NCBI RefSeq assembly: GCF_900167915.1
Contig: NZ_FUYM01000002.1
Span: forward strand, 62,001 to 126,000
DNA: 64,000 bases
Direction of reading: 5' to 3'
Source: Rhizorhabdus histidinilytica
GTDB lineage: Bacteria > Pseudomonadota > Alphaproteobacteria > Sphingomonadales > Sphingomonadaceae
The notes beneath the pieces are model-generated. The model made no database searches, was not told the origin of the DNA, and saw only the letters and a list, made by a program, of their open reading frames with translations. Within the stretch, counting starts at the first letter, position 1, and the number at the start of each line of letters is the position of its first letter. Positions 1 through 64,000 of the stretch are shown here, one piece after another. A program made the position numbers and the translations under genes.

Positions 1-1
1 T

Positions 2-358
2 TCGGCCGAACTCGGCATCCAGCAGCATATCCTGCGCTATTGGGAAACGCGTTTTCCGCAGCTTCGTCCGCTTCAGCGGGCCGGGAATCGCCGCTATTAC
101 CGCCCCGCCGACGCGGCGCTGGTGCGGCGGATCCACAGCCTGCTCAACGAGCAGGGCTATACGATTCGCGGCGTCCAGAAGCTGCTGGCGCAGAAGGCGC
201 CGCCCGCCGAGCAGACGCCCGAGCCGGCCACGCCCGCGCCGATCGCGCCGCAGCCGGTGCTGGTCGTGAACCAGTCGACCATCCCCTCTCCGGCGCGCGC
301 CGAGTTGCAGGCGATTCGCGAATCGCTGGTCCAGGCGCTCGCGGCGGACATGGATTGA
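2..358 (+). CDS. MerR family transcriptional regulator (5' partial)
   Basis: The start lies outside the window; the frame is open from base 2 to the TGA at 356-358. The visible part begins in the MerR winged-helix region ([12 protein letters not shown], then RRYYRPAD, then [12 protein letters not shown]), which in this family binds promoters with over-long spacers. The tail is Pro/Ala-rich and has no cysteine cluster, so a metal sensor of the CueR/ZntR type is unlikely. In many alphaproteobacteria such a short MerR protein follows ihfA, but that gene would be off the left edge and cannot be checked. The family call is firm; the target is unknown. Confidence 0.85.
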
Positions 359-386
359 GCTGAAGCTCCGGTTTGTCAGCCTCTAT

Positions 387-414
387 CGTCATCCCGGCGA
401 AGGCCGGGATGACG
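387..414. repeat. REP-like perfect hairpin between convergent genes
   Basis: The 12-base arm CGTCATCCCGGC pairs perfectly with GCCGGGATGACG across a GAAG loop. It sits in the 66-base space between the ends of the MerR and SixA genes. The motif looks like a short dispersed palindrome of sphingomonads and could block read-through in both directions. No T-run follows it, so a classical intrinsic terminator is not claimed. Confidence 0.7.
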
Positions 415-424
415 GGAGGGGGCT

Positions 425-967
425 TCAGTCCTGATCCGGCCCCAGCCCCGGGTCCAGGTCCCTAGGCCGCACGAACAGCGACAGCAGGCCGCCATTGGGG
501 CGGACGTCGTCCCAATGTTCGACCGGGAAGCTGATCTCGGCGATGCTCGCGGTCGGGAATTTCTCCTCGACCTGGTCGCGCGCCGCGTCGTCGGGGCGGT
601 CGGGCACCAGCATCAGCACCAGATCCTCGAGCCCCGGATTATGGCCGACCAGCAGCAGGCTGTCATATTGGTCGTTCGCCTCCTGGACGACGTCGAGCAG
701 CGACACCGCCGAGGCGAGGTAGACGCGCTTGTCCCAGGCGGGAGCGATCGTCTCGCCGGTCCCCTCGGCCAGATGCTCGATCGTCTCGACGCAGCGGACG
801 GCGGGGGAGGAGACGACATGGTCGAAATGCATGTCGTGATCGCGCAGATATTGGCCGATCCGGTGCGCGGCGCGCTTGCCGCGGCCGTTCAGCGGACGGT
901 CGAAATCCCGCGCGACCGGATCGTCCCAGCCCGACTTGGCATGGCGCAACAGCGTCAGCTTCTTCAC
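425..967 (-). CDS. SixA-like histidine phosphatase family protein
   Basis: A roughly 180-residue member of the histidine phosphatase superfamily. The phosphoacceptor motif LLRHAKSGWDDP is at the N-terminus and a second catalytic His lies in LLLVGHNPGLEDLV. This short form resembles SixA, which removes phosphate from phosphohistidine proteins, but the substrate here is not known. I place the start at the GTG at 965-967, giving the usual VKKLTLLRHAKS beginning. An in-frame ATG at 989-991 adds eight residues, but the AAGGAG-like sequence lies downstream of that ATG, which favours the GTG. The gene is convergent with the MerR gene. Confidence 0.82.
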   Translation of the reverse strand: MKKLTLLRHAKSGWDDPVARDFDRPLNGRGKRAAHRIGQYLRDHDMHFDHVVSSPAVRCVETIEHLAEGTGETIAPAWDKRVYLASAVSLLDVVQEANDQYDSLLLVGHNPGLEDLVLMLVPDRPDDAARDQVEEKFPTASIAEISFPVEHWDDVRPNGGLLSLFVRPRDLDPGLGPDQD

Positions 968-1079
968 GATCCCCGCGCTCTCCTTCGGCATGATCCGGTG
1001 ATGCCCGAAAGATGCGACAGAAGGAAGAGCGCAGCGGCGCCCGATCGCGGCATGGGCCGGAACCGGGCGCCATTCCGGC

Positions 1080-3203
1080 TCAGAAGCGCCGGGTCACGGT
1101 GGCGAAGATGTTGCGTTCCGCCCCGATGAAGCAGTCGCCGCGCGACAGGCAGGCGGCATAATATTTCTTGTTGAACAGGTTGGTCGCGTTGATCGCGAAC
1201 GACCAGTCGCGCCAGCTCAGCTCCGCCAGCGCGTCGAACAGCGTGTAGGATGGGGTGCGGACGATCCTGGTGCTGGTCGCGCCGATCGTCCGTGAATAGT
1301 TGACACCGACATAGCGGACGCCGCCGCCGAGGCGAAGGCTGGTGTCGGGGTCGACGGCGATGCTCTTGGTGCCCCACAGCGACGCGCTCTTCTTCGGGAC
1401 ATTGTCGAGCTGGACGCCGGTGTCGCTCGGTTCGGCCTTGTTGTAGCTGTAATTGGCGATGAGCTGGAAATTGCCCGGCAGGTCGCGGCTCGCCTCGACC
1501 TCGAAACCCTTAGAGGTCATCGTGCCGATCTGGGTCTGCCCGCGGATCGTGCCGCCGCTGCCGTCGTCCATGACGATCTCGACCGGGCGGTTATGCTCGC
1601 GGATGTCGTAGGCGGTCAGGGTGACGAGCGTCCGTGCGTCGGGATGGAACTTGACCCCGCCCTCGAACTGCCGGCCGGTCTTCGCCTTGAACGGATCGCC
1701 GGCGATCGTCGTGCCCGAGATCGGCTCGAAGGATTCGGTGTAGCTGAAGAAGGGCGACACGCCCTTGGCGATCTCGGCGATGATGCCGGCGCGGAAGGTG
1801 GTGGCGTTCTCCTTCTCCGCCACGGACCCCGCCGCCTTGGTGCGGACATGGTCGCGCCGCCCGCCGACGACGATCGACACGCGATCCCACAGCCGGACCT
1901 GATCCTGGATGTAGACGCCGATCTGCTTCTGGCGGGTATCCTCGCTATAGGCGAAGCCGGTCGGGATGCCGCCGCCATAATCGGACAGGGCGGCATAATC
2001 GATATTGTAGATGTCGATGAGTTCATAGCCGTAGCCGCCGGTCTTGCGGACACGGTTCCAGCTATAGTCGACGCCGGCCAGCACCAGATGCTCGATGCCG
2101 GCGCCGGTGTCGAACCTGAACTGGATGTTGTTGTCGGTCGAGAAGATGTTCATCCGGGCCTTGCTGCCCTCGGCATAGAGGCCGATCGTCCGCTTGGCGG
2201 GATCGAGATAGGGATCGTCCGGGTTGGCGTAGCTGTCCGGATAATGGGTCAGATAGGTGACGTCGCTGTCGATATAGCGCGCCTTGAGGCTGATCTTCAC
2301 CTGATCGCTGAAGCGATGCTCGACGGTACCGGTGCCCTGCAGCAGGCGGCCGTCATAGCGGTCCCAGCCCGGCTTGCCGATGAACAGGTCGTTGCGCAGC
2401 TTGCCGTTGGGGTTCGGGTAGAGCGTGCCGACCAGCGGCAGGAACTGCGCGGTCGAGCCGCCGTCATCCTCCTGGTAGAGGCCGAGCAGGGTGACGTCGG
2501 TGTCCTCGCCCGGCTGCCAGCGCAGGGAGGGCGATACCATCACCCGGTCGTCGGGGACATGGTCGGTCTGGGTATCGGCGTCGCGGACACGGGCGACGAT
2601 GCGCGCGGCGAGGCCGTCGGCCAGCGGCCCGGTCAGGTCGGCGAGCGCTTCCTTGCGGGCGAACGATCCGTAGCGCAGCGATACCTCGCCGGCCGTCTGG
2701 AACTCGGGCACCTTGGAGGCGAGGTTGATCAGCCCGCCGATCGAGCCCTGTCCGAACAGCACCGAGGCCGGGCCGCGCACCACGTCGACGCGGGAGAAAT
2801 TGTACGGGTCGGCGCGGATGCTGGCATAATAGCTGAAGATGTCGCGCATGCCGTCGCGGAACTGGAGCGCGTTGATGCCGCGGATGAAAGCCCCGTCGAC
2901 CCGGCTGTCGGGGCCATAGGGATTGGCGATCACGCCCGAGACGTAGCGCAGCGTGTCCGAAACCGAGAGCGCGCCCTGCGCCAGGTAGACGTCGTCGGTG
3001 ACGACCGTCAGCGCCTGCGGCGTCTGGGTCAGCGGCGTGTCGGTCTTGGTGCCGCTGTTGGTGCGTTCGAGCAGACCGGTGACGATGATCTGCTGGCCGC
3101 CGTCGGCAGCGTCGACGTCCGCATCGGCGGCGTGGGCCGCGATCGGCAGCAGGGCGGTGGTCGCGAGGAGCGCAAGGCGCAGGGCGAGGCTGGGACGATT
3201 CAT
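1080..3203 (-). CDS. TonB-dependent siderophore receptor
   Basis: A 707-residue outer-membrane receptor. It has a Sec signal (hydrophobic LALLATTALLPIAAHA), a TonB-box-like stretch around QQIIVTG, a plug domain (TQTPQALTVVTDD, VDVVRGPASVLFGQG) and a long beta-barrel ending in the terminal aromatic signature ATVTRRF. The plug pattern is that of the ferric-siderophore class (FhuE/FoxA-like). The protein should import an iron chelate across the outer membrane using TonB energy; the ligand cannot be read from sequence. It starts 18 bases after the stop of the upstream receptor gene, so the two are probably cotranscribed. Confidence 0.9.
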   Translation of the reverse strand: MNRPSLALRLALLATTALLPIAAHAADADVDAADGGQQIIVTGLLERTNSGTKTDTPLTQTPQALTVVTDDVYLAQGALSVSDTLRYVSGVIANPYGPDSRVDGAFIRGINALQFRDGMRDIFSYYASIRADPYNFSRVDVVRGPASVLFGQGSIGGLINLASKVPEFQTAGEVSLRYGSFARKEALADLTGPLADGLAARIVARVRDADTQTDHVPDDRVMVSPSLRWQPGEDTDVTLLGLYQEDDGGSTAQFLPLVGTLYPNPNGKLRNDLFIGKPGWDRYDGRLLQGTGTVEHRFSDQVKISLKARYIDSDVTYLTHYPDSYANPDDPYLDPAKRTIGLYAEGSKARMNIFSTDNNIQFRFDTGAGIEHLVLAGVDYSWNRVRKTGGYGYELIDIYNIDYAALSDYGGGIPTGFAYSEDTRQKQIGVYIQDQVRLWDRVSIVVGGRRDHVRTKAAGSVAEKENATTFRAGIIAEIAKGVSPFFSYTESFEPISGTTIAGDPFKAKTGRQFEGGVKFHPDARTLVTLTAYDIREHNRPVEIVMDDGSGGTIRGQTQIGTMTSKGFEVEASRDLPGNFQLIANYSYNKAEPSDTGVQLDNVPKKSASLWGTKSIAVDPDTSLRLGGGVRYVGVNYSRTIGATSTRIVRTPSYTLFDALAELSWRDWSFAINATNLFNKKYYAACLSRGDCFIGAERNIFATVTRRF

Positions 3204-3221
3204 GGGTGACGAACTCCGGGA

Positions 3222-5366
3222 TCAGAAGCTGCGGGTGAGTGAGAGGCGCCAGTTGCGCGGTTCCCCCGGCGTGACGCGGTCGACGCAACAGGCGTCGGGG
3301 AAGTAGCGCTTGTCGAACAGGTTGTTGACGTTGAGGCGGACGCCCCACGGCCCGAACCGGTAGGAGAGGCCGGCGTCGACCAGCGCATAGGAGGGCAGGG
3401 TGAACGCAGCGATCGGATCGGGCGCGCCGTCGCCGTCGACATCCTCGGGGAAGTTCGCGCCGACCTTGTCGCTGTTGTACTGGAAGGCGAGGTTCAGCCC
3501 GAAGCCGGCGAACGGCCCGCGCGGCACGACATATTCGCCGAACAGGTTGATGTTGTGCCTGGGCACGTTCTGCAGCCGCGCGCCGACCGGCAGGACATTG
3601 TCGCGGGTGATCTTCGCGTCGAGATAGGCATAGGCGATCGACAGCGTCCAGGCCGGGGTCGGCCGCCAGGTCGCCTCGACCTCGACGCCGCGGCTGCGCT
3701 GCTCGCCGGCGGTGATGTAGAAGAAGGGATTGGCCGGGTCCTCGGTCGCGACGTTCTGCCGGGTCAGCTCGAAGATCGAGACCATGCCGGTCAGCCGGCT
3801 GTCGGGGGTCTGCAGCTTGACGCCGGTTTCGATGTTGCGGCCGGTCTCGGGCGGCAGGGCGTCGCCGGCGACGGTGAAATAGCCGGCCTGCGGCACGAAG
3901 GACTTCGACCAGCTCGCATAGAGCGATGCGCCCGGCACGATCGCATAGGTCGCGCCGACCCGCGGGCTGAACTTGTGGTCCTTCACGCCGCCGTCGCTCT
4001 TCGCCCAGTCGTAGCGGCCGCCCAGGGTCAGCGTCGCGCGCTCGCCGAAGCGGACATGGTCCTGGATATAGAGGCCGGTCTGGTTGGACTTGCCGCCGCC
4101 GCCATAGGCGGCAGCAGGATCATGGATGAAGGGCGGGCTATAGTCAGGGGCGAGGATATCGAGCGGGTTGGCGGCGGGATCGAAATTGCCGCCGTGGTCG
4201 GCGAAGCGGCTGCGGTTCCGGCGATAGTCGAGGCCGACCAGTATCTCCTGCCTGATCGGGCCGGTCTCGACCTTCAGCGTGAAATGGCCATCGGTGGACA
4301 GGTCCTTGTCGCGCTGGCTGAACGGGCCGTAGACGTAGCGGCCGGCGACATGCCCCTGCTGGACGCCGTCGACCACCGCGCCGTCGACGAAGCCCGCCCA
4401 GAAGATCCAGTCGTTCCAGGAGACCTTGCGGTCCGTGTAGCGCAGCGTCTGGTCGAAGGAGAACGCGTCCGAGAAGCGGTGCTTGAAGGCGTAGCCGAGA
4501 TGATAATAGCGCTGGTTGTGGATCGCCTTCGAATCCTTGCCGTTGATCGTGAAGTCGATCGGCAGCTTGCCATGCGCGCTCGGCAGCACCGTTCCCCAGG
4601 CTGAGACCGGAGACCAAGGCGAATCATGGTTGCGCTCGTAGCGGGTGAGCAGGGTCAGCTCGCTGTCCTCGCCCATCCGCCAGGTCAGCGCCGGCGCGAT
4701 GTGGACGCGGTTCTTGTCGGCGAAGCGGACGAAGTCGTTGCTGTCGCGATAGACGAGGTTGAGCCGCGCGAGCAGGGTGCCCGCCGCGTCGAGCCGCATA
4801 TTGGCGTCGATCGTCCCCTCGACGAGATCATAGGAGCCGGTGGCGAGGCCGAGGTCCACGAAATCGTCGTCGCGCGGTCGCTTGCTGACCAGGTTGACGA
4901 TGCCGCCGAGCGGCGCCGATCCGAATAGCATCGACGCCGGGCCCTTCACCACCTCGATCTGCTCGAGGCCGGCGAGCTCGTTGTTCGATCCGGCGACGTT
5001 CTGGCTGATCAGCCCGTCGAGATAGATGCTGCCATAGGCCGCGTCGAAGCCGCGGATCTGATAGGCGTCATAATAGCCGTAGGTGCTGCTGCGCGAGACC
5101 CCGGCGACGCCGCGCAGCGCCTCGGCGAGGCGGACGACGCCGCGCGCCTTGAGCTGCTCGGTCGAGATGATCGAGATCGCCTGGGGCGTCTCGATCAGCG
5201 GAATGTCCGATTTGCCGGCATTGGGCGTGGCCCTCATCTGCTCGCCCAGGACGATGATGTCGTCCCGGCCCGCGGCGGCGTCCGCATCGGCTTCGGCCCC
5301 CTGCGCCGGCATCGCCAGCGCCGAGCCCGTCAGGGCGATAATGAGAGTCTTCCTGTTGAACGACAT
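3222..5366 (-). CDS. TonB-dependent siderophore receptor
   Basis: A 714-residue receptor starting MSFNRKTLIIALTGSALAMP, a signal peptide cleaved near AQGAEA. The plug carries IETPQAISIISTEQL and EVVKGPASMLFGSAPLGG; the barrel ends RLSLTRSF. An upstream in-frame codon would add 25 residues, but the ATG at 5364-5366 is preceded by a GGGGAAG ribosome site and directly gives the signal peptide. It is first of a two-receptor operon and is divergent from a PepSY-type membrane gene set, a usual arrangement for iron-siderophore uptake and reduction. Its promoter region holds a Fur-box-like palindrome. Confidence 0.9.
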   Translation of the reverse strand: MSFNRKTLIIALTGSALAMPAQGAEADADAAAGRDDIIVLGEQMRATPNAGKSDIPLIETPQAISIISTEQLKARGVVRLAEALRGVAGVSRSSTYGYYDAYQIRGFDAAYGSIYLDGLISQNVAGSNNELAGLEQIEVVKGPASMLFGSAPLGGIVNLVSKRPRDDDFVDLGLATGSYDLVEGTIDANMRLDAAGTLLARLNLVYRDSNDFVRFADKNRVHIAPALTWRMGEDSELTLLTRYERNHDSPWSPVSAWGTVLPSAHGKLPIDFTINGKDSKAIHNQRYYHLGYAFKHRFSDAFSFDQTLRYTDRKVSWNDWIFWAGFVDGAVVDGVQQGHVAGRYVYGPFSQRDKDLSTDGHFTLKVETGPIRQEILVGLDYRRNRSRFADHGGNFDPAANPLDILAPDYSPPFIHDPAAAYGGGGKSNQTGLYIQDHVRFGERATLTLGGRYDWAKSDGGVKDHKFSPRVGATYAIVPGASLYASWSKSFVPQAGYFTVAGDALPPETGRNIETGVKLQTPDSRLTGMVSIFELTRQNVATEDPANPFFYITAGEQRSRGVEVEATWRPTPAWTLSIAYAYLDAKITRDNVLPVGARLQNVPRHNINLFGEYVVPRGPFAGFGLNLAFQYNSDKVGANFPEDVDGDGAPDPIAAFTLPSYALVDAGLSYRFGPWGVRLNVNNLFDKRYFPDACCVDRVTPGEPRNWRLSLTRSF

Positions 5367-5419
5367 GCGCTTCCCCGATCTGTCGCTGCCGGTTCCCCGG
5401 CCGTCGGCAGGCTGGCTAA

Positions 5420-5434
5420 TGCGAATCAAACGCA
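5420..5434. promoter_or_regulatory. Putative Fur box
   Basis: TGCGAATCAAACGCA is a 7-1-7 inverted repeat (TGCGAAT / AAACGCA, rev-comp TGCGTTT) located 54 bases upstream of the receptor start and about 100 bases upstream of the divergent gene at 5537. Alphaproteobacterial Fur sites have this geometry. Iron repression of both divergent units would follow; this is an inference from position and shape. Confidence 0.45.
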
Positions 5435-5536
5435 ATAGCAATCCACTTGCGTATTGGGCTCGTAACTAATATCGAGTCGCAACAGCAAAATCGAACGTGT
5501 GGCAGGGCTGCCGTCGAACGGAGGCAGGGATCGTCA

Positions 5537-5857
5537 ATGTCGCCCAGAATGCGCGGATGGATCAGGATCGGCTTTGCGGGCCCCGGCGCGGTGATCGTCG
5601 CATTGGTGGTGATGGCCGGCATGGCGCTGTGGCTGCCTGGCGGCGCGGCGGGGATCGACAATCTCGTCCTGCCGCTGGTGCTGGTGCCGCTGATCTGGGC
5701 AGCGCTGTTCTTCCACGCCTGTCTCGATTCGCGGCTCGGCCGGATCGCGCTCGTCGCGATCGGCCTGTTCGTCGTCCATGCCGGGCTGGTCGCGAACAAA
5801 TTCCTCGATACCAAATCCCATGGCCAGCCGGCCGCCGCCGGGGAGGCACGCCGATGA
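5537..5857 (+). CDS. Small multi-pass membrane protein of iron-uptake locus (DUF3649-like)
   Basis: A 106-residue protein with about three hydrophobic segments (GPGAVIVALVVMAGMALWLP, NLVLPLVLVPLIWAALFF, IALVAIGLFVVHAGLVA). Its position at the head of a PepSY-TM / DUF3325 gene set next to siderophore receptors fits the DUF3649-type iron-uptake membrane proteins; I recognise the context better than the sequence. The ATG at 5537 is chosen because it follows a GGAGGCAGGG purine stretch; the upstream extension is not protein-like. The stop overlaps the next start as ATGA. It probably lies in the inner membrane; no catalytic residues are evident. Confidence 0.65.
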   Translation: MSPRMRGWIRIGFAGPGAVIVALVVMAGMALWLPGGAAGIDNLVLPLVLVPLIWAALFFHACLDSRLGRIALVAIGLFVVHAGLVANKFLDTKSHGQPAAAGEARR

Positions 5858-7437
5858 TCCACCTGCAGAAGGAAGACACCAAGCTGATGGTGGCCGTCCA
5901 TGGCTGGTCGGGCATCATCCTCGGCCTGCTGCTCTACGCGGTCGTCGTCACCGGCATGGTGGCGGTGTTCGCGGAGGAGATCGGCATCTGGTCGGCCGGG
6001 CATGTCGAGACCAGCTCGGCGTTCGAGCGGCCGATCGACGCCACGGTGCGCGAGCTCGGCCGGCGCACGCCCGCCAGATATCACGAGGGCGCCGACCTGT
6101 TCGAGATCGGCGATCATGATCTCGGCGTCTTCTTCCATCGCCACGAGACCGACGCCGACGGCGATCTCGTCGCGCGCGGCATCTACTACCAGCTCGATCG
6201 CGACGGCAGGATCGCCAGCGAACGGCACGGCACCGGCGAGGAGGTGTTCGGCCCGCGCAACGACGACGCGTTGAGCAGCTTCCTGGTCGACACCCATGTC
6301 CGCCTGCACGTGCCGGATCCCTGGGGGCTGATCCTCACCGGCATCCTCGGCCTCGCCATGCTGGTCGCGGCGATCTCGGGCCTGCTGATCCACCGGCACC
6401 TGTTCAAGGACATCTTCACCCTGCGGCGGAAGGCCAATCCGGTGCTGGTCGACCGCGACCGCCACAGTGTCGCCGGAACCTGGAGCCTGCCCTTCGCCTT
6501 CCTGCTCGCCTTCACCGGCAGCTTCTTCTCCTTCTTCGGCACGATCGGGGTGCCGATCGTCGCGATGGCGGCGTTCGGCGGCGACGTGCAGGCGCTCAAC
6601 GACGCGGTGTTCGGCAACCCGGCCAAGCCCGACACGCGGATCGTCGGCATCGGCAATCTCGATCGCATCGCGGCCGATTCGATCCGGCGGACCGGCGAGG
6701 CGCCGACCTTCGTCACGATCGAGAATTTCGGCCGGGCCGATTCGCAGGTGACCAGCTTCCATCCCCCGCGCGAGCGCGGGCTCGAACCGCAGACGCTGCT
6801 CTACAGCGGCGCCACCGGCGCGTTCGAACGGGTCAAGCCGTCGATCGGCACGAGGCCCTCGGCCGGCGGCACCCTCGCCGCGGTGATGGCGCCGATCCAC
6901 TTCGGCAATTTCGCCGGGATCGTCTCCAAGGCGGTGTGGTTCGGGCTGGGCTTCGCGATGTGCTACGTCACCCTGACCGGCCTGCGCCTCTGGCTGGCGC
7001 GCCGCCGCGAAGGCTCCCGCTCGCTCGGCTGGCTCGAGCGCGCCGTGACGGTGGTCGGCTTCGGCCTGCCGCTCGCGCTGCTCGTGTCGGCCGCGGCGTT
7101 CCTGATCGCGATGCCGCTGGGCAGCGCGGTGTTCTGGACCCCGGCGGCGTTCGTCGGCGCTGCGCTGCTCGCCGTCCTCGGCGGCGTCGTGCTGCGCTCC
7201 AACGCGCTGCTCGATGCGATCGTGCAGAGCGCGAGCGCGGCTATCATGATCGCGCTGCCGATCCTCCGCCTCGCGACGGGCGGTCCCGGCTGGGCGCGCG
7301 CGATCGATGCCGGCCAGCCGGTGATCGTCGCGCTCGACATCGCCTTCGTGCTGGCGGGCGGCTGGATGCTGTGGCGCCTCCATGGCGATCGCCTGCGCCG
7401 AGAGGCCGCCGCACCCGCGCTCCAGCCGGCGGAGTGA
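5854..7437 (+). CDS. PepSY-associated TM helix domain protein (putative siderophore-iron reductase)
   Basis: A 527-residue inner-membrane protein of the PepSY_TM family. The first helix contains VAVHGWSGIILGLLLYAVVV; a periplasmic region rich in conserved His/Asp follows (IGDHDLGVFFHRHET), then further helices (LILTGILGLAMLVAAISGLL, SLPFAFLLAFTGSFFSFFG) and a hydrophobic C-terminal part with four or more helices. Proteins of this family beside siderophore receptors are thought to reduce or release iron from the ferri-siderophore in the periplasm. GGGAGG lies ahead of the ATG, which overlaps the preceding stop. The family is confident; the reductase role is inferred from context. Confidence 0.85.
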   Translation: MIHLQKEDTKLMVAVHGWSGIILGLLLYAVVVTGMVAVFAEEIGIWSAGHVETSSAFERPIDATVRELGRRTPARYHEGADLFEIGDHDLGVFFHRHETDADGDLVARGIYYQLDRDGRIASERHGTGEEVFGPRNDDALSSFLVDTHVRLHVPDPWGLILTGILGLAMLVAAISGLLIHRHLFKDIFTLRRKANPVLVDRDRHSVAGTWSLPFAFLLAFTGSFFSFFGTIGVPIVAMAAFGGDVQALNDAVFGNPAKPDTRIVGIGNLDRIAADSIRRTGEAPTFVTIENFGRADSQVTSFHPPRERGLEPQTLLYSGATGAFERVKPSIGTRPSAGGTLAAVMAPIHFGNFAGIVSKAVWFGLGFAMCYVTLTGLRLWLARRREGSRSLGWLERAVTVVGFGLPLALLVSAAAFLIAMPLGSAVFWTPAAFVGAALLAVLGGVVLRSNALLDAIVQSASAAIMIALPILRLATGGPGWARAIDAGQPVIVALDIAFVLAGGWMLWRLHGDRLRREAAAPALQPAE

Positions 7438-7442
7438 TCGCG

Positions 7443-7715
7443 ATGCTCGCCCCGATCCTCGCTATCGCCTTCTCGACGGCGATCATCCTCATCCTCGGCC
7501 GCGGCGATCCCAAGCGCCGCCGCACCGCCCGGCTGCCGGGCGAAGGGCAGAGCGTGCGGACCCGCCGGCTGCTCGCCGCGCTCGCCTGCGTGCCCGGCTT
7601 CTACTGCATCCTCACCGGCGACCCGGCCGCCTTCTTCATCTGGCTCGGCGGCTGCGGGGTGGCGGGGTGGTTCGTCGCGCTAGGATTCGGCCAGGCCCGG
7701 CAGGACGTCGCCTGA
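7443..7715 (+). CDS. DUF3325 family small membrane protein
   Basis: A 90-residue protein with three hydrophobic segments (APILAIAFSTAIILILG, LLAALACVPGFYCILTG, AAFFIWLGGCGVAGWFVALGF) and a basic RRRTAR loop. It follows the PepSY_TM gene by five bases and completes a three-gene set seen next to siderophore receptors. DUF3325 is the family usually found at this position; its molecular role is not known. The last 36 bases overlap the end of the convergent helicase gene. Confidence 0.7.
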   Translation: MLAPILAIAFSTAIILILGRGDPKRRRTARLPGEGQSVRTRRLLAALACVPGFYCILTGDPAAFFIWLGGCGVAGWFVALGFGQARQDVA

Positions 7716-10415
7716 CGCTCCTGCATCGGTTGCCGGGCGGGTGCCGGCGGCCGCCGCGATCCGCGCCACCGCCTCGTCGAGGGTGACGCGCAGCACCGGT
7801 ACCCCGCCCGGAAAGGCATCGAGCAGTCGCGACGGCGTCGCCGCGCCGAGCAGGACGAAATGGCCCCGGTCGCTGGCGCTGCGGATCAGCCGGCCGAACG
7901 CCTGACGCATCCGCGCGCGGACGATGCGATCGTCATGGACGCTGCCGCCGCCCGCCGCCTTGCGCGCGGCGTGGAGCACGGTCGGGCGCGGCCACGGCAC
8001 CCCCTCCATCACGACCAGCCGCAGCGATTCGCCAGGCACGTCGACCCCGTCGCGCAGCGCGTCGGTGCCGAGCAGCGAGGCGTGCGGATCGTCGCGGAAG
8101 ATGTCGACCAGCGTTCCCGTGTCGATCGGGTCGACATGCTGGGCGTAGAGCGGCAGCCCGTCGCGCGCGAGCCGGTCGGCGATGCGGGCGTGGACCGCGC
8201 GCAGGCGCGAGATGGCGGTGAACAGGCCCAACGTCCCGCCGCCTGCCGCGGCGATCAGCCGATGATAGGCCTGTCCGAGCTGCGCGACGTCGCCGCGCTT
8301 GAGGTCGGTGACGACCAGCACCTCGGCATGGGCGGCATAGTCGAAGGGGCTCGGCACCGCGATATGGCGCGGCGCATGGTCGAGATGGACGGTGCCGGCG
8401 CGCGCCTCGGCGATCGTCCAGTCCTCCCCGTCCCGCAGCGTCGCCGAGGTGACGAGCACGCCGTGCGCGGGCTTGAGCACGGTTTCGGCGAGAGGGCGCG
8501 AGGGATCGAGCCAGTGGCGGTGGAGGCCGATGTCGATCTCTCGCCCCTCGATCCGGTCGACGGCGAGCCAATCGACGAAATCCGGGTCGAGCGGGCCGCC
8601 GAGCCGGGCCAGCATGGCGATCCAGGCGGCGACGAGCTGGCCGCGCTGGGTGAGCCCGGCGATCGCGCCCTCGATCCGCGCCCGCGCCTGGCCGTCGAGC
8701 CAGTCGGGGCCGTCGTCCATCACCGCCGCCAGCCGCTGGCGCAGCCGCGCCATCGGACGCATCAGGCTCTCCAGCGCCTCGATCGCGGGCTGGGCAGCGT
8801 CGATCAGCGCCGGGTCGGGCTCGCCGACGTCGGTCTCCAGCCCATAGCCGGCGTCCTGCGCATTGGCCCGCGCATAGACGGTGGCGCGCGCCGCCGCGAG
8901 CAGCCGCTCGACCGGGCCGAGCGGCAGATTCTCGCCGAGCCGCCCCAGCCAGCCGTCGGCGGGCAGCAGCGTCGCAGCCGCTGACGCCGCCTCGATCGCG
9001 AGCGCGCCTTCCTCGTCATAGCTGGCGACGTCGGACAGCCGCGCCGACAGCCCGCGCCGCCGCCCGCGCGACTTGGCCTCCGGACCGATGATCCAGCGCC
9101 GCAGCTCGATCGTCTCCTGTCCGGTCAGCGCGGCGGCGAAGGTGGAGTCGGCGGCGTCGAACAGGTGATGTCCTTCGTCGAACACGATCCGGCCGAGCGG
9201 GTGACCCTCGTCGGCGCGGCGCTGGGCGAGGATCATCACCAGCGCATGGTTGGCGATGACGATGTCGGCGCCTTCGGAGGCGCGCGCGGCGCGCTCGATG
9301 AAGCATTTCCGATAATGCGGGCAGCCCGCATAGACGCATTCGCCGCGCCGGTCGGTCAGTGCGGTCGAACCGGCCCGGCGGAACAGCGTCGGCAGCCAGC
9401 CGGGGAGGTCGCCGCCCACCATGTCGCCGTCGCGCGTGTACATCGCCCAGCGCGCGACGAGCTGGGCGAGGATCGCCGCGCGGTTCTGGAAGCCGCCCTG
9501 GATCGCGTCCTCCAGGTTGAGCAGGCAGAGATAATTCTCCCGCCCCTTGCGGACGACCACCTTCTCGCGCCGCACCGCCGGGTCGGGGAAGATCCGGCGG
9601 GTCTCCTTGTCGAGCTGGCGCTGGAGCGCCTTGGTGTAGGTCGATATCCATACCGCCCCGTCGGCCTGCTCGGCCCAGAGCGAGGCGGGGGCGAGATAGC
9701 CGAGCGTCTTGCCGATCCCGGTCCCCGCCTCGGCAAGGACGATGTTCGGCCGCCCTTCGCCGAAGCGCGGATCGAAGGCGCGGGCGTTGGTGGCGGCATA
9801 GAGCTTCTGTCCATCGCGCGCCTCGGCACCTTCGCCGACGAGCCGCGCGAGCCGGTCGAGCGTCTCCGCCTCGCCGAGCTGGACGTTGCGCGGTTGCGGG
9901 CGGCCGCCGGCTTCGTCCCATTCGGGCAGGCGCGCGAACAGGCCGCGTTCGGGCCGGGCCGGCGCGGCCAGCACCCGGCCGACCGCCGCTGACCAGGGCC
10001 AGCGCAGCCGGGCGAGCGACTGGGCGCTGTTCCACGCGCCATAGGCTTCGGCCCAGCCGTCGGGTTCCGCCATCCGCGTCAGCAGTGCCTGCGCGGCCTC
10101 GATCAGGAAGGCGGGCGCGCGGGCGTCGTCGACCGGCGGAGCGAGCCCCAGGGCGCGGGCGAGCCCCGCTGGGGTCGGCACCGCGAAGCGCGCCGGATGG
10201 ACGAAGGCGAACAGCTCGAGCAGGTCGAGGCCGGAGAAGTCGGCGATGCCGAGCCGTGCGGCCGTCACTGCGGCGTTGAGCACGATCATCGGCGTCTCCG
10301 CCGCCCGCGCCGCCGCCTCGCCCCGCCCGATCCCGCGTACCTCGCCGTCCGGCCCGGCGATCCAGATGCCGCCATGGGTCGCGTAGAGCGCGGGATAGGG
10401 GAGGGTGGGGGACAT
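7680..10415 (-). CDS. DinG/Rad3-type ATP-dependent DNA helicase
   Basis: A 911-residue superfamily 2 helicase of the XPD/DinG type. Walker A is AEAGTGIGKTLGY (about 228-240), the DEAH-like box is FDEGHH (about 412-417), and motif VI is RQAFGRLIRS near the C-terminus. Four cysteines between motifs Ia and II (about C297, C360, C365, C371; CVYAGCPHYRKC) fit the Fe-S cluster of this family. It should unwind 5'-3' DNA or R-loop structures in repair. The start at 10415 has only a weak ribosome site. The 3' end overlaps the DUF3325 gene on the other strand. Confidence 0.9.
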   Translation of the reverse strand: MSPTLPYPALYATHGGIWIAGPDGEVRGIGRGEAAARAAETPMIVLNAAVTAARLGIADFSGLDLLELFAFVHPARFAVPTPAGLARALGLAPPVDDARAPAFLIEAAQALLTRMAEPDGWAEAYGAWNSAQSLARLRWPWSAAVGRVLAAPARPERGLFARLPEWDEAGGRPQPRNVQLGEAETLDRLARLVGEGAEARDGQKLYAATNARAFDPRFGEGRPNIVLAEAGTGIGKTLGYLAPASLWAEQADGAVWISTYTKALQRQLDKETRRIFPDPAVRREKVVVRKGRENYLCLLNLEDAIQGGFQNRAAILAQLVARWAMYTRDGDMVGGDLPGWLPTLFRRAGSTALTDRRGECVYAGCPHYRKCFIERAARASEGADIVIANHALVMILAQRRADEGHPLGRIVFDEGHHLFDAADSTFAAALTGQETIELRRWIIGPEAKSRGRRRGLSARLSDVASYDEEGALAIEAASAAATLLPADGWLGRLGENLPLGPVERLLAAARATVYARANAQDAGYGLETDVGEPDPALIDAAQPAIEALESLMRPMARLRQRLAAVMDDGPDWLDGQARARIEGAIAGLTQRGQLVAAWIAMLARLGGPLDPDFVDWLAVDRIEGREIDIGLHRHWLDPSRPLAETVLKPAHGVLVTSATLRDGEDWTIAEARAGTVHLDHAPRHIAVPSPFDYAAHAEVLVVTDLKRGDVAQLGQAYHRLIAAAGGGTLGLFTAISRLRAVHARIADRLARDGLPLYAQHVDPIDTGTLVDIFRDDPHASLLGTDALRDGVDVPGESLRLVVMEGVPWPRPTVLHAARKAAGGGSVHDDRIVRARMRQAFGRLIRSASDRGHFVLLGAATPSRLLDAFPGGVPVLRVTLDEAVARIAAAAGTRPATDAGASGDVLPGLAES

Positions 10416-10464
10416 TCGACTCGCTATGTAGGAGGTCGGGAACGATTGGGGAACAGCTTCCGTT

Positions 10465-10501
10465 CAAGATCCTCCCCGCGCTGCGCGCGGGGAGGATCTT
10501 G
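10465..10501. repeat. Perfect 17-bp hairpin between divergent genes
   Basis: CAAGATCCTCCCCGCGC pairs without mismatch to its complement across a TGC loop. It lies between the divergent helicase and lysyl-tRNA synthetase starts, not at a gene end, so a terminator role is unlikely. It looks like a mobile REP-type palindrome; a T8 run follows about 20 bases later (near 10522). Confidence 0.65.
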
Positions 10502-10559
10502 GATGGTCCGCCGGCATGACGGTTTTTTTTCGGGCGGTCTGTCGCTACAGGGGCGCGAT

Positions 10560-12167
10560 ATGACCGACAGCATCACCCCCGCCGCCCTGCGCGAAGCCGC
10601 TCTCGTCTCCAAGGCCTGGCCCTATGAGGAGGCGCGCAAGCTGCTCAAGCGCTACGAGAAGGGCGCGCCGGCCAAGGGGCATGTGCTGTTCGAGACCGGC
10701 TACGGCCCGTCGGGCCTGCCGCACATCGGCACCTTCAACGAGGTGCTGCGCACGACGATGGTGCGCCGCGCCTATGAGGAGATGTCGGACGTCCCGACCC
10801 GCCTGATCGCCTTCAGCGACGACATGGACGGGCTGCGCAAGGTACCCGACAACGTGCCGAACCAGGAGATGCTGCGGGAGCATCTCGGCAAGCCGCTGAC
10901 GAAGATTCCCGATCCGTTCGGCAAATATGAGAGCTTCGCGCATCACAACAACGCGATGCTGCGCGAATTCCTCGACCGCTTCGGCTTCGACTACGACTTC
11001 CGCTCGTCGACCGAGGCCTATGAGAGTGGCCAGTTCGACGAAGCGCTGAAGGATATCCTGCGCCATTATGACGGCATCATGGGGATCATGCTGCCGACGC
11101 TGCGCAAGGAGCGGCAGGCGACCTATTCGCCGGTGCTGCCGATCAGCCCGAAGAGCGGCATCGTCCTGCAGGTGCCGGTCGAGGTGGTCGATGCCGACCA
11201 GGGCCTGATCCGCTTCGAGGACACCAGTGTCCCTGGGGGCGAGACGATCGTCCAGTCGATCCTCGGCGGCAAGGCGAAGCTCCAGTGGAAGGTCGACTGG
11301 GCGATGCGCTGGGTCGCGCTGGGCGTCGATTACGAGATGTCGGGCAAGGACCTGATCGACTCGGTCATCCAGTCGTCGAAGATCGCGCGCGAGCTCGGCG
11401 CCCGTCCGCCCGAGGGCTTCAACTACGAGATGTTCCTCGACGAGAAGGGCGAGAAGATCTCCAAGTCGAAGGGCAACGGCCTCAGCCTCGAGCAATGGCT
11501 GACCTATGGGCCCGAGGAAAGCCTGGCCTTCTACGCCTATCGCGAGCCGAAGAAGGCGAAGCAGCTCCACATGGGTGTGATCCCCAGGGCGGTCGACGAA
11601 TATTGGCAGTTCCGCGGCAATTATGCCGGCCAGCCGATCGAGCAGAAGCTCGGCAATCCCGTCCACCACATCCACGGCGCGACCGGGGATGCGGTGCCCG
11701 ACAGCGTGCTGCCGGTCACGTTCGGTCTGCTGCTCAACCTCGTCGGGGTGATGGGCGACGCGTCGAAGGAGCAGGTGTGGGGCTATCTGGCCAATTATGT
11801 GCCCGACGCCTCGGCCGAGAAATATCCCGAGCTCGACCGGCTGATCGGCCATGCGCTCGCCTATCATCGCGATTTCGTCGCGCCGACGCTCAAGCGCCGC
11901 AAGCCGACCGACAATGAGGCGGCGGCGCTGCGCGCGCTCGACGCGAAGCTGGCGGCGATGCCGGCCGATGCCTCGGCCGAGGACATCCAGAACGAGGTCT
12001 ATGCGATCGGCAAGGAGGAGGCCTATGGCTTCGCCTCGCTGCGCGACTGGTTCAAGGCGCTCTACGAGACGCTGCTCGGCGCCGAGCAGGGCCCGCGCAT
12101 GGGCAGCTTCATCGCCCTCTATGGGATCGCCAACAGCCGCCGCCTGATCGCCGAGGCGCTGGCCTGA
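10560..12167 (+). CDS. lysK: Lysine--tRNA ligase, class I
   Basis: A 535-residue class I lysyl-tRNA synthetase, the archaeal-type enzyme that alphaproteobacteria use instead of the class II LysS. It charges tRNA-Lys in the cytoplasm. The HIGH motif is in YGPSGLPHIGTFNE (about 49-62) and the KMSKS motif is KISKSKG (about 298-304). The ATG at 10560 gives the family's usual N-terminus (MTDSITPAALREAA) and is preceded by AGGGGCG; longer upstream reading is non-coding and contains the palindrome at 10465. It stands alone, divergent from the helicase. Confidence 0.95.
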   Translation: MTDSITPAALREAALVSKAWPYEEARKLLKRYEKGAPAKGHVLFETGYGPSGLPHIGTFNEVLRTTMVRRAYEEMSDVPTRLIAFSDDMDGLRKVPDNVPNQEMLREHLGKPLTKIPDPFGKYESFAHHNNAMLREFLDRFGFDYDFRSSTEAYESGQFDEALKDILRHYDGIMGIMLPTLRKERQATYSPVLPISPKSGIVLQVPVEVVDADQGLIRFEDTSVPGGETIVQSILGGKAKLQWKVDWAMRWVALGVDYEMSGKDLIDSVIQSSKIARELGARPPEGFNYEMFLDEKGEKISKSKGNGLSLEQWLTYGPEESLAFYAYREPKKAKQLHMGVIPRAVDEYWQFRGNYAGQPIEQKLGNPVHHIHGATGDAVPDSVLPVTFGLLLNLVGVMGDASKEQVWGYLANYVPDASAEKYPELDRLIGHALAYHRDFVAPTLKRRKPTDNEAAALRALDAKLAAMPADASAEDIQNEVYAIGKEEAYGFASLRDWFKALYETLLGAEQGPRMGSFIALYGIANSRRLIAEALA

Positions 12168-12330
12168 CGATAATTTCGGGCAGCGGGAAACCCTTGCCCG
12201 CGACCGGCGTTACGCAGCCGGTCCATCCCCTTTCGGACTGGCATGGCGGCGACGCGCATGTCGGCCGCGCCGTTGCGTATCAGGCGGCGCGGCCACGCGG
12301 GGGGGGGCTTCATCTCGTGGAGGGCTAAGG
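12168..12330. other. Convergent intergenic sequence without recognised feature
   Basis: G+C-rich sequence between the end of the lysyl-tRNA synthetase gene and the palindromic repeat. No credible gene, tRNA or strong terminator was seen, only short CGCGG-type self-complementarity and a run of seven or more G at about 12300. Confidence 0.4.
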
Positions 12331-12488
12331 CATCGAGCTTTTATCTGAGCCGCTCGTCCTGAGGAGGGATCGAGCCTTGGTGAAGGCCCGTCTCGAAGGA
12401 TCCCGTGTCCTTCGAGGCGCCATTTCGCCTTCGCTCAATGGCTCCTCAGGATGAACGGAGAAGAGTGCGCCAAATGAAACGCTCGATG
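12331..12488. repeat. Palindromic dispersed repeat, copy A
   Basis: About 158 bases bounded by CATCGAGC (12331-12338) and its complement GCTCGATG (12481-12488). Inside, TCCTGAGGAG and CTCCTCAGGA form a second pair, and CGTCTCGAAGGA / TCCTTCGAGGCG a third, so the whole element can fold into one long imperfect hairpin. A related copy lies at about 40518-40654, also between convergent genes. It has no coding capacity; a non-autonomous MITE-like or REP-like element that may terminate both converging transcripts. Confidence 0.7.
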
Positions 12489-12490
12489 CT

Positions 12491-14308
12491 CTATCTCGAC
12501 GCCTTGATCCAGGCGTCGATCTTCGCTTCCAGCACCGACATCGGCAGCGCGCCGGTATCGAGCACCTGGGCGTGGAAGGCGCGCGGATCGAACTTCGCGC
12601 CCAGTTCCTGCCTGGCCTTCGCCTTGAGCTTGAGGATGGTCAGCGCGCCGATCTTGTAGGCGAGCGCCTGGCCCGGAATGGCGATATAGCGTTCGACCTC
12701 GGCGGTGGCGTCGGCCTTGCCGATGTTCGAATGGGTCAGCATGTAGTCGAGCGCCTGCTCGCGGCTCCAGCCCTTGGCGTGGATGCCGGTATCGACCACC
12801 AGCCGCATCGCGCGCAGCATCTCGTCCGACAGGCCGCCGAAGCGCTGATAGGGATCGGTCTCCATGCCGAGGTCCTTCCACAGCGTCTCGGCATAGAGCG
12901 CCCAGCCCTCGACGAAGGCGGTGTTGCCGCCGAAGCGCATGAAGGCGGGCAGCGCTTCATTCTCCTGCGCCAGGCTGATCTGGAAATGATGGCCCGGCAC
13001 CGCCTCGTGCAGGTAGAGCGTCTCCATGCCCGGCGTGGTCCGGGATTTCAGGTCATAGGTGTTGTAGTAGAAGACGCCGGGACGCGATCCGTCGGGGGTG
13101 CCCTGCTGATAGCTGCCACCCGCCTCGGTCTTCTCGCGATAGGGCTCGACCGCCTTGATCTCGAGCGGGCTCCTGGGGACCAGCGAGAATTGCTCGGGGA
13201 TGCGCTGGTCGACGCGCTTGCCGATCCGGAAATATTCGTCGCGCAACCATTCGGCGCTGGGCGGCTGGAATTTGGGATCGTCGCGCAGGTAGACGAAGAA
13301 TTCGGCCAGGCTGCCCTTGAAGCCGACCTGCGCCTTGATCTTCTCCATTTCGGCGGTGATCCGCGCCACCTCCTTCAGGCCCAGCTCGTGGACGTCCTCG
13401 GCCTTGAGCGGCAGGGTGGTGTTGACCTCGATCAGATGCGCGTAGAGCTTGTCGCCGCCCTTGAGCCCGACCAGCCCGACGCTGTCGCGCGCGACCGGCA
13501 GATATTCGTTCTTCAGGAAAGCGCGGAAGCGTTGATAGGCGGGGATGATGCCGTCGCGGATCGCAGCGGCGGTCGCGGCCCGCAGCCGCGCCTGGTCGGC
13601 GGCGGGGATGTCGGCGGGGAATTCCTTGACCGGGCCGTAGAAGGTCGAGCCCTCGATCCCCTGCGCGATCTGCAGGTCGAGCTGGTCGATCATGTTGTTG
13701 ACGACCAGCTTGGGCTCGACGACGCCGGCCTTCATCCCCTGGCGGAAGCGTTCGATCCAGCGGTCGACCATCACCACATAGTCGCGATGGCGCTTCAGGT
13801 TGTTCTCATAGTCCTGGACGGTACGGAACGGCGCGGCACCGCCGCCCGAGGCGAAGCCTGGATAGAAGGTGTGGAAGCCGGAGAAATGATCGACCGGCTG
13901 GACCTTGGTGACGTCGATCAGGTCGGGCGCGAAGCCCTTCAGCGTCACCTCGGTCTGCCATTGGAACACGTCGTAGGCGATCTGGTCGGTGGGGGTGAGC
14001 TTCGACCGGTCGATCTTGTGGAGCGCGGCGAGGTCCGCCTCTGCGGCAGCCTTCTCGCCGGCATAGTAATCGTCGCTGACATAGTCGCCGAGCCGGTCGG
14101 CATAGCGCATGTCCCCGCGGAACATCCCGCTGATCGGGTTGCGCTTCAGCGACGCTTCGTCGCTGTCGTGGAACAGCCTTGCCAGTGCGGTGTCCTCGGC
14201 CGAAGCGGCAGGGGTGGCGGCAGGTTCGGCGGCCTGGACGGCGGGGAGGAGCATCGGGCTCATGGCCGCCAGGAAGGTCGCGGCGAGCAGCGTGGGACGA
14301 AGGGTCAT
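12491..14308 (-). CDS. DUF885 family exported protein (putative metallopeptidase-like)
   Basis: A 605-residue exported protein beginning MTLRPTLLAATFLAAMSP with a hydrophobic signal cleaved near AVQAAEP. The diagnostic DUF885 motif HEAVPGHHFQ is present, with the Glu/His pattern of a zinc site, and TAFVEGWALYAE follows as expected in the family. DUF885 proteins resemble M32/M3-like zinc peptidases, but a substrate is rarely known. The start at 14308 is preferred over in-frame ATGs 4 and 19 codons upstream because it gives a compact signal peptide; an AGGA lies about 11 bases upstream. The gene converges on the palindromic repeat. Confidence 0.85.
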   Translation of the reverse strand: MTLRPTLLAATFLAAMSPMLLPAVQAAEPAATPAASAEDTALARLFHDSDEASLKRNPISGMFRGDMRYADRLGDYVSDDYYAGEKAAAEADLAALHKIDRSKLTPTDQIAYDVFQWQTEVTLKGFAPDLIDVTKVQPVDHFSGFHTFYPGFASGGGAAPFRTVQDYENNLKRHRDYVVMVDRWIERFRQGMKAGVVEPKLVVNNMIDQLDLQIAQGIEGSTFYGPVKEFPADIPAADQARLRAATAAAIRDGIIPAYQRFRAFLKNEYLPVARDSVGLVGLKGGDKLYAHLIEVNTTLPLKAEDVHELGLKEVARITAEMEKIKAQVGFKGSLAEFFVYLRDDPKFQPPSAEWLRDEYFRIGKRVDQRIPEQFSLVPRSPLEIKAVEPYREKTEAGGSYQQGTPDGSRPGVFYYNTYDLKSRTTPGMETLYLHEAVPGHHFQISLAQENEALPAFMRFGGNTAFVEGWALYAETLWKDLGMETDPYQRFGGLSDEMLRAMRLVVDTGIHAKGWSREQALDYMLTHSNIGKADATAEVERYIAIPGQALAYKIGALTILKLKAKARQELGAKFDPRAFHAQVLDTGALPMSVLEAKIDAWIKASR

Positions 14309-14415
14309 GGAAGGAGGCATCCTGATGAGGTTATGCCTCCGTGCTATTCCCCTAACACAGTACATGCAAGCGGCCCCGGCATCGTGGGATGCCGGGGCCG
14401 CCGGGCGTCGTCGCC

Positions 14416-14892
14416 TTACCAGAAGAAGGAACGATGGACCTGGACGACGCGGCCGGTTCGGACGTTCACCAGGACCACGTCATTGCCGTAGCGCACCCAG
14501 CGGTTCACGCCGGTGGTGGCCGGCAGGCGGTAGCGCCACGGGTCGTTGATCACATAGCGCGAGCCGTAATAGGCCGGCGCGAAGCGATGTCCGGGGGCGA
14601 TCGGCCGATAGACATAGCCGCGCGGGCCGACATAGGCGGGGCGGCGATAGACGTCGCGGTGCGACCGGCGATAGTCGCGCCAGTCCTCGCGTGCCTCGCG
14701 CCGGGCGTCGCGCAGGTCCTTGCGGGCTTCGCGGACGTCGTGGCGGTCGCCGTAACGCTGGGCGTCGCGCAGGTCGCGGCGCTGCTCGCGGACGTCGCGC
14801 TGGCTCTCGCGGGCCTCGCGCAGCGACTGGGCCTGGGCGATCGACGGAACCGCGACCGCAGCCATCAGCGCCAGGATGATCGGTGTACGCAT
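14416..14892 (-). CDS. RcnB family protein
   Basis: A 158-residue exported protein. A short signal peptide (MRTPIILALMAAVAVPSIAQA) is followed by a strongly charged Arg/Asp/Glu helix (about residues 22-75, with repeats such as REQRRDLRDAQR and DLRDARREARED). The C-terminal RcnB-type domain ends GRVVQVHRSFFW, the usual end of the family. RcnB proteins are periplasmic and linked to nickel/cobalt tolerance in E. coli; the role in sphingomonads is not established. AAGGAGAAATCCG precedes the ATG at 14892. A weak EcfG-like promoter (GGAAC at 14963-14967, N16, CATT) lies upstream. Confidence 0.85.
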   Translation of the reverse strand: MRTPIILALMAAVAVPSIAQAQSLREARESQRDVREQRRDLRDAQRYGDRHDVREARKDLRDARREAREDWRDYRRSHRDVYRRPAYVGPRGYVYRPIAPGHRFAPAYYGSRYVINDPWRYRLPATTGVNRWVRYGNDVVLVNVRTGRVVQVHRSFFW

Positions 14893-15076
14893 CGGATTTC
14901 TCCTTCTCACTCTCACTTCCGAATATCGGTCGTGGCGGCGTCAATGATCGGCGCCAGCACAGGTTCCTGATTCGCACGATGCGACTGAACGCACCGGGAA
15001 CGGAGCCGTCAGTGAAATGAAAGGAAAGGCAGGTTTCCGGCGACCATCCTGCCGAAGGTCTTCGAACGATGCCGGA

Positions 15077-15730
15077 TCAGGCGGTGCGCTTGGCCAGATA
15101 GGCGTCGATCAGCGCGTCGCTCGCCGCGACCATGGTCGCGCATGGTCCCTGGCTGCCGAAGATGTGATGGGTCGCCATGCCACCCTCGATGACCAGCATC
15201 AGCCCGTCGGCGAGTTCCTCGGGGTCCTCGATGTCGAGCTGCCGGGTCACGCTCGCGATCATAGCGCGCATGTCGGCCTTGCAGTTTTCGAGCACGGTGC
15301 GGCCCGGATGGCCGGGTTCGGGAATCTCGACCGCGGTGTTGCTCATCGGGCAGCCGCGGAAATCGGGTGCGGCGACCTTGCGGGCGAAATAGCGCACCAT
15401 GGCGCGGAGCTTGTCGCGCGGATTCTCTCCCCCCTCCTCCAGCACCGATTCGAGCGCTGCGCGGCTTTCGCGGCCGCTCTCTTCCAGGCAGGCGGCGATC
15501 AGATCGTCCTTGGAGGCGAAGGCGCGATAGAGGCTGGGCTTGGTCACGCCTGCCTTGCAGACGATCTCGTCAACGCCGACGGCGCGGATGCCACGATGGT
15601 AGAAAAGGTCGCGCGCCGCCTCGAACACCCGAGTCGCCGCGGTCTTCTTCAGACCCGTCATGTCGCCGCCACAACAGTCGGCCTTCTTCGATGCAGCCAC
15701 CGGCAGTCCATCCTTGTCTACGACTACCAT
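15077..15730 (-). CDS. TetR/AcrR family transcriptional regulator
   Basis: A TetR-type repressor with an N-terminal helix-turn-helix (RVFEAARDLFYHRGIRAVGVDEIV, with KPSLYRAFASKDDLI as recognition part) and a variable ligand domain. From the ATG at 15730 it has 217 residues and an unusual leader with adjacent cysteines (ADCCGGD). A second ATG at 15661 would start at MTGLKKTAATR, closer to the usual spacing before the HTH; neither has a strong ribosome site. It lies 57 bases after pabB on the same strand. A palindrome just upstream may be its own operator. The ligand is unknown. Confidence 0.82.
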   Translation of the reverse strand: MVVVDKDGLPVAASKKADCCGGDMTGLKKTAATRVFEAARDLFYHRGIRAVGVDEIVCKAGVTKPSLYRAFASKDDLIAACLEESGRESRAALESVLEEGGENPRDKLRAMVRYFARKVAAPDFRGCPMSNTAVEIPEPGHPGRTVLENCKADMRAMIASVTRQLDIEDPEELADGLMLVIEGGMATHHIFGSQGPCATMVAASDALIDAYLAKRTA

Positions 15731-15732
15731 GT

Positions 15733-15752
15733 AACAGTTCGGTACGCCTGTT
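15733..15752. promoter_or_regulatory. Putative TetR operator / promoter region
   Basis: The inverted repeat AACAG-N10-CTGTT lies directly before the TetR start. Reading leftward, a perfect TTGACA (complement of 15773-15778) is followed after 16 bases by TTGAAA, so the palindrome covers the likely -10 and start region. Autorepression is the simple reading; this is inference. Confidence 0.35.
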
Positions 15753-15787
15753 TCAATATGCCTGCAAAATCGTGTCAATAGCCTTTG

Positions 15788-17131
15788 TCAGCCATTGCCG
15801 GACGATGACGGCGCCGGGGCGATCACCGGATCGATCTTGGCACGCAGCTCGGCATATTCGGCAGCCGGAATGCTGTCGGCGACGATGCCGCCGCCCGCCC
15901 GCGCGACCAGCCGGGTCGGGGTGGCGGCGATCGACCGGATGATGATCGAGCTGTCCATCGCCCCGGTCGTCGCCAGCGCGAAGACGATCCCGAAAAAGGG
16001 GCCGCGCCCCGAATCCTCGATCGCGTCGATGATCTCGACCGCGCGGCGCTTCGGCGCTCCGGTGATCGACCCACCCGGGAAGGTCGCGGCGATCAGGTCG
16101 ATCGCATCGTGCCCTGGCCGCAGCCGGCCATGGACCGCCGACACCAGGTGCCAGACCGAGGCGAAGCCTTCGAGTCGCGCGAGTTGCGAGACGGTGACGC
16201 TGCCTTCCTCGGCGACGATCGACAGGTCGTTGCGCAGCAGGTCGCAGATCATCAGATTCTCGGCCCGGTCCTTGGCCGACCGGGCGAGCCGCTCGCCGTT
16301 CCGCCGGTCCTCGCCGGGGTCGGCGGCACGGGGGGCGGTGCCCTTGATCGGCCGGGTCTCGATCGCGCCGGCCGCGTCGCACTGGACGAAGCGCTCTGGC
16401 GAAGCGCTGAGCAGCGCGCGGCTCCCGCCGAGATCGAGATAAGCGGCGAACGGGGCCGGGGTGCGGTGGCGCAGCGCGCGATAGGCGCCGGCGAGCGAGA
16501 GACCCGGCGGCCGGTCGGCGACGAAGCGGGTGCTGATGTTGGCCTGGTAGATGTCGCCCGCGGCGATGTAGGCGAGCGTCGCCGCGAGCATGGCGGCGTG
16601 GCGTTCGGGGCCGGTCTCCTCGATCCAGCGCAGGGGCGGCGTCGCCGCTTCGGTGGTGGGCGCGGCGGCGCCGAGCAGGTCATCGATTCGCTCGTCGGCG
16701 CTCATGTCGGCACGGGGCCGGGCAAAGGCCCAACAGCGGCGTGCCTGATGATCGAAGCCGAGGACCAGATCGTAGCGGCGCACGACCAGCACCGGCAGCT
16801 CGGGATCGTGCGGGTGTCGGCTGGCGACGCCCAGCGCGCTCGGGCCCAGCTCGTAAGATAGCAGGCCGATCAGCCCGCCGGTGAAGGGCAACGGCCCTTG
16901 CGCATGATCGGGCCGATGCAGATGGCGCAGTGCCGCCAGCGCGTCGTCTATCGAGCCGCCGGCGAGGATGACCTCCTCGGCCGGGTCGACCGCGACATAG
17001 GAGGCCGCCGAGCGTGGATCGCCCTCGGCGGCGCTGTCGAGGAAGGCGATGCCCGGCCGGTCGGCCAGCCGGGCGAACCAGTCGGCGGGATCGTTCCAGG
17101 GCAACTGCCGGATCGTCAGCGGCCCACTCAT
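15788..17131 (-). CDS. pabB: Aminodeoxychorismate synthase component I
   Basis: A 447-residue chorismate-utilising enzyme. With a glutamine amidotransferase partner (PabA/TrpG, not seen here) it converts chorismate to 4-amino-4-deoxychorismate for folate synthesis. The C-terminal half has the family core: ETRPIKGTAPR with the catalytic Lys, ENLMICDLLRNDLS, FPGGSITGAPKRRA and RAGGGIVADS. The PIKGT motif favours PabB over TrpE, where this residue differs. The ATG at 17131 overlaps the stop of the upstream nucleotidyltransferase gene (ATGA), so translation is coupled to the HPr-rel-A genes, an unexpected partner for a folate enzyme. Confidence 0.9.
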   Translation of the reverse strand: MSGPLTIRQLPWNDPADWFARLADRPGIAFLDSAAEGDPRSAASYVAVDPAEEVILAGGSIDDALAALRHLHRPDHAQGPLPFTGGLIGLLSYELGPSALGVASRHPHDPELPVLVVRRYDLVLGFDHQARRCWAFARPRADMSADERIDDLLGAAAPTTEAATPPLRWIEETGPERHAAMLAATLAYIAAGDIYQANISTRFVADRPPGLSLAGAYRALRHRTPAPFAAYLDLGGSRALLSASPERFVQCDAAGAIETRPIKGTAPRAADPGEDRRNGERLARSAKDRAENLMICDLLRNDLSIVAEEGSVTVSQLARLEGFASVWHLVSAVHGRLRPGHDAIDLIAATFPGGSITGAPKRRAVEIIDAIEDSGRGPFFGIVFALATTGAMDSSIIIRSIAATPTRLVARAGGGIVADSIPAAEYAELRAKIDPVIAPAPSSSGNG

Positions 17132-18141
17132 TTCGCCCGCGCCTTGATCCACAGGTGGCGGGCCAGCATCAGCGGCGGCATCCGCATCCAGTGCGAACGG
17201 ACATAGAAGCCGAGCCGGTTGAATGGGCGGATGGAGCGGCCCCAGCCGTCGCGCGCCAGCAGGCGCCGGACGAACAATGTGTCGCGCATCCGGTCATGGC
17301 CGGCGAGGCGCGGTTCGACCGGTGTCGCGAACAGCCGGTCGGCGAGGCGCAGAGCCAGGGCGACCGGCTCGATCATCTGATGCCGGCGCGCGCGTGCGTC
17401 GAGCCGCGCCCAGAAGCCGGGCGCCGCCGCGAACAGGCGCAGCAGCCGATCGACGTCCCACAGGTTGCGCAGCCCGCCGGCCAGGTCGCCGTCGGCGAAC
17501 AAATGGGTGGCGGCATGAACGATCATGTCGGCAGGGGAGAGGATGCGGAGCCCCGGTGCCACCTCGACGCTATCCTCGATCAGCGCGGCGGCGTCCGGCC
17601 GGCGCCGCGCGGTCAACGGCAGGATGCTGTGGTGGACGTCGATCATGCTGCCGCGATCGCGATGCACCAGCGGCGGCAACTCGTGCATCCAGCGGCGATA
17701 ATAGGCCTGGCTGTAATCATCGTCCTTCGCCCATTCGAAGCCGGCGGCGAGCAGCGCCGCTTCGGCCTCGTCGAGCCGCTCGCGCGGCAGCAATATGTCG
17801 AGGTCGCCGACCACGCGGCCGATCGCGGCGGGCAGCCCGGCAAAGGCGAAGGCGCTGCCCTTGAGCAGGATCGGGGCGATGCCGAGCGGGGCGAGCGCGC
17901 GGCGCGCCATCTCTACCTCCCACAGCGCCTGGGTCCGGCCGAATTCGGCCTGCGCGCGGGCGTCCTCCAGGGCGCGGGCGACCGGCGCCGGCAGCGGCAT
18001 GTCGGCGAGGCGATAGGCGAGGCTGCCGTCGAGCCGCTCGGCGCGGGCGATGGCGAGCAGGCTCGTCCAGCCATCGGGCGCGAGGCCGAGCGTCGAGACG
18101 GGATCGGCCAGCGCGGTCGCCAGTGCGCGCGCATCCTTCAT
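17128..18141 (-). CDS. Nucleotidyltransferase family protein (NTP_transf_5 type) of HPr-rel-A system
   Basis: A 337-residue protein of the uncharacterised nucleotidyltransferase family. The motif pair is APILLKGSAFAFAG (about residues 88-101) and VGDLDILLP (about 112-120, the two metal-binding Asp), followed by SMIDVHHSIL with a third acidic residue. Such proteins accompany HprK-like kinases and PqqD-like peptide carriers in lasso-peptide-like and HPr-rel-A loci. The reaction, probably nucleotidyl transfer to a protein or small molecule, is not known. The start at 18141 is ten bases after the kinase stop; the gene ends overlapping pabB. Confidence 0.8.
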   Translation of the reverse strand: MKDARALATALADPVSTLGLAPDGWTSLLAIARAERLDGSLAYRLADMPLPAPVARALEDARAQAEFGRTQALWEVEMARRALAPLGIAPILLKGSAFAFAGLPAAIGRVVGDLDILLPRERLDEAEAALLAAGFEWAKDDDYSQAYYRRWMHELPPLVHRDRGSMIDVHHSILPLTARRRPDAAALIEDSVEVAPGLRILSPADMIVHAATHLFADGDLAGGLRNLWDVDRLLRLFAAAPGFWARLDARARRHQMIEPVALALRLADRLFATPVEPRLAGHDRMRDTLFVRRLLARDGWGRSIRPFNRLGFYVRSHWMRMPPLMLARHLWIKARAK

Positions 18142-18151
18142 GGCCAGGGCC

Positions 18152-19018
18152 TCACAGGCCGGCCTCGGCGCAGAACTGCTCGACGATCGCGATGCCGCTG
18201 TCGGTGTCGGGATAGGCGAAGCGCGCGGCCGGGATCGTCTCGACGATCCGCAGCACATGGTCGAAGGCCGGCTCGCCGAGGGCGATATAGTTGGTCGATC
18301 CCTCGGTCAGCCGCATGAACAGCTCGGACCGGCTGACCCCGTCGCTCGCCGGCTCGAACCCGTAGGAGGGGAACAGGATCAGCGCCGGCTCGGCCGGTTC
18401 GTCCATCCGCGCGATCGCCTCCGCATTGGGGCGCAGGTGGCGCAGCTCGCCCTTGGGCGTGGCGCTCAGATGCGGGCCGAAGCGGGCGGGATCGGCGACC
18501 CGCGCCTCGGCCTCGGCGATCGCGCTGTTCTTCAGGCTGATCGCGCGAGGGAAGGGGATCAGCCGGCCGGTCGCCAGGTCGATCATCACGAATTCGTCCG
18601 CCAGCAGCCGCCAGCCGCGTTCGGCGAGCAGCGCGGCGAGGGTCGATTTGCCCGAGCCGGAGTCGCCGGGCATGATCAGCGCCTTGCCGCCGCGCTCGAC
18701 CGCCGAGGCGTGGATCAGCAGGTGGCGGCACTCGCCGAGCGCGACCTGCATGTTCATCGCCATCTCGATCGCCAGCAGGGCGTGGCCGAACGCCATCGGC
18801 ACCGTGTCGGGCAGGTTGTGGTCGCCTTCGATCGCGACCTGCGGGCGGATCCAGCGGCGCCAGGGGCGTGGTGGGCCGATCCGCGCCGTCACCGTGGCGA
18901 TGCCGTCGGCCGGCGCGGGATAGCCGGCATAGAGGCGGCGCAGCACCGCGATCGGCGCGGCCCAGGCCGACCCGATCCGGTAGGATATCGGCCCCACGCG
19001 GACGTCGAAACCGTGCAT
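18152..19018 (-). CDS. HprK-related kinase A
   Basis: A 288-residue relative of HPr serine kinase/phosphorylase. The central block has LLIHASAV (His 103) followed by the Walker A loop PGDSGSGKST (about 117-126) and LLADEFVMIDLATG, the HprK-type nucleotide fold. A basic-acidic substrate region follows (PFPRAISLKNSAI). No PTS HPr gene is adjacent, so the phosphoacceptor is probably not classical HPr; related kinases in lasso-peptide clusters phosphorylate a peptide Ser. The ATG at 19018 shares a base with the stop of the PqqD-like gene. The family is well supported; the substrate is unknown. Confidence 0.85.
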   Translation of the reverse strand: MHGFDVRVGPISYRIGSAWAAPIAVLRRLYAGYPAPADGIATVTARIGPPRPWRRWIRPQVAIEGDHNLPDTVPMAFGHALLAIEMAMNMQVALGECRHLLIHASAVERGGKALIMPGDSGSGKSTLAALLAERGWRLLADEFVMIDLATGRLIPFPRAISLKNSAIAEAEARVADPARFGPHLSATPKGELRHLRPNAEAIARMDEPAEPALILFPSYGFEPASDGVSRSELFMRLTEGSTNYIALGEPAFDHVLRIVETIPAARFAYPDTDSGIAIVEQFCAEAGL

Positions 19019-19299
19019 CAGCCGACCTCGACCAGGCCGATGCCGGCGAGATCGGTCAGCCGCGCCTCGACCACGGCGCGCGCCTCCGCGTCCTCGGGGA
19101 GGCCGAGCGTCGCGCAGAGCGAGGTCGTCAGCCGCGCCGCATCCATCGGCTTGGCGGCGAGCAGCGCCAGCATCTGGGGCAGCGGGCTGTCGAGGAAATG
19201 GGTCGCGCCGGACGGCCGATGGAAGACAAGGGTCATCCCGTCGATCGGGTGCGTCCGGCAATGCTGGGGGAAATCAGTGCGGTAGGTCGGCGTGGTCAC
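19018..19299 (-). CDS. PqqD family protein, HPr-rel-A system peptide chaperone
   Basis: A 93-residue small winged-helix-like protein. The N-terminal half (HPIDGMTLVFHRPSGATHFL) and the central LLAAKPMDAARL and C-terminal VEARLTDLAGIGLVEV match the PqqD / RiPP-recognition-element fold, which binds leader peptides and presents them to modifying enzymes. It lies between a Tat-signal protein (22 bases upstream) and the HprK-like kinase (overlapping TGATG), so it could deliver one to the other. That link is inference from order; no binding motif is defined. Confidence 0.8.
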   Translation of the reverse strand: MTTPTYRTDFPQHCRTHPIDGMTLVFHRPSGATHFLDSPLPQMLALLAAKPMDAARLTTSLCATLGLPEDAEARAVVEARLTDLAGIGLVEVG

Positions 19300-19321
19300 C
19301 GGTCAGCCTTGGCCGGCCGCC

Positions 19322-19762
19322 TTACTGGCGGCTCGGACTCTGCAGCGAGGCATAGCAGGTATAGCCCTGTTTCCCCATGGTCAGCTTCTTGATGTAATTA
19401 TTGTAGGCGTTGGTCTGCTGCGAGGTGTAGCCCGGATAGTTGGTGCCGTACTTCAGCGAATTCTTGACGTCCTCGCCGCTCAGCGGCTGCGACGGCGGCG
19501 GATAGCTGTTACCGGTGTTGGGGTTCACCACGTCGCCGTTGTTCTTGATCCACTTGTTCGGCTGGGTGGATTGCGGCACCGGGATCTGACAGGTCAGCGC
19601 CGAGACGGCGGCGTGGGCGATGCCGGGGCGGACCGTCACCACGGCGGCGGTGCCGAGCGCACCGATCCGCAGCATCGCGCGGCGCGTCTGCGCGGTCTCC
19701 GCTTCCCCGGGCGCGGCGGCGGCGGGCCGCTCCGCTTCGGGCTGATCGTCCTCGTTACGCAT
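19322..19762 (-). CDS. Tat-signal exported protein at head of HPr-rel-A operon (unknown function)
   Basis: A 146-residue protein I do not recognise. Residues 1-25 are acidic/Ala-Pro rich; then comes a twin-arginine signal (TRRAMLRIGALGTAAVVTV) ending AHA (residues 49-51) before AVSAL. The mature part is about 95 residues, rich in Asn, Gln, Ser, Thr, Tyr and Pro, with exactly two cysteines (C58 and C136) and a polar C-terminus ending SLQSPSRQ. It is the first gene of the operon with a PqqD-like carrier, HprK-like kinase and nucleotidyltransferase, making it the obvious candidate substrate. A GGGGGA purine stretch precedes the ATG at 19762. Confidence 0.7.
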   Translation of the reverse strand: MRNEDDQPEAERPAAAAPGEAETAQTRRAMLRIGALGTAAVVTVRPGIAHAAVSALTCQIPVPQSTQPNKWIKNNGDVVNPNTGNSYPPPSQPLSGEDVKNSLKYGTNYPGYTSQQTNAYNNYIKKLTMGKQGYTCYASLQSPSRQ

Positions 19763-19878
19763 AATCATCCCCCACTCGTCCGGTCGTATTACCGCCAATC
19801 GCCGGTGGAGGCGAGGCCGGAATGTCGGGCTGGCTTTTATGTCCGATAGATTTCACAATTCGGTTATAATGGGGACGG

Positions 19879-21123
19879 ATGAAGCATGAACCGCTGCCGG
19901 ATATCGGCGAGGACGAGGTCGTGAAGCGGCGCGGCAGGGGCCTGCGTGCCGCCGTGGCGTTCGGGCTGGTGGCGGTGGCCGCCTGGCTGCTGTCGGCGCC
20001 GATGGCAGCGGCACTGGTGGTCGGCGTGATCGCGGCCTTCTTCGCCTGGATGCCGGCGGTGTCGCCGTACGAGCCGCCGGCGCTGATTCCCGCCCCGGTG
20101 CTCGACATGCCCGACCGCACCCAGGAGGTCATCGACGCCGTCGACGACGCGCTGCTGATCATCGAGCGGCAGCGGATCGTGACCGCCAACGACGCCGCCC
20201 GGCGTCTGTTCGGGGCGGAACGGGTGGAAGGCGATTTCCGGCTGGCGCTGCGGCATCCCGCGGCCGCCGACCTGATCACCTCCGACCGCGACGTCGATTC
20301 CCCGATCGAGATCGCGGGGATCGGCGACGCCGACCGGCGATGGGCGATGAGCGTCCGAGCCATCGCCGGGGGCGCCAAGCTGGTCACCCTGCGCGACCGC
20401 ACCGAAAGCTGGATCGCCGAGCGGATGCGTGTCGATTTTGTCGCCAATGCCAGCCATGAGCTGCGCACGCCGCTGGCGACGATCATCGGCTTCATCGAGA
20501 CGCTGGGCGAGGGCGGCGGTGCCGAGGACGCGGCGATCCGGGAACGTTTCCTGGGCATCATGATGGGCGAGGCGAAGCGCATGCAGCAGCTCGTCGACGA
20601 CCTGATCTCGCTGTCGCGGATCGAGGCCGATCGGTTCTCGACGCCGCAGACCCCGCTCGCGCTGGGCCCCGTCGTCGAGGAGGTGGTGGGCGTGATCCGC
20701 TCGGGCATGCGCGACGACGGCGACCGGATCGAGCTGACCATCGCCCGCGTTCCCGAGGTGCGCGCCGATCGCGTCCAGATCGCCCAGCTGCTCCACAACC
20801 TGATCGGCAACTCGATCAAATATGGCAGGGCGGGGACGCCGATCCGGGTGCTGCTGGATTCGATGCAGGGCAAGGTGCGGCTCAGGGTGGCCGACGAGGG
20901 CGAGGGGGTCGCGGCCGAGCATCTGCCGCGCCTGACCGAGCGCTTCTACCGGGTCGATGCGGGCCGCAGCCGGTCGATCGGCGGAACCGGCCTCGGCCTG
21001 GCGATCGTCAAGCATATCGCCGAACGGCATCGGGCGGTGCTCGACATCGCGTCGCGGGTCGGAAAAGGCACGACCGTGACTGTCACATTTCCGGCCTTGT
21101 TGCCCGATGCATTGTCATCATAG
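19879..21123 (+). CDS. phoR: Phosphate regulon sensor histidine kinase
   Basis: A 414-residue membrane histidine kinase. Two N-terminal hydrophobic helices (about 23-58) precede a PAS-like region (about 80-170). Then follow the H-box ASHELRTPLATIIGF with phospho-acceptor His193, the N-box LLHNLIGNSIKYG, and G-boxes DEGEGVA and GGTGLGLAIVKHI. In the family PhoR phosphorylates PhoB when phosphate is scarce. It stands immediately before phoU and phoB. A TATAAT lies at 19865-19870 but with no clear -35. Divergent from the Tat-protein operon. Confidence 0.9.
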   Translation: MKHEPLPDIGEDEVVKRRGRGLRAAVAFGLVAVAAWLLSAPMAAALVVGVIAAFFAWMPAVSPYEPPALIPAPVLDMPDRTQEVIDAVDDALLIIERQRIVTANDAARRLFGAERVEGDFRLALRHPAAADLITSDRDVDSPIEIAGIGDADRRWAMSVRAIAGGAKLVTLRDRTESWIAERMRVDFVANASHELRTPLATIIGFIETLGEGGGAEDAAIRERFLGIMMGEAKRMQQLVDDLISLSRIEADRFSTPQTPLALGPVVEEVVGVIRSGMRDDGDRIELTIARVPEVRADRVQIAQLLHNLIGNSIKYGRAGTPIRVLLDSMQGKVRLRVADEGEGVAAEHLPRLTERFYRVDAGRSRSIGGTGLGLAIVKHIAERHRAVLDIASRVGKGTTVTVTFPALLPDALSS

Positions 21124-21192
21124 TGCAACAACTAGCTCACATAGGCCGCGCCAAGGCGGCGCCGGCTTCCGGAGCCGAAGGGAAGTGAAGCG

Positions 21193-21891
21193 ATGGCATC
21201 GGGACATACCGTCAAGGCGTTCGACGAGGATCTCGGCCAGCTCAGGGCGCTGATCTCGGAGATGGGCGGCCGCGCCGAGGCCGCCATCACCGGCGCGCTC
21301 GAGGCGCTGGTCAATCGTGATCTCGAATCCGCGGTCCGCATCGTCGAGGGCGACCGCAGGATCGACGAGCTGGAAGCCGAGGTCGAGCGCCAGGTGGTGC
21401 GGCTGATCGCGCTGCGCGCGCCGATGGCCGACGACCTGCGGGAGGTGCTCGCCGCGCTCAAGATCGCCGGCGTGGTCGAGCGGATGGGCGACTATGCCAA
21501 GAACATCGCCAAGCGGATCGCGCTGCTCCAGGAAGCGCGCGGCATGGAGGCGATGGCGGTGCTGCCGGCGATGGGCAAGATCGCGGCGGAGATGGTGCGC
21601 AACGTGCTCGACGCCTTCGTGCTGCGCGATGCCGAGGCGGCGATGGCCGTGGCCGCGCGCGACCGGGCAGTCGACGATTTCTACAACAGCCTGTTCCGCA
21701 CGCTGCTCACCTACATGATGGAAAATCCGCACAATATCACGGCGTCGACGCATCTGCTGTTCATCGCCAAGAATATCGAGCGGATCGGCGACCATGCCAC
21801 CAACGTCGCCGAAATGGTCTATTTCGCGGCGACCGGCCACCAGATGGCGGAACGCGCCAAGGGCGAAGACCCGCTCAGCGGAGATATTTGA
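21193..21891 (+). CDS. phoU: Phosphate-specific transport system accessory protein PhoU
   Basis: A 232-residue all-helical protein of two repeated three-helix domains. The family motifs are visible in both halves (ALRAPMADDLREVLAALKIA with GDYAKNIAKR, and FIAKNIERIGDHATNVAEMV). PhoU links the transporter to PhoR and represses the regulon when phosphate is plentiful. An 'aagggaagtgaagcg' purine stretch precedes the ATG. The stop overlaps the phoB start (TGATG). The usual pstSCAB genes that would sit between phoR and phoU are absent. Confidence 0.93.
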   Translation: MASGHTVKAFDEDLGQLRALISEMGGRAEAAITGALEALVNRDLESAVRIVEGDRRIDELEAEVERQVVRLIALRAPMADDLREVLAALKIAGVVERMGDYAKNIAKRIALLQEARGMEAMAVLPAMGKIAAEMVRNVLDAFVLRDAEAAMAVAARDRAVDDFYNSLFRTLLTYMMENPHNITASTHLLFIAKNIERIGDHATNVAEMVYFAATGHQMAERAKGEDPLSGDI

Positions 21892-22589
21892 TGGCACGTG
21901 CCCGGGTACTGCTTGTCGAAGACGATGCGGCGCTCGCCGAACTGGTCAGCTGGCACCTCGAGCGCGAGGATTTCGAGGTCGAACGCACCGCCGACGGCGA
22001 GGAGGCGATCCTGCTGGCGCGCGAGACCCCGCCCGATCTGGTGCTGCTCGACTGGATGATCGAAGGCGTCTCGGGGATCGAGGTGTGCCGCCGGCTGCGC
22101 CGCCTGCCCGACACCGCGAACGTACCGATCATCATGCTCACCGCCCGCGGCGAGGAGGAGGATCGCGTCCGCGGCCTCGAAACCGGCGCCGACGACTATG
22201 TCACCAAGCCGTTCAGCCCGCGCGAGCTGGTCGCGCGCGTCGGCGCGGTGCTGCGCCGCGTCCGCCCGGCGTTGGCCGGCGAGCGACTGTCCTATGCCGA
22301 CATCGAGATGGACACCGCCAGCCACCGCGTCCGCCGCGGCGGCGCGCCGATCAGCCTCGGGCCGACCGAGTTCCGCCTGCTCAAGCATTTCCTCGAGCAT
22401 CCCGGTCGCGTATTCTCGCGCGAGCGGCTGCTCGATTCGGTATGGGGCCGCGACAGCGACATCGAGCCCCGCACGGTCGACGTCCATATCCGGCGCTTGC
22501 GCAAGGCGATCAACCTGGCCGATTCGCCCGACCTGATCCGCACCGTCCGCTCCGCGGGCTACGCCCTCGACAGCGAAGGCATCGTCTGA
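21891..22589 (+). CDS. phoB: Phosphate regulon response regulator
   Basis: A 232-residue OmpR/PhoB-class response regulator. The receiver domain has the acidic pair ED-D at 10-12, phospho-acceptor Asp54 in VLLDWMIEG, and the conserved Lys in DDYVTKPFSPREL. The C-terminal winged helix contains EFRLLKHFLEHPGRVFSRE and RTVDVHIRRLRKAI. The true start is the ATG at 21891, which shares its A with the phoU stop, so the two are translationally coupled. Phosphorylated PhoB activates phosphate-starvation genes in the family. Confidence 0.93.
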   Translation: MARARVLLVEDDAALAELVSWHLEREDFEVERTADGEEAILLARETPPDLVLLDWMIEGVSGIEVCRRLRRLPDTANVPIIMLTARGEEEDRVRGLETGADDYVTKPFSPRELVARVGAVLRRVRPALAGERLSYADIEMDTASHRVRRGGAPISLGPTEFRLLKHFLEHPGRVFSRERLLDSVWGRDSDIEPRTVDVHIRRLRKAINLADSPDLIRTVRSAGYALDSEGIV

Positions 22590-22608
22590 CGGCGGAAAGC
22601 GATCGGAC

Positions 22609-22634
22609 AACTGTGTTGTTCTTATAATACAGTT
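22609..22634. promoter_or_regulatory. Palindromic operator-like site overlapping a TATAAT box
   Basis: AACTGTGTT and AATACAGTT form a 9-base inverted repeat (one mismatch) across eight bases. A TATAAT (22623-22628) falls inside, 45 bases ahead of the membrane-protein ATG. A repressor bound here would block this promoter. No dedicated regulator gene is adjacent. Confidence 0.45.
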
Positions 22635-22672
22635 CTGCTAGTCTCCCGCATACAGCATCGGGAGAAACACCC

Positions 22673-23746
22673 ATGTACAGCGAGAGCGATATCGATTCCG
22701 CGGTGCAGGCCGGGGCGCTCAGTCCTGACGCGGCCACCGCGTTGCGCGCCCATGTCGCTGCCCTGCGCGCGGTGCCGGCGGTCGACGAGGAGAGCTTTCG
22801 CCTGCTGACCGGCTTCAACGACATCTTCGTCTCGATCGCGACCGTATTGATGCTGGTGGCGATGGGCTGGATCGGCAACATGATCCGGCTGTTCGCGCCC
22901 GATCATGGCCCGTCGCCCTTCATCGGCTTCGCGGTCGCCTGCGCCGCCTGGGGCCTCGCCGAATATTTCACGCGCGAGCGGCGCATGGCGCTGCCCAGCA
23001 TCATCCTGTTGCTCGCCTTCGCGGGCGGCTTGTTCGCCGGCCTGTCGATGCTGCTGCTGTCCGCGCTGGGCCTGACGGAGACGGGGCCGGGCGACGAGCG
23101 GCTCCTCGCCCTCGTCATGGCCGCGAGCGCGGCGCTGTCCGCGGGCGGCGTCTGGCTGCACTGGCGGCGGTTTCACGTGCCGATCACCGTGGCCGCCGGT
23201 GCGGCGACGCTGGCGGCGCTGCTGCTCGCGCTGGCGGTCGCGGCGGCGCCGGTGCTCGCCGATCATCTGCTCAAGCTGGTCCTGCTCGCAGGGGGCGGCG
23301 TCTTCGCCCTCGCCATGTGGTGGGACATGAGCGACCGCACCCGCACCACCCGCCGGTCCGACGTCGCCTTCTGGCTCCACCTGCTGGCGGCACCGATGCT
23401 GGTCCATCCGATCTTTGCCGGGCTCGGCATGCTCCACGGCGAAGCGGCCGCGGCGCAGGCGGCGCTGGTCATCCTGATCTATGTCGTGCTGGGGCTGGTC
23501 GCGCTGGCGATCGACCGGCGCGCGCTGATGGTGTCGGCGCTCGCCTATGTGCTGTTCGCGCTGTCGAGCCTGATCAAGCAGAGTGGTGCGGTCGATCTCT
23601 CCTTCGGGCTGACCGCGCTGATCATCGGATCGGCGCTGCTGCTGCTTTCCGCCTTCTGGACGGCGGCGCGGCGGCAGGTCGTCGCGCTGCTGCCGGCCGA
23701 GTTGGCGGTGAAGCTGCCCGTGATCGACCGGCTCCAGCCGGCCTGA
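22673..23746 (+). CDS. Multi-pass membrane protein (DUF2157/DUF4401-like), function unknown
   Basis: A 357-residue protein. A soluble N-terminal segment (about 1-50, MYSESDIDSAVQAGALSP) is followed by about ten hydrophobic helices, for example SIATVLMLVAMGWIGNMI, SIILLLAFAGGLFAGLSMLL and ALMVSALAYVLFALSSL. The N-terminal 'tetrapeptide-like helix then many TMs' plan resembles DUF2157/DUF4401 membrane proteins, but no catalytic motif is visible. GGGAGAAACACCC precedes the ATG. It has its own promoter-operator (22609-22634) and no obvious operon partner. Confidence 0.7.
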   Translation: MYSESDIDSAVQAGALSPDAATALRAHVAALRAVPAVDEESFRLLTGFNDIFVSIATVLMLVAMGWIGNMIRLFAPDHGPSPFIGFAVACAAWGLAEYFTRERRMALPSIILLLAFAGGLFAGLSMLLLSALGLTETGPGDERLLALVMAASAALSAGGVWLHWRRFHVPITVAAGAATLAALLLALAVAAAPVLADHLLKLVLLAGGGVFALAMWWDMSDRTRTTRRSDVAFWLHLLAAPMLVHPIFAGLGMLHGEAAAAQAALVILIYVVLGLVALAIDRRALMVSALAYVLFALSSLIKQSGAVDLSFGLTALIIGSALLLLSAFWTAARRQVVALLPAELAVKLPVIDRLQPA

Positions 23747-23790
23747 GCCGGCTGGAGCTTCGAATCCATCCGCCAAGCGGAGCTTTCCTG

Positions 23791-23850
23791 AAGCGAATAT
23801 AATTTTTTCTGGATTAATTTCTATCTAAACGATAGAGAAATGGGTGTGGG
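23791..23850. promoter_or_regulatory. A+T-rich putative promoter of the TonB/dipeptidase cluster
   Basis: A strikingly A+T-rich patch in otherwise G+C-rich DNA. It holds TATAAT (23798-23803), a T6 run and the interrupted repeat CTATC-TAAAC-GATAG (within 23821-23835). It precedes a possible 40-codon reading frame at 23880 and the TonB receptor at 24205, and is the likely control region for the cluster. No -35 could be assigned. Confidence 0.4.
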
Positions 23851-23879
23851 TTGAATTCTCAACATCTCAGGAAAGATCG

Positions 23880-24002
23880 ATGAGCAGAAAACAGGGGGGC
23901 CGGACGCAGATCCAGAGCGTGGAGTCCGCACCGATCCCATTCGACGTCACTCCCCCGCCGGCCATGATGCCGGCCAAGGTCATGTGTTCGATGCGCGCCT
24001 GA
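23880..24002 (+). CDS. Possible 40-residue peptide upstream of TonB receptor
   Basis: ATG at 23880 with a strong ribosome site (CAGGAAAGATCG) opens a 40-codon frame ending TGA at 24000-24002. The product starts MSRKQGGRTQIQSVES and continues with a Pro-rich middle (IPFDVTPPPAMMPA) and one Cys near the C-terminus. No family is recognised. The good ribosome site, the A+T-rich promoter upstream and the peptide-handling genes downstream make it worth noting, but it could equally be a leader or chance frame. A longer minus-strand frame overlaps it. Confidence 0.35.
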   Translation: MSRKQGGRTQIQSVESAPIPFDVTPPPAMMPAKVMCSMRA

Positions 24003-24204
24003 TCCGCGCGCTGAAACCACTCCCATAGACCGGCCCCCGCGCCAGCGCGGCCGCGATCGCGTTCCAGCGAACCGAACACGCGGCGATCCGCCGCGAAGGC
24101 GGGCCGGTCCCATTCTTCCATCGCCTCTCATGGCGGCGACCTGTGCCCCCGCGCACCGGCCGCTTCCGGTCGCGCGCGCCATGAACCTTCAAGAAAGATC
24201 CGCC

Positions 24205-26688
24205 GTGAACATCCAAGGATATCTGCCCGCCTCCTCCCGCCATGATCCGCGCATCGCCGCGTCGCGGCGGCGGGCGCTCAACAAGGCCCGCCTCTATCTG
24301 GGCCTGGCGTCGATCGGGCTGCTGGGCTGGCAGAACCCGGCGCAGGCCGAGGACCAGCCGGACGAGCAGGACTCGATCGTCGTCGTCGGCTCGCGCAGCG
24401 GCACTGCCCGCGCGCTCGAAAGCTCCGCGCCGATCCAGGTCGTCGGCGGGGAAACCCTGCGCGACACCGGATCGCGGACCCTGTCCGAGGCGCTCCAGCG
24501 GACGGTGCCTTCGTTCAACTTCCCGACCTCGGTGCCGTCGTCGAACGCCGCCAGCTTCGTGAAGGGCGTGTCGCTGCGCGGCCTGGCCGCCGACCAGACT
24601 CTGGTGCTGATCAACGGCAAGCGCCGTCATGCGACGGCGCAGCTGAACGCCGGCGGCGGCACGACCAAGGGCGCCCAGACGGTCGACCTGAACAGCATCC
24701 CGCTGAGCGCGGTGGAGCGGGTCGAGGTGCTGCTCGACGGCGCGTCGGCGCAATATGGCTCGGATGCGGTCGCCGGTGTCGTCAATATCGTCCTGAAGCA
24801 GGGCAGCGAGGGCGGCGACATCGCGCTGCTCTACGGCATCAACGACAAGGGCGACGGCAAGACCAAGAGCGTCGAGGGATCGTTCGGCCTGAAGCTTCCG
24901 GGCGACGGCTTCGTCCGTTTCGCTTTCGACGCGTGGGACATCGGCCGCACCCGTCTGTCGGTGCCCGACACGCGGCAGATGTATTTCGCCGGCGACCCGC
25001 GCGAGGCGAGCTATCCGAACCGCGACTGGTTCTACGGCAGCGGCGCGACCAAGCGGCAGAACATCTTCGTCAACGGCGAGACCACCGTCGGCGGGGTGAC
25101 CTTCTACGCGCAGGGCAGCTATGGCTGGCGCAAGGACGAGGGCTTCGGCAACCTCCGCCAGCCCAATTCCGACCAGACGGTGCGCGCGCTGTTCCCGGAC
25201 GGTTTCCAGCCCTTCCTCCACATCCGGTCGCGCGATGCCGCCGCCGCCGTGGGCGCGCGCTGGGGTTCGGCCGCCGCGGGCGATTTCGACCTGAGCGCCA
25301 ATTACGGCCGCAACCGGGTCAAGAGCGTGGTGTCGAACACCAACAACGCCAGCCTTGGCACCGCCAGCCCCACCGCGTTCAACACCGGCGACCTGCTGAA
25401 CGAGCAGACCAACCTCAACCTCGACTGGAAGCGCCCGTTCGCGGTGGCGTTCCTGCCGACCCCGCTGAACGTCGCCGCCGGCCTGACCTATCGGCACGAG
25501 GCCTATGAGGTGTTCGAGGGCGACTATGGGTCCTGGGCCAATGGCGGCGTGCCGATCCTCGACGGCCCCAATGCCGGCAAGGTCGCGACGCCGGCCTCGC
25601 AGGGCTTCGGCGGCTTCTCGCCCGACGATGCCGGGCGCCTCTCCCGCAACGTCTATGGCGGCTATCTGGAACTGGAGAATTCGCCGACCGAGAAGCTGCG
25701 GATCACCCTGTCGGGCCGGTTCGAGCATTATTCGGACTTCGGATCGACCACCAATGTCCGGCTCGCGACCCGCTACGAACTCACCCCGAAGCTGGCGTGG
25801 CGGTTCAGCGCGGGCACTGGCTATCGTGCGCCGTCGCTGGGCCAGTCGGCCTATTCGCGCACCATCCCGAACATCACCAACGGCGTGCTGGCCACCAACC
25901 GCCTCGCCCGGGTCGACAGCGTGGAGGCCCGCGCGCTGGGCGCGACGGCGCTGAAGCCCGAAAAGTCGGTCAACCTGTCGACCGGCTGGGTATGGACGCC
26001 CAGCCCGGCCTTCTCGGCGACGCTGGACGTCTACCAGATCAGCATCGACGACCGCATCGTCCTCTCCGAGACGCTGACCGGGGCGCTGGTCCGCCAGGTG
26101 TTGGCCAATGCCGGTTTCCCGACCTATTCGGGCCTGCAATATTTCACCAATGCGGTCGACACCCGCACCCGCGGCGTCGATGTCACGGCCCGCTACCGGT
26201 TCAACCTGGCGTCGGGCGCCAAGCTCGACCTGAGCGCCGGCTTCAACTGGAACGAGACCAAGATCACCCACGTCAAGGAAACCCCCGCCGTGCTGAGCGG
26301 CAGCGGGCTCGTCCTGATCGGGCGCGAGGCCTCGTCGCTGATCGAGGAGGCGAACCCCGACAGCTTCCTGCGGCTGGCCGCCGACTATAGCGCGGGTCCG
26401 TTCGACGCTCATCTCTCGGGCGTGCGCTACGGCGTCTACCGCACCCGCCACACCAGCAACCCGGCCTTCGACCAGCGCTACAGCCCGCAGGTCGTGGTCA
26501 ATATCGGCGCCGGCTACGCGCTGTTCGATCGGGTCAAGCTGTCGGCGGGCGTCAACAACCTGTTCGGCAGCCATCCGGACAAGGTCCTGACCGCGATCCG
26601 CAACCCGGTCGTCTCGGTCTATTCAGGCCTGTCGCCCGAGGGCGGCGCCGGCCGCACCTATTTCGCCCGCCTCGGTTATTCCTTCTGA
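24205..26688 (+). CDS. TonB-dependent receptor
   Basis: An outer-membrane receptor of about 827 residues. An N-terminal arginine-rich stretch precedes a signal (ARLYLGLASIGLLGWQNP, cleavage near AQAED); the plug contains DSIVVVGSRSGTARALESS and VERVEVLLDGASAQYGSDAV, and the barrel ends TYFARLGYSF. The plug is of the general (non-siderophore) sphingomonad class. The GTG at 24205 is chosen because it follows AAGAAAGA at good spacing; an ATG at 24181 lacks one. It begins a four-gene run with an NTF2-like protein, a membrane dipeptidase and an FAD oxidoreductase, suggesting uptake of a peptide or amino-acid compound. Confidence 0.88.
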   Translation: MNIQGYLPASSRHDPRIAASRRRALNKARLYLGLASIGLLGWQNPAQAEDQPDEQDSIVVVGSRSGTARALESSAPIQVVGGETLRDTGSRTLSEALQRTVPSFNFPTSVPSSNAASFVKGVSLRGLAADQTLVLINGKRRHATAQLNAGGGTTKGAQTVDLNSIPLSAVERVEVLLDGASAQYGSDAVAGVVNIVLKQGSEGGDIALLYGINDKGDGKTKSVEGSFGLKLPGDGFVRFAFDAWDIGRTRLSVPDTRQMYFAGDPREASYPNRDWFYGSGATKRQNIFVNGETTVGGVTFYAQGSYGWRKDEGFGNLRQPNSDQTVRALFPDGFQPFLHIRSRDAAAAVGARWGSAAAGDFDLSANYGRNRVKSVVSNTNNASLGTASPTAFNTGDLLNEQTNLNLDWKRPFAVAFLPTPLNVAAGLTYRHEAYEVFEGDYGSWANGGVPILDGPNAGKVATPASQGFGGFSPDDAGRLSRNVYGGYLELENSPTEKLRITLSGRFEHYSDFGSTTNVRLATRYELTPKLAWRFSAGTGYRAPSLGQSAYSRTIPNITNGVLATNRLARVDSVEARALGATALKPEKSVNLSTGWVWTPSPAFSATLDVYQISIDDRIVLSETLTGALVRQVLANAGFPTYSGLQYFTNAVDTRTRGVDVTARYRFNLASGAKLDLSAGFNWNETKITHVKETPAVLSGSGLVLIGREASSLIEEANPDSFLRLAADYSAGPFDAHLSGVRYGVYRTRHTSNPAFDQRYSPQVVVNIGAGYALFDRVKLSAGVNNLFGSHPDKVLTAIRNPVVSVYSGLSPEGGAGRTYFARLGYSF

Positions 26689-26710
26689 GCCACTTTCGCG
26701 GAGACTTGCC

Positions 26711-27193
26711 ATGAAATCTGTCGTCCTGAGCGCCCTGCTCGCCATCGCCGGCCCCTCGATCCTCGCCCAGCCCGCCCAGGCGGCCGAGGGAGGGCCGGTG
26801 AAGGAGCATGGCACCCCCCAGGTCCGCGAGCAGGTCGTCCAGGCGATCGACGCCTGGCGCGCCGCCGTGGTGGCCAAGGATCGCGCCGGCCTCGAACGCG
26901 CCTATCATGACGACCTGACCTATGGGCATACCGACGGCGCGGTCCTGACCAAGGCCGAGCAGATCGCCCGGACCATCGTTCCCGACCGCGATTTCACCGC
27001 CGTCGACGTCAGCAACCTGGCGGTCCGTTCCTACGGCAATGTCGCCTATGTCACCGCGACCTACGCCTTCCACCTCCTGTCCAAGGGCGAGACGGTCGAG
27101 CGCATCTCGACCCTGCCCGGCCTCGACGTGTGGACCAAGGGGCCGAAGGGCTGGCAGCTCATCGCGCGCCAGCTCACCCGCACCGCGAAATAA
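26711..27193 (+). CDS. Exported NTF2-like / SnoaL-type protein
   Basis: A 160-residue protein with a signal peptide (VVLSALLAIAGPSILAQPAQA). The mature domain has the DUF4440/SnoaL pattern: an N-terminal helix (QVVQAIDAWRAAVVAKDRAGLE), LERAYHDDLTYGHTDGAVLTKAEQ, then beta strands to GWQLIARQLTR. The fold forms a small cone-shaped pocket; in this family it may bind or act on a small molecule, but no active site can be named. It is 22 bases after the TonB receptor and 28 before the dipeptidase, so it is part of the cluster. Confidence 0.78.
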   Translation: MKSVVLSALLAIAGPSILAQPAQAAEGGPVKEHGTPQVREQVVQAIDAWRAAVVAKDRAGLERAYHDDLTYGHTDGAVLTKAEQIARTIVPDRDFTAVDVSNLAVRSYGNVAYVTATYAFHLLSKGETVERISTLPGLDVWTKGPKGWQLIARQLTRTAK

Positions 27194-27221
27194 TCCTTCC
27201 CCGGTTCATCGAGAGGTTTCC

Positions 27222-28517
27222 ATGACCAAGCGCTCCATCCGTTCGACCCTGGCCCTGCTGCTGGCCGGCACGCTGCTGCCGCTCGCCGCCGCCCAGGCCG
27301 ATCCCTTCACGCCCGCCCAGATCGAAGCCGCCAACGCGCTGCAGGACCGGCACGTCACGCTCGACAACCATCTCGACATCCCGTTCGAGTTCGGCAGCGG
27401 CGATCTCGATGCAGGCAAGGACGGTGCGTCGCAGTTCGACCTCGTCAAGGCCGGACGCGGGCATCTGAAGGGTGCGGTGATAGCGATCTTCGTGCCGCAG
27501 GGCGCGCGCACCCCGGCTGGCTATGCGGCGGCGGCGGTGCAGGGCCGGAAGAAGCTGGCCGCGCTCCAGTCGGTCGTCGCGGAATATCCGCAGCGCGCGG
27601 CCTTCGCCAAGTCGCCGGCCGAGCTGGAGGCGATCGAGGCGTCGGGTCGCTTCGCGATCGTCCTCAGCATCCTGAACGGCCACCTCATCGGCAAGGATCT
27701 CTCGCAGCTCGACGCCTGGTACCGGGACGGCGTCCGCATCTTCGGCTTCACCCATGCGGGCAACAACGACCTGGCCGATTCCGCGCGGCCCAACCTGCTG
27801 CGCGGCGACAAGCTGGACGAGCATGGCGGACTGTCGCCGCTCGGCCGCGCGGCGGTCGCCAAGCTCAACGACCTGGGCATCGTGATCGACGTGTCGCAGA
27901 TCTCGGGTCGGGCGCTCGCACAGGTGCTGTCGCTGACCCGCGCGCCGGTAATCGCCTCGCATTCGAACGCGCGCGCGATCATCGATCATCCGCGCAACCT
28001 CGACGACGCGCAACTGGCCGCGATCGGGAAGAATGGCGGCGTCGTCGCGATCAACGCCTACAGCTCCTGGGTCCGCCCGCTGCCGCAGGAGGCGATCGAC
28101 CAGGGCAACGCCGTCCGCCGCCGCTATGGGGTGCCGGAAGAGAATAGCGTGGCGGGAATCCAGCCGCTGACCGATGCCGGCGTCAAGGTGCTGCCCGCCG
28201 AGCAGTTCGAACGGTACAGCAAGGAGTTCCACGCGATCACCGGCGATCCGCGCTATCGCGCTACGCTGGCGCAATATGTCGACCAGCTCGACTATGTGGT
28301 GAAGAAGATCGGCATCGATCATGTCGGCATCTCGTCGGACTTCAACCATGGCGGCGGCGTGATCGGCTGGAACGACGTCGGCGAGTCGGCGAACGTTACG
28401 GCGGAACTGCAGCGGCGCGGCTATAGCGAGGAGGATATCGCCAAGCTGTGGGGCGGCAATTTCCTGCGCGTCTGGGCGCAGGTGCAGGCGCTCGCGAAGG
28501 CGCCGGCAGGGCATTGA
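27222..28517 (+). CDS. Membrane dipeptidase family protein (M19), exported
   Basis: A 431-residue exported protein with signal TLALLLAGTLLPLAAAQA. The M19 renal-dipeptidase zinc motifs are present: TLDNHLDIP (the HxD pair), APVIASHSNARAIIDHPRN and DHVGISSDFNHGGG. Family members cleave dipeptides, some with D-residues, and a few act on other amide bonds. GAGAGG precedes the ATG at 27222. It is followed after two bases by an FAD oxidoreductase of the amino-acid dehydrogenase type, so a dipeptide might be cleaved and its amino acid oxidised in the periplasm. That pathway is inferred. Confidence 0.88.
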   Translation: MTKRSIRSTLALLLAGTLLPLAAAQADPFTPAQIEAANALQDRHVTLDNHLDIPFEFGSGDLDAGKDGASQFDLVKAGRGHLKGAVIAIFVPQGARTPAGYAAAAVQGRKKLAALQSVVAEYPQRAAFAKSPAELEAIEASGRFAIVLSILNGHLIGKDLSQLDAWYRDGVRIFGFTHAGNNDLADSARPNLLRGDKLDEHGGLSPLGRAAVAKLNDLGIVIDVSQISGRALAQVLSLTRAPVIASHSNARAIIDHPRNLDDAQLAAIGKNGGVVAINAYSSWVRPLPQEAIDQGNAVRRRYGVPEENSVAGIQPLTDAGVKVLPAEQFERYSKEFHAITGDPRYRATLAQYVDQLDYVVKKIGIDHVGISSDFNHGGGVIGWNDVGESANVTAELQRRGYSEEDIAKLWGGNFLRVWAQVQALAKAPAGH

Positions 28518-28519
28518 GC

Positions 28520-29695
28520 ATGGACCGGCGACAGGCACTCCGGCTTCTCGCGGCATCGGCCTTCGCGCTCGGATCGACGCGGCCGGCGCTTGCCGCCTCG
28601 GGCGGCCCGCGCAAGGTGGTGGTCATCGGCGCCGGCATCCTCGGCGCGGCGATCGGCTATGAACTGGCCAAGCGCGGGGCGGAGGTGACGATCCTCGATC
28701 GCACCGGCCCCGCCGCCGGCGCCACCGGCAACAGCTTCGCCTATCTCAACGCTTCAACCAAGGCATCGTCGCGGCCCTATTTCGGGCTGAACTGGCTGGG
28801 CATGGCGGGATGGCGCGCCTGGCAGCAGGAGCCGGGCGCGGCCCTCCCACTGCGCTGGGGTGGCGCTGTCTACTGGAGGGGCGATGCGGCAGCGACGCAG
28901 CAACTCGCCGCCTCGCTCGGCACCGTGCGGGGCTGGGGCTATTCCGGCCAGGCCGTTGACGGCGCGGACATCCGCCGGCTGGTGCCGTCCGTCACCGTTT
29001 CCGGCGATCCGAGCGGGGCCTTCTTTCCCGAGGAGGGCAGCGTCGATCCGGCTGAAGCCGTGGCGGCCCTGCTGGCCCGAGCCAGGCAGCTCGGCGCGCG
29101 AACCGTCTTTCCGGCGGAGGTCATCGGACTGATCGTCGCGGGCGGGCAGGTGCGCGGGGTCCGCACCCGCGAAGGCGGACTGACCGCCGACGCGGTCGTC
29201 CTAGCGGCGGGGCTGGGCAGCGGGACGCTGGCGCAGAGCCTGGGCGTGCCGCTGCCGCTGACCTCCTCGCCCGGCATTCTCGTCCACACCAGGCCGCAGC
29301 CGCCTTTGCTCGACCGGCTCGTATTCGCGCCGCACAGCACCATCCGCCAGACCGTCGACGGCCGCATCGTCAGCAGCAGCAGCGGCCATGAGGGCGGCGG
29401 CGGCACCGGCGATCCCGCCGCGATCGGGCAGGCCATATTGGCCGGCGCGGCGGACTATCTGCCGCAGATTCGCGATGCGGCGATCGAGCGGGTCACGATC
29501 GGCCAGCGGGTGCTGCCCGGCGACGGCTTCCCGATCGTCGGTTTCGTGCCCAAGGTCGACAGGCTCTACGTCGCCGTGACCCACAGCGGCGTCACGCTGG
29601 CGCCGGTCCTGGGGCGCTGGGCGGCGACCGAAATCCTCGACGGGGCGCGGATCGACCTGCTCGACAGCTTCCGTCCGGCACGGTTCGCGGCCTAG
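28520..29695 (+). CDS. FAD-dependent oxidoreductase (DadA-like), Tat/Sec exported
   Basis: A 391-residue DAO-family flavoprotein. The start MDRRQALRLLAASAFALG is a likely twin-arginine signal, so the folded flavoprotein would be exported. The dinucleotide-binding motif is VVVIGAGILGAAIGYELA with an acidic residue at the end of strand 2 (VTILDR). The C-terminal half has RQTVDGRIVSSSSGHEGG and LPGDGFPIVGFVPKVDRLYVA, the substrate-side signature. The family oxidises amines or D-/imino acids. It follows the dipeptidase gene by two bases. The stop overlaps the convergent DUF2794 stop. Confidence 0.85.
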   Translation: MDRRQALRLLAASAFALGSTRPALAASGGPRKVVVIGAGILGAAIGYELAKRGAEVTILDRTGPAAGATGNSFAYLNASTKASSRPYFGLNWLGMAGWRAWQQEPGAALPLRWGGAVYWRGDAAATQQLAASLGTVRGWGYSGQAVDGADIRRLVPSVTVSGDPSGAFFPEEGSVDPAEAVAALLARARQLGARTVFPAEVIGLIVAGGQVRGVRTREGGLTADAVVLAAGLGSGTLAQSLGVPLPLTSSPGILVHTRPQPPLLDRLVFAPHSTIRQTVDGRIVSSSSGHEGGGGTGDPAAIGQAILAGAADYLPQIRDAAIERVTIGQRVLPGDGFPIVGFVPKVDRLYVAVTHSGVTLAPVLGRWAATEILDGARIDLLDSFRPARFAA

Positions 29696-30024
29696 TCGAC
29701 GAGCTTCATCAGCCGTCGTTCGACGGGGGCGAGCACCGGCCCCAGTTCCTGGCCGCGCTTGAGGATCGTGCCGCCTTCGCCGATCAGCGCCCACATGCCC
29801 TGGCGGGTGCGCAGGGCGGGGCGCTTCTCGATGCGATATTCGGGCCGCTCGGCCGAGCGGCGGAAGGCGGCGAAGGAGGCGGCCTCGCGACCCAGGTCGA
29901 TCGCGTAGTCACGCCACAGCCCGGCGGCGACCATCCGGCCGTAAAGATCGAGGATGCGGGTCAGTTCGAGCCGGTCGAACCCCACTTGCAGGGGCTTGGC
30001 CGGGAAGGGGGCCACCGTCCCCAT
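29692..30024 (-). CDS. DUF2794 family protein
   Basis: A 110-residue alphaproteobacterial protein of unknown function. The sequence (RLELTRILDLYGRMVAAGLW, YAIDLGREAASFAAFRRSA, PEYRIEKRPALR) matches the conserved DUF2794 core. It has no signal or membrane segment. Its ATG shares a base with the serine acetyltransferase stop (TGATG), so translation is coupled. The 3' end overlaps the FAD oxidoreductase stop by four bases. Confidence 0.82.
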   Translation of the reverse strand: MGTVAPFPAKPLQVGFDRLELTRILDLYGRMVAAGLWRDYAIDLGREAASFAAFRRSAERPEYRIEKRPALRTRQGMWALIGEGGTILKRGQELGPVLAPVERRLMKLVD

Positions 30025-30725
30025 CAGGCGGTTTCGCGATCCTCGTCGATCTTGGCGCGCGCGGCATCGCGCTCGTCGATCAGCTTGCCGATGCGGCCGC
30101 GCAGCACCTCCAGCTCGCAGCGCAGTATCTCCAGCTGCTGGGTCTGCGGATCGAAGCGCTCGCTGCAGGGCGTACCATAGGGCACGAAGCCCTTCTGATA
30201 TTCGCGGGCGTCGACCAGCATCGGCTTGGCCGGAATGCCGACCACGACCTGGCCCTCGGCCACGTCCCGGGTGACGACCGCATTGGCACCGACCCGCGCG
30301 CGCGGGCCGACCGTGATCGGGCCGAGGATCGCCGCGCCCAGGCTGATGATCGCGCCGTCGCCGATCGTCGGATGGCGCTTGCCGCCCTCGCCGTTGGTCG
30401 GATTGGTGCCGCCCAGCGTGGCGCCCTGGTAGATGGTGACGTCGTTGCCGATCACCGCCGTCTCGCCGATCACGACGAAGCCATGGTCGATGAAGAAATT
30501 GCGGCCGATCTGGGCGCCCGGATGGATGTCGATCGCAGTGATCATCCGGGAGAAGTGGTTCACGAAGCGCGCGAGGAAATAGAGCTCGGCCTGAAACAGC
30601 CAGTGCGCCACGCGGTGGAGCCCCAGCGCCAGCACACCCGGATAGAGCAGCACTTCCCATCGGGACCGGGGGGCGGGGTCGCGCGCCTTGATCGAATCGA
30701 GGTAGGAAATCAGTCCGTCGAACAT
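30024..30725 (-). CDS. Serine O-acetyltransferase (EpsC type)
   Basis: A 233-residue left-handed beta-helix acetyltransferase. The hexapeptide repeats run from DIHPGAQIGRNFFIDHGFVV through IGETAVIGNDVTIYQGATLG to VGANAVVTRDV, with the catalytic His in DHGF and a C-terminal coiled segment (about 195-230). It makes O-acetylserine for cysteine synthesis in the cytoplasm. The ATG at 30725 has AAGGA before it. An EcfG-type promoter sequence lies 31-56 bases upstream, suggesting stress control. Confidence 0.9.
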   Translation of the reverse strand: MFDGLISYLDSIKARDPAPRSRWEVLLYPGVLALGLHRVAHWLFQAELYFLARFVNHFSRMITAIDIHPGAQIGRNFFIDHGFVVIGETAVIGNDVTIYQGATLGGTNPTNGEGGKRHPTIGDGAIISLGAAILGPITVGPRARVGANAVVTRDVAEGQVVVGIPAKPMLVDAREYQKGFVPYGTPCSERFDPQTQQLEILRCELEVLRGRIGKLIDERDAARAKIDEDRETA

Positions 30726-30755
30726 CCGAAATCCTTCAGGGCCCACTCCATCGGG

Positions 30756-30781
30756 AACGGCCAATATAGGCCGGCCGTTCC
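30756..30781 (-). promoter_or_regulatory. Putative EcfG (general stress) promoter, palindromic
   Basis: On the minus strand GGAAC (30781-30777), a 17-base spacer and CGTT (30759-30756) match the alphaproteobacterial general-stress consensus, about 30 bases before the acetyltransferase ATG. The site is nearly symmetric, so the same pattern also reads on the plus strand. Confidence 0.5.
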
Positions 30782-30834
30782 GCCCTGCAAAGATGTTCCT
30801 GAACGGTACGTGATAAGTCCAGCTTGTCAGGCAG

Positions 30835-30873
30835 CCGGTTTCCTCCCCGAAACAGGGAGGAAACCGGGGTTTT
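30835..30873. terminator. Strong hairpin at end of ahpD
   Basis: CCGGTTTCCTCCC (30835-30847) pairs perfectly with GGGAGGAAACCGG (30855-30867), seven-base loop, followed on the plus strand by GGTTTTT. It lies just after the ahpD stop. The T-run is on the plus side, so for ahpD transcripts it is a stable stem without a U-tract. Confidence 0.6.
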
Positions 30874-31395
30874 TCACACCGCCGTCGCGTGGACGGTGGC
30901 GGCGGCCTTGATCACCGCGCCGACGCGCGCGGCGGTCTGGATCACGTCCGCGGCGACGCCGTGCTGGCGCAGCACCTTCTCATGGCTGTCGATGCACAGG
31001 CCGCAGCCGTTCATCGCCGATACGGCGAGGCTGAACAGCTCGAAATCATCCTTCTCGATACCGGGCGAACCGATCACGTTCATCCGCAGCTTGGCCGGCA
31101 TCTGCCCATATTCCTTGTTCGAGGCGAGATGGACGAAGCGGTAATAGACGTTGTTCATCGCCATCACCGCGGCCGCGGCGCGGGCGGCGTTGGCGGCCTC
31201 CGGGCTCAGCTTGCCGGCGACCTCGGCTTCGGCCGCCTCCACGATCGGCTTGTAGCCCGAGCCATGGGCGCAAGCGAGCAGCAGGCCATATTTGCGTTGC
31301 TCGGTCAGCGTCTGGTCGCCGAGCAGCGAGCCGACATTGAGTCGGATGTCCTTGGCATAGTCGGGCAGGGCGTCGGCGAATTCCTTGAGCGACAT
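30874..31395 (-). CDS. ahpD: Alkyl hydroperoxide reductase AhpD
   Basis: A 173-residue AhpD/carboxymuconolactone-decarboxylase-fold protein. The redox pair is in MNGCGLCIDSHEKV (C131, C134, with His138), which in AhpD reduces AhpC or acts as a thiol peroxidase. GAGGAAG precedes the ATG at 31395. It lies downstream of ahpC on the same strand, separated by a terminator-like hairpin, and close to oxyR, so peroxide induction is likely. Confidence 0.92.
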   Translation of the reverse strand: MSLKEFADALPDYAKDIRLNVGSLLGDQTLTEQRKYGLLLACAHGSGYKPIVEAAEAEVAGKLSPEAANAARAAAAVMAMNNVYYRFVHLASNKEYGQMPAKLRMNVIGSPGIEKDDFELFSLAVSAMNGCGLCIDSHEKVLRQHGVAADVIQTAARVGAVIKAAATVHATAV

Positions 31396-31440
31396 CGAAT
31401 CTTCCTCTCGACAATCAGACAAAGGGGCGGGGTGGTGGTC

Positions 31441-31480
31441 AAAAAAAGGGCGCGGAGGCCGGCCATCGTCCTCCGCGCCC
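31441..31480 (-). terminator. Intrinsic terminator between ahpC and ahpD
   Basis: Reading leftward, GGGCGCGGAGG pairs with CCTCCGCGCCC (31470-31480 / 31448-31458) and is followed by seven T (A-run 31441-31447 on the plus strand). It is a textbook terminator after ahpC and could reduce expression of ahpD relative to ahpC. Confidence 0.8.
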
Positions 31481-31485
31481 CGTTT

Positions 31486-31514
31486 GTCGCGCGCGTGGGG
31501 GGAACGCGCGCGAC
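31486..31514. repeat. Second hairpin downstream of ahpC
   Basis: GTCGCGCGCGT (31486-31496) pairs with ACGCGCGCGAC (31504-31514) over a seven-base G-rich loop. It stands between the ahpC stop and the terminator at 31441-31480 and may protect the ahpC mRNA end. Confidence 0.5.
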
Positions 31515-31533
31515 GGGCTACCTGAAAAGGGGA

Positions 31534-32079
31534 TCAGGCAGCGGGCTTGAGAACCTCGTCGCCGGCCTTCCAGTTGCACGGGCAAAGCTCGTCGGTCTGG
31601 AGGGCGTCGAGGACGCGGATGGCTTCCTGCGGGTTACGGCCCTGGTTGAGGCCGTTGACCGTGACGTGCTGGATCACGTTGTGCGGATCGACGATGTAGG
31701 TCGCGCGATAGGCGACGCCGGCCTCCGGATCGACGATGCCGAGCGCGTTGGCCAGCTTCTTCTGGTTGTCGGCGATCCAGGGGAAGTCGCAATTGGCCAG
31801 ACGCTCGTCCGACTTGCGCCACGCGAAGTGGACGAAATCGGTGTCGGTCGACGCGCCGATCAGCACGGCGTCACGATCGGCGAAATCCTTCTGCAGTTCG
31901 CCATAGCCGATGATCTCGGTCGGGCAGATGAAGGTGAAATCCTTCGGCCAGAAGAAGACGACCTTCCACTTGCCACCGGTATCGCCGGTGTCGATGGTCT
32001 CGCCGGCCGGAAGCGCGGAGATGCCCTGCTGCACGGGCAGGACGAACGACGGGAATTTGTCACCAACGGTAAGCGCCAC
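31534..32079 (-). CDS. ahpC: Alkyl hydroperoxide reductase AhpC (2-Cys peroxiredoxin)
   Basis: A 181-residue peroxiredoxin that reduces H2O2 and organic peroxides. The peroxidatic Cys52 is in DFTFICPTE and the resolving side is DELCPCNW (C166, C168). This is the short AhpC form that pairs with AhpD rather than AhpF. The start MALTVGDKFPSF follows an AAAAAGGAGA stretch. It is divergent from oxyR across a 109-base region that should hold the OxyR site. Confidence 0.94.
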   Translation of the reverse strand: MALTVGDKFPSFVLPVQQGISALPAGETIDTGDTGGKWKVVFFWPKDFTFICPTEIIGYGELQKDFADRDAVLIGASTDTDFVHFAWRKSDERLANCDFPWIADNQKKLANALGIVDPEAGVAYRATYIVDPHNVIQHVTVNGLNQGRNPQEAIRVLDALQTDELCPCNWKAGDEVLKPAA

Positions 32080-32188
32080 GGGGGGTCTCCTTTTTAGGCG
32101 ATGGATGATCCGGTGATGGCCATTTGGCAGGCTGGACCTGAGTGTTCAAATTGATTATTTCGCCACCAATGATCGAAGGAGGCGATGA

Positions 32189-33088
32189 ATGGCCACCTAC
32201 CTGCCCACCCTGAAGCAGCTTCAATATCTGGTGGCGCTTAAGGATCATGGCCATTTCGGCCGCGCGGCGGACGCCTGTTTCGTCACCCAGTCGACCCTGT
32301 CGGCGGGGCTGCGCGAGCTCGAATCCCTGATCGGCATAACCCTGGTCGAGCGGACGCGACGAGTCGTGCGCTTCACCCCGCTCGGCCTGCGCATCGCGGA
32401 GAAGGCGCAGCGCGTCCTGCGCGAGGCGGAGGAGCTGGGCGACCTCGCGCGTGCGGCGGGCAAGCCGCTGTCGGGCGACCTGCGCATGGGAGTGATCCCG
32501 ACGATCGCGCCCTTCCTGCTGCCGCGCATCCTGCCGAAGCTCCGGTCGGCCTGGCCCGACCTCAAGCTCTACCTGCGCGAGGAGACGACGGGAGCCGCCT
32601 GCGACTCGCTCCATCGCGGCCATCTCGACTGCGTGCTGCTGGCGCTGCCCTATCATTGCGGCGACATCGAGTCCGTCGACCTGTTCCTCGACCGACTGTT
32701 CGTCGCTTTCCCCGAAGGCGAGATGGAGGGGCCCGCGCCCGGCATCGTCGCCGACGACATCGACGAGAGCCGGCTGCTGCTGCTCGAGGACGGGCATTGC
32801 CTGAAGGACCATGCGCTGGCCGCCTGCAACCGGCCGGAGCTGCGCGCCGAGGCGGCGATGCTCGGCACCTCGCTCCACACGCTGGTGCAGATGGTCGACA
32901 ACGGGCTGGGCGTCACCCTGCTGCCGAAGATGGCGCTCGACGCCGGCATCCTCGAGAACACCCATGTCGTCGCCAAGCCGCTCGACGCCGACCATCCGGC
33001 CCGTCGCATCGCGCTCGCCTGGCGCCGGGGCTCACCGCGGGAGAAGGAGTTCAAGCTGCTCGCCGACGCCCTGCGCGAAGCGGAGTAG
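32189..33088 (+). CDS. oxyR: Hydrogen-peroxide-inducible regulator OxyR (LysR family)
   Basis: A 299-residue LysR regulator. The N-terminal helix-turn-helix is LKQLQYLVALKDHGHFGRAA. The effector domain carries two cysteines nine residues apart (C204 and C213, GHCLKDHALAAC), the spacing of the redox pair in OxyR. Further features are GLGVTLLPKMAL and a C-terminal RRIALAWR. It should sense peroxide by disulphide formation and activate ahpC. It is divergent from ahpC-ahpD, the classic arrangement. Confidence 0.92.
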   Translation: MATYLPTLKQLQYLVALKDHGHFGRAADACFVTQSTLSAGLRELESLIGITLVERTRRVVRFTPLGLRIAEKAQRVLREAEELGDLARAAGKPLSGDLRMGVIPTIAPFLLPRILPKLRSAWPDLKLYLREETTGAACDSLHRGHLDCVLLALPYHCGDIESVDLFLDRLFVAFPEGEMEGPAPGIVADDIDESRLLLLEDGHCLKDHALAACNRPELRAEAAMLGTSLHTLVQMVDNGLGVTLLPKMALDAGILENTHVVAKPLDADHPARRIALAWRRGSPREKEFKLLADALREAE

Positions 33089-33098
33089 CCGGCTCCTC

Positions 33099-33842
33099 CT
33101 ATGGGGCCATTCGTCCCGTGCGGAGCGCGATCGCCCAGTCGGGCCGCTGGCGCGCCTCGGCGGTGCGGGCCGCAGCCTCCCAGTCATAGTCGACCGCGAC
33201 CAACTCGGCGGTCCAGCCGCCCTCGGCCTGCCGTTCGGCGATCGCATAGCGCGCCTGCGGCGTCCCGCTTTCCATGACGTGCGGAAAGGGCCGGTCGTCC
33301 GCATAGGCGGGCAGGCCGACCGAGCCGGGGTTGACGATCGTCTGCCCGTTCGGACGGCGATGGAGCCGAGGCAGGTGGGTGTGGCCGCACAAGATCAGCG
33401 CAGCGGTTTCCGCCCCGGTCCTGGCGGCGATCTCTTCCGTCGTCGCGGGACGCGTGCCCGCTGCGTCGACATGATCGAGATAATAACCGAGGTCGCTGTC
33501 CGGCGTGCCGTGGCAGAGCAATATGTCTGGCGTGAGCCGCATCGTCGCGGGCAGGGTCGCCAGCCAGGCGTGATGCGCGTCGGTCAGCAGCGGGGCGGTG
33601 TGAGCGTCCGAAGCCCCCATTTCCGCCGGGTCGAGGGTCAGGAGCTGTCGCTCGTGATTGCCCCGGATCGTCGGCAGGTCGAGTGCGATCAGCCGGTCGG
33701 CGGTGGCGGCGGGGTCGAGCGGGCCGGACAGGATGTCGCCGAGGTTGACGATCCGGTCGACGCCGCGCCGGGCGATGTCGGCCAGCACCGCGTCGAGCGC
33801 GGCGAGATTGCCGTGAATGTCGGAAATGGCGGCGATCCTCAT
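33099..33842 (-). CDS. Metallophosphoesterase (YfcE/MJ0936-like)
   Basis: A 247-residue calcineurin-like phosphoesterase. The metal motifs are in order: AAISDIHGN, VNLGDIL, IRGNHE, LCHGTPDS and LILCGHTHLP. The GSVGLP and the core fold resemble YfcE-type phosphodiesterases; the substrate is unknown. It begins 12 bases after the anti-sigma factor stop and is probably the last gene of the sigma-factor operon. It converges with oxyR. Confidence 0.87.
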   Translation of the reverse strand: MRIAAISDIHGNLAALDAVLADIARRGVDRIVNLGDILSGPLDPAATADRLIALDLPTIRGNHERQLLTLDPAEMGASDAHTAPLLTDAHHAWLATLPATMRLTPDILLCHGTPDSDLGYYLDHVDAAGTRPATTEEIAARTGAETAALILCGHTHLPRLHRRPNGQTIVNPGSVGLPAYADDRPFPHVMESGTPQARYAIAERQAEGGWTAELVAVDYDWEAAARTAEARQRPDWAIALRTGRMAP

Positions 33843-33854
33843 CGCCGGGTCCTA

Positions 33855-34556
33855 TCAGCTGGTGGGCAGCGAGACCATCCGGCCCGAATAGATCACCGGC
33901 CCGGTCGGCAGGCCGGTCGGCGATCCGCCCTTGGGCTCGACCGACACCGCGATCGTCATCTCCTGCTGCAGATCGAGCGCCATGCGGTCGAGCTCGGTCG
34001 CGCCGTCCTCGCGCATCAGGCCGATCGACTTGGGCGCGGCCTTGCCGGCGATCACCCAGAGTTCGAGGCTGTGGCCGGGGCGCGGCGCGACGTTCACCGG
34101 CATCACCCGCATCTCCTTGCGCTCACGGTCATAGGTGACCAGCAGCGCGGGCGCGCCGCCTTGCTCGCTGAGCGCGGCGACCGATTGGAACAGCGGCGAA
34201 GGGGCCTGCTGCGCGACCTGTGGCGCAGGAGCGGGCGGTCCGGCATGGGGCCGGAGTGCGACGCCGGTGCTGACCAGTGCGACGAGCGCGGCGGCGACCG
34301 TCGCGACCTGCCAGCGGCGCAGCCGGCCATTGTCGTTGGCCGGGCCGGCGCCCGCGCCGATCCGTGTCCACAGCCTGGAGGAGGGTGCCTCCTCCGGCAC
34401 GGCGAGGAGCAGCGGGGACAGCCGCTCCTGCCACGTCGCCACCGCCGCGACGGCGGCGGGATCGGTCAGCAGCCGGCGCTCGAAGGCGCGGCGCTCGGCC
34501 TCGTCGAGCGTGCCGAGCACATATTCGCCGGCCAGCATATCGATGTCATCAGCCAT
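33855..34556 (-). CDS. Anti-sigma factor, RskA/ChrR-like
   Basis: A 233-residue protein. The N-terminal LAGEYVLGTLDEAERRAFERR is the zinc-less anti-sigma domain, followed by one membrane helix (ATVAAALVALVSTGVAL, about 89-105) and a periplasmic C-terminal RskA domain (GHSLELWVIAGKAAPKSIG). It should hold the neighbouring ECF sigma factor inactive at the membrane. The start overlaps the sigma gene end by eight bases, giving tightly linked synthesis. Confidence 0.88.
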   Translation of the reverse strand: MADDIDMLAGEYVLGTLDEAERRAFERRLLTDPAAVAAVATWQERLSPLLLAVPEEAPSSRLWTRIGAGAGPANDNGRLRRWQVATVAAALVALVSTGVALRPHAGPPAPAPQVAQQAPSPLFQSVAALSEQGGAPALLVTYDRERKEMRVMPVNVAPRPGHSLELWVIAGKAAPKSIGLMREDGATELDRMALDLQQEMTIAVSVEPKGGSPTGLPTGPVIYSGRMVSLPTS

Positions 34557-35079
34557 CGAGACAGCCCTTCAGCCGGGCGAGGCTGCGATGCAGCCAGCTC
34601 TTGATCGTTCCGGTCGGATGGCCGAGCCGTTCGGCCAGCTCCTCGCGGCTTTCGCCGTTCAGATAGGCGGCGAGCACGAGCGCGCGCTGATCGGCATCGA
34701 GCCGGTCGAGGCAGACGCGCAGCGCCGCGAGCTGCTCGGCCGACACCTCCTGCGGATCGCGGAGCGCGTCGAAATCGAAATCCTCGTCGCGGGTGCGGCC
34801 GGCGGGCCGCTCGCGCCGGCGCAGGTCGATCGCGACGTTGCGCGCGATTGTCGCCGCCCATGTGATCGGGCTGCCGCGCCGGGCATCGAACCCCGCGGCG
34901 TTGCGCCAGATCTTCGCATAGGCTTCCTGCATCGCGTCTTCCGCCATCGCTCTCTCCGGCAAGATACGCAGGACCACGCCGAAAAGTTTTGCCGAGGTCC
35001 GCTCGTAGAAGCGAGCAAAGGCGGTGCGGTCGCCGTCGGCGACGGCCAGCAGCAGGTCGGGAAGCTCCTCGGCGCTCAT
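34549..35079 (-). CDS. RNA polymerase ECF sigma factor (SigK/RpoE-like)
   Basis: A 176-residue ECF sigma factor. Region 2 is visible in ERAMAEDAMQEAYAKIWRNA (DAMQEAY core) and region 4 in LPVD-like LDADQRALVLAAYLNGES followed by GTIKSWLHRSLARLK. It is paired with an RskA-type anti-sigma gene. Its ATG overlaps the moaE stop (ATGA), so the regulator is translationally tied to the molybdopterin operon. Targets are not predictable; the trigger may be a redox or membrane signal by analogy with the SigK-RskA pair. Confidence 0.9.
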   Translation of the reverse strand: MSAEELPDLLLAVADGDRTAFARFYERTSAKLFGVVLRILPERAMAEDAMQEAYAKIWRNAAGFDARRGSPITWAATIARNVAIDLRRRERPAGRTRDEDFDFDALRDPQEVSAEQLAALRVCLDRLDADQRALVLAAYLNGESREELAERLGHPTGTIKSWLHRSLARLKGCLDG

Positions 35080-35561
35080 CGTTCGGCGGTCTCCCCTGTC
35101 CTCGCGCCCCCGCCCTCCCAGCGCGCCGCGGCGGCATCGTCCTCGGCGCGCGCCTCGACCCAGCGGCTGGTGCCGTCGGCGAAATGCTCTTTCTTCCAGA
35201 AGGGCGCGCGCGTCTTGAGCCAGTCGATCAGGAAGCTGGTCGCCTCCAGCGCCGCCGCGCGATGTGGCGAGGCCGCTGCCGCCAGCACGATGCGCTGGCC
35301 GGGCAGCAGCCGGCCGTGCCGATGGATCGCGGTGACGCCGAGCAGGGGCCAGCGCGCTGCCGCTTCCCCGGCGATGCGCGCCATCATCGTTTCGGTGATG
35401 CCGGGATGATGCTCCAGCTCGAGCGCCTCCAGTCCGCCGCCGCCACGCACCACGCCGGTGAAGCTCGCGACGCCTCCGCCGCCGAGCGCCTCGAGCCGCG
35501 CCAGCTCGGCGCCGACGTCGAAATCGGCGGTCTGGACGCGGACGAGGATCGCCGCGCTCAT
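35076..35561 (-). CDS. moaE: Molybdopterin synthase catalytic subunit MoaE
   Basis: A 161-residue MoaE. It combines precursor Z with sulphur from MoaD to make molybdopterin. Conserved elements are SFTGVVRGGGG, LELEHHPGITETMM, AIHRHGRLLPGQ, and near the end FWKKEHFADGTSRWVEA, where Lys residues are catalytic. The ATG at 35561 overlaps the moaD stop (ATGA). The C-terminal end overlaps the ECF sigma start. Confidence 0.93.
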   Translation of the reverse strand: MSAAILVRVQTADFDVGAELARLEALGGGGVASFTGVVRGGGGLEALELEHHPGITETMMARIAGEAAARWPLLGVTAIHRHGRLLPGQRIVLAAAASPHRAAALEATSFLIDWLKTRAPFWKKEHFADGTSRWVEARAEDDAAAARWEGGGARTGETAER

Positions 35562-35815
35562 CCGCCGGTCACCGGCGGGAACAGCGCGATCTCGCGTGCG
35601 CCGGCGATCGGGGCGTCGGGACCGACGAAGCCGTCGCCGATCGCGGCGCGCACCCGCGCCCGGTCGGCGAACGCCTCGGCATAGCCGCCGCCGCGCGCCG
35701 CCAGCCAATCGACCAGCGCCGCGACGGTCGCAACCTCGGCGGGTGGCGACACCGTCTCGGCACTGCGGCCGATCGCCTCACGGATCCGGGCGAAGTAAAG
35801 CAGTTCGATGGCCAT
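35558..35815 (-). CDS. moaD: Molybdopterin converting factor subunit 1 MoaD
   Basis: An 85-residue ubiquitin-fold sulphur carrier. The N-terminal LLYFARIREAIG and C-terminal FPPVTGG match MoaD; the terminal Gly-Gly is the site that becomes a thiocarboxylate. It is the small subunit of molybdopterin synthase with the next gene moaE, with which it overlaps by four bases. It starts 18 bases after the pgsA stop. Confidence 0.93.
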   Translation of the reverse strand: MAIELLYFARIREAIGRSAETVSPPAEVATVAALVDWLAARGGGYAEAFADRARVRAAIGDGFVGPDAPIAGAREIALFPPVTGG

Positions 35816-35833
35816 GGTCCGGTCCGTGTCCGC

Positions 35834-36394
35834 TCAGTCCATGTGCCGGATGCCGACGCGGAGATAGTCCCAGCCGGTGATCAGCGTCAGCACCGCAGCG
35901 GCCCACAGGCTGAACAGTCCAACCTGCTCGATCCACCGCCATTCGGGCAGCGCGCCGCCCAGGATGATCGCGCCGAGCGAGACGAGCTGGAAGGTCGTCT
36001 TCCACTTGGCGAGCTGGCTGACCGGCACCGACACGCGCACGCCCGCCAGAAACTCGCGCAGGCCCGACACCGCGATCTCGCGCAGCAGGATGATCAGCGC
36101 CGCGATCGTCGCGAAGCCCGACACGTCGTCGGTGAGCACAAGCATCAGGATCACCGCCGCGACCATGATCTTGTCGGCGATCGGATCGAGGAAGATGCCC
36201 AGCCGGGAGACCGTGCCCTGCGCGCGGGCCAGATAGCCGTCGAAATAGTCGGTGATCGCCATCAGCGCGTAGAGCCCGAAGGCGATGGCATAGTCGATCC
36301 TGCCCGGCTGGGGCCACAACAGGAAGACGAGGATCGGCACCGCGAGGATGCGCGACAGGGTGAGAATGTTCGGCAAGGTCAGCATTCCGGCCAT
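35834..36394 (-). CDS. pgsA: CDP-diacylglycerol--glycerol-3-phosphate 3-phosphatidyltransferase
   Basis: A 186-residue inner-membrane enzyme for phosphatidylglycerol synthesis. The CDP-alcohol phosphotransferase motif (D-x2-DG-x2-AR-x8-G-x3-D-x3-D) is complete, spanning DYFDGYLAR and LGIFLDPIADK, with the four acidic residues present. Several hydrophobic helices surround it. An alternative start three codons in (MLTLPN) would also fit. It heads the string pgsA-moaD-moaE-sigma-anti-sigma-phosphoesterase on the minus strand. Confidence 0.92.
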   Translation of the reverse strand: MAGMLTLPNILTLSRILAVPILVFLLWPQPGRIDYAIAFGLYALMAITDYFDGYLARAQGTVSRLGIFLDPIADKIMVAAVILMLVLTDDVSGFATIAALIILLREIAVSGLREFLAGVRVSVPVSQLAKWKTTFQLVSLGAIILGGALPEWRWIEQVGLFSLWAAAVLTLITGWDYLRVGIRHMD

Positions 36395-36607
36395 GCTCTA
36401 GCGCGGATGGAGAAAAGAGATAAGCCCCCTGCTGCACGGGCGGGAATATCCGGATGCCCGCGACCGTAGGGGCGGGGAACGGTCATCGAACCGACACGCC
36501 CCGACGTTATCGGCTTGGACCTCGCAACGGCTATCGGCTATGGGGAGACCCGAGCGATGCTTAGGGTCCAAACCCTCGACACATCCGATAAGGCGCAGAA
36601 TCCCCGC

Positions 36608-37873
36608 ATGACACCTTCTTTCCGGCTTCTCGCCAAGCGCCGGTTCCTGCCGTTGTTCACCACCCAGTTTCTGGGCGCATTCAACGACAATCTGTTCCGC
36701 ACCGCGATGATCATGCTGGTGATCTACCGCATCTACAATGATCCGGCCCAGGAAGCGGCCTTTTCGGCGGTGGCGGGCGGGCTGTTCATCCTGCCCTTCT
36801 TCCTGTTCTCGGCGCTGTCCGGCCAACTCGCCGATTGCCATGACAAGGCGAGGATCATCCGCATGGTGAAGACCGCGGAGATCCTGATCATGATCGCCGG
36901 GGCGGCCGGACTGCTGCTCGGCAATATCCCACTGATGCTGCTGGCGCTGCTCTGCATGGGCGCGCACTCAACCTTCTTCGGGCCGATCAAATATGCGATC
37001 CTTCCCCAGCATCTCGACGACGATCAGGTGCTGCCCGGCACGGGTCTGGTCGAGGCGGGCACCTATATCGCCATTTTGGCGGGCACGATCGTCGGCGGCA
37101 TGATTGCCGCCGAACATGCGGCTTTCGGCGTGCTGCTGGTCGCGGTCATCGGCTGGCTCGCCGGCCGGCAGGTGCCCCCGGCCCCGCCGCTGACCCAGGA
37201 CGCGGGCGTCGATTTCCACATCGTCCGTTCGTCGATCCGGCTGGTATCGGACACGATGCACGTGCGGCGGCTGTTCCTGGCGATCCTCGCGATCAGCTTC
37301 TTCTGGGCGCAGGGCACGATCCTGGCGGCGCAGTTCCCGCCGCTGGTCAAGAATGTCCTCGGCGCCAACCAGGATGTCGCGACGCTGTTCCTGGCGATTT
37401 TCTCCGTAGGCGTGGCGATCGGCTCGATCGCGATCAACCGCATCCTCGGCGGAACCGTGTCGGCGCGCTGTTCGCCGGTCGCGGCGCTGGTGATGGGCGC
37501 TTTCGTCTGCGACATGTGGTGGACCGCCCATAACTGGCCGGCGCCCGACGGTACGCTCCGCCATTTCGCCGCCTTCATGGAGATGCCGGGATCCGAACGG
37601 GTGATGATCGACCTGCTCGGCATCGCGGTGGCGGGCGGCATGTTCGTCGTGCCGCTCTATGCCTTCCTGACCACCACCGTTTCGAAGGCGCAGACCGCGC
37701 GCACCGTGGCTGCCAACAACATCGTCAATTCGGGGGCGATGGTAGCGGCGACGCTGATCCTCGCCTCGATGGTCCATATGGGCGTATCGGTGGCGGAGAC
37801 GCTGCTGATCGTCGCGGTGGCGAGCCTCGGGGCGTCCTATCTGGCCTGGAAGCTCCACAAGGCGTGCGACTGA
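36608..37873 (+). CDS. MFS transporter, LplT-like
   Basis: A 421-residue 12-helix transporter. The N-terminal RRFLPLFTTQFLGAFNDNLF is the hallmark of the LplT/Aas-linked lysophospholipid flippase group, and further helices follow (FILPFFLFSALSGQLAD, ILIMIAGAAGLLLGN, MLLALLCMGAHSTFFGP). No acyltransferase domain is fused here, unlike the Aas fusions. The ATG at 36608 gives the usual short cytoplasmic N-terminus; two longer starts exist but add non-conserved sequence. Movement of lysophospholipid across the inner membrane is inferred from the family. Confidence 0.8.
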   Translation: MTPSFRLLAKRRFLPLFTTQFLGAFNDNLFRTAMIMLVIYRIYNDPAQEAAFSAVAGGLFILPFFLFSALSGQLADCHDKARIIRMVKTAEILIMIAGAAGLLLGNIPLMLLALLCMGAHSTFFGPIKYAILPQHLDDDQVLPGTGLVEAGTYIAILAGTIVGGMIAAEHAAFGVLLVAVIGWLAGRQVPPAPPLTQDAGVDFHIVRSSIRLVSDTMHVRRLFLAILAISFFWAQGTILAAQFPPLVKNVLGANQDVATLFLAIFSVGVAIGSIAINRILGGTVSARCSPVAALVMGAFVCDMWWTAHNWPAPDGTLRHFAAFMEMPGSERVMIDLLGIAVAGGMFVVPLYAFLTTTVSKAQTARTVAANNIVNSGAMVAATLILASMVHMGVSVAETLLIVAVASLGASYLAWKLHKACD

Positions 37874-37891
37874 GATCGCGCCTCCCTGTGG

Positions 37892-38041
37892 TCAGGGCAG
37901 CAGCGCGCTGAAGGCGATGATCCCCAGCACATAAGCGAGGATGAACAGGCGCAGGTCGTAGCGCCACCGCTCGCTGTCCGGATCGAATCGCATCGCCCAT
38001 TCATGCAGGATGGCGGCGCGACGGGAAAGCCGCGCCGCCAT
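37892..38041 (-). CDS. Small single-pass membrane protein (49 residues)
   Basis: The minus-strand frame from the ATG at 38041 to the TGA at 37892-37894 gives a 49-residue product. It has a basic/charged N-terminal half (RRAAILHEW, FDPDSERWRYDLR) and one hydrophobic helix (LFILAYVLGIIAFSALLP) at the extreme C-terminus. The helix is clean and the preceding region charged, typical of a small membrane protein. An internal ATG could start it 17 residues later. It lies 18 bases from the convergent MFS gene. No family is recognised. Confidence 0.5.
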   Translation of the reverse strand: MAARLSRRAAILHEWAMRFDPDSERWRYDLRLFILAYVLGIIAFSALLP

Positions 38042-38055
38042 CCATTCTCGCCCGC

Positions 38056-38076
38056 CCCGTCCCGCGAAGGGACGGG
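38056..38076. terminator. Short hairpin downstream of the stress-promoter gene
   Basis: CCCGTCCC (38056-38063) pairs with GGGACGGG (38069-38076) over GCGAA, just beyond the stop of the gene at 38084. No T-run follows, so it is a weak terminator or mRNA end. Confidence 0.4.
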
Positions 38077-38083
38077 CAAGCCG

Positions 38084-38548
38084 TTATCCGTTCGCCGCCA
38101 TTCCCGAGCTCTCCGCCGACGCCTCGGTCCCGTTCTGGCCGCGGCCGCGGAAGCGGGTGATGTTGTCGCGGGCCTGGTCGATCCGGTCGTGCGCCATGGT
38201 CGACAGATCGTCGGCGGCCTTGCGCAGGCGTTCGCCGCTGCTATTGGCCGCCGCCTTCAGCCTGTCCCGGTTCATGAAGATCGCGACGCCGGCAGCGACG
38301 ATGCCGGCGATGACGCCGGCCGCGATCGACAGGCTGGTGCGATCTGTCGGGACCTTCCGGGCGGCGCGGGTCGCGCGGGTGCGGACCGAACGGATCGCGG
38401 TCTTGGCCTCGTCGGTCAGTGCCTGGGCGCGCGGCGTCCGCTTGGTGGCGGTGTTCTTGGCGGCGCCGCTGTTGCTGCTGGTCCGGCGGCGCGACGTCGA
38501 ACGCGTGCCGCCCGACCGCGAGCGGGTGGTCGTGCTTTTCGTGGCCAT
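38084..38548 (-). CDS. Basic single-TM protein with stress promoter, function unknown
   Basis: A 154-residue protein. The first 70 residues are very rich in Ser, Thr, Arg and Lys (TRSRSGGTRSTSRRRTSSNS) with no signal-like start. A membrane helix follows at about 74-92 (SIAAGVIAGIVAAGVAIFM), then a charged helical tail (KKAAANSS-like, LRKAADDLSTMAHDRIDQAR). The plan recalls DUF883/YtxH-type stress proteins, but I cannot assign a family. It has a perfect EcfG-type promoter (38591-38615), so expression under general stress is likely. It is divergent from dinB. Confidence 0.7.
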   Translation of the reverse strand: MATKSTTTRSRSGGTRSTSRRRTSSNSGAAKNTATKRTPRAQALTDEAKTAIRSVRTRATRAARKVPTDRTSLSIAAGVIAGIVAAGVAIFMNRDRLKAAANSSGERLRKAADDLSTMAHDRIDQARDNITRFRGRGQNGTEASAESSGMAANG

Positions 38549-38590
38549 GGTCTCTCTCCATTGAAGACAGCGGAAAATACTTGGGGAGAA

Positions 38591-38615
38591 AACGCCACGC
38601 TTCTAGGCGGGTTCC
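38591..38615 (-). promoter_or_regulatory. EcfG (general stress) promoter
   Basis: On the minus strand GGAAC (38615-38611), exactly 16 bases, then CGTT (38594-38591) is a perfect match to the alphaproteobacterial general-stress promoter. It sits about 43 bases before the start of the basic membrane protein gene (38548). Confidence 0.7.
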
Positions 38616-38688
38616 CCTTCATTCGGCCCCCGCTGCGACGAATCCTCCGTTGGCAAGGGCAGGCGGGTTGCTGTATCTGCTTTGTTCC

Positions 38689-39813
38689 ATGGAGCGGCCC
38701 GATCAGCCAGAGGATGGGGAGGAAAGCGCCGAGGGTGGTCGCAAGATCATCCATATCGACATGGATGCCTTCTACGCATCGGTGGAGCAGCGCGATGATC
38801 CGGCGCTGAAAGGCAGGCCCGTCGCGGTCGGCGGCACGCGCGAGCGCGGCGTCGTCGCGGCGGCGAGCTACGAGGCGCGGAAATATGGCGTGCGGTCGGC
38901 GATGGCCTCGGCGCTGGCGCGGCGGCTGTGCCCCGACCTGATCTTCGTCCGCCCGCGCTTCGACGTCTATCGGGAGGTATCGCGCCAGATCCACCTCATC
39001 TTCGCCGACTATACCGACCTGGTCGAGCCGCTCTCGCTCGACGAGGCCTATCTCGACGTCACCAACAATCATCAGGGCATCGCCACCGCGACCGAGGTCG
39101 CCCGCCAGATCCGCGCCCGCATCCGGGCGGAGACCGGTCTCACCGCCTCGGCGGGGGTCTCCTACAACAAGTTCATCGCCAAGCTCGCCTCGGACCACAA
39201 CAAGCCCGACGGGCTGTGCGTGGTCCGGCCCGACCAGGGCCTCGCCTTCATAGCCCGGCAGCCGGTCGGGCGCTTCCATGGCGTCGGGCCGGTGACGGCG
39301 GCGCGGATGGAGAAGCTGGGCATCCATACCGGCGCCGACCTGCGCCGGTGCAGCCGCGAATTCCTGGGCCAGCAATTCGGCAAGTCGGGCGACTATTTCT
39401 ACCTCGCCGCGCGCGCCATCGATCACCGCGCGGTGCGGCCCGATCGGGTGCGCAAGTCGATCGGCTCCGAAAACACCTTCTTCCACGATCTCTATTCGCA
39501 TGACGATCTGGCGGCGGCACTGCTCGAATCGAGCGAGACGGTCGCGCGCCATGCCGAACGGACCGGCAAGGCGGGGCGGACCGTATCGATCAAGCTGCGC
39601 TATTCCGACTTCCGTACCCTCACCCGCGCCCGCACGCTGCCGGCCCCGATCGCCGACGCGGCGCGCATTCAGGAGGTCGCGCTGGCGCTGCTCGCGCCGC
39701 TTGAACCGGTCGCGCTCGGCGTTCGCCTGCTCGGCGTCACCCTGTCGAGCCTGGGCGAGGGCGACGACGAGATGGTCGTGACCGCCGAGCAATTGGCGCT
39801 CGCCTTCGAATGA
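38689..39813 (+). CDS. dinB: DNA polymerase IV
   Basis: A 374-residue Y-family translesion polymerase. The catalytic carboxylates are in IIHIDMDAFYASVEQRDDP and SLDEAYLDVTNN; the helix-hairpin-helix is GVGPVTAARMEKLGI, and the little-finger domain follows to SLGEGDDEMV. The start ATG at 38689 gives a 20-residue acidic leader (RPDQPEDGEESAEGG) before the core; upstream reading is antisense to the divergent gene. It copies damaged DNA at low fidelity. No LexA box was recognised before it. Confidence 0.92.
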   Translation: MERPDQPEDGEESAEGGRKIIHIDMDAFYASVEQRDDPALKGRPVAVGGTRERGVVAAASYEARKYGVRSAMASALARRLCPDLIFVRPRFDVYREVSRQIHLIFADYTDLVEPLSLDEAYLDVTNNHQGIATATEVARQIRARIRAETGLTASAGVSYNKFIAKLASDHNKPDGLCVVRPDQGLAFIARQPVGRFHGVGPVTAARMEKLGIHTGADLRRCSREFLGQQFGKSGDYFYLAARAIDHRAVRPDRVRKSIGSENTFFHDLYSHDDLAAALLESSETVARHAERTGKAGRTVSIKLRYSDFRTLTRARTLPAPIADAARIQEVALALLAPLEPVALGVRLLGVTLSSLGEGDDEMVVTAEQLALAFE

Positions 39814-39847
39814 CTATATAAGGCGGACCCAGCGAGAGGACGCCGCC

Positions 39848-40510
39848 ATGGCCACCCCGATCAAGATCGACTTCGTTTCCGACATCTCCTGTCCATGGTG
39901 CGTCATCGGGCTGCGCGGACTGGAGCAGGCCATCGAGCGGACTGGCGGCGAGCTGTCGGTCGAGATCCATTTCCAGCCGTTCGAGCTCAACCCGACGATG
40001 GCGAAGGAGGGCGAGAACCTCGCCGAGCACGTCGCCCGCAAATATGGCTCGACGCCCGAGCAGTCGGCGGCGACGCGTGAGATGATCCGCGACCGCGCCG
40101 CGCAGGTCGGCTTTGCGATCAACCATGGACCCGACAGCCGCATCTACAACACCTTCGACGCGCATCGCCTGCTCCACTGGGCCGGCACCTTGGGCGGCGA
40201 GCGGCAGCGGGCGCTCAAGCACGCGCTGTTCGAATCCTATTTCACCGAGCAGCGCGACCCGTCCGACCGCGCCGTGCTGATCGACGCGGCGGCGGAGGCC
40301 GGGCTGGACCGCGACGAGGCCGCGGCGGTGCTCGGGTCGGACCGCTATTCCGCCGAGGTGCGCGACGCCGAGCATCTGTGGCAGCGGCGCGGGGTCCATT
40401 CGGTGCCGGCGATCATCGTCGACGATCGCTATCTGATCTCCGGCGGCCAGCCCGCCGACGTGTTCGAACAGGCGCTGCGCTCGATCGCGGCGGAGAAGGC
40501 CCCGGCCTGA
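39848..40510 (+). CDS. DsbA family oxidoreductase (FrnE-like)
   Basis: A 220-residue thioredoxin-fold protein with the active-site motif SDISCPWCVIGLR near the N-terminus (Cys-Pro-Trp-Cys) and the cis-Pro loop HSVPAIIVDD. The helical insertion between them is typical of FrnE/HCCA-isomerase-like members. It has no signal peptide, so it acts in the cytoplasm, unlike DsbA itself. AGAGGACGCC precedes the ATG. It follows dinB by 34 bases; a functional link is not evident. Confidence 0.88.
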   Translation: MATPIKIDFVSDISCPWCVIGLRGLEQAIERTGGELSVEIHFQPFELNPTMAKEGENLAEHVARKYGSTPEQSAATREMIRDRAAQVGFAINHGPDSRIYNTFDAHRLLHWAGTLGGERQRALKHALFESYFTEQRDPSDRAVLIDAAAEAGLDRDEAAAVLGSDRYSAEVRDAEHLWQRRGVHSVPAIIVDDRYLISGGQPADVFEQALRSIAAEKAPA

Positions 40511-40517
40511 TTCAGAG

Positions 40518-40654
40518 CATCGAGCTTTTGTCCGGCTCGCTCATCCTGAGGAGGGACTGAGCCTTGGCGAAGGCCCGTCTCGAAGGATCCTTCGAGACGC
40601 CATTTCGCCTTCGCTCAATGGCTCCTCAGGATGAGCGGACTAGCTTATCGAGTC
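40518..40654. repeat. Palindromic dispersed repeat, copy B
   Basis: Related to the element at 12331-12488. It begins CATCGAGCTTTT; CGCTCATCCTGAGGAG (40538-40553) pairs perfectly with its complement at 40622-40637, and the centre carries a 24-base perfect palindrome (40576-40599, core TCGAAGGATCCTTCGA). Copy A has five extra bases at this centre. It lies between the convergent DsbA-like and nitronate monooxygenase genes. Confidence 0.72.
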
Positions 40655-40655
40655 G

Positions 40656-42444
<1,789 letters not shown>

Positions 42445-42448
<4 letters not shown>

Positions 42449-43206
42449 CGCGGCGCCATCCGGATCGCGCCATCGAGGCGGATCGTCTCGCCGTTGAGCA
42501 TCGGGTTCCTGAGGATGCTCTCCACCAGCATCGCATATTCTGCCGGGTCGCCGAGCCGGCTGGGATGCGGCACCTGCTGGCCCAGCGAATCCTGGGCCGC
42601 CTGGGGCAGGCCCTTCATCATCGGGGTCATGAAGATGCCCGGGGCGATCGTCATGACCCGGATCTTGTGCTGGGCGAGGTCGCGCGCGGCGCACAGGGTG
42701 AGGCCTGCGACGCCGGCCTTGGACGAGGCATAGGCCGCCTGGCCGACCTGTCCATCGAACGCGGCGACCGAGGCAGTGTTGACGATCACGCCGCGCTCCT
42801 CGCCGATCGGATCGGCCGCGACCAGCCGGGCGGCGAACTTCGACAGCGTGTTGAAGGTGCCGACCAGGTTGATCTCGATCACCTTGCGGTAGAGGTCGAG
42901 CGCGTGGGGGCTGCCGTCCTTGGCGACGATGCGCGCGGGCGGCGCGATGCCGGCGCAGTTGACGAGGACGCGGGCGATGCCGTGCTTCGCCTCCGCCTCG
43001 GCGATGCCGGCGGCGACGCTGGCGTCGTCGGCGACGTTGACCGCGACGAAATGGCCGCCGATCTCGGCCGCCGCCTTGGCGCCGTCATCGGCATTGAGAT
43101 CGAAGATCGTGACCCTGGCGCCGTTGGCGGCGAGCATCCGGGCGGTTTCCCCGCCCAGGCCCGACGCGCCGCCGGTGACGATCGCGGCTATGCCCTTCAG
43201 TTCCAT
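42445..43206 (-). CDS. SDR family 3-hydroxyacyl-CoA dehydrogenase-like protein (HSD10 type)
   Basis: A 253-residue short-chain dehydrogenase. The NAD site is VTGGASGLGGETARMLA with Asp in FDLNADDG, the NCAGIAPP motif follows, and the catalytic Ser-Tyr-Lys is in NTASVAAFDGQVGQAAYASSKA. The close likeness to HSD10 suggests oxidation of a 3-hydroxyacyl-CoA, fitting its place between thiolase and enoyl-CoA hydratase. The ATG at 43206 is 37 bases after the thiolase stop. Confidence 0.88.
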
Positions 43207-43243
43207 TCAGCATTCCCTTTCCTGCGCCGCAACGGCGGCTGCA

Positions 43244-44428
43244 TCAGACCAGTTCGACCGCCATCGCCGTCGCTTCGCCCCCGCCGATGCAGAGGCTGGC
43301 GACGCCGCGCTTCAGCCCGCGATTCTGCAACGCGGCCAGCAGGGTCGCCAGCACGCGCGCGCCGCTCGCGCCGATCGGATGGCCGAGCGCACAGGCGCCG
43401 CCGTTGACGTTCAGCTTCTCCGCCGGGATGTTCAAGTCCTTGGCGGCGATCATCGCGACCACGGCGAAGGCCTCGTTGACCTCGAACAGGTCGACGTCGT
43501 CGACGGTCCAGCCGGCCTTCTTCAGCGCCTTCTGGATCGCCGGCACCGGCGCGGTGGTGAACAGGCCGGGCTCGTGCGCATGGGCGGCGTGGCTGGCAAC
43601 CTTCGCCACGACCGGCAGGCCGAGTTTCTCGGCGACGCTCTGCCGGGTCATCACCAGCGCGGCGGCGCCGTCGGAGATCGACGAGGCGTTGGCGGCGGTG
43701 ATCGTGCCGTCCTTGGCAAAGGCGGGCTTCAGCGTCGGGATCTTGTCGGGACGGGCCTTGCCGGGCTGCTCGTCGCGCTCGACCACGGTGGCGCCGCCGC
43801 GCGTCTCGATGGTGACGGGGATGATCTCGCGGTCGAAAGCGCCGCTCTCGATCGCGGCGTTGGCCCGGCTCAGCGAGCGGATCGCATAGTCGTCCTGCGC
43901 CTCGCGGGTGAGCTGGTAGTCGCGCGCCGAATCCTCGGCGAAGGCGCCCATCAGCTTGCCGGGCGTATAGGCGTCCTCCAGCCCGTCGAGATACATCGAG
44001 TCCTTGACCACGTCATGACCGATGCGCGCGCCGGAGCGATGCTTGGCGAGCAGATAGGGGGCGTTCGACATGCTCTCCATGCCGCCCGCGACGATGACAT
44101 CGGCGCTGCCGGCGGCGAGCGCGTCGTGCGCCATGATCGCGGCCTGCATGCCCGATCCGCACATCTTGTTGACGGTGGTCGCCTCGACCGAGCGGGGCAG
44201 GCCTGCGCCGAGCGCAGCCTGGCGGGCCGGGGCCTGGCCGAGCCCGCCAGGCAGCACGCAGCCCATGAAGATCTGCTCGACCTTGTCGGCGTCGACGCCG
44301 GCGCGCTCGACCGCGGCCTTGACAGCGGCGGCGCCGAGCTGGGTCGCCGACGCGCCCGCGAGGGCACCCTGGAAGCCGCCCATCGGCGTGCGGGCATAGG
44401 AAGCGATGACGACGGGATCGGTACTCAT
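43244..44428 (-). CDS. Acetyl-CoA acetyltransferase (thiolase)
   Basis: A 394-residue thiolase. The acyl-accepting Cys90 is in NKMCGSGMQAA, the catalytic His in GGACALGHPIGASGAR, and the second Cys in ASLCIGGGEATAM. It cleaves a 3-ketoacyl-CoA to acetyl-CoA in this degradative operon, though thiolases also run in reverse. It follows the acyl-CoA dehydrogenase by 15 bases with AAGGATATC ahead of the start. Confidence 0.92.
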   Translation of the reverse strand: MSTDPVVIASYARTPMGGFQGALAGASATQLGAAAVKAAVERAGVDADKVEQIFMGCVLPGGLGQAPARQAALGAGLPRSVEATTVNKMCGSGMQAAIMAHDALAAGSADVIVAGGMESMSNAPYLLAKHRSGARIGHDVVKDSMYLDGLEDAYTPGKLMGAFAEDSARDYQLTREAQDDYAIRSLSRANAAIESGAFDREIIPVTIETRGGATVVERDEQPGKARPDKIPTLKPAFAKDGTITAANASSISDGAAALVMTRQSVAEKLGLPVVAKVASHAAHAHEPGLFTTAPVPAIQKALKKAGWTVDDVDLFEVNEAFAVVAMIAAKDLNIPAEKLNVNGGACALGHPIGASGARVLATLLAALQNRGLKRGVASLCIGGGEATAMAVELV

Positions 44429-44443
44429 GCTGATATCCTTCGT

Positions 44444-45571
44444 TTAAAGGGCGCGGGCGATCACCATCCGCTGGATGTCGGACGTGCCCTCGTAGATCTG
44501 GCAGACGCGGACGTCGCGATAGATTTTCGCAAGCCCGAATTCCTCGAGATAGCCGTAGCCGCCCAGTGTCTGGATCGCGCCCGAGACGATCGCCTCGGCG
44601 GCTTCGGACGCGAACAGCTTCGCCATCGACGCTTCCTTCAGGCAAGGCAGCCCCGCATCCTTGACGCTCGCCGCGTGGAGGACGAGCTGGCGCGCCGCCT
44701 CCAGCCGGGTGGCAAGGTCGGCGAGACGGAAGCCCACCGCCTGATGCTCGATGATCGGCTTGCCCATGCTGCGGCGGTCGCGCGCATAGGCGACCGCGAT
44801 CTCCAGCGCCGCCTGCGCCATGCCGACGCATTGCGCGGCGATGCCGATGCGGCCCTGCTCCAGGTTGGCGAGGGCGATGTTGTAGCCGCGCCCCTCGGCC
44901 CCGAACAGCAGCCCGTCCTCGACGAACAGGTCGTCGAAGCGGATCGCGCAGGTGTCGGATGCCGCCTGGCCCAGCTTGTGCTCGACCTTGTCGACCGCAT
45001 AGCCGGGGCTGTCGGTGGGGACGAGGAAGGCGGAGATGCCCTTCTTGCCGGCGGCCGGATCAGTCACCGCGAACACCATCGCCACCCCGGCGATCTTGCC
45101 CGAGGTGATGAACTGCTTGGCGCCGTTGAGCACCCAGCCGCCCTCGGCCCGCGTCGCGCGGGTGCGCAGCGCGGCGGCGTCGGAGCCGGCGTCGGCCTCG
45201 GTCAGCGCGAAGGCGCCGATCATCCGCCCGCCGATCAGCTCAGGCAGGAAGCGCGCCTTCTGCGCCTCGTTGCCCTCCTTCAGCAGGCCGCCGACGAGCA
45301 GGCTGTTCTGGATCGAGACGATCGTCGACAGCGCGCCGTCTGCCGCGGCGATCTCGATCAGCGACAGCGCATAGGAGACATAGTCGGCCCCGGCGCCGCC
45401 GACCGTTTCCGGCGCGACCATGCCGAGCAGGCCGAGGCCCGCCAGCTCCTCGAACAGCCCGGCGGGATAGCCGCCGGCGGCCTCGAACGCCTGGCTGCGC
45501 GGGCGGATCTGCTCCTGCGCGAACGCGCGCACCGCTTCTTGGATCGCGGACTGGGTCTCGGAGAGAATCAT
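44444..45571 (-). CDS. Acyl-CoA dehydrogenase
   Basis: A 375-residue FAD acyl-CoA dehydrogenase. Motifs are GALSTIVSIQNSLLVGGLL, FALTEADAGSDAAALRT, WVLNGAKQFITSGKIAG, and the C-terminal QTLGGYGYLEEFGLAKIYRD with the GYGY turn and the catalytic Glu nearby in VCQIYEGTSDIQR. It makes the first oxidation of an acyl-CoA. It is first in the operon, divergent from the TetR gene, and GAGG lies before the ATG. Confidence 0.92.
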   Translation of the reverse strand: MILSETQSAIQEAVRAFAQEQIRPRSQAFEAAGGYPAGLFEELAGLGLLGMVAPETVGGAGADYVSYALSLIEIAAADGALSTIVSIQNSLLVGGLLKEGNEAQKARFLPELIGGRMIGAFALTEADAGSDAAALRTRATRAEGGWVLNGAKQFITSGKIAGVAMVFAVTDPAAGKKGISAFLVPTDSPGYAVDKVEHKLGQAASDTCAIRFDDLFVEDGLLFGAEGRGYNIALANLEQGRIGIAAQCVGMAQAALEIAVAYARDRRSMGKPIIEHQAVGFRLADLATRLEAARQLVLHAASVKDAGLPCLKEASMAKLFASEAAEAIVSGAIQTLGGYGYLEEFGLAKIYRDVRVCQIYEGTSDIQRMVIARAL

Positions 45572-45590
45572 GGAACCTCGGCGAACAGGT

Positions 45591-45602
45591 TACTCATGGG
45601 TA
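45591..45602. promoter_or_regulatory. Putative TetR operator in divergent promoter
   Basis: TACTCATGGGTA is a near-palindrome (10 of 12 bases) in the 68-base space between the acyl-CoA dehydrogenase and TetR starts, next to an A+T-rich TATATTGATT. It could let the TetR protein repress both units. Inference only. Confidence 0.4.
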
Positions 45603-45639
45603 TATTGATTGCTGATCGGTTTTATGTCAACGCTCGGCG

Positions 45640-46263
45640 ATGGAGACCGACGCCCCGGCATCCCCGTTCCGGACCCGCGAGCAGAAGGCGGAGGAGCGTT
45701 CGGCGAAGCGCCGGGCGCTGCTGATCGCCGCAGTGCGGATGTTCAACGAGCGTGGCTATCACGCGACCCTTCTCGAGGATGTGGCGGCAAGCCTCGGCGT
45801 GTCGAAGCCCACCATCTACCATTATCTCGGCAACAAGGAGCGGGTGCTGCTCGAATGCATCGCGCTTGGCATCGAGCAATATCATCGCGCGATCGACGAG
45901 GCGCGGGAGGCGCCGGGCAGCGGCCTCGACCGGCTGCGGCATTTCCTGCGCGCCTATGCCCGCGCGAACATGGATGATTTCGGCCGCTGCGTGATCCGCA
46001 CAGGGCCCGAGCCGCTGTCGCCCGAAGGGCGGCAGGGCCTGCGCGAACGCAAGCGCCGGATCGACGCGGCGATGCGCGGCTTCATCGAGGAGGGCATTGC
46101 CGACGGCTCGATTGTGCCGACCGATTCGAAGCTGCTGGCCTTTACCCTGGCGGGCGCGCTCAACTGGCCCGCGCGCTGGCACGTTCCCGGCGGCGAGCTG
46201 AGCGCCGAGGAACTGGCGAGCCGGATGGTCGACATGCTGACCATCGGTCTCGCGCCGCGCTGA
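45640..46263 (+). CDS. TetR family regulator of acyl-CoA operon
   Basis: A 207-residue TetR protein. The HTH is RALLIAAVRMFNERGYHATL with VSKPTIYHYLGNKERVLLE as recognition part. The C-terminal ligand domain ends SRMVDMLTIGLAPR. Its divergent location and the palindrome at 45591 indicate control of the acyl-CoA dehydrogenase operon, probably by a CoA-ester, as for other TetR regulators of fatty or branched-chain acid breakdown. It has no evident ribosome site; the first ATG is used. Confidence 0.87.
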   Translation: METDAPASPFRTREQKAEERSAKRRALLIAAVRMFNERGYHATLLEDVAASLGVSKPTIYHYLGNKERVLLECIALGIEQYHRAIDEAREAPGSGLDRLRHFLRAYARANMDDFGRCVIRTGPEPLSPEGRQGLRERKRRIDAAMRGFIEEGIADGSIVPTDSKLLAFTLAGALNWPARWHVPGGELSAEELASRMVDMLTIGLAPR

Positions 46264-46269
46264 ACCGCT

Positions 46270-46461
46270 TCTAGAGTCGGTTTGGAGTCAGTCTCAGTTA
46301 GATTGACCCGTTCGTCCCGAGCCCCTCGACTGCCTGCAAGGCAGGCGCTCGGGATGAACTTCAGCCATAGGCTGAAGTCGAGGGACGTCGGCTCCCGGAA
46401 CGTGTCTCGACTTCGCTCGACACGAACGGATGGTTTCGATCAATCTGAAACTGACTCTAGA
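46270..46461. repeat. 192-bp inverted-repeat element overlapping the pit stop
   Basis: Bounded by TCTAGAGTC (46270-46278) and its complement GACTCTAGA (46453-46461). The imperfect pairing extends inward for about 40 bases to CGTTCGT/ACGAACG. The middle holds nested hairpins, for example CTTCAGCC-ATA-GGCTGAAG (about 46361-46379) and TCGACTTCGCTCGA. It has no reading frame. It fills the space between the convergent TetR and phosphate-transporter genes, and the transporter stop codon (46457-46459) lies inside its terminal repeat. Confidence 0.7.
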
Positions 46462-47455
46462 AAAGCCCCGCCAGCAGGTAGAAGCCCGCGCCGAATGCTG
46501 CGGCGGCGGGGAGGGTGACCACCCAGGCGACGACGATGCTGCTGGCGACGTTCCAACGCACCGCCGACAGCCGCCGCGACGAGCCCACGCCGACGATCGC
46601 GCCGGTGATGGTGTGGGTGGTCGACACCGGCACACCCAGCCAGGTCGCGGTGAACAGCGTGATCGCGCCGCCGGTTTCCGCGCAGAAGCCCTGCGCCGGG
46701 GTCAGCCGGGTGATCTTCGATCCCATGGTATGGACGATCTTCCACCCGCCTGCGAGCGTACCCAGCCCCATTGCCGCCTGGCAGCTGATCACCACCCAGA
46801 AAGGTACGTGGAAGGAGCCCCCGAGCAGGCCCTGCGAATAGAGCAGGACCGCGATGATCCCCATCGTCTTCTGTGCATCGTTGCCGCCATGGCCGAGCGA
46901 GTAGAGCGAGGCCGAGATGAGCTGCAGCCGGCGATAGCGCTTGTCGGCGGCGCCGGGCGAGCTGCGCACGAACACCCAGCTGGTGATCAGGACCAGCAAC
47001 AGCGCGAGGACCAGGCCGATCGTCGGCGACAGCACGATCGCGAAGCTGGTCTTGAGCACGCCCGACCAGACGATCGAACCCACCCCGGCCTTGGCCGTGC
47101 CCGCACCGAGCAGGCCGCCGATCAGGGCGTGGCTGGACGAGGAGGGGATGCCGAGCAGCCAGGTGATCAGGTTCCAGCTGATTGCCCCCATCAGCGCGCC
47201 GAAGATCACATGGGCATCGATGATGTCGGCATGGACGATCCCCTTGCCCACCGTCTCGGCGACATGGAGGCCGAAGAAGAGAAAGGCGATGAAGTTGAAG
47301 AAGGCGGCCATCGCCACCGCCTGGTGCGGCTTGAGCACGCGGGTCGACACCACCGTCGCGATCGAGTTCGCCGCGTCGTGCAGGCCGTTCAGGAAGTCGA
47401 ACGCCAGCGCGATGGCGATCAGCCCGACCAGCAGCGGGAAGGAGATGAGTTCCAT
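46457..47455 (-). CDS. pit: Inorganic phosphate transporter, Pit family
   Basis: A 332-residue low-affinity phosphate/metal symporter of the inner membrane. Both PiT signature repeats are present: FDFLNGLHDAANSIATVV and SLGHGGNDAQKTMGIIA, with about nine helices between and around. The start lies two bases after the NUDIX-DUF47 gene, whose DUF47 half is the usual Pit partner. The last codons and stop overlap the inverted repeat element, so the C-terminus (LAGLF) may have been altered by its insertion. Confidence 0.93.
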   Translation of the reverse strand: MELISFPLLVGLIAIALAFDFLNGLHDAANSIATVVSTRVLKPHQAVAMAAFFNFIAFLFFGLHVAETVGKGIVHADIIDAHVIFGALMGAISWNLITWLLGIPSSSSHALIGGLLGAGTAKAGVGSIVWSGVLKTSFAIVLSPTIGLVLALLLVLITSWVFVRSSPGAADKRYRRLQLISASLYSLGHGGNDAQKTMGIIAVLLYSQGLLGGSFHVPFWVVISCQAAMGLGTLAGGWKIVHTMGSKITRLTPAQGFCAETGGAITLFTATWLGVPVSTTHTITGAIVGVGSSRRLSAVRWNVASSIVVAWVVTLPAAAAFGAGFYLLAGLF

Positions 47456-47457
47456 GG

Positions 47458-48630
47458 TCAGGCGTGGTCGAGCACGAGGCCCTGGATCTCGTTGGCGACG
47501 TCCTCGAAGGCGTCGGTGATCTTCTCGAGATGGCTGTAGATCTCACGGCCGATGATGAAGGCCATCGGCGACTTGTCGCCCTTCGCCTTGAACAGCGTCT
47601 TGAGGCCGGCGGCGTGGATCTCGTCGGCATGGCCTTCCAGCCGGACTATCCGCTCGGTCAGGCTGTGCAGCCGGCCGGCGTTGCGGCCGAGGTCGCGCAG
47701 CAGCGGCATCGCGTCGGCGGTGATCCGGGCGGCCTCGACGATCAGCCCGGCCATGTCGCGCATCTGCGGCTCGAACTCCTGGACCTCGTAGAGCGTGATC
47801 GCCTTGGCGGTCTGGTTCATCTGGTCGATCGCGTCGTCCATCGATCCGATCAGGCTGGTGATCGCGGTGCGGTCGAACGGCGTGATCAGCGTCTTGCGGA
47901 CGTCGACCAGAACGTCGCGGATGATGTCGTCCGCCTCGTTCTCCCGGTCGAAGATCTCCTGGCTGTGGAGCGGCATGTCCGGGCCGCCTTGCAGCAGTCG
48001 CCCGAGCGCGTCGGCGGCGGCGACGTTGAGCGCCGCGTGCGCCTCGAACTGTTCGAAGAAGCTGCCCTGCTTGGGCAGCAATGCCTGGAACCAGCGCACG
48101 ATGGTGAACCTTTCTGCTGTATGGCGGCGGGTGGCCGTGACGACCCGTTCGGCAAGGCCGGGATTCCAGACCGGCGGGGTGAACCCGGCCAGGATGTCGC
48201 GAAGCTCCTCCTCGTCGACCGCGGCGGCCGCGGCTTGGGGGGTGAACCAGCGCAGCTCGCGCTCGTCCTTCTCTGGCCAGCTGTCCAGCTGCGTCGTCAC
48301 CGAGAAGGGGAAGATGTCGACCGTCGCGGGGCGTGACGTGCCGTTGCGGCGCTGCTTGCGATATTGATAGGTGCCGATCGCATAGGGACAGGCGATGCCG
48401 ACCAGGCCCGCTTCCTCATAGGCTTCGTGGCTGGCAGCCTCGTGGCTTTTCAGGCCTTTGATCCGGTTGCCCTTGGGCAGCACCCACCGTTTCGTCTCGC
48501 GCGAGGTGATCAGCAGGACCTCGGTCTGGCCTGCTTCGGTGGTGCGATAGGGCAGGACGGCGATCTGGCGAATGGTGCGAATCCCCCGGGCGTATCGGGG
48601 CTCCCTACAAATGTGACAATTTCGTTGCAA
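47458..48630 (-). CDS. NUDIX hydrolase fused to DUF47 (PhoU-like) Pit-accessory protein
   Basis: One 390-codon frame carries two domains. Residues about 20-145 are NUDIX-like (RQIAVLPYR, VLPKGNRIKGLKSHEAA, HEAYEEAGLVG); the two metal-binding Glu are kept, while the Arg and outer Glu of the classical box are His and Leu. Residues about 175-390 are a DUF47/PhoU-like helical domain (VRWFQALLPKQGSFFEQFEA, GSMDDAIDQMNQTAKA). A GTG at the DUF47 start with AGAAAGG before it could also give a separate DUF47 protein. It precedes pit by two bases. The N-terminus contains a CHIC motif; the first ATG is uncertain. Confidence 0.8.
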   Translation of the reverse strand: MQRNCHICREPRYARGIRTIRQIAVLPYRTTEAGQTEVLLITSRETKRWVLPKGNRIKGLKSHEAASHEAYEEAGLVGIACPYAIGTYQYRKQRRNGTSRPATVDIFPFSVTTQLDSWPEKDERELRWFTPQAAAAAVDEEELRDILAGFTPPVWNPGLAERVVTATRRHTAERFTIVRWFQALLPKQGSFFEQFEAHAALNVAAADALGRLLQGGPDMPLHSQEIFDRENEADDIIRDVLVDVRKTLITPFDRTAITSLIGSMDDAIDQMNQTAKAITLYEVQEFEPQMRDMAGLIVEAARITADAMPLLRDLGRNAGRLHSLTERIVRLEGHADEIHAAGLKTLFKAKGDKSPMAFIIGREIYSHLEKITDAFEDVANEIQGLVLDHA

Positions 48631-48901
48631 TGCGCTGTTGGCGATTCGGTTCTCTGCCGTCGATCGATCGCCGCTTCATGCCTCTCCTGTCGTTCGTCGA
48701 CCGCCACCGGACGTTCGTCGGCCGAAATCGACCTTTGTGGAGGCGGCGGCGCGGTCGGTCGAAGTGTCGATGCGGGTCAACGGCCCTTGGCATAGTTGGT
48801 TGCTCAACGGCGGTTCGGAAGCAAGCCCGGGGCGCCGCGGAACAGGGATTTTACCGGACGAAGGTCGCCACCCCCGTCCGGCGCACAACAGGAGACACGA
48901 C

Positions 48902-49246
48902 ATGACCCGTTCGACCAAGATCATCGCCGCCCTCGCCGCCGCCCTCGCCACCAGCGGCACCGTCGCCTTCCCCGCCTATGCGGCCGAAGGGAAGGTCTCG
49001 GCGGTCAGCTATGCCGACCTCGATCTCGCCAGCGCCGACGGCGCGGCTTCGCTGAAGAAGCGGGTGGAGCGCGCGGCCCGCGACGTCTGCACCTTCGAGG
49101 GCGACCGTTCGCTCGACGGTGCGATGGAAGCCAAGGCCTGCGCCAAGGTCGCCACCGCCCGGGCGATGCCCCAGGTCGAGCTGGCGCTCGCCAAGGCCGG
49201 CACCCAGCTCGCCGACAACGGCCGGATCACCGTCGCCGCCCACTGA
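48902..49246 (+). CDS. UrcA family protein
   Basis: A 114-residue exported protein. The signal is IIAALAAALATSGTVAFPAYA; the mature part contains VSYADLDLASADGAASLKKR, two cysteines (DVCTFEG, AKACAKVA) and matches the UrcA family found in sphingomonads and caulobacters. The function is unknown. ACAGGAGACACGAC precedes the ATG at 48902. The 271-base space before it and the divergent NUDIX gene holds no confident promoter. Confidence 0.82.
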   Translation: MTRSTKIIAALAAALATSGTVAFPAYAAEGKVSAVSYADLDLASADGAASLKKRVERAARDVCTFEGDRSLDGAMEAKACAKVATARAMPQVELALAKAGTQLADNGRITVAAH

Positions 49247-49281
49247 CCCGACACGGCCGGAGCCAGCCCGGTCCCTACCTA

Positions 49282-49321
49282 GCCTCCCGGGAATCCCCAA
49301 GCACCTGACCCCCCGGGAGGC
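49282..49321. repeat. Inverted repeat downstream of the UrcA gene
   Basis: GCCTCCCGGG (49282-49291) and CCCGGGAGGC (49312-49321) are perfect complements across 20 bases. Likely an mRNA end structure. Confidence 0.5.
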
Positions 49322-49366
49322 ACCGCCTTACACGCGGCCGGACTGGCAATTTCCACCGCGTGGGAC

Positions 49367-49396
49367 GCACCCTCGGGTTCCCTTGCCCGGGGGTGC
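49367..49396 (+). terminator. Terminator-like hairpin
   Basis: GCACCCTCGGG (49367-49377) pairs with CCCGGGGGTGC (49386-49396, one T-G pair) and is followed by TTTCCGTT. It should end transcription from the UrcA gene before otsB. Confidence 0.6.
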
Positions 49397-49452
49397 TTTC
49401 CGTTGTGCCCGGCTTTTCCGGCGCATCCGCGCCATGAATTCGCGGCCGGAAC

Positions 49453-49478
49453 GGAACCCAATCCCGCCGCCGCGCGTC
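49453..49478 (+). promoter_or_regulatory. Possible EcfG promoter of trehalose operon
   Basis: GGAAC (49453-49457), 17 bases, CGTC (49475-49478): one mismatch to GGAAC-N17-CGTT, 83 bases before otsB. Trehalose genes are known general-stress targets in alphaproteobacteria, which raises its plausibility. Confidence 0.4.
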
Positions 49479-49560
49479 CTCCCCGCAGTTCACCCCGGCC
49501 GATGACCGGTCCGTCCATGACCGGTTGATTCCACGGCTGTTATTGCGGCGAGGAAATGAA

Positions 49561-50316
49561 ATGCTGTCCCGGTCCCATCAGCCGGTGCTCGCGCCCCCGC
49601 CGGCGATCGATCCAGCGAGCCACAGTCTTTTCGTCGATTTCGACGGGACGCTGGTGCCGCTCGTCGACCACCCGGAACTGGTGCGCGCCGACACCGAACT
49701 GGTCGAGCTGCTGACGACGCTGCACCGGCGCTTCGCGGGGCGGGTCGCGCTGGTCAGCGGCCGATCGATCGCCCAGCTCGACCAGATGGTCGGGCCGGTC
49801 ACCGCGGAGATCGCCCTCGCCGGCAGCCATGGCGCCGAGGTGCGCCGCGACGGCCGGCTGATCGAGCCGCCCAGGCCCGAGGGGCTCGACGGCGCGATCG
49901 CGGACGTCCGGCTGTACGGCGCCGGCCATCCCGAGATGATCATCGAGGAGAAGAGCCATGGCGTGGCGATGCACTATCGCGTCGCGCCGATCCTGGAGGA
50001 GCCGGTCAAGCGCCGCGCCCAGGCGATCGCGGAGCGCCACGGCCTTGTCGTCCAGCCCGGCAAGATGATGGTCGAGCTGCGCGGCCCAGGCTGGAACAAG
50101 GGCGAAGCGGTCGAGGCGCTGATGGCCGAGGCGCCGATGGCGGGCAGCCGCCCGGTCGTGATCGGCGACGACCTGACCGACGAACCCGCGCTCGCGGTGG
50201 CGGGCGCGATGGGCGGCTTCGGCGTGCTGGTCGGCGCCCGTCGCGAAAGCGCCGCGCTCTACGGCCTCGCCGACGTCGGGTCGGTGCGCCGCTGGCTGTG
50301 GGAGGTCGCCGCGTGA
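49561..50316 (+). CDS. otsB: Trehalose-6-phosphate phosphatase
   Basis: A 251-residue HAD-fold phosphatase. Motif I is LFVDFDGTLVPL, motif II ALVSGRSIAQL, and motif IV VVIGDDLTDEPALA, all with the expected acidic residues. It removes phosphate from trehalose-6-phosphate to release trehalose. GAGGAAATGAA precedes the ATG at 49561. Its stop overlaps the start of the GH15 gene (GTGA), so it is the first of a three-gene trehalose operon. Confidence 0.92.
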   Translation: MLSRSHQPVLAPPPAIDPASHSLFVDFDGTLVPLVDHPELVRADTELVELLTTLHRRFAGRVALVSGRSIAQLDQMVGPVTAEIALAGSHGAEVRRDGRLIEPPRPEGLDGAIADVRLYGAGHPEMIIEEKSHGVAMHYRVAPILEEPVKRRAQAIAERHGLVVQPGKMMVELRGPGWNKGEAVEALMAEAPMAGSRPVVIGDDLTDEPALAVAGAMGGFGVLVGARRESAALYGLADVGSVRRWLWEVAA

Positions 50317-52109
50317 CCGCGACGCTCGACCTCTGGCCGATCGGCAATTGCCAGGCGTCCGCACTGGTCGACCGCGCCGGGCGCTTCGTCTGGGCCTGCG
50401 TGCCGCGGGTCGACGGCGATCCGGTGTTCTGCTCGCTGCTGGACGACAATCCGCCGGCGGCGCCGGGCGCACGCGGCTTCTGGGAGATCGACCTCGAGGA
50501 CTGCGCCGAGACCCGGCAGGACTATATCCGCAATACCCCGATCCTCGTCACCCATCACATCGACGCGGCCGGCAACGCGATCGAGGTGGTCGATTTCTGC
50601 CCGCGCTTCTTCCGCCATGGCCGGATGTACCGCCCGGTCGCCTTCTGCCGGATCGTCCGGCCCACCGCGGGCAGCCCCCGCATCCGCGTGCGGCTGCGCC
50701 CCGCGCACGACTGGGGGGGCGGCGAGCCCGAACGGACGCGCGGATCGAACCATATCCGCTACATATTGAGCGAGACGACCTTGCGGCTGTCGACCTCGGC
50801 GCCGGTCGGCTGGCTCGAAAGCGAAAGGCTGTTCCGGGTCGAGCGGCCGCTCCACTTCTTCCTCGGCCCCGACGAGAGCTTCATCGGCGACATCGGCGAC
50901 ACGCTCGACACCATGCTCGAACACACCGCGCACGAATGGCGCCGCTGGGTGCGGGCGCTGGCCACCCCGGTCGAATGGCAGGAGGCGGTGATCCGCTCGG
51001 CGATCACGCTCAAGCTGTGCCAGCACGAGGAGACCGGCGCGATCGTCGCGGCGCTCACCACCTCGATCCCCGAGCACGCCGATTCGCAGCGCAACTGGGA
51101 CTATCGCTACTGCTGGATCCGCGACGCCTATTATACGGTGCAGGCGCTCAACCGGCTCGGCGCGCTCGACGTGCTGGAAAGCTATCTCGAATATCTCCGC
51201 AACATCGTCGACAATGCCAAGGGCGGTCACATCCAGCCGCTCTACGGGGTCGGTGGCGAGGCGACGCTGGTGGAGGGCGTCGCCCCCGCGCTCAACGGCT
51301 ATCGCGGCATGGGGCCGGTCCGCATCGGCAACCAGGCCTATGCCCAGGTCCAGCACGACGCCTATGGCCAGATCATCCTGTCCAACGCGCAGGCCTTCTT
51401 CGACCAGCGGCTCTACCGCATGGCGGGCGAAGAGGATTTCCGCGCGCTCGAGAAGATCGGCGAGCGCGCCTGGCAGGTCCATGACCAGCCCGACGCGGGT
51501 CTGTGGGAGCTGCGGACCAGGAGTCAGGTCCACACCTATTCGGTGGCGATGTGCTGGGCGGCCTGCGACCGGCTCGCCAACGCCGCCGAGGCGCTGGGGC
51601 TGGGGGAGCGGGTCGGTTTCTGGCGCGCCCGCGCCGACGCCATCCGCGAGCGGATCGAAGCCGACGCCTGGCGCGAGGAGACGCAGCGCATCTCCGCGAC
51701 CTTCGGTGGCGACGATCTCGACGCGAGCCTGATCCAGCTCCTCGACCTGCGCTTCGTCAAGCCGGGCGACGAGCGCTTCCAGGGCACGCTGCGCGCAGTC
51801 GAGGATGGGCTGCGGCGCGGATCGCACATGCTGCGCTACGCGACCGAGGACGATTTCGGTCTGCCGCACACCGCGTTCAATGTGTGCACCTTCTGGCTGA
51901 TCGAGGCGTTATGGCTCACCGGGCGGACCGATGATGCAAGGGAATTGTTCGAAGAGATGCTGTCGCGCCGTACCCGCGCCGGGCTGCTGTCCGAGGATAT
52001 CGATCCGGCGACGGGGGAGCTGTGGGGCAATTATCCGCAGACCTATTCGCTGGTCGGTGTGATCAACTGCGCCGCGCTGCTCAGCAAGCCGTGGAGCTCG
52101 GTGCGATGA
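50313..52109 (+). CDS. Glycoside hydrolase family 15 protein (glucoamylase/trehalase-like)
   Basis: A 598-residue cytoplasmic GH15 protein. The N-terminal beta-sandwich region starts TATLDLWPIGNCQASALVDR. The (alpha/alpha)6 barrel has the family signature NWDYRYCWIRDAYYTVQALN, and the C-terminal LLSEDIDPATGELWGNYPQ carries a conserved Glu. GH15 enzymes act on alpha-glucans or, in some bacteria, on trehalose. The GTG at 50313 follows GGAGG and overlaps the otsB stop; the stop overlaps the otsA start. Its place inside a trehalose synthesis operon suggests a linked, perhaps regulatory, role. Confidence 0.88.
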   Translation: MTATLDLWPIGNCQASALVDRAGRFVWACVPRVDGDPVFCSLLDDNPPAAPGARGFWEIDLEDCAETRQDYIRNTPILVTHHIDAAGNAIEVVDFCPRFFRHGRMYRPVAFCRIVRPTAGSPRIRVRLRPAHDWGGGEPERTRGSNHIRYILSETTLRLSTSAPVGWLESERLFRVERPLHFFLGPDESFIGDIGDTLDTMLEHTAHEWRRWVRALATPVEWQEAVIRSAITLKLCQHEETGAIVAALTTSIPEHADSQRNWDYRYCWIRDAYYTVQALNRLGALDVLESYLEYLRNIVDNAKGGHIQPLYGVGGEATLVEGVAPALNGYRGMGPVRIGNQAYAQVQHDAYGQIILSNAQAFFDQRLYRMAGEEDFRALEKIGERAWQVHDQPDAGLWELRTRSQVHTYSVAMCWAACDRLANAAEALGLGERVGFWRARADAIRERIEADAWREETQRISATFGGDDLDASLIQLLDLRFVKPGDERFQGTLRAVEDGLRRGSHMLRYATEDDFGLPHTAFNVCTFWLIEALWLTGRTDDARELFEEMLSRRTRAGLLSEDIDPATGELWGNYPQTYSLVGVINCAALLSKPWSSVR

Positions 52110-53497
52110 GCCGGCTCGTCATCGTCTCCAACCGGGTGCAGCCGCCGATCGGCGAAGGCGGCAGCGGCGGGCAGGGCGGCCTCGCGGTCGCGCTGTCGGC
52201 GGCGCTGCGCGAATCGAGCGGCATCTGGTTCGGCTGGTCGGGCGAGACCACAGAGCAGTTCACCGGCCATATCAACCTGCAGCGCAATTTTGGCGTCACC
52301 ACCGCGACGATCGACCTCGAGGAGCAGGACGTCGACGAATATTATAACGGCTATGCCAATCGGACGCTGTGGCCGCTCTTCCACTACCGGATGGACCTGG
52401 CCGAGTTCGAGAGCGGCTTCGCCGAGGGCTATGAACGGGTCAACCAGCGCTTCGCCGAGACGCTGGAGCCGCTGATCGAGCCGGACGACCTCGTCTGGAT
52501 CCACGACTATCATATGTTCCCGCTCGGCCAGTATCTGCGCGACCGGGGGATTGCGAACCGGATCGGCTTCTTCCTCCACATCCCCTGGCCGCCCTATCGG
52601 CTGCTGTTGTCGCTGCCCAACCATCGCCAGCTCGTCGAGACGCTGTTCGCCTATGACGTGGTCGGCTTCCAGACGCGCGATTCGCTCGACAGCTTCCGTG
52701 ACTATGTTCTCCAGGAGATGGGCGGTACGATCGCGGAGGATGGTAGGGTAACGGTCGGCGGCCGCTCGATGGTGGCGATCCACTGCCCGATCGGCATCGA
52801 CACCGACAATTTCAAGGACGCAAGCCAGTCGACCGCCGCGCGCTACGCCCATTACCGGATGCGGCAGAGCGCCAACGGCCGCGACATGATCATCGGCGTC
52901 GACCGGCTCGATTATTCGAAGGGGCTGCAGGAACGCTTCCTCGGCTATGAACGGCTGCTCCAGCAGAACGACAACCTCCATGGCGAGGTGTTCCTGCTGC
53001 AGATCGCGCCGCCGTCGCGCAGCGACGTCCAGAGCTATCAGGAGATCCGTGCCTCGCTCGACGCGCTGTCGGGGCGGATCAACGGCGCCTATGCCGATGT
53101 CGAATGGGTGCCGATCCGCTACGTCAACCGCGGCTATCCGCGCGACCGGCTGGCCGGCATCTATCGCGCCGCCAAGGTCGGGCTCGTCACCCCCTTGCGC
53201 GACGGAATGAACCTGGTCGCCAAGGAATATATCGCCGCGCAGGACCCGGAGGACCCCGGCGTCCTGATCCTCTCCCGCTTCGCCGGCGCGGCCGAGCAGC
53301 TCACCGAGGCGCTGCTGATCAACCCCTACAGCGCCGAGGAGATCGCCGACGCGATCGAGCAGGCGCTGGCGATGTCGCTGGAGGAACGCCAGGCCCGCTG
53401 GCGCGCCTGCATGGACAATATCGAGAAGGAGGACGTGATGTGGTGGCGCCGCCGTTTCACCGCCGCGCTCGAAGGGGTGACCCAGTCGGCGGCGTGA
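52106..53497 (+). CDS. otsA: Trehalose-6-phosphate synthase
   Basis: A 463-residue GT20 glycosyltransferase that joins UDP-glucose and glucose-6-phosphate. Seen are the N-terminal RLVIVSNRVQPP, VWIHDYHMFPLGQYLRD, VDRLDYSKGLQERF and VTPLRDGMNLVAKEYIAAQ, the nucleotide-sugar and acceptor motifs. The ATG at 52106 overlaps the GH15 stop (ATGA). With otsB it forms the complete OtsAB route in one operon, though in the order B-GH15-A. Confidence 0.94.
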   Translation: MSRLVIVSNRVQPPIGEGGSGGQGGLAVALSAALRESSGIWFGWSGETTEQFTGHINLQRNFGVTTATIDLEEQDVDEYYNGYANRTLWPLFHYRMDLAEFESGFAEGYERVNQRFAETLEPLIEPDDLVWIHDYHMFPLGQYLRDRGIANRIGFFLHIPWPPYRLLLSLPNHRQLVETLFAYDVVGFQTRDSLDSFRDYVLQEMGGTIAEDGRVTVGGRSMVAIHCPIGIDTDNFKDASQSTAARYAHYRMRQSANGRDMIIGVDRLDYSKGLQERFLGYERLLQQNDNLHGEVFLLQIAPPSRSDVQSYQEIRASLDALSGRINGAYADVEWVPIRYVNRGYPRDRLAGIYRAAKVGLVTPLRDGMNLVAKEYIAAQDPEDPGVLILSRFAGAAEQLTEALLINPYSAEEIADAIEQALAMSLEERQARWRACMDNIEKEDVMWWRRRFTAALEGVTQSAA

Positions 53498-53519
53498 ACG
53501 AGGCCGGTCTCCGGCTTCC

Positions 53520-53637
53520 ATCCCTTGACCCTTGGCGCCGCCATCCCTAGCTGGGCGGTGCGAGGCCACGTCCTCCCCCGCGCTGGCGGGCTTCAAGTCC
53601 GGGACGGCCCGGCAGCCCTTTGAAGAAGGAGGCTGCC
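53520..53637 (+). promoter_or_regulatory. Putative guanidine (ykkC-type) riboswitch leader
   Basis: The leader of the SMR gene is highly structured. It contains GGCGGGCTTCAAGTCCGGGA (53586-53605), similar to the conserved 3' part of ykkC class I (CGGG-N4-AAG-CCGGGA). CCGGGACGGCCCGG (53599-53612) forms an ACGG-loop hairpin. GGCAGCC (53611-53617) can instead pair with GGCTGCC (53631-53637), enclosing the AAGGAGG ribosome site. The two folds share bases, as expected for a switch. The class assignment is uncertain because the 5' half fits poorly. Confidence 0.5.
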
Positions 53638-53958
53638 ATGGCCTGGGTGTTTCTGATCGTCGCCGGTGGACTGGAGGTCGTCTGGGCCTTCTTCATGAAG
53701 CAGTCCGAAGGCTTCACGCGCCCGGTGCCTGCCGCCATCACCATCGTCGCGATGATCGCCAGCTTCGCGCTGCTGTCCTGGTCGATGCGGTCGCTGCCGC
53801 TCGGCACCGCCTATACGATCTGGACCGGCATCGGCGCGGTCGGCGCCTTCCTGGTCGGCATCATGGTGCTGGGCGAGCAGGCGAGCGCGATGCGGATCGC
53901 GGCTGCGCTGCTGATCGTCAGCGGGCTCGTGCTGATGAAGCTGTCGTCCCAGGGATGA
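53638..53958 (+). CDS. SMR family transporter, SugE/Gdx type (guanidinium exporter)
   Basis: A 106-residue four-helix exporter of the small multidrug resistance family. The membrane-embedded Glu is in LIVAGGLEVVWAFFMKQSEGF, with W-K-SEGFT typical of the SugE/Gdx branch that exports guanidinium. Further helices are AITIVAMIASFALLSWSM, YTIWTGIGAVGAFLVGIMVL and AAALLIVSGLVLMKL. AAGGAGG precedes the ATG at 53638; an upstream in-frame ATG inside the ribosome-site hairpin is less likely. The structured leader supports guanidine control. Confidence 0.88.
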   Translation: MAWVFLIVAGGLEVVWAFFMKQSEGFTRPVPAAITIVAMIASFALLSWSMRSLPLGTAYTIWTGIGAVGAFLVGIMVLGEQASAMRIAAALLIVSGLVLMKLSSQG

Positions 53959-53992
53959 GCGGTGCCTTTGCCGAAGCGAACAGTAATCGCCC

Positions 53993-54272
53993 TCAATTTC
54001 GAGAGGGCCACTGCCGGCGCGCATGGAGCACGCGGAGAATTCGGATCCTGTCCCGGCCGACATCATAGATCAGAATGTAATTGGATGGACCGTCAACTCG
54101 CGCGTGCCACCCGCCCGGGCCGGCCCAGCGCCGGATGCCTGTCCAAGGGTGCTGATTTGGCTTCGAACAGTTCGTCGAGCGTCGCCGCGGCGGCCGGGTT
54201 GTTCGCCTCTATACTGTCATAGATGTCATCGCGATCCTGAATCGCTTCATGGGTCCAGTAGATGGCTTTCAT
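53993..54272 (-). pseudogene. Frameshifted RelE/ParE-type toxin gene
   Basis: From the ATG at 54272 the frame reads MKAIYWTHEAIQDRDDIYDS through RHPALGRPGRV, then stops at 54093-54095 after 59 residues. The missing C-terminal part continues in other frames: RELTVHP, then NYILIYDVGRDRIRILRVLH and ARRQW, ending at 53993. Joining them needs two single-base shifts within about 30 bases, near 54107 and 54083. The reconstructed protein is about 93 residues, the usual ParE length. The start overlaps the antitoxin stop (ATGA). Sequencing error is possible but two close errors are less likely than decay. Confidence 0.8.
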
Positions 54273-54556
54273 TCAGAGCCGGTGATCCGCCGCAGCGTCG
54301 CAGCGCGGCGCGCCGCGAACTTCGCTTCCACGTCCGTCGCTGATATCAAACGCCCGGCATCGGCCGACTCCACGCCGAGTTGAACCTGCTGTCGGAACCA
54401 GTCCTCATATTCGGCCGCCTCGCGTTGGCTGGCGACATAATCGCGCATGAAATCCCGAATGAGCTGCGCGCCCGTGCGATCATGCGACTTGGCGGCATCG
54501 GCAAAGGCGCTTTTCAGCGCTTCATCGACCCGGAAAGTGAATGTGGCCTCGCCCAT
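54269..54556 (-). CDS. Antitoxin, ribbon-helix-helix / ParD-like
   Basis: A 95-residue protein. The N-terminal ATFTFRVDEALKSAFADAAKS is a ribbon-helix-helix DNA-binding segment (beta strand then helix), and LIRDFMRDYVASQREAAEYE continues the helix pair. The C-terminal part is the toxin-binding tail. The gene is intact while the toxin behind it is broken, with ATGA overlap between them. A palindrome 16-41 bases upstream is probably its operator. Confidence 0.82.
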   Translation of the reverse strand: MGEATFTFRVDEALKSAFADAAKSHDRTGAQLIRDFMRDYVASQREAAEYEDWFRQQVQLGVESADAGRLISATDVEAKFAARRAATLRRITGSE

Positions 54557-54571
54557 GCCGCCGATCTCCTG

Positions 54572-54597
54572 TGTTACATGATCAGTGCATGGTAACA
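54572..54597. promoter_or_regulatory. Antitoxin operator palindrome
   Basis: TGTTACATG and CATGGTAACA form an inverted repeat directly upstream of the antitoxin start, with TGTTAC/GTAACA as perfect outer arms. This is the usual position for autoregulation by a ribbon-helix-helix antitoxin. Confidence 0.55.
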
Positions 54598-54612
54598 TAG
54601 GCGTCGCGATAT

Positions 54613-56121
54613 TCAATTCGTCGGCGCCCGACGCCGATAGCTCAGAGCCTCGGCGATATGGACGCGCTGCACCGTTTCCGATCCCGCGAGGTCGGCCACG
54701 GTCCGGCTGACCCGCAGGACACGGTGATAGCCGCGCGCCGAGAGGCGCATCGCTTCGGCGGCCTGGGCGAGCAGCTTGCGACCGGCATCGTCGGGAGCGG
54801 CGACCGCGTCGAGCAGTTCGCCGTCGGCCTCGGCGTTGGTGCGGGCGCCGTGGGCCGCATAGCGCTCGGTCTGGATCGCGCGCGCGGCGGCGACGCGCGC
54901 GGCGACCTCGGCCGATCCCTCGGCGGGCGGCGGCAGGACGAGGTCGGCGGCGCTGACCGCGGCGACCTCGACATGGAGATCGATGCGGTCGAGCAGCGGG
55001 CCCGACAGCTTCGCCTGATAGTCGGCCGCGCATTTCGGGGCGCGTGAGCAGGCGAGGGCGGGATCGTCCATATGGCCGCAGCGACATGGGTTCATCGCCG
55101 CCACGAGCTGGACCCGCGCCGGGAAGGTGACGTGCGCGTTGGCGCGCGCGACCGAGACCTTGCCGGTTTCGAGCGGCTGACGCAGCGAATCGAGCACGGC
55201 GCGCTGGAACTCGGGCAGTTCGTCGAGGAACAGCACGCCGAGATGGGCGAGGCTGACCTCGCCGGGCCGCACCTTGATCCCGCCGCCGACCAGCGCCGCC
55301 ATCGACGCCGAATGGTGCGGCGCGCGGAACGGGCGGGCGCGGATCAGCCGGCCGTCCTGCAATTCGCCCGCGACCGAAGCGACCATCGACACCTCCAGCG
55401 CCTCGGCGGGAGTCAGATCGGGAAGGATGCCGGGCAGGCAGGCGGCCATCAGCGACTTGCCGGCGCCCGGCGGCCCGCTCATCAGCAGGTTATGACCTCC
55501 GGCGGCGGCGATCTCCAGCGCGCGCTTGGCGGTTTCCTGGCCCTTCACCTGCTTCAGGTCGGCGAGCGGCGCGGGGGCCTCGGCGCTGCCCGGCGACGGC
55601 GGGGTCAGCGGCGCGCCGCCCTTGAAATGGCCGATCAGCGAGAGAAGGTCGGGGGCGCCGATCACCTCGATCGAGCCCGCCCAGGCGGCCTCGGGGCCTT
55701 GCGCCGCCGGGCAGACCAGCCCGAGATCGCGTTCCGAGGCGTGGAGCGCGGCGAGCAGCACGCCGGGCGCGGGCGCGACCCGGCCGTCGAGCCCGAGTTC
55801 GCCGACCACCACATAGGCAGCCAGCGTCTCGGCATCGATCACCCCCATCGCACCGAGCAGGCCCAGCGCGATCGGCAGGTCATAATGCGATCCTTCCTTG
55901 GGCAGGTCGGCGGGCGAGAGGTTCACCGTGATCCGCTTGGGCGGCAATGCGAGGCCGATCGCCGACAGCGCGGCGCGCACCCGCTCGCGGCTCTCGGCCA
56001 CCGCCTTGTCGGGCAGGCCGACGACGATGAAGGCAGGCATGCCCGGCGCGACCTGCACCTGCACCTCGACCGCGCGAGCCTCCAGCCCGAGAAACGCGAC
56101 CGTCGCGACATGCGATACCAT
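54613..56121 (-). CDS. YifB family Mg-chelatase-like AAA ATPase
   Basis: A 502-residue ComM/YifB protein. The N-terminal Lon-type domain has VEVQVAPGMPAFIVVGLPDKAV, and the AAA core has Walker A MSGPPGAGKS, Walker B VLFLDELPEF, then FPARVQLVAAMNPC with the zinc-like CGHMDDPALAC and a C-terminal Mg-chelatase helical part. In other bacteria ComM is a helicase that extends DNA branch migration during natural transformation. An ATG one codon upstream is equally possible. Confidence 0.92.
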   Translation of the reverse strand: MVSHVATVAFLGLEARAVEVQVQVAPGMPAFIVVGLPDKAVAESRERVRAALSAIGLALPPKRITVNLSPADLPKEGSHYDLPIALGLLGAMGVIDAETLAAYVVVGELGLDGRVAPAPGVLLAALHASERDLGLVCPAAQGPEAAWAGSIEVIGAPDLLSLIGHFKGGAPLTPPSPGSAEAPAPLADLKQVKGQETAKRALEIAAAGGHNLLMSGPPGAGKSLMAACLPGILPDLTPAEALEVSMVASVAGELQDGRLIRARPFRAPHHSASMAALVGGGIKVRPGEVSLAHLGVLFLDELPEFQRAVLDSLRQPLETGKVSVARANAHVTFPARVQLVAAMNPCRCGHMDDPALACSRAPKCAADYQAKLSGPLLDRIDLHVEVAAVSAADLVLPPPAEGSAEVAARVAAARAIQTERYAAHGARTNAEADGELLDAVAAPDDAGRKLLAQAAEAMRLSARGYHRVLRVSRTVADLAGSETVQRVHIAEALSYRRRAPTN

Positions 56122-56191
56122 CAACCAGCCCCCGATGTTCGCGGACTGTTCTAGAATCGTTACGCCGTTGCCGCAACGGCCGGGTCGTGCA

Positions 56192-56692
56192 TCACTGGCT
56201 CAGCAGGTCGACCGTGCCGCTGTCGAAGCCCGAGACGCGCACCCAGCCGAGCTGGGTCGGCGGCACGCCGGCGAGGTCGACCGTATATTGCTTCCAGCTT
56301 CCGGGCGGCAGCGGCTCGGGCGCGGTGAACAGGAGCGACTGCGTATTGGTCGCCGCCATCGGCAGGCCCTTGGCGTCGTTGGAGCCCCATTCGATCTTGG
56401 CCTTGAGCCCACTCAGCCGCGCCGCGGTCGGATTGCCGAAGTCGAGCACGACGCGCGATCCGCTGGCATAGGGCTCGATATTGGCGATCGCGACGGCGAT
56501 CCGCCCCATGTCGCCTTCGATCATGCTGTAGCCGGTGGCGCCGGGCTTCAGCGTGATCGCCTTGTGCGCGTCGGCGGCTTGCTCGACCTTGGCGAGGCGG
56601 GCCTCGATCGTCTTCAGCCGCTCCTCGGTCTTCGACCCGCAGGCGGTCAGCGCGGGCAGCAGCATCAGCATGCAGAGGGTGGTAGGGCGCAT
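56192..56692 (-). CDS. Lipoprotein of unknown function
   Basis: A 166-residue protein with a lipobox in MRPTTLCMLMLLPALTACGS (Cys18 would be acylated). A coiled-coil-like helix follows (EERLKTIEARLAKVEQAAD), then a beta-rich domain (GRIAVAIANIEPYASGSRVV, LKAKIEWGSNDAKG, GWVRVSGFDSGTVDL). No enzyme motif was found; it resembles DUF3251-type lipoproteins only loosely. The ATG at 56692 is chosen because it gives the compact lipoprotein signal. It precedes the YifB gene on the same strand. Confidence 0.75.
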   Translation of the reverse strand: MRPTTLCMLMLLPALTACGSKTEERLKTIEARLAKVEQAADAHKAITLKPGATGYSMIEGDMGRIAVAIANIEPYASGSRVVLDFGNPTAARLSGLKAKIEWGSNDAKGLPMAATNTQSLLFTAPEPLPPGSWKQYTVDLAGVPPTQLGWVRVSGFDSGTVDLLSQ

Positions 56693-56830
56693 TTCATACT
56701 CTCCCGGATGTTCACCGCCGTTCCGAACGTCCGTGAAACGAAAAGGAGCCATCGTCCGTAACGAAATCCCGCTTCGGTCGACCGAGCCGGGGCGAATGGC
56801 ATGAAACTGCGGCGGCGGACGCGACCGGCG

Positions 56831-56859
56831 ATTGACTCATCCGGCCCTTTTGCCTAAGC
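56831..56859 (+). promoter_or_regulatory. Possible rpmH promoter
   Basis: TTGACT (56831-56836), 17 bases, TAAGCG (56854-56859), about 68 bases before rpmH. The -35 is good and the -10 poor. It is the best candidate in the 234-base space that also serves the divergent lipoprotein. Confidence 0.35.
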
Positions 56860-56926
56860 GCGCTCCCGATATGTGGCTGCCGCATCGTTCGGCGGCCCCT
56901 TTTGTTTTGGATTTGAGGCAGAGACG

Positions 56927-57061
56927 ATGAAGCGCACTTTCCAGCCGAGCAACCTGGTCCGCAAGCGGCGCCACGGCTTCCGTTCGCGCAGCGCCACCCC
57001 GGGTGGCCGCAAGGTGCTGGCGGCCCGCCGCGCGCGTGGCCGCAAGAAGCTGTCGGCCTGA
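56927..57061 (+). CDS. rpmH: 50S ribosomal protein L34
   Basis: A 44-residue, strongly basic protein: [18 protein letters not shown] then [18 protein letters not shown] and KKLSA, the complete L34 sequence. It is a small exit-tunnel-region subunit of the large ribosomal subunit. It starts the conserved rpmH-rnpA-yidD-yidC block. 'ttgaggcagagacg' precedes the ATG. Confidence 0.97.
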
Positions 57062-57078
57062 ACGGGACTCCCTACGCG

Positions 57079-57399
57079 GTGCTCCAGCGCCGCGCGGATT
57101 TTCTCGCGGCCAATGGCGGCAGGCGGGCGCCCATGCCCGGCTTCGTCCTGCTCGTCCGGCCCCGGGGCGATGACGATCCGGTCATGCGTCTCGGTATCAC
57201 CGTCACCAAGAAGATCGGCAATGCGGTCGTCCGCAACCGCATGAAGCGGCGGTTCCGCGCGCTCGCGCGCGAGCTGCTGCCGGTTGCGGGAATAACGGGC
57301 GCCGATCATGTTCTGATCGGTCGCGCCGGCGGGGTCGAGCGCGATTTCGCGCAGCTCCGCGCCGAGCTGCTCAAGGCGCTCGGCAAGACCGCGCGATGA
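57079..57399 (+). CDS. rnpA: Ribonuclease P protein component
   Basis: A 106-residue basic protein. The RNR signature is GNAVVRNRMKRRFRALARE and the N-terminal QRRADFLAANGGRRA matches RnpA. It helps the RNase P RNA process tRNA 5' ends. The GTG at 57079 is used; an in-frame CTG directly at the rpmH stop (57058) would add LNGTPYA and cannot be excluded. The stop overlaps the yidD start (ATGA). Confidence 0.92.
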   Translation: MLQRRADFLAANGGRRAPMPGFVLLVRPRGDDDPVMRLGITVTKKIGNAVVRNRMKRRFRALARELLPVAGITGADHVLIGRAGGVERDFAQLRAELLKALGKTAR

Positions 57400-57608
57400 T
57401 CGCCCGACTGATCATCCTGCTCGCCAGGGCCTGGCAGATGGGTCCGTCGCTGGTTCTTCCCCCCACCTGTCGCTATGTACCGAGCTGTTCGGCCTATACG
57501 ATCGAGGCCGTCTCGCGCTATGGCGCGCTCAAAGGCGGGTGGCTGGGGTTCCGCCGGATCTGCCGATGCCACCCCTGGGGTGGGTCGGGTTTCGATCCGG
57601 TGCCCTGA
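57396..57608 (+). CDS. yidD: Membrane protein insertion efficiency factor YidD
   Basis: A 70-residue protein with CRYVPSCSAYTIEAVSRYGA and RRICRCHPWGGSGFDPVP, the full YidD signature with its cysteines and the C-terminal GG-DPVP. It is a small membrane-associated helper of YidC. It overlaps rnpA by four bases and is 39 bases before yidC. Confidence 0.95.
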   Translation: MIARLIILLARAWQMGPSLVLPPTCRYVPSCSAYTIEAVSRYGALKGGWLGFRRICRCHPWGGSGFDPVP

Positions 57609-57647
57609 TCGCCAATCTGATCATCCAAGGAATTCCGGGAGTTTTTG

Positions 57648-59381
57648 GTGGAAAACCAGCGCAACATGATCCTCGCGATCGTCCTGTCGGCGCTCGTCCT
57701 GTTCGGATGGCAGTTCCTCGGTGACCGCTTCTTCCCGCCTGCCAAGCCGCCGGTGACGAAGATCGAGGGCGGCCAGGAGAAGGTTCTTCCCCAGCCCGGC
57801 GCCGATCCGGCCGCCGACGCTCCCAAGGCGATTCGCGCCCGCGCGACCGTGCTGCGTGAAACTCCGCGCGTCGCGATCGACACGCCCAAGCTCGCCGGCT
57901 CGATCAACCTGAAGGGCGCGCGGATCGACGACCTGGTGCTCAAGGCCTATCGCGAGACCGTCGCGAAGAACGCGCCGCCGATCCGCCTGCTCTCGCCGCT
58001 CGGCTCGCCCGAAGCCTATTATGCCGGCTTCGGCTGGACCGGCGACGGCGTCGACGCGCCGGGGCCCAACACCGTCTGGACCGCCAACGGCGGGAAGCTG
58101 ACCCCGGAAACGCCGGTGACGCTGAGCTGGACCAACACGCGCGGCCAGCGCTTCGAGACCGTCATCGCGGTCGATCGCGACTATATGTTCACGATCACCC
58201 AGAAGCTGGTCAATGGCGGCGCGGGCGCCGTCGCGGCACGGCCCTATGGCCTGATCTCGAAGGACGGCGTGTCGAAGGACCCTTCGAGCTGGACCCTGCA
58301 CACCGGTCCGATCGGCGTGTTCAACGACGCGGCCAATTACGACCTCAGCTTCAAGAAGCTCGACGAGGCCGGCCAGCCCGGCATCCGTTTCGCCAGCACC
58401 GGCGGCTGGCTCGGCTTCGGCGATAAATATTGGCTGACCGCGCTGGTCCCCGACAGCAAGGCGTCAGTCGACGCGGGCTTCCTGTCGACGGCGCCGCAGG
58501 TCTATCAGGCGGTCGAGAGCGGGCGCGCGCTGGTGATCGCGCCGGGCAAGGCCGCCTCGGTCTCGCAGCGCTTCTTCGCGGGCGCCAAGGAAGTCGCGCT
58601 GCTCGACCGCTACGAGAATGAGCAGGGCGTGCCGCTGTTCAGCCGTGCGATCGACTGGGGCTGGTTCCGCGTACTCGAGAAGCCGATCTTCTGGGTGCTC
58701 GACCAGGTGTTCAAGCTGGTCGGCAATTTTGGCGTCGCCATCATCATCCTCACCTTCCTGGTGCGCGGCCTGATGTTCCCGATCGCGCAGAAGCAGTTCC
58801 GCTCGATGGCCGGCATGCGCCGCGTCCAGCCGAAGATGAAGGAGCTGCAGGAGCGGCTGAAGGACGACAAGCCGCGCCTCCAGCAGGAGCTGCTCAAGCT
58901 CTATCAGGAGGAGAAGGTCAATCCGCTCGCGGGCTGCCTGCCGATCCTCGTCCAGATTCCGGTCTTCTATGCGCTCTACAAGGTGCTGATGGTGACGATC
59001 GAGATGCGGCACCAGCCCTTCGTGCTGTGGATCCGCGACCTGTCGGCGCCCGATCCGCTCCATATCCTCAACCTGTTCGGGCTGCTCGACTTCACTCCGC
59101 CGGCCTTTCTCGGCATCGGCGTGCTGGCGTTGCTGCTCGGCGTGTCGATGTGGCTGCAGTTCAAGCTCAACCCGCAGCCGATGGACGACGCGCAGAAGCA
59201 GGTGTTCGCGCTGATGCCGTGGATCATGATGTTCATCATGGCGCCGTTCGCGGCCGGCCTGCTGATCTACTGGGTTACCTCCAACTTCCTGACGATCGCG
59301 CAGCAGGCGTGGCTCTATCGCCAGCATCCGGTCGAGCCGGTGCCGGCAGCGGCCACCACCATCGTCGCGAAGAAGAAGTGA
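57648..59381 (+). CDS. yidC: Membrane protein insertase YidC
   Basis: A 577-residue inner-membrane insertase. After the N-terminal helix (ILAIVLSALVLFGWQFL) there is a large periplasmic domain (about 60-350) and then the conserved five-helix core (NFGVAIIILTFLVRGLMFPI, NPLAGCLPILVQIPVFYALY, WLQFKLNPQPMDDAQKQVF). It inserts and folds membrane proteins alone or with Sec. The GTG at 57648 with GGGAG before it gives the usual VENQRN start. The stop overlaps the engB start (GTGA). Confidence 0.94.
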   Translation: MENQRNMILAIVLSALVLFGWQFLGDRFFPPAKPPVTKIEGGQEKVLPQPGADPAADAPKAIRARATVLRETPRVAIDTPKLAGSINLKGARIDDLVLKAYRETVAKNAPPIRLLSPLGSPEAYYAGFGWTGDGVDAPGPNTVWTANGGKLTPETPVTLSWTNTRGQRFETVIAVDRDYMFTITQKLVNGGAGAVAARPYGLISKDGVSKDPSSWTLHTGPIGVFNDAANYDLSFKKLDEAGQPGIRFASTGGWLGFGDKYWLTALVPDSKASVDAGFLSTAPQVYQAVESGRALVIAPGKAASVSQRFFAGAKEVALLDRYENEQGVPLFSRAIDWGWFRVLEKPIFWVLDQVFKLVGNFGVAIIILTFLVRGLMFPIAQKQFRSMAGMRRVQPKMKELQERLKDDKPRLQQELLKLYQEEKVNPLAGCLPILVQIPVFYALYKVLMVTIEMRHQPFVLWIRDLSAPDPLHILNLFGLLDFTPPAFLGIGVLALLLGVSMWLQFKLNPQPMDDAQKQVFALMPWIMMFIMAPFAAGLLIYWVTSNFLTIAQQAWLYRQHPVEPVPAAATTIVAKKK

Positions 59382-60040
59382 GCGAGGCCGACGACTTCGA
59401 GACGCTGATCGAGCCCGCGCGCAAGCTGTTCGCGGGCCCGGTCTCGTTCCTGAAGTCGGCTCCCGACCTGCGCTATCTGCCCGATCCGGTCGCGCCCGAG
59501 GTGGCCTTCGCCGGGCGGTCGAATGTCGGCAAGTCGTCGCTGCTGAACAGGCTGACCAACCGCGTCGGTCTCGCGCGCACGTCGAACACGCCCGGCCGCA
59601 CGCAGGAGCTCAACTTCTTCGATGTCGGCGCGGACGAGGAGGGCGGCGTGCCGACACTGCGTCTCGTCGACATGCCCGGATACGGCTTCGCCAAGGCGCC
59701 CAAGGACATCGTCCGCAAATGGCGCCATGTCGTGAACGACTATCTGCGCGGCCGGGTCGTGCTGCGCCGCGCGCTGGTGCTGATCGACAGCCGCCACGGC
59801 ATCAAGGACGTCGACCGCGAGATCATGGTGATGCTCGACAAGGCGGCAGTGACCTATCATCTCGTCCTGACCAAGGCCGACAAGATCAAGGCCAGCGAGC
59901 TCGCCGCCGTCACTGAGCGGACGGCGACCGAGGCCCGCACCCATGTCGCGGCCCATCCCCGGCTGCTCGTCACATCGAGCGAGAAGGACATGGGAATGGC
60001 CGAGCTGCGCGCGGCGATCCTCGACGCGATCCGGGCCTGA
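59378..60040 (+). CDS. engB: Ribosome biogenesis GTP-binding protein EngB (YsxC/YihA)
   Basis: A 220-residue GTPase. G1 is AFAGRSNVGKSSLLN, G2 lies in the GRTQELNFF turn, G3 is LVDMPGYGFAKAP, G4 is LTKADKI and G5 is TSSEKDMG. It aids assembly of the 50S subunit. The start is the GTG at 59378, inside the yidC stop. It ends 46 bases before a strong terminator, the end of the rpmH block. Confidence 0.93.
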   Translation: MSEADDFETLIEPARKLFAGPVSFLKSAPDLRYLPDPVAPEVAFAGRSNVGKSSLLNRLTNRVGLARTSNTPGRTQELNFFDVGADEEGGVPTLRLVDMPGYGFAKAPKDIVRKWRHVVNDYLRGRVVLRRALVLIDSRHGIKDVDREIMVMLDKAAVTYHLVLTKADKIKASELAAVTERTATEARTHVAAHPRLLVTSSEKDMGMAELRAAILDAIRA

Positions 60041-60085
60041 TCCGGCCGATCCCGATTCCGTGGAAGTGAAACCGCCGATCGGCTA

Positions 60086-60132
60086 GACTCGATCCGGTTC
60101 AGGTTGAACCGGATCGAGTCCGCTTTTCTTTG
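60086..60132 (+). terminator. Strong terminator after engB
   Basis: A perfect 16-base stem (60086-60101 with 60105-60120, GACTCGATCC arm) over a GGT loop, followed by CGCTTTTCTTTG. It ends the rpmH-engB transcription unit. Confidence 0.82.
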
Positions 60133-60138
60133 TTCGCC

Positions 60139-60182
60139 GTGATTTCCGAGCCGGCAGATGATTCCATCTGCCTCGAAATCAC
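60139..60182. repeat. Second long hairpin after engB
   Basis: GTGATTTC (60139-60146) pairs with GAAATCAC (60175-60182) and inside it GGCAGATG pairs with CATCTGCC (60153-60160 / 60165-60172) over ATTC. It directly follows the terminator and precedes the GST gene by 36 bases; it could be a leader structure of that gene. Confidence 0.55.
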
Positions 60183-60218
60183 TCTACAGCCGCGGGCATC
60201 CATGCATGGGAGGCCCCG

Positions 60219-60893
60219 ATGACGCTCAGCATCTATATCGGCAACAAGGTCTATTCGAGCTGGTCGCTGCGCGGCTGGCTGGCGGCGCGGCAGTCGGGGC
60301 TGCCCTTCAAGGAGGTGGTCGCGCCGCTCTACGACGACAGCTGGGCCGAGCGGCGGCAGATGCCCGAATTCGAGCCGTCGAACGGCAAGGTGCCGATCCT
60401 GTGGGACGATGACAAGCCTGTCTGGGAAAGCCTGGCGATCATCGATTATCTGGCCGACAAGGTCGGTCGCGACCGCTTCTGGCCGGCAGACGACGCCGCC
60501 CGCGCGCTGGCGCGTTCCATGGCGTCGGAGATGCACGCCGGTTATCAGGCGCTGCGGTCGCAATGCGGCATGAACCTGCGCCACGTCTATCCGCCCGAGC
60601 CGCTGACGCCGGAGGTGGAGGCCGACGTCCAGCGCATCACCTCGCTCTGGGACCAGGCGAAGCGTCGCTTCGGGCAGGGGGGCGATTATCTGTTCGGCGG
60701 GTTCGGGGCGGTCGATATCATGTTCGCGCCGGTCGTCACCCGCTTCCGCACCTACTCGATCCCGCTCCCCTCGCTCGCCTCCGACTATTGCGCGGCGGTC
60801 TGGGACCATCCCTTCATGGTCGACTGGAGCCGCGGTGCGGCCGGCGAGAACTGGGTGATCGAGAAGTTCGAGCGGGCAGCGGAGAAAGCGTAG
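60219..60893 (+). CDS. Glutathione S-transferase family protein
   Basis: A 224-residue GST. The N-terminal thioredoxin-like domain (LSIYIGNKVYSSWSLRGWLA with the Ser-rich active loop, then PSNGKVPILWDDDKPVWESL) binds glutathione; the C-terminal helical domain contains FGGFGAVDIMFAPVVTRF. The substrate is unknown. It follows a structured leader and has GGGAGGCCCCG before the ATG. Confidence 0.88.
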   Translation: MTLSIYIGNKVYSSWSLRGWLAARQSGLPFKEVVAPLYDDSWAERRQMPEFEPSNGKVPILWDDDKPVWESLAIIDYLADKVGRDRFWPADDAARALARSMASEMHAGYQALRSQCGMNLRHVYPPEPLTPEVEADVQRITSLWDQAKRRFGQGGDYLFGGFGAVDIMFAPVVTRFRTYSIPLPSLASDYCAAVWDHPFMVDWSRGAAGENWVIEKFERAAEKA

Positions 60894-60975
60894 CCCCGCG
60901 CTCGCCATTTCGGACAACGCCGTGCTTCCCCTTTGCATATCGACGCGGGGCGGCTAGGCGGGCGCCGTGGTGAAC

Positions 60976-62100
60976 ATGATCGACCCCCTCGACCTGACCC
61001 GGCGCCTGATCGCCTGCCCCAGCGTGACTCCGGCCGATGCCGGGGCGATGGCCGTGATCGCGGCGACGCTGGAATCGATCGGCTTCACCGTCCATCGCTT
61101 CGCGGCCGGTGAGGCGCCCGACGGGCCGGTCGAGAACCTGTTCGCGATCCGGGGGCAGGGCGGGCCGCATTTCGCCTTTGCCGGGCATAGCGACGTGGTG
61201 CCGCCCGGCGACGGATGGACCACCGATCCGTTCGTGCCCGAGGTCCGCGGCGAGCTGCTCTACGGGCGCGGGGCGGTCGACATGAAGGGCGCGATCGCCG
61301 CCTTCATCGCCGCCGCGGCGCGGCTGGAGGGCCATCCCGGCACGATCAGCCTGATCATCACCGGTGACGAGGAGGGGCCGGCGACCTTCGGCACGGTCGC
61401 GCTGATGGACTGGATGAAGGCGCGAGGCCTCTGCCCCGACTTCTGCCTGGTCGGCGAGCCGACCTCTACCCACCGGCTCGGCGACATGGTGAAGATCGGC
61501 CGGCGCGGATCGGTCAACATGTGGATCGAGCATGCGGGGACGCAGGGCCATGTCGCCTATCCGCACCTCGCCGCCAATCCGATCCCGCCGCTGGTCAGGG
61601 CGCTCGACGCGCTCGCGGCGCTCCACCTCGATGACGGCAACGCCTGGTTCCAGCCGTCGAACCTGGAGATCACGACGGTCGACGTCGGCAATGCCGCGAC
61701 CAACGTCATCCCCGCCGTCGCGCGGGCACGGCTCAACATCCGCTTCAACGACGAGCATCGCGGCGCCGACCTGGTCGAACTGGTCCGCCGCACCGTCGCC
61801 GAGCATGCGCCAGCCGCGACGCTGCGCGCCGTGATCTCGGGCGAGAGCTTCATCACTCCGCCCGGCGACTTCTCGGCGCTGATCTCGACGGCGATCAAGA
61901 AGGTGACCGGGCTGACCCCCGAGCTGTCGACCACAGGCGGCACCTCCGACGCGCGCTTCCTGTCGAAACTGTGTCCGGTCGTCGAATTCGGCCTGTGCAA
62001 CGCGACGATGCACAAGCTCGACGAGGCGGTGGCGATCCCCGACCTCCATGCCCTGGCCGACATCTACGAGGAAATCGTCCGCGTCGCACTGGCGCACTGA
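60976..62100 (+). CDS. dapE: Succinyl-diaminopimelate desuccinylase
   Basis: A 374-residue zinc amidohydrolase for lysine/diaminopimelate synthesis. Metal motifs are FAGHSDVVPPGDGW, YGRGAVDMKG, TGDEEGPATFG (catalytic Glu), LVGEPTS and CNATMHKLDE. The GRRGSVNMWIEHAGTQGHVAYP lid region favours DapE over ArgE. The ATG at 60976 is used; GTG codons nine bases earlier are possible. It stands alone, 82 bases after the GST gene. Confidence 0.92.
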   Translation: MIDPLDLTRRLIACPSVTPADAGAMAVIAATLESIGFTVHRFAAGEAPDGPVENLFAIRGQGGPHFAFAGHSDVVPPGDGWTTDPFVPEVRGELLYGRGAVDMKGAIAAFIAAAARLEGHPGTISLIITGDEEGPATFGTVALMDWMKARGLCPDFCLVGEPTSTHRLGDMVKIGRRGSVNMWIEHAGTQGHVAYPHLAANPIPPLVRALDALAALHLDDGNAWFQPSNLEITTVDVGNAATNVIPAVARARLNIRFNDEHRGADLVELVRRTVAEHAPAATLRAVISGESFITPPGDFSALISTAIKKVTGLTPELSTTGGTSDARFLSKLCPVVEFGLCNATMHKLDEAVAIPDLHALADIYEEIVRVALAH

Positions 62101-62118
62101 CGGCCGGCGGTGGGGTCC

Positions 62119-62140
62119 GTCCCACCCGGGCGGGTGGGAC
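62119..62140. terminator. Hairpin after dapE
   Basis: GTCCCACCC (62119-62127) pairs perfectly with GGGTGGGAC (62132-62140) over GGGC, 18 bases after the dapE stop, followed by CGATTGTGGTTTAT. A likely terminator with a poor T-tract. Confidence 0.6.
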
Positions 62141-62204
62141 CGATTGTGGTTTATCCTGGCCGCATCCGGCCGCATCCCATCCGGAAACGGATGAGGATCA
62201 GGCC

Positions 62205-63401
62205 ATGGCAGTTGCGGTCGTCAAGCAGGCCGGGGACGGGGAAGAGGTTCCGGCCGCGCAGAAATCCGAACAGGACTTCCGCTTCTACGACAATCGCCAG
62301 AAATATCTGATGTTCGTGAACACCTGCTCGGAAAAATGGGTGGTCGCCGAACGGGTCGCGCGCGAGATCGGGAAGCTTCGGCCGGAGCCGCCGGCGGTGC
62401 GCTTCTTCGACGCGGGCATGGGCGACGGCACGGTGCTCGCGCGGGTGATGCGGTCGATGCACGAAGCCTTCCCGCGTTTCCCCTTCTACGTCGCGGGCAA
62501 GGAGATCAGCCTCGAGGATGTCCGCCTGACACTCGACAAGATGCCCGACCGCTTCTTCGAGCATCCCGAGACGGTGCTGGCCGTCACCAACATCTCCTAT
62601 GCCGAGGCGCCCTGGCTGATGCCGGGCAGGCCCGAGGCGCGCGAACGCATGGTGTGGAAGGCCGTCGCGCTGAAGGGCGACACCACGGCGGAGTTCGAGC
62701 GCCAGATCCTCGCGCTCCAGCCCTTCCTCGCCCGGAACTGGCGCACCCGGGTGTCGGAGAAGACCGGCAGCCTGGTTCCCGAGACGCCGACCACGCTGAT
62801 CCTCTATCGCGAGGATTGCGGCTTCCTGCTCGACGGCATCGTCCCGCAGCGTGATCGTCCGCGCGCCGATTTCGACCTGGTCATCGCCAGCCAGCCCTTT
62901 CGTCTGAGCGCCCCGACCGCGTTCAAGGCGCAGCGCGTGCTCGCCCCGCTGGCCCGCGCGCTGCGCGCCAATGGCCGGCTGCTCGGCATCCATTCGGCGG
63001 GCAATGATCCGGGGCTGGAGATCATCCAGCACGTCTGGCCGTCGGAGGACCCGTTCACCACCTCACGCTACGCGCTGCTCGATGCGACGCGAAAGGCGCT
63101 GGGCGAGGAGGCGGAGCGGTTCCGCTTCGATCCGCTCACCAGTTCGGAGGCGCTGTTCCGCTACGAGATGCACACGCTGCCCGACGAGATCGACAGCGAG
63201 ACCGCCTCGATCGGTACCTCGACCCTGCTCGCCGCGTGGAATGCCGCGACCTATGTGGCGCAGATCGACGACGAGCGGCTCGCGCGGGCGATGAGCGGAC
63301 CCGCCTATCTCGATGCGACGCGCAAGGTGCTGCGCAAGAATGGCGAGTTGTGGTTCAACGACGAGAGCTATGTGATCGTCCGCAAGCCCGATGCGCATTG
63401 A
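62205..63401 (+). CDS. SAM-dependent methyltransferase-like protein
   Basis: A 398-residue protein. The nucleotide motif VRFFDAGMGDGTVLARVM (about 64-81) is a class I SAM-binding loop, followed by the acidic KEISLEDVRLTLD; a later region (DFDLVIASQPFRLSAPTAFK) has the strand-4 DxVxxx-P pattern of methyltransferases. The C-terminal half (ALRANGRLLGIHSAGNDPGL) continues the fold. I do not recognise a closer family. It lies six bases before a MetF-like gene, so it may take part in one-carbon metabolism. The ATG at 62205 has GAGGATC before it. Confidence 0.7.
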   Translation: MAVAVVKQAGDGEEVPAAQKSEQDFRFYDNRQKYLMFVNTCSEKWVVAERVAREIGKLRPEPPAVRFFDAGMGDGTVLARVMRSMHEAFPRFPFYVAGKEISLEDVRLTLDKMPDRFFEHPETVLAVTNISYAEAPWLMPGRPEARERMVWKAVALKGDTTAEFERQILALQPFLARNWRTRVSEKTGSLVPETPTTLILYREDCGFLLDGIVPQRDRPRADFDLVIASQPFRLSAPTAFKAQRVLAPLARALRANGRLLGIHSAGNDPGLEIIQHVWPSEDPFTTSRYALLDATRKALGEEAERFRFDPLTSSEALFRYEMHTLPDEIDSETASIGTSTLLAAWNAATYVAQIDDERLARAMSGPAYLDATRKVLRKNGELWFNDESYVIVRKPDAH

Positions 63402-63407
63402 GCGGCC

Positions 63408-64000
63408 ATGACGCGCGGTTTTCCGATGGCGACGACGATGCGTGACGAGGCCTGGCCGGTCCGAGAGCGGATCGTAGCCTTCGCCCGCGACGCTTCCTTC
63501 GAGCTGTCGCCGCGCGACGGGGCGGCACTTGCGGCGGCGGCGTCGCTCGCGCCGGGCAGTCGGGTATCGATCACCTGGCTGCCGCGCGACGCCGACGACG
63601 ATCGCGTCGCCGCCGCCCGCGCCCTGCACGATCGCGGACTGGTGCCCGTGCCGCATATCGCCGCCCGGATGATCGAGGACGAAGCGCATCTCGCCGGGCT
63701 GATCGGGCGGTTGTGCGGTGAAGCGGGCGTGTCGCAGCTGTTGGTGATCGGCGGCGACGCGAAGCAGCCGCGCGGGCCGTTCGCGGCGAGCACCGACCTG
63801 CTCTCCAGTCCCGCCCTGGCACATCCGATGGTGCGGCGGATCGCGGTAGGCGGCTATCCCGAGGGGCATCCATGGGCCGGGGAGGCGCTGCTCGACGCCA
63901 AGATCGCGGCGATCGGCGCGCTTGGTGTCACTGCGGAGGTCATCACCCAGCTCTGCTTCGATTCCGGTCCGATCCTGGCCTGGGCGCGGGTCTTCCGCGC
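63408..64000 (+). CDS. Methylenetetrahydrofolate reductase-like protein (3' partial)
   Basis: The frame opens at the ATG 63408-63410 and runs off the right edge (197 complete codons plus two bases). The product reads MTRGFPMATTMRDEAWPVRE and has the MetF-barrel motifs LLVIGGDAKQPRGPF, VGGYPEGHP and VITQLCFDSGPILAWA, which bind FAD and folate. It is shorter-spaced and diverged from canonical MetF and resembles the MetF-like enzymes of demethylation pathways. It follows the methyltransferase-like gene by six bases, so the two are cotranscribed. Confidence 0.8.
   Translation, partial: MTRGFPMATTMRDEAWPVRERIVAFARDASFELSPRDGAALAAAASLAPGSRVSITWLPRDADDDRVAAARALHDRGLVPVPHIAARMIEDEAHLAGLIGRLCGEAGVSQLLVIGGDAKQPRGPFAASTDLLSSPALAHPMVRRIAVGGYPEGHPWAGEALLDAKIAAIGALGVTAEVITQLCFDSGPILAWARVFR

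Follow-up and report, generated by a model that had tools for sequence, protein, structure and literature searches.

A RiPP-like operon of Rhizorhabdus histidinilytica with a small Tat-signal protein as its probable substrate

The closest known counterparts of the gene system discussed here are the linear polyphosphorylated peptides (LPP) of Bacillota and the phosphorylated lasso peptides. In the lasso peptide literature, the kinases PadeK, ThcoK, SyanK and PsmK are described as phosphorylating a serine of the precursor, and PsmN as installing hexoses on it (PMC9266682). A 2026 study of LPP attributes to LppK, in a system that also includes an RRE and an NTP transferase, the addition of one to four phosphates to core Ser3 (PMC13381572). 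Words that start with proteobacter, pseudomonadota, sphingo, tat or pqqd do not occur in the main text of the latter, and the literature that we searched yielded no description of the module analyzed below.

The window, a stretch of 64,000 nucleotides of the R. histidinilytica genome, contains an operon (Table 1) that we consider likely to be a RiPP-like protein-tailoring and export system with the Tat protein as its substrate. A sequence-only reading had reported four consecutive minus-strand genes, for a Tat-signal protein, a PqqD/RRE-like protein, an HprK-related kinase and an NTP_transf_5 nucleotidyltransferase, and had noted that these parts resemble a peptide-tailoring module, with a leader-binding protein, an HprK-like kinase and a nucleotidyltransferase. 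The operon is real: coordinates and family models agree, the assignments of the kinase, the PqqD-like protein and the nucleotidyltransferase score above their cut-offs, and the reported spacing holds, with gaps of 22 bases between the Tat and PqqD-like genes and 10 bases between the kinase and nucleotidyltransferase genes, and a 1-base overlap of the PqqD-like and kinase genes. The span assigned to these four genes (15788-19762) does contain them, together with a fifth, pabB-like gene that had gone unnamed; its reading frame has an alternative ATG start at 17129, overlapping the nucleotidyltransferase stop. Of the 69 locus sequences from the window's own family, only 7 carry this gene, all of the window's own clade, and it is missing from a locus of the window's own genus (L050), so we reject it as a component of the system; it is probably a passenger.

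Table 1. Features of the operon and of the adjoining phoR region (positions in the window)
Feature	Position	Strand	Matches and details
PabB-like chorismate-binding enzyme	15788..17152	-	same operon; PF00425, 261.2 bits; best NCBIfam model 323.3 bits, below cut-off 408.55
NTP_transf_5 nucleotidyltransferase	17128..18141	-	PF14907 (Pfam), 181.6 bits, cut-off 31.2; K94-G95, R109, D113-x-D115, D168
HprK-related kinase A	18152..19018	-	TIGR04352 (NCBIfam), 228.2 bits, cut-off 200; H103, K124, D141, E142
PqqD-like RRE (leader-binding) protein	19018..19299	-	TIGR04353 (NCBIfam), 70.1 bits, cut-off 35
Tat-signal protein, proposed substrate	19322..19762	-	146 aa; leader ~27-51; mature domain ~52-146; conserved S54, C58, C136, S139
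PhoR-like histidine kinase	19879..21123	+	TIGR02966, 295.1 bits, below cut-off 334.2; head-to-head with the Tat gene
PhoU	21193..21891	+	TIGR02135, 227.8 bits, cut-off 130.25
PhoB	21888..22589	+	TIGR02154, 345.8 bits, cut-off 296.2

Apart from the features in Table 1, the inspected region (12.5-23.7 kb of the window) encodes DUF885, RcnB-like and TetR proteins and a further protein that matches no Pfam model; within it, neither a dedicated SpI-like peptidase or ABC exporter nor an asparagine-synthase-like cyclase or B2 protease lies beside the operon. A cyclase-bearing cluster, for contrast, is exemplified by locus L245. The earlier statement that cyclase, protease and classical precursor are all lacking thus survives for a cyclase and a dedicated protease adjoining the operon and fails for the precursor, because the Tat protein, which is precursor-like, is conserved and inherited along with the kinase.

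The kinase and the PqqD-like protein pass both NCBIfam HPr-rel-A models (TIGR04352 and TIGR04353), which name enzymes; no NCBIfam or Pfam model, including the Tat-signal model TIGR01409, covers the Tat protein above cut-off, and the same holds for nine of its counterparts. The other HprK-type NCBIfam models score at most 28.6 bits on the window kinase, against 228.2 for TIGR04352. Like HprK, the kinase has a P-loop accompanied by histidine and acidic residues, and in a sequence search of the PDB the P-loop region matches HprK, with E values from 6.6e-5 to 1.2e-4. H103, K124 and D141 are present in 111 of 111 kinases and E142 in 110, the 111 loci being those above 150 bits on a custom profile, a set that contains near relatives and also one paralogue (L064). 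In the nucleotidyltransferase, K94-G95, R109, D113-x-D115 and D168 are each present in all 106 proteins or in all but one; its profile finds nothing credible in the PDB (best E 0.23). The PqqD-like protein is predicted by modeling to fold like the B1 leader-binding domains of lasso peptide systems; by sequence, its profile retrieves no RRE or PqqD from the PDB (best E 0.36). A PqqD-like match is lacking in 12 of the 111 kinase loci, 7 of which have class II substrates. The YxxP-type motif ([YW]xxPx[LVIFA]) is absent from the window Tat protein and from 101 of 104 substrates, so that docking to the RRE would need a motif other than that of the lasso and LPP leaders.

Comparison of neighborhoods, which had been proposed as a check for a conserved small protein, places the Tat gene in 62 of the 69 family locus sequences. 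Among the other seven, three come from genomes that carry a Tat gene elsewhere (L046, L048, L065), one begins at a contig end (L101), and three are loci of distant kinase paralogues (L064, L095, L096). Homologous loci devoid of a conserved small protein, which had been named as grounds for refutation, are thus not the pattern observed. In one locus (L063), the kinase, nucleotidyltransferase and Tat frames all appear disrupted. HPr itself finds no support as the kinase target: no HPr was noticed in the 45 largest neighbor groups, inspected by eye over the first 70 residues.

The Tat protein displays the sequence features of a Tat substrate, namely RR at 27-28, a hydrophobic stretch and AHA at 49-51, and R28, L31, P46 and A49 are each found in 66-67 of 68 family proteins; TIGR01409 does not list the protein at E values up to 1, and a match to that model is not itself defining for Tat substrates. 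The substrates share a special Tat-like leader and are highly divergent in the remainder. The leaders of the family and of the betaproteobacterial group align with an hhalign probability of 95.7 (P 8.7e-9). For the mature parts, the alignment is confined to 7 columns, those of the C-terminal motif (P 0.0085), and homology of the mature domains finds no support beyond these columns; the leaders of the family and of class II reach a probability of only 48.6. A leader motif, devised post hoc on leaders that had already been inspected, is found in 56 of 63 family leaders, 20 of 32 others and none of 13 ordinary Tat leaders, counts that omit proteins without a clear leader (6 of 69 family, 3 of 35 other, 17 of 30 among the ordinary Tat loci) and that rest on few controls (13 usable of 30), many family leaders scoring within the range of these controls.

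Class I substrates combine a serine shortly upstream of the first cysteine with a C-terminal [ST]CxxS. In the slightly wider form [STA]CxxS, sought in the last 60 residues of family proteins and the last 70 elsewhere, the C-terminal motif is shared by 68 of the 69 family substrates and by 20 of the 35 others. A serine no more than six residues before the first cysteine is present in all scorable family (61/61) and other class I (19/19) proteins, against a background of 0.41; these counts leave out L063 and, as unscorable, seven family, one class I and two class II proteins. The 15 of 35 non-family substrates outside class I lack the C-terminal motif and have the N-proximal serine at near-background frequency (7/13), so a single universal modification site is unsupported. 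(One of the 35, L167, comes from a stretch without a kinase; the L207 substrate is absent from all counts of 35.) The conserved serines and cysteines could be structural. As judged from the sequence, the candidate phosphorylation sites are S54, beside the leader, and S139, near the C-terminus. The mature domain is predicted to be folded, with AlphaFold block-mean pLDDT of 87-96 over residues 61-140; Foldseek finds no PDB match with E below 4.7, and a weak or absent match is no proof of a new fold. The protein profile hits one thylakoid chain in the PDB, over the leader (E 0.0092).

The tie between this protein and the kinase was assessed in two samples. Among 199 genomes of the window's own family (Sphingomonadaceae), the kinase is above cut-off in 61, and the same 61 strongly match the Tat protein (E <= 2.4e-11), with two weak matches in genomes without the kinase; these counts are not independent because the family proteins are related. 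Among 398 genomes across the phylum, 61 have the kinase, and the betaproteobacterial-type substrate profile matches 36 genomes at E <= 1e-9, two over the N-terminal part only (G664, G734), all 36 with the kinase and none of the 337 without. The 22 kinase genomes that lack a match at E 0.001 comprise 11 of the window's own family and 11 others. Several of the latter 11 carry class II substrates. Linkage is broken with kinase and substrate both retained in seven genomes (G042, G122, G040 and, in fragmented assemblies, G646, G685, G635 and G595), and in four of these (G040, G685, G635, G595) a PqqD-like gene still lies beside the substrate gene; in one further genome (G738), a second substrate is accompanied by a PqqD of its own. 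On a tree of 52 kinases, the substrate class follows the phylogeny, requiring 4 changes compared to a mean of 24.5 for shuffled labels, with no shuffle of 200 as low; species descent alone could account for this clustering. Across the genomes drawn, the system is represented in 22 families of proteobacteria, the window's own and 21 more.

From these observations we infer that the Tat protein is the substrate, and likewise the chemistry and its site, the sequence of steps and export via Tat; the kinase, the PqqD-like protein and the nucleotidyltransferase probably decorate this small protein with its export signal before it leaves the cell. The leader would serve as both a Tat signal and a docking sequence for the PqqD-like RRE, which would deliver the precursor to the HprK-related kinase; the kinase would add one or more phosphates to S54 or S139, the PF14907 nucleotidyltransferase would then extend that phosphate with a nucleotide or sugar, and the decorated protein would be exported through the Tat pathway, its leader being cut off by the housekeeping signal peptidase.

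Could the kinase, the RRE and the nucleotidyltransferase modify some other molecule, such as a polysaccharide precursor, a lipid or a small metabolite, with the Tat protein binding or exporting the product? Some beta- and gammaproteobacterial loci do resemble XrtA/PEP-CTERM polysaccharide clusters; among 40 non-family loci, an amidotransferase group recurs in 12 and each of two glycosyltransferase groups in 8 (NCBIfam models confirm the one representative checked per group). Among the family loci, 36 have a GlmU-like and 28 a GlmS-like gene downstream, both identified by eye. The predicted fold of the mature domain would also suit such a role. Nevertheless, we regard this alternative as unlikely given that an RRE fold implies a peptide ligand, that the RRE gene stays with the substrate gene in several genomes where the kinase is elsewhere, that the leader motif goes beyond ordinary Tat signals, and that, in the tested cases, HprK-like enzymes accompanied by an RRE and an NTP transferase act on precursor peptides.

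Still less probable, in our estimate, is a signaling device in which the kinase, as HprK does with HPr, would reversibly phosphorylate the Tat protein, a phosphate or energy reporter acting on PhoR. The Tat gene is divergent from phoR in 61 of 69 family loci and 30 of 33 genus labels (L238 and L239 being scored as non-adjacent because their frames run over phoR), and this arrangement persists in three genomes with the kinase elsewhere (G042, G122, G040) and in another family of the same order (L235). The neighborhood may, however, reflect vertical inheritance, no phoR occurs in the stretches examined around the other 34 non-family substrates, and simple signaling needs neither a nucleotidyltransferase nor an RRE. 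The E. coli-type Pho box is CTGTCAT N4 CTGTCAT; in 66 Tat/phoR intergenic regions it scored no better than in shuffles (top score 10/14, in 10 regions), so that co-regulation by PhoB is unsupported and the Pho-box link was rejected. Finally, the idea that the operon joins unrelated genes through nothing but chance and common ancestry, in whose favor the pabB-like gene shows that passengers occur, is rejected as most improbable on the co-occurrence in both genome samples, where no kinase-less genome has a strong substrate match, both partners are retained after separation and the system recurs in 21 further families.

Returning to the tailoring of the Tat protein, a broader generalization can be offered tentatively, as one that we hold to be somewhat less probable than its opposite: a widespread proteobacterial class of posttranslational modification in which the Tat signal also serves as the RiPP leader. 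Secreted proteins with a fold would receive one or more phosphates and then a nucleotide or sugar cap while still in the cytoplasm, and would cross the membrane in decorated form; different precursor-RRE pairs could share one kinase and nucleotidyltransferase, and the products would act at the cell surface, together with polysaccharide in beta- and gammaproteobacteria and with phosphate sensing in sphingomonads. As for the cellular role, our guess is the envelope or polysaccharide, with a link to phosphate in sphingomonads. If the proposed scheme is correct, it links the recognition of RiPP leaders to protein export by Tat, two separate fields; the HPr-rel-A enzyme family, so far lacking a known target, gains a testable candidate substrate with two candidate serines; the logic of phospho-RiPPs, established for Bacillota and for lasso peptides, extends to a target of protein size in the 22 families mentioned above; and an entry point is gained to the role of HPr-rel-A genes in XrtA/PEP-CTERM polysaccharide loci.

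How, then, does the operon compare with its closest known counterparts? It shares with LPP (PMC13381572) a discrete RRE, an HprK-like kinase and an NTP transferase, a precursor with a conserved N-terminus and a highly variable C-terminus, a location of loci near polysaccharide genes with no cyclase, and a serine right behind the leader (core Ser3 in LPP, S54 here). LPP differs in its dedicated SpI-like peptidase and ABC exporter, which have no equivalents beside the window operon, and in its YxxP leader, in place of which the substrates here have a Tat-like one. With the phosphorylated lasso peptides paeninodin and pseudomycoidin (PMC9266682, PMC5067487), the operon has in common a PqqD-like B1 leader-binding protein and an HprK-like serine kinase and, in the case of pseudomycoidin, a nucleotidyltransferase-like enzyme; the conserved serine is at the C-terminus in lasso peptides and near it here. 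The lasso systems employ a macrolactam cyclase and a B2 protease, neither of which adjoins the window operon, and their precursors are much shorter than the present substrate with its Tat-like signal. Whereas the known phospho-tailored substrates, LPP included, are short linear or threaded peptides, the mature domain encoded in the window is predicted to be a folded protein.

The four-gene operon proposed in the sequence-only reading, comprising the genes for the Tat-signal protein, the PqqD-like protein, the HprK-related kinase and the nucleotidyltransferase, is confirmed in strand and order, and the kinase and the PqqD-like protein both pass equivalog models. The span 15788-19762 that had been allotted to these four genes, however, also includes a fifth, PabB-like gene; this overlap with the operon end is confined to the clade of the window (7 of 69 sequences). 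Neither the Tat protein nor nine counterparts encoded at other loci show a match above cut-off in NCBIfam or Pfam. The best reading of this arrangement, and in our judgment a probable one, is a phospho-tailoring system that is guided by a leader-binding domain (RRE; here, the PqqD-like protein) and acts on a Tat-exported substrate. The earlier suggestion of a tailoring module holds insofar as the parts match RRE-guided phospho-tailoring, but not in its statement that no classical precursor is present, since the Tat protein co-occurs with the kinase.

Genes of the operon and the facing pho genes
Feature	Position	Strand	Remarks
Tat-signal protein	19322-19762	minus	first in transcription order
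PqqD-like protein	19018-19299	minus	above cut-off of NCBI equivalog model TIGR04353
HprK-related kinase	18152-19018	minus	above cut-off of NCBI equivalog model TIGR04352
Nucleotidyltransferase	17128-18141	minus	PF14907
PabB-like enzyme	15788-17152	minus	last in transcription order
PhoR-like gene	within 19763-22589	plus	faces Tat gene; 295.1 bits, below model cut-off
phoU and phoB	within 19763-22589	plus	same side as PhoR-like gene; NCBIfam models

The Tat protein belongs to the kinase system. When part of the window and 68 further neighbourhoods were searched with iterative profiles, it was detected in 62 of these 69 sequences, mostly immediately upstream of the PqqD gene. The more telling comparison is between whole genomes: among 199 Sphingomonadaceae genomes, the family profile A1 matches 63 at E <= 0.001, including all 61 with a kinase above cut-off (E <= 2.4e-11) and two kinase-less genomes with weak matches (4.8e-5, and 4.6e-4 with an internal stop), and is silent at this threshold in the other 136. 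Because A1 was made from 41 family Tat proteins that all come from kinase loci, its success in kinase genomes is partly built in, whereas its silence in the 136 genomes is not. The association extends to genomes in which the genes are separated: the Tat gene lies ~164 kb and ~280 kb from the kinase in G042 and G122, respectively, and on a different contig, together with a PqqD-like gene, in G040. At L063 (genome 86% complete, 7% contaminated), the reading frames of the Tat protein, the kinase and the nucleotidyltransferase are each split, perhaps through decay or assembly error.

A search of 398 genomes from the phylum, 61 of which encode the kinase above cut-off, used a second profile (A5), made from 14 betaproteobacterial-type substrates. 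All 36 genomes matched at E <= 1e-9 (two by the N-terminal part only) and all 39 matched at 1e-3 possess the kinase; at 0.01, six kinase-less genomes enter (E 0.004 to 0.01). The 22 kinase genomes without a match at 1e-3 comprise 11 Sphingomonadaceae, with Tat proteins that escape A5, and 11 others, several with substrates of the second class described below. In four fragmented assemblies (G646, G685, G635, G595), substrate and kinase are on different contigs, with a PqqD-like gene adjoining the substrate in three, and in G738 an additional substrate gene, paired with a PqqD-like gene of its own, lies away from the kinase locus (L286 1530-2323). A PqqD-like gene beside a displaced substrate is what would be expected of a PqqD-like protein that recognises the precursor; contrary to this expectation, in G042 and G122 the PqqD-like gene remained with the kinase.

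Outside the family, 34 of 40 kinase loci, which are spread over 21 families, showed at first reading a protein encoded upstream whose leader is Tat-like; a 35th protein comes from L167, a stretch in which only the PqqD-like gene accompanies it. As for the other six loci, the substrate of L207 was recognised later, L215 has an A5 match inside its stretch, those of G635, G646 and G685 (L221, L222, L240) have the substrate elsewhere, and in L163 none was found. Separately, L242 (6518-9053) encodes a 69-aa Tat-leader-like protein, an NTP5-like protein and an HprK-like protein whose long N-terminal part may, by eye, contain a PqqD-like domain, near polysaccharide-export-like genes; this is possibly a sister system. 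In a lasso-like cluster, L245 (5913-9274), asparagine synthase occurs with a distantly HprK-like gene and a 49-aa precursor-like frame whose last residue is Ser; a PqqD-like match there is weak.

The family leaders align with the betaproteobacterial ones (probability 95.7, P 8.7e-9) and with the f39 leaders (93.1), but at just 48.6 with class II leaders; for the mature parts, family versus beta, seven C-terminal columns align and nothing more (P 0.0085). A motif closing the hydrophobic stretch, devised after the leaders had been seen, occurs in 56 of 63 family leaders, 20 of 32 other leaders and none of a small set of ordinary Tat leaders (n=13). With a profile from L2xx loci, nearly all outside the alphaproteobacteria, nine alphaproteobacterial leaders of the L1xx series score 17.9-35.1 against -5.8 to 13.9 for ordinary leaders (P 5e-5); family leaders as a group also outscore this small ordinary set (P 2e-5), with overlapping ranges. 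By motif and profile score, the substrate leaders seem to go beyond ordinary Tat signals.

An [STA]-C-x-x-S motif close to the C-terminus is present in 68 of 69 family proteins and 20 of 35 elsewhere (class I). Among scorable class I proteins, a Ser lies at most six residues before the first post-leader Cys in 61/61 of the family and 19/19 of the others (background 0.41). The window equivalents, S54 (N-proximal) and S139 (C-terminal motif), each conserved in all but one of the 68 family proteins aligned, would be two candidate sites, between which we have no preference: S54 resembles Ser3 of the core of the linear polyphosphorylated peptides (LPP) of Bacillota, and S139 the Ser at the C-terminus of lasso peptides of the paeninodin type. 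In the remaining 15 non-family proteins, a residual group termed class II, the C-terminal motif is missing and the N-proximal Ser is found in 7 of 13; seven (L209, L210, L225, L229-L231, L233) share SPG[WYF] or SHGYW, and the three scanned (L209, L225, L230) gave no Pfam match above cut-off. Substrate class tracks the kinase tree (52 kinases; 4 changes versus a shuffled mean of 24.5, with none of 200 shuffles as low), a pattern that species descent alone could also produce.

The Tat gene stands opposite phoR in 61 of 69 family loci and 30 of 33 genus labels, a locus count in which two over-extended frames are scored as misses and contig-end-cut loci are among the remaining non-adjacent ones. 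The phoR gene stays beside the Tat gene in G042, G122 and G040, where the kinase is elsewhere, and adjoins the substrate of L235, from another family of the same order; within the stretches examined, it does not accompany any of the 34 other substrates from outside the family, and no Pho-box enrichment was found between the Tat gene and phoR. In beta- and gammaproteobacterial loci, an amidotransferase group (12/40 non-family loci) and two glycosyltransferase groups (8/40 each) recur. XrtA/PEP-CTERM models are passed by one representative per group, by an export protein at L163 and by a PrsT-type protein at L210, which makes a surface role for the system plausible.

Among the entries listed in literature searches that covered few subscription papers and not bioRxiv, no description of the system was found. 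Its parts have precedents. A precursor Ser is the target of the HprK-like kinases PadeK, ThcoK, SyanK and PsmK; PsmN, an annotated nucleotidyltransferase, is required for the addition of hexoses to that Ser, and the B1 protein PadeB1 binds its leader with a Kd of ~5 nM (PMC9266682, PMC5067487). The closest parallel in organization, found in LPP (PMC13381572), is the combination of RRE, HprK-like kinase and NTP transferase with a leader/variable-core logic. Because the leader in the window is Tat-like and, as in 101 of 104 substrates, without the YxxP-type motif, and no peptidase or exporter adjoins the operon, the system falls outside LPP on the leader and gene-content features tested, yet it would work like an LPP system.
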